Assembly (NCBI GenBank): GCA_003648455.1 | Contig: QMPG01000046.1 | Coordinates: forward strand, 1-13,796 | DNA from: Bacteroidota bacterium | GTDB lineage: Bacteria > Bacteroidota > Bacteroidia > Bacteroidales > B39-G9 | Length of the DNA stretch: 13,796 nt | Direction: 5' to 3' | Shown here: positions 1 to 13,796 of the stretch, piece after piece | How positions within the stretch are numbered: the first letter of the stretch is position 1 | Layout: every line of letters begins with the position of its first letter | Notes under the pieces: model-generated | Told to the model about the DNA's origin: nothing | Database searches by the model: none | What the model saw: the letters and a program-made list of their open reading frames with translations, nothing else | Translations under genes and position numbers: made by a program

Positions 1-123
1 AATTTGGTGTTTTTAAAACCCCAAATTTGGGTACTTCTAATGCGGGGTTTACCGCTTTACTTTCCGCTATCCATCGCTAATTCATGCAATTCACTTCGTT
101 TTTGCATGAATAAAGCGGGTTAA
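1..123. repeat. Dispersed palindromic repeat, copy 1 (5'-truncated by window edge)
   Basis: This is the same sequence family as 9954-10160 and 13685-13796, in the same orientation. The window opens about 47 bp inside the element. Visible parts are the palindrome CCCAAATTTGGG (21-32), a GCGG...CCGC mini-hairpin, a perfect 10-bp inverted repeat ATTCATGCAA/TTGCATGAAT (80-89 and 102-111), and the terminal CGGGTTAA. This copy lacks the 36-bp palindromic module found in copy 2: the sequence runs directly from GGGTTTAC to CGCTTTAC. Its end lies only 5 bp from the stop codon of the ptb-like gene, so its hairpin may serve as that operon's 3' end. Confidence 0.85.
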
Positions 124-128
124 ATTTA

Positions 129-1046
129 TTACTTCTGCTTTTTAGCAAGCATAGCACCGAGAGCAATAGAATAAAGTTTTGTTTTAACACTATCGCTTCG
201 CGATGAGAGAATTGCAGGCACTCTGGCACCGGCAACAGCAGCAGCTACTTCTGCACCAGCTAATTTTGTATTAGTTTTATAAAAGATATTACCAGATTCA
301 ATATTTGGGAAAAGAAAGCAATCAGCATCTCCTGCAACCTCACTATCAATACCTTTAATTTGAGCAGATTCTTTATCAATAGCAATGTCAAAACTAAAAG
401 GACCGTCTAAAACAGCTCCTTTTATTTGTCCTCTATCTCCCATTTTTGATAAAATTGCAGCATCAACACAAGCCGGCATTGAAGGTAAAACCTGTTCGGT
501 TGCAGCTAATAATGCAACTTTTGGTTTTTCAATATCTAATGCATGAGCTGTATTAATTAAATAGTTTGTAATAGCAATTTTTTGTTTTAAGTCGGGAAAA
601 GGAATAACAGCTACGTCGCCACAAATTATTAATTTATCATGAATAGGATTTTCAATTACTGTAACATGACTTAATACTCCTTTAGGAGGAACCAAACCTT
701 TTTCTTTATTAAGTATAGCTCGCATATATTTATCTGTACTTAATAAACCCTTCATTAATATATCAGACTTGCCTGAATTAATTATGTCAATTGCTTTATT
801 TGCTGCATCAACATCAGCATCTGCATGAAAAATTTCAAATTTGTTAATTTCAATATTTTCTTGTTTACAGACTTTTTTTATTAATTTTTCATCACCAACT
901 AAAGTCGCATCAACAATACCTAAATCAACAGCCTTACTTAAAGCACTAATTGTATGAGAATCAATAGCCCATACTCCAACAATTCTTTTTTTTGTATTTT
1001 TTTGTTTTAAGACCTCAAACATCTGGTCTAACTTAGTGATTGGCAT
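129..1046 (-). CDS. ptb: Phosphate acetyl/butyryltransferase family protein (phosphate butyryltransferase-like)
   Basis: This 305-residue cytosolic enzyme belongs to the phosphotransacylase family (PF01515), which interconverts acyl-CoA plus phosphate with acyl phosphate plus CoA. The length fits the short Ptb type rather than a multidomain Pta. Recognisable family stretches are DILMKGLLSTDKYMRAIL near residues 95-112, GAVLDGPFSFDIAID near 211-225, LFPNIESGNIFYK near 246-258, and a C-terminal SRSDSVKTKLYSIALGA that matches the Ptb signature. It is the third gene of a minus-strand cluster with pta and ackA, 88 bp downstream of ackA, and I see no -7 box of its own. No butyrate kinase is present in the window, so butyryl-CoA as substrate is an inference. 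Acetyl-, propionyl- or branched acyl-CoA are alternatives, and acetate kinase next door could be its partner. Confidence 0.8.
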   Translation of the reverse strand: MPITKLDQMFEVLKQKNTKKRIVGVWAIDSHTISALSKAVDLGIVDATLVGDEKLIKKVCKQENIEINKFEIFHADADVDAANKAIDIINSGKSDILMKGLLSTDKYMRAILNKEKGLVPPKGVLSHVTVIENPIHDKLIICGDVAVIPFPDLKQKIAITNYLINTAHALDIEKPKVALLAATEQVLPSMPACVDAAILSKMGDRGQIKGAVLDGPFSFDIAIDKESAQIKGIDSEVAGDADCFLFPNIESGNIFYKTNTKLAGAEVAAAVAGARVPAILSSRSDSVKTKLYSIALGAMLAKKQK

Positions 1047-1076
1047 ATTTTAAATTTGTCTATTATTTTAAATTAA

Positions 1077-1115
1077 TTAGACCTAACAAAATGTATTTCA
1101 AACTATTAGGTCTAA
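1077..1115 (-). other. Intercistronic hairpin between ackA and ptb-like gene
   Basis: A perfect 10-bp inverted repeat, TTAGACCTAA (1077-1086) and TTAGGTCTAA (1106-1115), with a 19-nt loop fills the ackA-ptb gap. There is no U-run after it on either strand, so it does not look like a full terminator. A processing or stability hairpin that sets the ackA to ptb ratio is a reasonable inference. Confidence 0.45.
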
Positions 1116-1134
1116 AATACTAAAAATTTTATTA

Positions 1135-2343
1135 TTAAGAATGATTATTAACAATATTCATTGTGTCAGTAGCAATAACAAGTTCTTCGTTTGTAGTTAC
1201 AGTCATAACAGTAACTTTAGAACCTTCTTTTGTTAAAACGACATCTTTACTTCTTGTAACGGCGTTAACTTCTTCATTAAAATCAACACCAAGAAATTCT
1301 AAACCTTCACAAGATTTTCTTCTTACTTCATCATCATTTTCACCAATACCTCCTGTGAAAATTATTAAATCAACGCCTCCCATTGCAGCTGCATATGAAC
1401 CAATATATTTTTTAACTCTATAAGCATACATTTCTAAAGCAACAGCTGCTCTCTCATTTCCTTCTGCTATAGCATTTTCGATATCTCTCATGTCTGATGA
1501 AACACCGGAAACTCCTGCAACGCCACTTTTCTTGTTAAACAAATCATTTGTTGCTTTAATTGACAAATCTTCTTTTTCGGCAAGGAATAATAAAATGCCA
1601 ATATCTAAATCGCCACTTCTGGTACCCATCATTAAACCTTCTACAGGAGTGAAACCCATTGAAGTATCGAGTGATTTACCATTTTTAATAGCAGCAACAG
1701 AAGCTCCGTTACCAAGATGACAAGTAATAATTTTAGAGTTATTAAAATCTAAATTAAGGATACCGCATGCTTTTTGAGCTACATATTTATGACTTGTTCC
1801 GTGAAATCCATATCTTCTTATTTTATATTTTTCGTATAACTCATAAGGTATTCCGTATAAATAAGAATAAGCAGGCATTGTTTGATGAAATGAAGTATCG
1901 AAAACGGCAATTTCAGGAACTCCCGGAAGGATTTTTTCCATTGCGAGAATACCTTTTAAGTTTGCAGGGTTGTGTAGTGGAGCAAGTTCAATACATTGTT
2001 CAATGTCATGTTTAACATCTTCATTAACAAGAACACTTTTTTTAAAGTTTTCTCCACCGTGAGCAACTCTGTGCCCTACGGCATTAATTTCCGATAACTC
2101 AGATATAACACCATGTTCTTTACTAACAAGGGTATCAAGAATTAAATTAATACCATCGGTATGATTAGTAATTTGTTTTTGAACTTGGTATTTATCATCA
2201 CCTTGCTTTTTGTGAGTTAAGCTACTATCAGGAAGTCCTATTTTTTCAATAATACCGCTAGCACGAACATTGGCATTATTATCCATGTTTAAAAGTTGGT
2301 ATTTTATTGAAGAACTACCGCAATTTAAAACTAATATTATCAT
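1135..2343 (-). CDS. ackA: Acetate kinase
   Basis: The enzyme transfers phosphate from acetyl phosphate to ADP, giving acetate and ATP, in the cytosol. The 402-residue length is normal for the family. The ASKHA-fold signatures are all present: the N-terminal LVLNCGSSSIKYQL (residues 4-17), GHRVAHGGE (90-98), AVFDTSFHQTMP (146-157), RYGFHGTSHKYV (177-188), CHLGNGASVAAI (208-219), GTRSGDLD (240-247) and FTGGIGEN near 329. By family knowledge, Arg93, Asp149, His181 and Arg242 occupy the catalytic and phosphate-binding positions. It starts 43 bp downstream of pta and is probably co-transcribed with it. The motifs and length favour acetate kinase over butyrate kinase. Confidence 0.97.
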   Translation of the reverse strand: MIILVLNCGSSSIKYQLLNMDNNANVRASGIIEKIGLPDSSLTHKKQGDDKYQVQKQITNHTDGINLILDTLVSKEHGVISELSEINAVGHRVAHGGENFKKSVLVNEDVKHDIEQCIELAPLHNPANLKGILAMEKILPGVPEIAVFDTSFHQTMPAYSYLYGIPYELYEKYKIRRYGFHGTSHKYVAQKACGILNLDFNNSKIITCHLGNGASVAAIKNGKSLDTSMGFTPVEGLMMGTRSGDLDIGILLFLAEKEDLSIKATNDLFNKKSGVAGVSGVSSDMRDIENAIAEGNERAAVALEMYAYRVKKYIGSYAAAMGGVDLIIFTGGIGENDDEVRRKSCEGLEFLGVDFNEEVNAVTRSKDVVLTKEGSKVTVMTVTTNEELVIATDTMNIVNNHS

Positions 2344-2386
2344 TTTTTATATTTATAAATTTATTAAACAATTGAATTTGCAAAAA

Positions 2387-3394
2387 TTAATTATCGATAC
2401 CCCCTGCTTGATTACAAGTAATTGCGACTAAACGTACGATATCGTCAACAGAGCAGCCACGAGAGAGATCATTAATTGGAGCAGCCATACCTTGTAAAAC
2501 AGGACCTACAGCTTCGGCATGTGCTAAACGCTGGATAAGTTTATATGTAATATTACCTGTTTCTAAAGTTGGGAAAACCAAAACATTAGCTTTACCTGCA
2601 ATTTTACTGTCAGGTGCTTTCTTTTTGCCTATTGCAGGAATAATAGCAGCATCAGATTGTAATTCACCATCAATTTGTAATGAAGGATCCATTTCCTGAG
2701 CTAATTTAGTTGCTTCAACAACTTTATCAACCATTTCGTGTTTAGCACTTCCTTTGGTTGAGAAGCTAAGCATAGCAATACGAGGCTCGAAACCGGCAAT
2801 TGCTCTTGTTGTATGACCTGTTGTTACAGCTATTTCTGCTAATTCTTTTGCAGTAGGATTTGGATGAACAGCACAATCGGCAAATACTATTAAACCATTT
2901 TCACCGAACTCTTTATCTTTTAATATCATGATAAATGCGCCTGAAACAACGCTAACACCGGGTTTTGTTTTAACGTATTGAAAAGCAGGACGTAAAACAT
3001 CACCTGTTGCATTTTGTGCACCAGCCACTTCCCCATCAGCATCACCGTTTTTAATCATCAATGTTGATAAATACAGAGGGTCTTCGATTAATTTTGCTGC
3101 TTCATCACGAGTTAATCCTTTTTTCTTTCTAATTTCAACCATCATATCAATGTAATGGTCTTTTTTATCGTGATTTTTAGGATCAATAATTGTTGCTTCA
3201 CTAATATTTTTCAAACCATATTTTGCTGCTTCAGCTTTTATTTCATCAGGATTTCCAAGTAAAATAATTTGAGCAATTTTGTTTTCAATCAAGATATCTG
3301 CTGCCTTGATTGTTCTTTCTTCTAAGCCTTCAGGTAGAACAATACGTTTATTTAATTTTTTTGCATTCTCCTGAATTGTTTGCATTAAGTCCAT
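2387..3394 (-). CDS. pta: Phosphate acetyltransferase (short, single-domain)
   Basis: It converts acetyl-CoA and phosphate to acetyl phosphate and CoA, feeding acetate kinase. It is 335 residues long, the short single-domain class without the N-terminal DRTGG/P-loop regions of enterobacterial Pta. Conserved stretches include GDADGEVAGAQNATGDVLRP near residues 117-136, SGAFIMIL near 152, FADCAVHPNPTAKELAEIA, LSFSTKGSAKHEMVDKV, DGELQSDAAIIP, and FPTLETGNITYKLIQRL near 276-292. It is the first gene of the pta-ackA-ptb cluster. A TAnnTTTG box at 3443-3450 lies about 50 bp upstream of the ATG. The start is clear because the next upstream sequence is noncoding and AT-rich. Confidence 0.96.
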   Translation of the reverse strand: MDLMQTIQENAKKLNKRIVLPEGLEERTIKAADILIENKIAQIILLGNPDEIKAEAAKYGLKNISEATIIDPKNHDKKDHYIDMMVEIRKKKGLTRDEAAKLIEDPLYLSTLMIKNGDADGEVAGAQNATGDVLRPAFQYVKTKPGVSVVSGAFIMILKDKEFGENGLIVFADCAVHPNPTAKELAEIAVTTGHTTRAIAGFEPRIAMLSFSTKGSAKHEMVDKVVEATKLAQEMDPSLQIDGELQSDAAIIPAIGKKKAPDSKIAGKANVLVFPTLETGNITYKLIQRLAHAEAVGPVLQGMAAPINDLSRGCSVDDIVRLVAITCNQAGGIDN

Positions 3395-3442
3395 TATATA
3401 CTAGTATTTTATGTTGTAAAAATAGTTTATTTAATAAAAATA

Positions 3443-3450
3443 CAAAAGTA
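3443..3450 (-). promoter_or_regulatory. Putative -7 promoter element of pta-ackA-ptb
   Basis: Read on the minus strand this is TACTTTTG, an exact match to the Bacteroidota -7 consensus TAnnTTTG. It lies 49-56 bp upstream of the pta ATG. I found no convincing -33 element, so support comes from the -7 box and its position. Confidence 0.55.
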
Positions 3451-3540
3451 CATAATTTATTGTACAAAAAGGTTTATATAATCTGATTTATATCATATAT
3501 TGAAATGTTTTACAACAAGTTTATTTTAAAATTCAATGAT

Positions 3541-3615
3541 GTCATTTCGACGTAAGGAGAAATCCCCTGTTATGAAAAGGGGGATTCCTCGTTCGTTCCT
3601 CACTTCGGAATGACA
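3541..3615. repeat. Small inverted-repeat (MITE-like) element between pta and ligA
   Basis: The ends are inverted copies, GTCATTTCGA at the left and TTCGGAATGAC at the right, and an inner pair AATCCCC/GGGGATT closes on a short loop. The whole segment can fold as one long imperfect hairpin. The ten bases GGAATGACAG are repeated just outside the right end (3607-3616 and 3620-3629). From memory, very similar GTCATTTCGACG...AATGACA elements are dispersed in many Bacteroidota genomes; only one copy is in this window. It lies after ligA and before the pta promoter, so it may act as the ligA transcript end. Confidence 0.7.
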
Positions 3616-3661
3616 GCAAGGAATGACAGTGTATAATTTGGACATTACTCTATTCCACCTT

Positions 3662-5695
<2,034 letters not shown>

Positions 5696-5700
5696 TTATA

Positions 5701-5708
5701 CAAATTTA
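5701..5708 (-). promoter_or_regulatory. Putative -7 promoter element of ligA
   Basis: Read on the minus strand this is TAAATTTG, matching TAnnTTTG. Transcription would begin around 5694, which places the TTG at 5695 outside the mRNA and supports the ATG at 5668. It stands back to back with the riboswitch promoter at 5764-5771. Confidence 0.55.
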
Positions 5709-5763
5709 TTAAAAGCAATTAAAAAAAATCAATAATTTTATTTTTTTAATTATCATTAAGTTA

Positions 5764-5771
5764 TATATTTG
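5764..5771 (+). promoter_or_regulatory. Putative -7 promoter element of the riboswitch transcript
   Basis: TATATTTG matches the Bacteroidota -7 consensus TAnnTTTG. Transcription would start a few bases downstream, right at the 5' edge of the cobalamin aptamer. This position independently supports the box. Confidence 0.6.
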
Positions 5772-5776
5772 CATTG

Positions 5777-5948
5777 AAATGGTTTTTATCAATTATTCAG
5801 ATTGGTAAAACAATTGGGAAACAGGTGAAAATCCTGTACAGTACCCGCTGCTGTAAGCTCTATAAAAACTTTTAAACATCTAAGCCACTGTCGTTATTGG
5901 TGATGGGAAGGCGTTTAAAAAGTGAGTAAGTCAGAAGACCAGCCATTT
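5777..5948 (+). promoter_or_regulatory. Cobalamin (B12) riboswitch aptamer
   Basis: All the classic cobalamin-element blocks appear in order. They are GGT at about 5804-5806, GGGAA (5816-5820), CAGGTGAAAATCCTG hairpin (5822-5836), ACCCGCTGCTGTAA (5843-5856), GCCACTG (5884-5890), GATGGGAAGGCG (5902-5913) and the B12 box AAGTCAGAAGACCAGCC (5928-5944). AAATGG (5777-5782) can pair with CCATTT (5943-5948) to close the aptamer. The switch precedes the DUF4465 gene, with about 140 nt from the aptamer to its ATG. By family knowledge, adenosylcobalamin-type ligands repress the downstream gene when B12 is plentiful. Confidence 0.95.
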
Positions 5949-5965
5949 ATTTATCAATATTCAAA

Positions 5966-6030
5966 AAGCTTTCGGGAACAAAAGCAATGATTAATTTTTA
6001 ATTATTCCCTTGTTATTTCCGAGTTAGCTT
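5966..6030 (+). promoter_or_regulatory. Candidate expression-platform hairpin of the B12 riboswitch
   Basis: Directly after the aptamer, AAGCT (5966-5970) and CGGGAA (5973-5978) can pair with AGCTT (6026-6030) and TTCCG (6017-6021) in a long imperfect stem. An inner pairing AATGATTA/TAATTATT is also possible. GGGAA (5974-5978) can alternatively pair with TTCCC (6005-6009), so two mutually exclusive folds exist. No tight U-run follows, so I cannot say whether control is by termination or translation. This is based on reading only, with no energy calculation. Confidence 0.4.
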
Positions 6031-6087
6031 ACGAATATTAATTTTTTATTAATTAATTTTTGTAACGTTTAACTAAAAATCAAAATC

Positions 6088-7059
6088 ATGAAAAAAAATT
6101 ACTTTTTAATGCTATTATTAGCAGTTTTTGTATTGCCACAGTTTGCTAATTCGCAGACAGTATCAACTTTTGAAGAGCTTGAGCTTGACTCAACAGGTTA
6201 TTGGAATGGATCAGATGACGCAGGCGGTTTTACCAGTGGTAATGCATTTTTTGTCAACAACTACAACCATGATTACTTTTCATGGTCGGGCTTTGCCTAT
6301 TCTAACCAGACAGATACTGTAACTGAGGGATACTCAAATCAGTATAGTGCATATGCCGGAGAAGGTGCTGAAGCATCGAACAATTTTTGTGTTGCCTACA
6401 CTTTTGGGAATGATACTGTTTCTTTAACAAACTCGACAACAGTTGCTGGTGTTTATTTTACTAACAACACTTATGCCGGATTATCTATGAAGAATGGTGA
6501 TTCATATTCAAAAAAATTCGGGGGTGCTGACGGGAATGACCCTGACTGGTTTAAAATTTCAATTTTTGGTATTGATGATAACAACAACAATACTGATACA
6601 ATTGACTTCTATTTAGCTGATTTTCGTTTTGATGACAATAGTAAAGATTATATTGTTAAAGATTGGAAATGGGCTGATTTAAGTTCTCTTGGTGAAATTA
6701 AAAATTTGGTGTTTTTCTTGTCTTCAACAGATAACGGCGACTATGGAATGAATACTCCTTCTTATTTTTGTTTAGATAACTTAAACGGAACTCATACAGG
6801 TGTTAAAAATTTCGTTGCAAACAACAATTCTGTTAATGTTAATGTTTATCCAAACCCTTTTAGAAATTCAATTAATATTGATGGAATAAAAGATGTAAAT
6901 CAAATTTATGTTACTGATATTTCAGGTAAATTAGTTTATAATTCTAACGGCAATTTTATTAACAATCAGATTGACTTATCATCTTTAACCAAAGGGTTTT
7001 ATTTGATGAACATAAAAACACAAAACAAGATAATAAGCAAGAAAATTATTAAGCAATAA
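6088..7059 (+). CDS. Secreted DUF4465 protein with T9SS sorting domain; candidate surface cobalamin-binding protein
   Basis: The 323-residue protein has a Sec signal peptide (residues 1-22, KKN start, hydrophobic LMLLLAVFVLP, then FANSQ). Residues about 25-235 form a DUF4465 domain. Typical stretches are WSGFAYSNQTD (66-76), GYSNQYSAYAGEG (81-93), GVYFTNNTYAGLSMKNGD (121-138), DWFKISIFGID (153-163), IDFYLADFR (172-180), WKWADLSSLGEI (193-204) and PSYFCLDNL (224-232). A type A T9SS C-terminal domain (about 252-323) begins VYPNPF and ends GFYLMNIKTQ...KKIIKQ, predicting export across the outer membrane. It directly follows a cobalamin riboswitch, which implies a B12-related job. From memory, the BtuH surface B12-binding proteins of gut Bacteroides belong to this DUF family, but those are lipoproteins. 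No BtuB-type receptor or other transport gene is adjacent. The function is inferred from family and regulation. Confidence 0.85.
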   Translation: MKKNYFLMLLLAVFVLPQFANSQTVSTFEELELDSTGYWNGSDDAGGFTSGNAFFVNNYNHDYFSWSGFAYSNQTDTVTEGYSNQYSAYAGEGAEASNNFCVAYTFGNDTVSLTNSTTVAGVYFTNNTYAGLSMKNGDSYSKKFGGADGNDPDWFKISIFGIDDNNNNTDTIDFYLADFRFDDNSKDYIVKDWKWADLSSLGEIKNLVFFLSSTDNGDYGMNTPSYFCLDNLNGTHTGVKNFVANNNSVNVNVYPNPFRNSINIDGIKDVNQIYVTDISGKLVYNSNGNFINNQIDLSSLTKGFYLMNIKTQNKIISKKIIKQ

Positions 7060-7119
7060 CTATTCTTATTAATTTAATTCAATTTTTCATCAAATTATTA
7101 TTATTATGAATTAATTTTA

Positions 7120-7127
7120 TATTTTTG
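7120..7127 (+). promoter_or_regulatory. Putative -7 promoter element of the DUF59 gene
   Basis: TATTTTTG matches TAnnTTTG and ends 35 bp before the ATG at 7163. It suggests the DUF59 gene is transcribed separately from the riboswitch-controlled gene, although read-through cannot be excluded because no terminator is seen between them. Confidence 0.5.
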
Positions 7128-7162
7128 CCAACAATACAATATAGAAACAAAAAAATAAAATC

Positions 7163-7456
7163 ATGATTACAAAAGAAGATGTATTAAAGGCAATTGAAGA
7201 TGTTAAACATCCTGCAATTGATTTGTCTTTAGTTGAACTGGGAATTGTTAAAACGGTTGAAGTAGAAAATAATAAAGTTAAAATTATTTTTGCTTTCCCT
7301 TTTCCAAATATTCCAATTGCAGATATGCTTATTAATTCTATTAAACAACCAATTATTGGTTTAGGTGCAGAGTATGAAGACTCAATTGTAATGATGACAG
7401 AAGAAGAAAAACAACGTTTCTTGATGTTAGAACAAAGTGCCTGGAAAGGAATGTAG
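7163..7456 (+). CDS. DUF59/MIP18-like small protein lacking the usual cysteine
   Basis: This 97-residue cytosolic protein follows the DUF59 (MIP18, iron-sulfur assembly) pattern. It has an N-terminal helix TKEDVLKAIEDVKHPAIDLSLVELGIV (residues 3-29), then two beta strands VKTVEVENNKVKIIFAFPF, then a second helix IADMLINSIKQPI. In canonical members the second strand leads into a T-x3-CP motif that carries the functional cysteine. Here that place reads FPFPNIPI, and the protein has no cysteine at all. The C-terminal tail (about 70-97, ending SAWKGM) is acidic and polar. It therefore probably keeps the fold but not direct Fe-S ligation. It is not part of a suf operon here, so its role is uncertain. 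Confidence 0.75.
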   Translation: MITKEDVLKAIEDVKHPAIDLSLVELGIVKTVEVENNKVKIIFAFPFPNIPIADMLINSIKQPIIGLGAEYEDSIVMMTEEEKQRFLMLEQSAWKGM

Positions 7457-7510
7457 GATTGAGTTTAAAGTTAAAAGTTGAACGAAGCTAAATACCGACA
7501 CTTCGAGATT

Positions 7511-7555
7511 GAATGTTAAAGATTTTTTTATTAAAATCTTTAACATTCATTTTTT
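7511..7555 (+). terminator. Rho-independent-type terminator after the DUF59 gene
   Basis: A perfect 16-bp stem, GAATGTTAAAGATTTT (7511-7526) with AAAATCTTTAACATTC (7533-7548), has a 6-nt loop and is followed by ATTTTTTT on the plus strand. It is AT-rich but long. It sits between the converging DUF59 and protease genes and is oriented to stop the plus-strand transcript. Confidence 0.8.
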
Positions 7556-7598
7556 TGGGATATTAATCAAAATGTTAACGAGTAATATTAATACTCTT

Positions 7599-9812
7599 CT
7601 ATTTAACAATCAACACTTTCTTAACAATTTTACTCTCGTCTGTAATTATATGAATTAGATACAATCCGGCAGGATATTCAGAAAAATTTATTTTTATCAC
7701 ATTGCTTTTATTTTTGTTTTTATCGATTTTCTTAACGAGAGTTCCAAAATTGTTAAACACATAAATTTCAGATTTTTTGTTAATATTTGAAATATCGACA
7801 AAAACATTGTCAGGTGAAGGATTTGGATAAACATTCACAACGGGATTTTCTTTTTTAATATTTTCAATTGACGTAGATACATATCCAACGACAGGCCAAA
7901 TTGCCTGATTTAAGTTTATTCCCCATGAATTATCACTGCTAAAAGGCATCCATTGCTCCTGATAATTCATTTCCCAAGCTGTATTAACAACAGCATTATA
8001 CTCGGTATTTGTAACTATAGCTAGTGTATCTCCATCTTTTTGAGGTAAAATTATTCCTGCATAAAATGGTCCTGTTATATCAACCGGAGTAGGAAACTCA
8101 ACATAAGTATTATTATTACCATTTACGTCTGTTACAATTGAAGATATTGGTTTTGTAGCTGTTGCAATTATTTGTCCTGGGCTTCCATTTTTATCATTCC
8201 AAATTGAAAATGAAATATTTGAATTAGTTCCTGTTGCAGCACCAAAATAAACATACATACCGGTTATCACATTTCGGTAACCATATGAAGTAGAATCATA
8301 ATATTCAGCCTTTGCTAAATCACCATATACATTATTACCTGATAAATAGCCTCCTTCATTAGCAATATATAAAGTAGCAGTATCGCCTTCGTTAAAATTA
8401 CTAAGAGTGATAATCTCTGTTGGGTCTTCAGAATTAGATTTATAACCGTTAAGTGATGTAACACCTGAATTATTCGGATCAAGCCAATGTTTTAATTGCT
8501 GAGAATAGTCGCTATAATCATCCCATGAATTTGATAATCTTGCAAATAAATCGTTGTAAGGATAATCACAAGTAGCGTCACCTCCGGTAAGATTCCCCAC
8601 AATATGATGATTTTCATTAAACAATGGTGCACCTGAAGAACCTCCTTCGGTTGTTCCCTTTTCCCAGTTAAGAACTTTCCAGTGAGTGTTCTCATCATAA
8701 CCTGAGTAAGTATCCATTATTGGAGGATTTTCATCAATACATATTTTTTTCACATCTCCCTGAGGGTGATGAATGCAAACAGTTTTTATTGCCGGGGAAG
8801 AAGTTATATCCCATCCTGAATAATATGGATTATAGCTTTGGGGTGGTTGTGTTGATAATTCGACCAAACTAAAATCAAGTTGACCTATTGAATCATTTTT
8901 TGTAGCCTTCAAATAAGCTCCTGATAATGATTGAATTGTAGACGAATAAGGGTTAGGGTCTATTGTATCGTTACATTCTTGATTTTCATAATTGAAATAA
9001 AAAATTGATTTTTCGGCTAAACTTTCTGAACCAATACAATGATTTGCTGTTAAAAAATAAGGTTTCTCATCATTATTTGTATTATTAATCAATGCACCTG
9101 TGCATAACTCAGAGTTGTTAATAATAATTCGGCAAACCGAATATTTTTCATTTTGCCATTCTTGCCCCTCGTTACAATTAATATCAATATTACAATCGCC
9201 GGAAAGACCGTATTGTCCATCTTTTGTTTTTAAATAATTAAACACTCCCTTATAATCATGAGCTACCTGATTTATGTTTAATAATGGATTAAATGCTATA
9301 TTTTTAGGTTCGTTATATTCGATAATAATTGCATCGCCTTTAACAGGAGAAATTGATAAAACCTTACTTTTTTTATTATTTTTATTAGTAAATGCGCCTA
9401 ATATTTGTGATTTATCAATGTTATAAATAAAAACTTTTGAATTAGGAGGTAAATAATATCTATTAAAAGTAATTCCAATTGAATAAGCTCCGTTTGATTT
9501 AATACCCAATCGCCATATTTTATTACCATTTGACAATGTGTCCCAAACACCGGAATTCTCAGGATTAAAATTAACATTTATATTTTTTGCAAATCGTAAA
9601 GGTTTGCCTTTAAGTTTATTGTTAATTGTATCTTGTAGTAATAATTTATTAACATCAATTGTGTTCATCAGTTCGAAAGGAATTGATTTTTTTAACTTGA
9701 CAATATTACTTAAAGGTTCTCCTCCTGAGCTTATTTGAGCACAGAGAAAACTTGAAGTGAAAAATATTGAGATTACAATAAATATTAACTTATTAATTAC
9801 ATTTATTTTCAT
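7599..9812 (-). CDS. Secreted lysyl-endopeptidase-like S1 serine protease with T9SS sorting domain
   Basis: I start at the ATG at 9812 (737 residues); an in-frame TTG six bases upstream is less likely. Residues 1-26 are a signal peptide ending LCAQ. A beta-rich propeptide-like region (about 70-190) precedes the protease domain (about 200-455). The chymotrypsin-fold catalytic residues are visible: His258 in LTANHC, Asp313 in QLDFSLVEL and Ser393 in GGSSGAPLF. Cysteine-bearing segments resemble bacterial lysyl endopeptidase (Achromobacter protease I). The Asp at 421, 28 residues after the serine in YNDLFARL, is the likely counterpart of its Lys-specificity aspartate; this alignment is from memory. 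Residues about 465-640 form an unassigned beta-sandwich-like domain. A T9SS type A tail (about 658-737) contains VYPNPSPD and ends GLYLIHIITDESKIVKKVLIVK-like. It is likely a secreted or surface protease for protein degradation. Confidence 0.9.
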   Translation of the reverse strand: MKINVINKLIFIVISIFFTSSFLCAQISSGGEPLSNIVKLKKSIPFELMNTIDVNKLLLQDTINNKLKGKPLRFAKNINVNFNPENSGVWDTLSNGNKIWRLGIKSNGAYSIGITFNRYYLPPNSKVFIYNIDKSQILGAFTNKNNKKSKVLSISPVKGDAIIIEYNEPKNIAFNPLLNINQVAHDYKGVFNYLKTKDGQYGLSGDCNIDINCNEGQEWQNEKYSVCRIIINNSELCTGALINNTNNDEKPYFLTANHCIGSESLAEKSIFYFNYENQECNDTIDPNPYSSTIQSLSGAYLKATKNDSIGQLDFSLVELSTQPPQSYNPYYSGWDITSSPAIKTVCIHHPQGDVKKICIDENPPIMDTYSGYDENTHWKVLNWEKGTTEGGSSGAPLFNENHHIVGNLTGGDATCDYPYNDLFARLSNSWDDYSDYSQQLKHWLDPNNSGVTSLNGYKSNSEDPTEIITLSNFNEGDTATLYIANEGGYLSGNNVYGDLAKAEYYDSTSYGYRNVITGMYVYFGAATGTNSNISFSIWNDKNGSPGQIIATATKPISSIVTDVNGNNNTYVEFPTPVDITGPFYAGIILPQKDGDTLAIVTNTEYNAVVNTAWEMNYQEQWMPFSSDNSWGINLNQAIWPVVGYVSTSIENIKKENPVVNVYPNPSPDNVFVDISNINKKSEIYVFNNFGTLVKKIDKNKNKSNVIKINFSEYPAGLYLIHIITDESKIVKKVLIVK

Positions 9813-9838
9813 AACCAATGTTTTAAACTATTATCATA

Positions 9839-9846
9839 CAAAGTTA
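9839..9846 (-). promoter_or_regulatory. Putative -7 promoter element of the secreted protease
   Basis: Read on the minus strand this is TAACTTTG, matching TAnnTTTG and ending 26 bp upstream of the ATG at 9812. The short leader implied also argues for that ATG as the start. Confidence 0.6.
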
Positions 9847-9953
9847 AAAATATATACTGAAGATGTATTAATATTATTTAACAATTTATATTTTACTGTC
9901 AATAATTACAATTCTATTAGAATATTAATGCCAAATAAAATAAGTAATTATAA

Positions 9954-10160
9954 TTAACCCGAAAAATTCACAATTTTTCTACGCTTAAGAATTACCAACA
10001 AATTTGGTGCTTTTAATAAGCCCAAATTTGGGTACTTCTAATGCGGGGTTTACTTGCGTGAGCTCACCGCCAGCTGGCGGTTCGGTTCCCGCTTTACTCC
10101 CCACTATCCATCGCTAATTCATGCAATTCACTTCGTTTTTGTATGAATAAAGCAGGTTAA
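9954..10160. repeat. Dispersed palindromic repeat, copy 2 (complete, 207 bp, MITE-like)
   Basis: This is the only full copy in the window. It begins TTAACCCG and ends CAGGTTAA (CGGGTTAA in copy 1), so the ends are inverted repeats. The pairing continues less perfectly inward, with ATTCA on both sides. Inside are a hairpin GAAAAATT/CAATTTTTC (9961-9979), a hairpin formed by CAAATTTGG (9999-10007) with CCAAATTTG (10022-10030), the palindrome GTGAGCTCAC (10058-10067), and the 16-bp perfect palindrome ACCGCCAGCTGGCGGT (10066-10081). A 3' hairpin from ATTCATGCAA (10118-10127) is also present, with one mismatch. No ORF is present. It lies between the divergent protease and methyltransferase genes. 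Confidence 0.9.
10054..10089. repeat. 36-bp GC-rich palindromic module nested in repeat copy 2
   Basis: Against copy 1 this block is a clean insertion between GGGTTTAC and CGCTTTAC. It contains the overlapping perfect palindromes GTGAGCTCAC and ACCGCCAGCTGGCGGT. Its high GC content contrasts with the AT-rich surroundings. The same module begins in copy 3 and is cut by the window end at 13796. Confidence 0.8.
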
Positions 10161-10277
10161 CAACTTAACACAGAAAAAATATAGCTCTGGATGTGATAAT
10201 TATTTAGTAAAGTTTTGTAGCAAATAAACACAAGAATAAAACTGATTAAATAAATCTTTATTTTATATACAGATTGA

Positions 10278-10308
10278 TTTATCAAAAATATTCATTATTT
10301 TTGATAAA
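10278..10308 (+). promoter_or_regulatory. Perfect 13-bp inverted repeat overlapping a possible -7 box
   Basis: TTTATCAAAAATA (10278-10290) and TATTTTTGATAAA (10296-10308) are exact reverse complements separated by TTCAT. The right arm contains TATTTTTG, a TAnnTTTG match 111 bp before the methyltransferase ATG. An operator over the promoter or a leader hairpin are both possible. There is no U-run after it, so a terminator is unlikely. Confidence 0.5.
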
Positions 10309-10310
10309 GT

Positions 10311-10351
10311 ATTATTCATTGAAATTGACATGACTATTTTAAATGAATAAT
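10311..10351 (+). promoter_or_regulatory. Second inverted repeat in the methyltransferase leader
   Basis: ATTATTCATT (10311-10320) is exactly complementary to AATGAATAAT (10342-10351), with a 21-nt spacer. It starts two bases after the previous inverted repeat ends, so the two could form consecutive stem-loops in a leader RNA. Low base complexity makes chance pairing possible. Confidence 0.35.
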
Positions 10352-10413
10352 GAGTAAGTTCAAAAACAAAATTATTAAAATAGATTATTTTTAACATATA
10401 AATTTTAGAAGCC

Positions 10414-11043
10414 ATGCCAATCAAAAATCCTTTTGATGATTACTATAAAGAATACGAACAATGGTTTTCGATTAATAGGAATGTTTATTTATCGGAAATA
10501 AGAGCAATTCAAGGCTTTATCCCTAGACATAAAAAAGGAATGGAAATTGGAATCGGAAGCGGTCTTTTTGCTTTGCCTCTTGGTATTGAAGATGGAATTG
10601 AACCATCAAAAAATATGCGAGAAATTGCCAAATCAAGAGGACTAAACGTTATTGATGGAGTTGCCGAAAAACTACCATATGTTTCCAATTCTTATGATTT
10701 TGCCTTAATGGTTACCACAATTTGTTTTGTTGATGATGTGAAACTTTCATTACATGAAATTAATAGGACATTAAAATATAGTGGCAGACTAATAGTTGCA
10801 TTTGTTGATAAAGACAGCCTTATGGGTAAATCATATTCAAAAAATAAAGAAACCAGTTTGTTTTATAAAGATGCTAATTTTTATTCAACCAACGAGGTTC
10901 TTAGCTTATTAAAAGAAAGTGGTTTTAAAAATCCTCAAATAAAACAGACAGTTTTTGGCGACATATCTGAAATTACTGAAACACAAGATTTTAAAGAAGG
11001 ACATGGAGAAGGAAGTTTTGTAGTTATTTGTGTAGAAAAATAA
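10414..11043 (+). CDS. Class I SAM-dependent methyltransferase (type 11 family)
   Basis: This 209-residue cytosolic protein has the Rossmann-type methyltransferase pattern. Motif I is GMEIGIGSGLFALPLG (residues 42-57). The acidic residue after strand 2 is in DGIEPSKNM (60-68). GVAEKLPY lies at 82-89, strand 4 YDFALMVTTICFVDD at 94-108, and a motif resembling RTLKYSGRLIVAFVDKDS follows at about 118-135. A C-terminal beta strand, GSFVVICVEK, closes the fold. The substrate cannot be read from the sequence. It is followed 36 bp later by an MBL-fold hydrolase on the same strand, which suggests a shared pathway. It is preceded by an unusual leader with two inverted repeats. Methylation of a small molecule is more likely than of RNA or protein, but this is inference. 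Confidence 0.85.
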   Translation: MPIKNPFDDYYKEYEQWFSINRNVYLSEIRAIQGFIPRHKKGMEIGIGSGLFALPLGIEDGIEPSKNMREIAKSRGLNVIDGVAEKLPYVSNSYDFALMVTTICFVDDVKLSLHEINRTLKYSGRLIVAFVDKDSLMGKSYSKNKETSLFYKDANFYSTNEVLSLLKESGFKNPQIKQTVFGDISEITETQDFKEGHGEGSFVVICVEK

Positions 11044-11079
11044 TATGAATATCAAAAATCAACCGAATACAAGAAATAA

Positions 11080-11856
11080 ATGAAACTTACAGTTTTAAAC
11101 GACAATGCTCCCGGAGGTATCTTTAGCTCAGAACATGGATTATCATACATTATAGAAGACGACAAAACATTATTGTTTGATGTAGGACCTTCTGACGTAT
11201 TTATTAAAAATGCAAAAAAAGCAAATATTGATTTAAATAAAATCGATATAGTTGCTCTTAGTCATGGGCATTACGACCACGGAAACGGATTATTACATTT
11301 AAAAAACAAAACGCTAATTTGTCACCCAGAATCTTTTATTAAAAGATATAGCAGAAATAACACTAAATATATTGGTTTGCCAATTAGTATTGAACATGCA
11401 AAAAAAAAGTTCAATTTAATTACTACAACTAAACCATATAATATTTCAGATAATATAATTTTCCTTGGAGAAATACCTCGAGAAAACGATTTTGAAGCAA
11501 AATCAACAACATTCAATAAAGAAGATGGTTCCCCCGATTTCGTTATTGACGATTCTGCTTTAGTCATAAAATCTGAAAAAGGTTTAATAATTGTTACAGG
11601 ATGTAGCCATTCAGGCATCTGCAATATAATAAATTATGCTATAAAAGTTACTGGCAATAAGAATGTATATGCTGTTATTGGTGGCTTTCACTTAAAAAAA
11701 GCCGATGAAGTAACCATGAAAGTAATTAATTTCATAAAAAATCTTAATATAAAAAAAGTATATCCTTCGCATTGCACTGAATTACCTGCTCTATCTAAAT
11801 TTTATGAGCATTTTAAAATAAAACAAGTAAAATCAGGAGATGTGTTTATTTTTTAA
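11080..11856 (+). CDS. MBL-fold metallo-hydrolase, dihydropterin ribofuranosyl-aminobenzene phosphate synthase-like family
   Basis: This 258-residue protein is a metallo-beta-lactamase-fold enzyme of the COG1237 type. The metal-binding motif SHGHYDHGNG (residues 61-70) supplies His62, His64, Asp66 and His67. Further ligands are probably His177 in GCSHSG, His204 in GGFHLKKA and His231 in YPSHCTE. The N-terminal LNDNAPGGIFSSEHGLSYII and the GCSHSGICNII stretch are typical of this subfamily, which is often annotated after an archaeal methanopterin-pathway enzyme. That annotation is unlikely to describe its true reaction in a bacterium. It sits between the methyltransferase and a small TPR gene in a tight same-strand run. 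There is no signal peptide, so it is cytosolic. Confidence 0.88.
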   Translation: MKLTVLNDNAPGGIFSSEHGLSYIIEDDKTLLFDVGPSDVFIKNAKKANIDLNKIDIVALSHGHYDHGNGLLHLKNKTLICHPESFIKRYSRNNTKYIGLPISIEHAKKKFNLITTTKPYNISDNIIFLGEIPRENDFEAKSTTFNKEDGSPDFVIDDSALVIKSEKGLIIVTGCSHSGICNIINYAIKVTGNKNVYAVIGGFHLKKADEVTMKVINFIKNLNIKKVYPSHCTELPALSKFYEHFKIKQVKSGDVFIF

Positions 11857-11866
11857 ATTATGAAAC

Positions 11867-12151
11867 ATGAATAATAAATCGATTAACAGCATCTTATCAT
11901 CAATAAAAAAAACAACTCAACAAATTTCCAATTCATCAAACAACATTGAGCTATATAAGAAAAGAGCTAAGCTTTATATGAAAATTCAGGATTATAGTAA
12001 AGCAATTAACGATTTTAATAAAATTTTGGAAATAAATCCAAATTGCACTGAAGCAAGAGTATCAATAGAATATCTTAAAACAACAATTAAATTTATAAAT
12101 ATTGATGTTTATGCAAACACAAACTTAAGCAAAGATCCTTGGTTTGATTAA
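11867..12151 (+). CDS. Small TPR-repeat protein
   Basis: This 94-residue protein starts 10 bp after the hydrolase stop. Residues about 27-62 match one tetratricopeptide repeat: IELYKKRAKLYMKIQDYSKA followed by INDFNKILEINPNCTEA. The Tyr/Ala/Ala and Pro positions of the consensus are filled. The polar N-terminus (1-25) is rich in Ser, Asn and Lys. The C-terminus INIDVYANTNLSKDPWFD resembles tails I remember from other small Bacteroidota TPR proteins. A single TPR plus a capping helix suggests a protein-interaction adaptor. The partner is unknown, but the tight spacing implies co-expression with the methyltransferase and hydrolase. Confidence 0.8.
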   Translation: MNNKSINSILSSIKKTTQQISNSSNNIELYKKRAKLYMKIQDYSKAINDFNKILEINPNCTEARVSIEYLKTTIKFINIDVYANTNLSKDPWFD

Positions 12152-12213
12152 TCCATAAACTGAGTAATTGTATTACTTTAACAAGATAAATTTCATTAGT
12201 ACTTTTAATTTTA

Positions 12214-12221
12214 TACTTTTG
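12214..12221 (+). promoter_or_regulatory. Putative -7 promoter element of the acyltransferase-omega-amidase pair
   Basis: TACTTTTG matches TAnnTTTG and ends 42 bp before the ATG at 12264. It separates this pair from the methyltransferase-MBL-TPR operon upstream. Confidence 0.55.
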
Positions 12222-12263
12222 GAGAGTATATATAAAACATTGTATTATTAAAAAAAAGATAAA

Positions 12264-12809
12264 ATGTTTTCGAAATATTTAAGCAAATTTATTTTAAAAC
12301 TCATGGGGTGGAAAATTGACTACAACATACCAAAATATGATAAATGTATTGCAATGATGGCTCCACACACTAGTAATTGGGATTTTATTATTGGTCGATT
12401 ATTTTATTCTGCAATTGAAATAAAACCCAGCTTTTTAATAAAAAAAGAAATATTTGTTTTTCCTTTGAACTATATTTTACGTTCATTAGGAGGTATACCA
12501 ATTAATCGAAGTAAAAGTACAAACTTAGTTGAAAAAGTTATTAAAATGTTTGAAGAGAAAGAACATTTTGTTTTAACTATTACTCCAGAAGGTACTCGAA
12601 AGAAAGTAACTAAATGGAAACGAGGATTTTATTTCATTTCAAAAAAAGCAAAAGTTCCAATTATATTAGGTTATCTCGACTATAAAAATAAAATTGCAGG
12701 TGTTTATGGAGAATATACTCCAACAGATGATATTGATAAAGACCTTGAGATAATTAAAAGTTACTATAAAAATGCAAATGCTAAGCATCCCGAGAAGTTT
12801 TATATTTAA
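12264..12809 (+). CDS. PlsC-family lysophospholipid acyltransferase
   Basis: This 181-residue acyltransferase carries the four PlsC/LPLAT motifs. Motif I is HTSNWD (His35, Asp40), the catalytic HX4D pair. Motif II is GGIPINRS (76-83), motif III is TPEGTRKK (107-114) and motif IV is VPIILGYLD (131-139). The family transfers acyl chains to lysophosphatidate or related glycerol lipids at the inner membrane. The N-terminus (about 1-15) is amphipathic rather than a clear transmembrane helix. The protein is shorter than typical PlsC and has no second domain. The motif I form HTSNWDF is seen in a subgroup often annotated as 1-acyl-glycerol-3-phosphate acyltransferase, so the exact acceptor, including possible amino or ornithine lipids, is open. 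The omega-amidase gene follows 38 bp later. Confidence 0.9.
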   Translation: MFSKYLSKFILKLMGWKIDYNIPKYDKCIAMMAPHTSNWDFIIGRLFYSAIEIKPSFLIKKEIFVFPLNYILRSLGGIPINRSKSTNLVEKVIKMFEEKEHFVLTITPEGTRKKVTKWKRGFYFISKKAKVPIILGYLDYKNKIAGVYGEYTPTDDIDKDLEIIKSYYKNANAKHPEKFYI

Positions 12810-12847
12810 ATAAGTCATTGTTGTTAACTAATAAAATTAACATTTAG

Positions 12848-13630
12848 ATGGATAAAAATATTTTAAATACAACAATTATTCAAACTAGTTTAGCATGGGA
12901 AGATATTGATAAGAATCTTGAAAATTTATCACAAAAAATTAATGAAATAAATCAAAAGACCGACCTTATTATTTTACCGGAAATGTTTTCGACAGGATTT
13001 TCAATGAAATCGAAGCAATTAGCAGAAGGTATGAATGGAAAGGCAATGCAATGGTTAAAAACAAAAGCAAATAAAAAGAACTGTGTCATCATAGGAAGCT
13101 TGATTATTGTTGAAGACAATAATTATTATAATCGTCTGATTTGCATGTATCCTGATGGAAAGTATCATTATTATGATAAAAGGCACTTATTTAGAATGGG
13201 TAATGAACACCAATTTTATGTTGCAGGTGATAATAAATTAATTATTAAGATTAAAAAATTCAGAATAAGACCTTTAGTCTGTTACGACCTGCGTTTCCCT
13301 GTATGGAGCAGAAATGCAAATGACTATGATGTATTAATTTACGTGGCCAATTGGCCTGAAAGCCGAAGAGAAGTATGGAACAAATTACTTTTAGCCAGAG
13401 CTATTGAAAATCAATCTTACGTAGTCGCTGTAAATAGGATTGGTACTGATGCAACAGGGCTATATTATTCGGGCGATTCTAAAGTAATTAATGCAAAAGG
13501 AATTGAAATTTCAAAAACAAAACCACATGAGGAAGCCATAGAAACAATAGCACTCTCACTTGACGAATTAAACAAATTTAGAAAAGCCTTTCCTGTTGAT
13601 TTAGATGCAGATAAGTTTAAAATTATTTGA
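12848..13630 (+). CDS. Carbon-nitrogen hydrolase, omega-amidase type (YafV/Nit2-like)
   Basis: This 260-residue cytosolic enzyme of the nitrilase superfamily has the Glu-Lys-Cys triad: Glu45 in LPEMFSTGF, Lys111 in YDKRHLFRMGNE and Cys145 in PLVCYDLRFPVWSRN. Glu120 is probably the additional conserved glutamate. The combination of LPEMFSTGF, KRHLFRMGxE and CYDLRFPVWSRN is characteristic of omega-amidases. These hydrolyse alpha-ketoglutaramate and ketosuccinamate to the ketoacids and ammonia, repairing a by-product of glutamine transamination. GTDATGLYYSGDSKVI near 199-214 also fits this group. It is probably co-transcribed with the acyltransferase upstream, though no functional link is evident. 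There is no signal peptide. Confidence 0.92.
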   Translation: MDKNILNTTIIQTSLAWEDIDKNLENLSQKINEINQKTDLIILPEMFSTGFSMKSKQLAEGMNGKAMQWLKTKANKKNCVIIGSLIIVEDNNYYNRLICMYPDGKYHYYDKRHLFRMGNEHQFYVAGDNKLIIKIKKFRIRPLVCYDLRFPVWSRNANDYDVLIYVANWPESRREVWNKLLLARAIENQSYVVAVNRIGTDATGLYYSGDSKVINAKGIEISKTKPHEEAIETIALSLDELNKFRKAFPVDLDADKFKII

Positions 13631-13684
13631 TTTTATTATTTTGAGAATTTTACTTTTCTTCTTTTTTTGGTGATTATTCGCAGC

Positions 13685-13796
13685 TTAACCCGAAAAATTC
13701 ATAATTTTTTTACGCTTAAGAATTACCAACAAATTTGGTGTTTTTAATAAGCCCAAATTTGGGTACTTCTAATGCGGGGTTTACTTGCGTGAGCTC
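13685..13796. repeat. Dispersed palindromic repeat, copy 3 (3'-truncated by window edge)
   Basis: It begins TTAACCCG, like copy 2, and follows it with only scattered substitutions through the AAATTTGG hairpin and the GCGGGGTTTAC core. It continues into the palindromic module, ending at GTGAGCTC exactly where the window stops. It lies 54 bp after the omega-amidase stop codon, in the same orientation as the other copies. Confidence 0.85.

Follow-up and report, generated by a model that had tools for sequence, protein, structure and literature searches.

Within a 13,796-nt stretch of DNA from a Bacteroidota bacterium (hereafter the window), a complete cobalamin riboswitch precedes a gene for a secreted DUF4465 protein with a T9SS sorting domain (Table 1). 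Judged by its sequence, the locus is real and most readily interpreted as encoding a BtuJ-type B12 scavenger that is exported by the T9SS and controlled by a cobalamin riboswitch, and we hold with considerable confidence that it represents a single-gene B12-scavenging unit whose product would feed a BtuB-BtuG complex encoded elsewhere. An earlier note on this DNA had proposed the riboswitch and a secreted, T9SS-tailed DUF4465 protein, which the matches to RF00174, PF14717, PF18962 and TIGR04183 confirmed, and also B12 binding, which is very probable; its appeal to BtuH was abandoned, and its description of the gene as alone was overstated.

Table 1. Features of the riboswitch-controlled DUF4465 locus and its ligA neighbour, in window coordinates.
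Feature	Position	Strand	Basis
Cobalamin riboswitch aptamer	5763-5961	+	RF00174 match, complete
Candidate -7 promoter element TATATTTG	5764-5771	+	Read in sequence
Leader / expression platform, predicted hairpins	5962-6087	+	Fold and conservation
DUF4465 protein gene, 323 aa	6088-7059	+	ORF
Signal peptide at the N-terminus (aa 1-22), lacking a lipobox cysteine	6088-6153	+	By eye from translation
DUF4465 B12-binding jelly-roll domain, aa 24-235 (predicted binder)	6157-6792	+	
Tyr82, equivalent to BtuJ1 Tyr97	6331-6333	+	Hand-counted on sequence alignment
Tyr129, equivalent to BtuJ1 Tyr146 (DE helix)	6472-6474	+	Hand-counted on sequence alignment
Tyr226 in MNTPSY, equivalent to BtuJ1 Tyr245 (HI loop)	6763-6765	+	Motif same as that of BtuJ1
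T9SS type A C-terminal sorting domain, aa 250-323	6835-7056	+	
ligA, NAD-dependent DNA ligase, divergent neighbour (site marker, outside the system)	3662-5668	-	PF01653, E 6.7e-96

The cobalamin model RF00174, which had been suggested as a check on the riboswitch, matched the full aptamer (model positions 1-189 of 189; E 9.2e-27), scoring 108 bits where the gathering score is 31.5. The -7 promoter consensus of Bacteroidota is TAnnTTTG; the element TATATTTG agrees with it and is unchanged in the aligned loci of two relatives (L001 and L002). The proposal that the gene has its own promoter is only half borne out: apart from this element, the window contains no instance of the two-part pattern TTTG-N17-20-TAnnTTTG, and TTTG is absent at the expected -33 spacing. 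Between the aptamer end and the gene start lie 126 nt of leader, well conserved in L001 and L002, where aptamer, leader and start codon are kept together; the fold of positions 5955-6090 reaches -23.1 kcal/mol (z -3.06 versus 200 shuffles). According to the known OFF behaviour of btu riboswitches, B12 would repress the gene.

The PF14717 match (aa 62-232, 194.7 bits, cut-off 25), together with a plain signal peptide recognised by eye in the translation (KK, a hydrophobic stretch, then ANS/Q), bears out the claim of a secreted DUF4465 protein. Its C-terminus is matched by PF18962 Por_Secre_tail (aa 253-321, 50.1 bits, cut-off 27) and TIGR04183 (49.4 bits, cut-off 23). The first cysteine is residue 101, and the lipoprotein signal of BtuJ proper (B. 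theta type) is absent; a T9SS tail instead of a lipid anchor had been correctly recognised.

The domain family is BtuJ, the name given to IPR027828/DUF4465 in PMC13398666 and PMC12751083. Sequence matches of the window protein include BtuJ1, BtuJ2 and D5EK51, whereas BtuH2 (7biz) was unmatched at E values up to 1, and membership in BtuH, to which the DUF4465 domain had been related, was rejected. The predicted fold is the augmented jelly-roll of B12 complexes, with BtuJ-type B12 binders as its best matches; BtuH is not among the best 50 structure matches listed, an absence that does not exclude a BtuH fold. In BtuJ1, Tyr97, Tyr146 (DE helix) and Tyr245 (HI loop, NTPxY) were described as contact residues and Trp78 as a contact of the lower ligand (PMC12751083). 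All three tyrosines and the HI-loop motif are present in the window protein (Y82, Y129, Y226, MNTPSY); a tyrosine (Y63) replaces Trp78, so the protein may prefer other cobamides. In the order sample described below, 48 of 64 DUF4465 domains have the HI-loop pattern [NG]TPx[YF] (44 with Tyr) and 16 lack it; of the 70 domains or pieces in the first set, 61 have it and nine do not, so members need not all bind alike. Previous study showed that eight divergent DUF4465 proteins, including Fluviicola F2I9N3, bind B12 (PMC13398666), and by analogy with these tested members, as well as from its predicted fold and contact residues, the window protein very probably binds cobamides. F2I9N3 itself was not found among the best 120 homologues listed in each of three homologue searches.

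Among the ten window proteins scanned there is no BtuB, BtuF or BtuG neighbour, as had been noted. The gene is not surrounded by a btuB-containing operon: ligA lies upstream on the opposite strand, and the sole close co-directional gene, downstream, encodes a 97-aa FeS_assembly_P protein. The window also encodes a trypsin-like protease with a T9SS tail (7599-9818, minus strand), and a T9SS-tailed protein of like size occupies the same place in L001 and L002. A PTA_PTB-family gene is located at 129-1046 (minus strand), and the ORFs at 1135-2343 and 2387-3394 (both minus strand) we take to be acetate kinase-like and phosphate acetyltransferase-like, respectively.

T9SS-type DUF4465 genes are adjacent to ligA in the window, L002 and L001, the last with a RhuM-family gene (L001:886-1902, PF13310) between ligA and the riboswitch that is absent there in the window and L002. 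A lipoprotein-type DUF4465 gene is also solitary behind a riboswitch and beside ligA in L013 and L017, suggesting a shared site with a different anchor. The T9SS label changes at least seven times on the DUF4465 domain tree, and well-supported branches force three of these changes; tails and anchors thus seem to have been exchanged more than once. A single clade of the T9SS-type and lipoprotein-type genes next to ligA was neither rejected nor demonstrated (AU p 0.15 when L042 was left out, 0.17 when it was included), and the tree backbone does not settle their orthology. The ligA site, possibly the same in both, allows one binding domain to be compared with either anchor as they occur in nature.

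BtuB, the T9SS and B12-dependent enzymes are known from relatives of the window's genome only. In two close relatives, G002 and G003, a second cobalamin riboswitch, unlinked to the DUF4465 gene, drives an operon of a T9SS-tailed companion of about 350 aa, BtuB and BtuG; the G002 proteins match solved BtuB (8bmx_C, E 6e-123) and solved BtuG (8bmx_D, E 2.3e-104; PF16819). The statement that the gene stands alone holds for the window, where no btu gene lies beside it, but reading "alone" as "without BtuB" was rejected on account of this operon, and the window gene appears to belong, as an unlinked member, to the B12 regulon of a bacterium that is probably auxotrophic for B12. CbiC was found in none of the 24 relatives. 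Methylmalonyl-CoA mutase is present in G002 and G003; in the 1.6-Mb bin G001 neither a mutase nor a DUF5074 BtuG was found. SprA is encoded in 20 of the 24, G001-G003 included, and the four relatives without it (G010, G016, G020, G024) carry untailed DUF4465; a T9SS sortase exceeded its cut-off in G002 and G003 but fell short of it in G001.

A third cobalamin riboswitch in G002 (L061:4283-9532) precedes a DUF6580 protein (PF20221), a candidate inner-membrane cobamide or cobalt transporter by its place; next comes a large protein that resembles cadherin/Ig-like domains only weakly. Another T9SS-tailed family (PAAGxPGSTAI...FAVFENGF...GGFDLDAVGVI), of which Pfam identifies hardly anything except the tail, is also encoded behind cobalamin riboswitches (L062:6878-7930, L063:5428-6462, L069, L070) and is fused to DUF4465 in eight of the 63 order-sample proteins (L110, L114, L118, L134, L138, L149, L152, L154); it is a candidate BtuH-like B12 binder.

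The earlier note had suggested a survey of riboswitches before other T9SS-tailed DUF4465 genes. One scan of species genomes gave 50 loci, three of which (L048-L050) match by tail only, and 18 DUF4465 proteins with a T9SS tail, the window's included. Two of them, L003 and the first ORF of L038, begin at an edge and were not judged; the remaining 16 all lie behind a same-strand cobalamin riboswitch. For 12 of these 16, our own profiles recognised BtuB and/or BtuG in the same gene run; the run of L019 yielded just the companion T9SS protein, and none of the three is adjacent in the window, L001 and L002. Survey genes without a recognised T9SS tail encode lipoproteins, Prevotella-type proteins, a possible PEP-CTERM protein (Rhodoferax) and Desulfobacterales proteins. 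RF00174 was unmatched at L003, L020 and L030, where the gene lies no more than 110 nt from an edge, and in the DNA around L033, L042, L043, L045 and L047; at L041 the AdoCbl-type RF01482 matched in its place.

Several other architectures were encountered. Proteins of Prevotellaceae and their kin (L022-L027, L029-L035) have one to four tandem DUF4465 domains and up to 1643 aa, with C-termini unrecognised by our own T9SS profile, and most of their genes are behind cobalamin riboswitches (not found at L030 and L033). Two DUF4465 domains plus a T9SS tail make up 114 of the best 120 homologues listed, a ranking that favours two-domain proteins because the score adds up over both domains. In G003, the DUF4465 gene at L003:55-2214 encodes roughly 280 additional aa and ends in another kind of T9SS tail, and a small ORF just downstream ends in a piece like the old tail behind an unrelated start.

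Two less biased samples were also drawn. In the phylum of G001, eight of 296 drawn genomes had DUF4465 above cut-off; leaving out G001, the centre, there were eight proteins in seven genomes. Seven of the eight genes follow a same-strand cobalamin riboswitch, three being T9SS-tailed (L072, L075, L078) and four lipoprotein-like, and the eighth (G101, 26.3 bits, in a frame of 1866 aa) has no riboswitch in the 15 kb of DNA searched. L078 resembles the window in that its run contains no recognised B12 gene; cinA lies next to it.

DUF4465 occurs in 169 of the 393 genomes from the order of G001. Among the best-scoring matches listed, we passed over genomes that had been used before and some second copies, numbered 120 proteins by hand and took every second one, which gave 60 regions. 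The riboswitch search was positive in 55 of the 60 genomes, under stricter filters that lose weak matches. In total, 63 DUF4465 proteins were recovered in 59 regions (L165 was lost by the ORF caller): 41 T9SS-tailed, ten lipoproteins and 12 others, as classed by our own tail profile and a lipobox pattern, with at least one lipoprotein-like protein (L129) among the others; as the sample leans to high-scoring relatives, 41/63 is not a phylum-wide share. A strict rule asked for a riboswitch on the same strand, at most 7 kb away and with no opposite ORF in the interval; 35 of the 41 T9SS-tailed genes passed, 20 of them with no gene between. L118 and L128 failed by one opposite ORF, with riboswitches 92 and 244 nt upstream; L140 failed with a riboswitch 5.9 kb off and an opposite ORF between; L110, L112 and L147, whose genes start no more than 410 nt from a contig end, were set aside, and no cobalamin riboswitch was found genome-wide in G615 and G366, genomes of set-aside loci. 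Overall, 37 of 38 assessable T9SS-tailed genes in this sample are behind a cobalamin riboswitch, compared with eight of the ten lipoproteins (the two misses, G660 and G597, having no riboswitch match in the genome) and eight of the 12 others.

For the window locus, we propose that low intracellular cobalamin would permit expression through the riboswitch, given the OFF behaviour of its btu counterparts. The protein would be made with an ordinary Sec signal, its C-terminal domain would be recognised by the T9SS translocon, and it would cross the outer membrane; the DUF4465 jelly-roll would then bind corrinoid outside the cell via its HI and DE loops and pass it to the BtuB-BtuG complex encoded elsewhere under another cobalamin riboswitch.

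A variant of this proposal, in which the protein is released rather than anchored, would make it a shed, diffusible, cobalophore-like B12 carrier retaken by BtuG/BtuB. It is a sub-case of the preferred explanation, so that confidence in the two overlaps, and we think it rather unlikely, at perhaps one chance in a few. T9SS cargo may be released or anchored (PMC10202324), and the lipid-anchored BtuJ of B. theta already acts away from the cell, on vesicles (PMC12751083). Against the variant, no feature examined separates anchored from released cargo, G002 and G003 encode the sortase that links cargo to A-LPS in P. gingivalis, and neighbouring cells could take up a carrier that is freely shed.

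Two other explanations depart from B12 capture by the window protein. In the first, the product is a surface protein regulated by B12 that has lost B12 binding and has another role, such as adhesion or carbohydrate binding; the jelly-roll does resemble CBMs, but we consider this very improbable. Least probable of all is an incidental link, with the riboswitch serving another gene or being a relic: in its favour, no recognised B12-uptake gene adjoins the pair in the window and two relatives, but L001 and L002 preserve the aptamer, leader and start codon as a unit, and the 37 of 38 order-sample cases argue against it.

With the single-gene, BtuJ-type scavenger preferred, the locus can be set against the literature. 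DUF4465 genes were reported to be linked to B12 transport loci, with over 70% of the family predicted as lipoproteins and the remainder bearing periplasmic targeting signals (PMC13398666); the main text of that paper does not use T9SS, type IX or sorting. Our searches of open-licence PMC papers (no preprints) found no description of a T9SS-exported B12 binder and no paper in which DUF4465 and T9SS occur together. As B12 binding by DUF4465 proteins is published, binding by the domain is known and the export class is the part for which no description was found. Domain, fold and regulation are thus of known kinds, while the literature searched yielded no account of the T9SS export class, of how widely it extends or of the fusions.

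Bacteria compete for B12, a scarce vitamin. The arrangement of a T9SS tail on a predicted B12-binding domain recurs in many related genomes; as the class is common among relatives and tied to cobalamin riboswitches, its members would sit outside the cell and the T9SS would be part of vitamin uptake in these Bacteroidota. More speculatively, and against our own expectation, many Bacteroidota beyond the studied gut Bacteroides might capture B12 by a T9SS-exported kit (DUF4465 proteins, the second, BtuH-like family and fusions of the two), loaded outside, at least in part shed or borne on vesicles, and feeding BtuG-BtuB: a riboswitch-run protein "vitaminophore" system separate from the lipid-anchored complexes.

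Among known systems, BtuJ1 and BtuJ2 of Bacteroides thetaiotaomicron (DUF4465, IPR027828; PDB 9fct, 9qpm, 9i2l) share the domain family of the window protein. They are lipoproteins of btu operons that load onto vesicles and enable these to carry cobalamin (PMC12751083), whereas the window protein is solitary, has no lipobox and carries a T9SS sorting domain. D5EK51 of Coraliomargarita (PDB 9hmu) is likewise a DUF4465 B12 binder (PMC13398666). BtuH (BtuH2, 7biz), another accessory protein encoded in the btu loci of Bacteroidota, binds B12 as well (PMC8941943), but belongs to a separate family with no sequence match to the window protein at the E values searched. Finally, NucA, a T9SS type A cargo (T9SS complex 8glk), is a nuclease, while the cargo domain in the window is a predicted vitamin binder.
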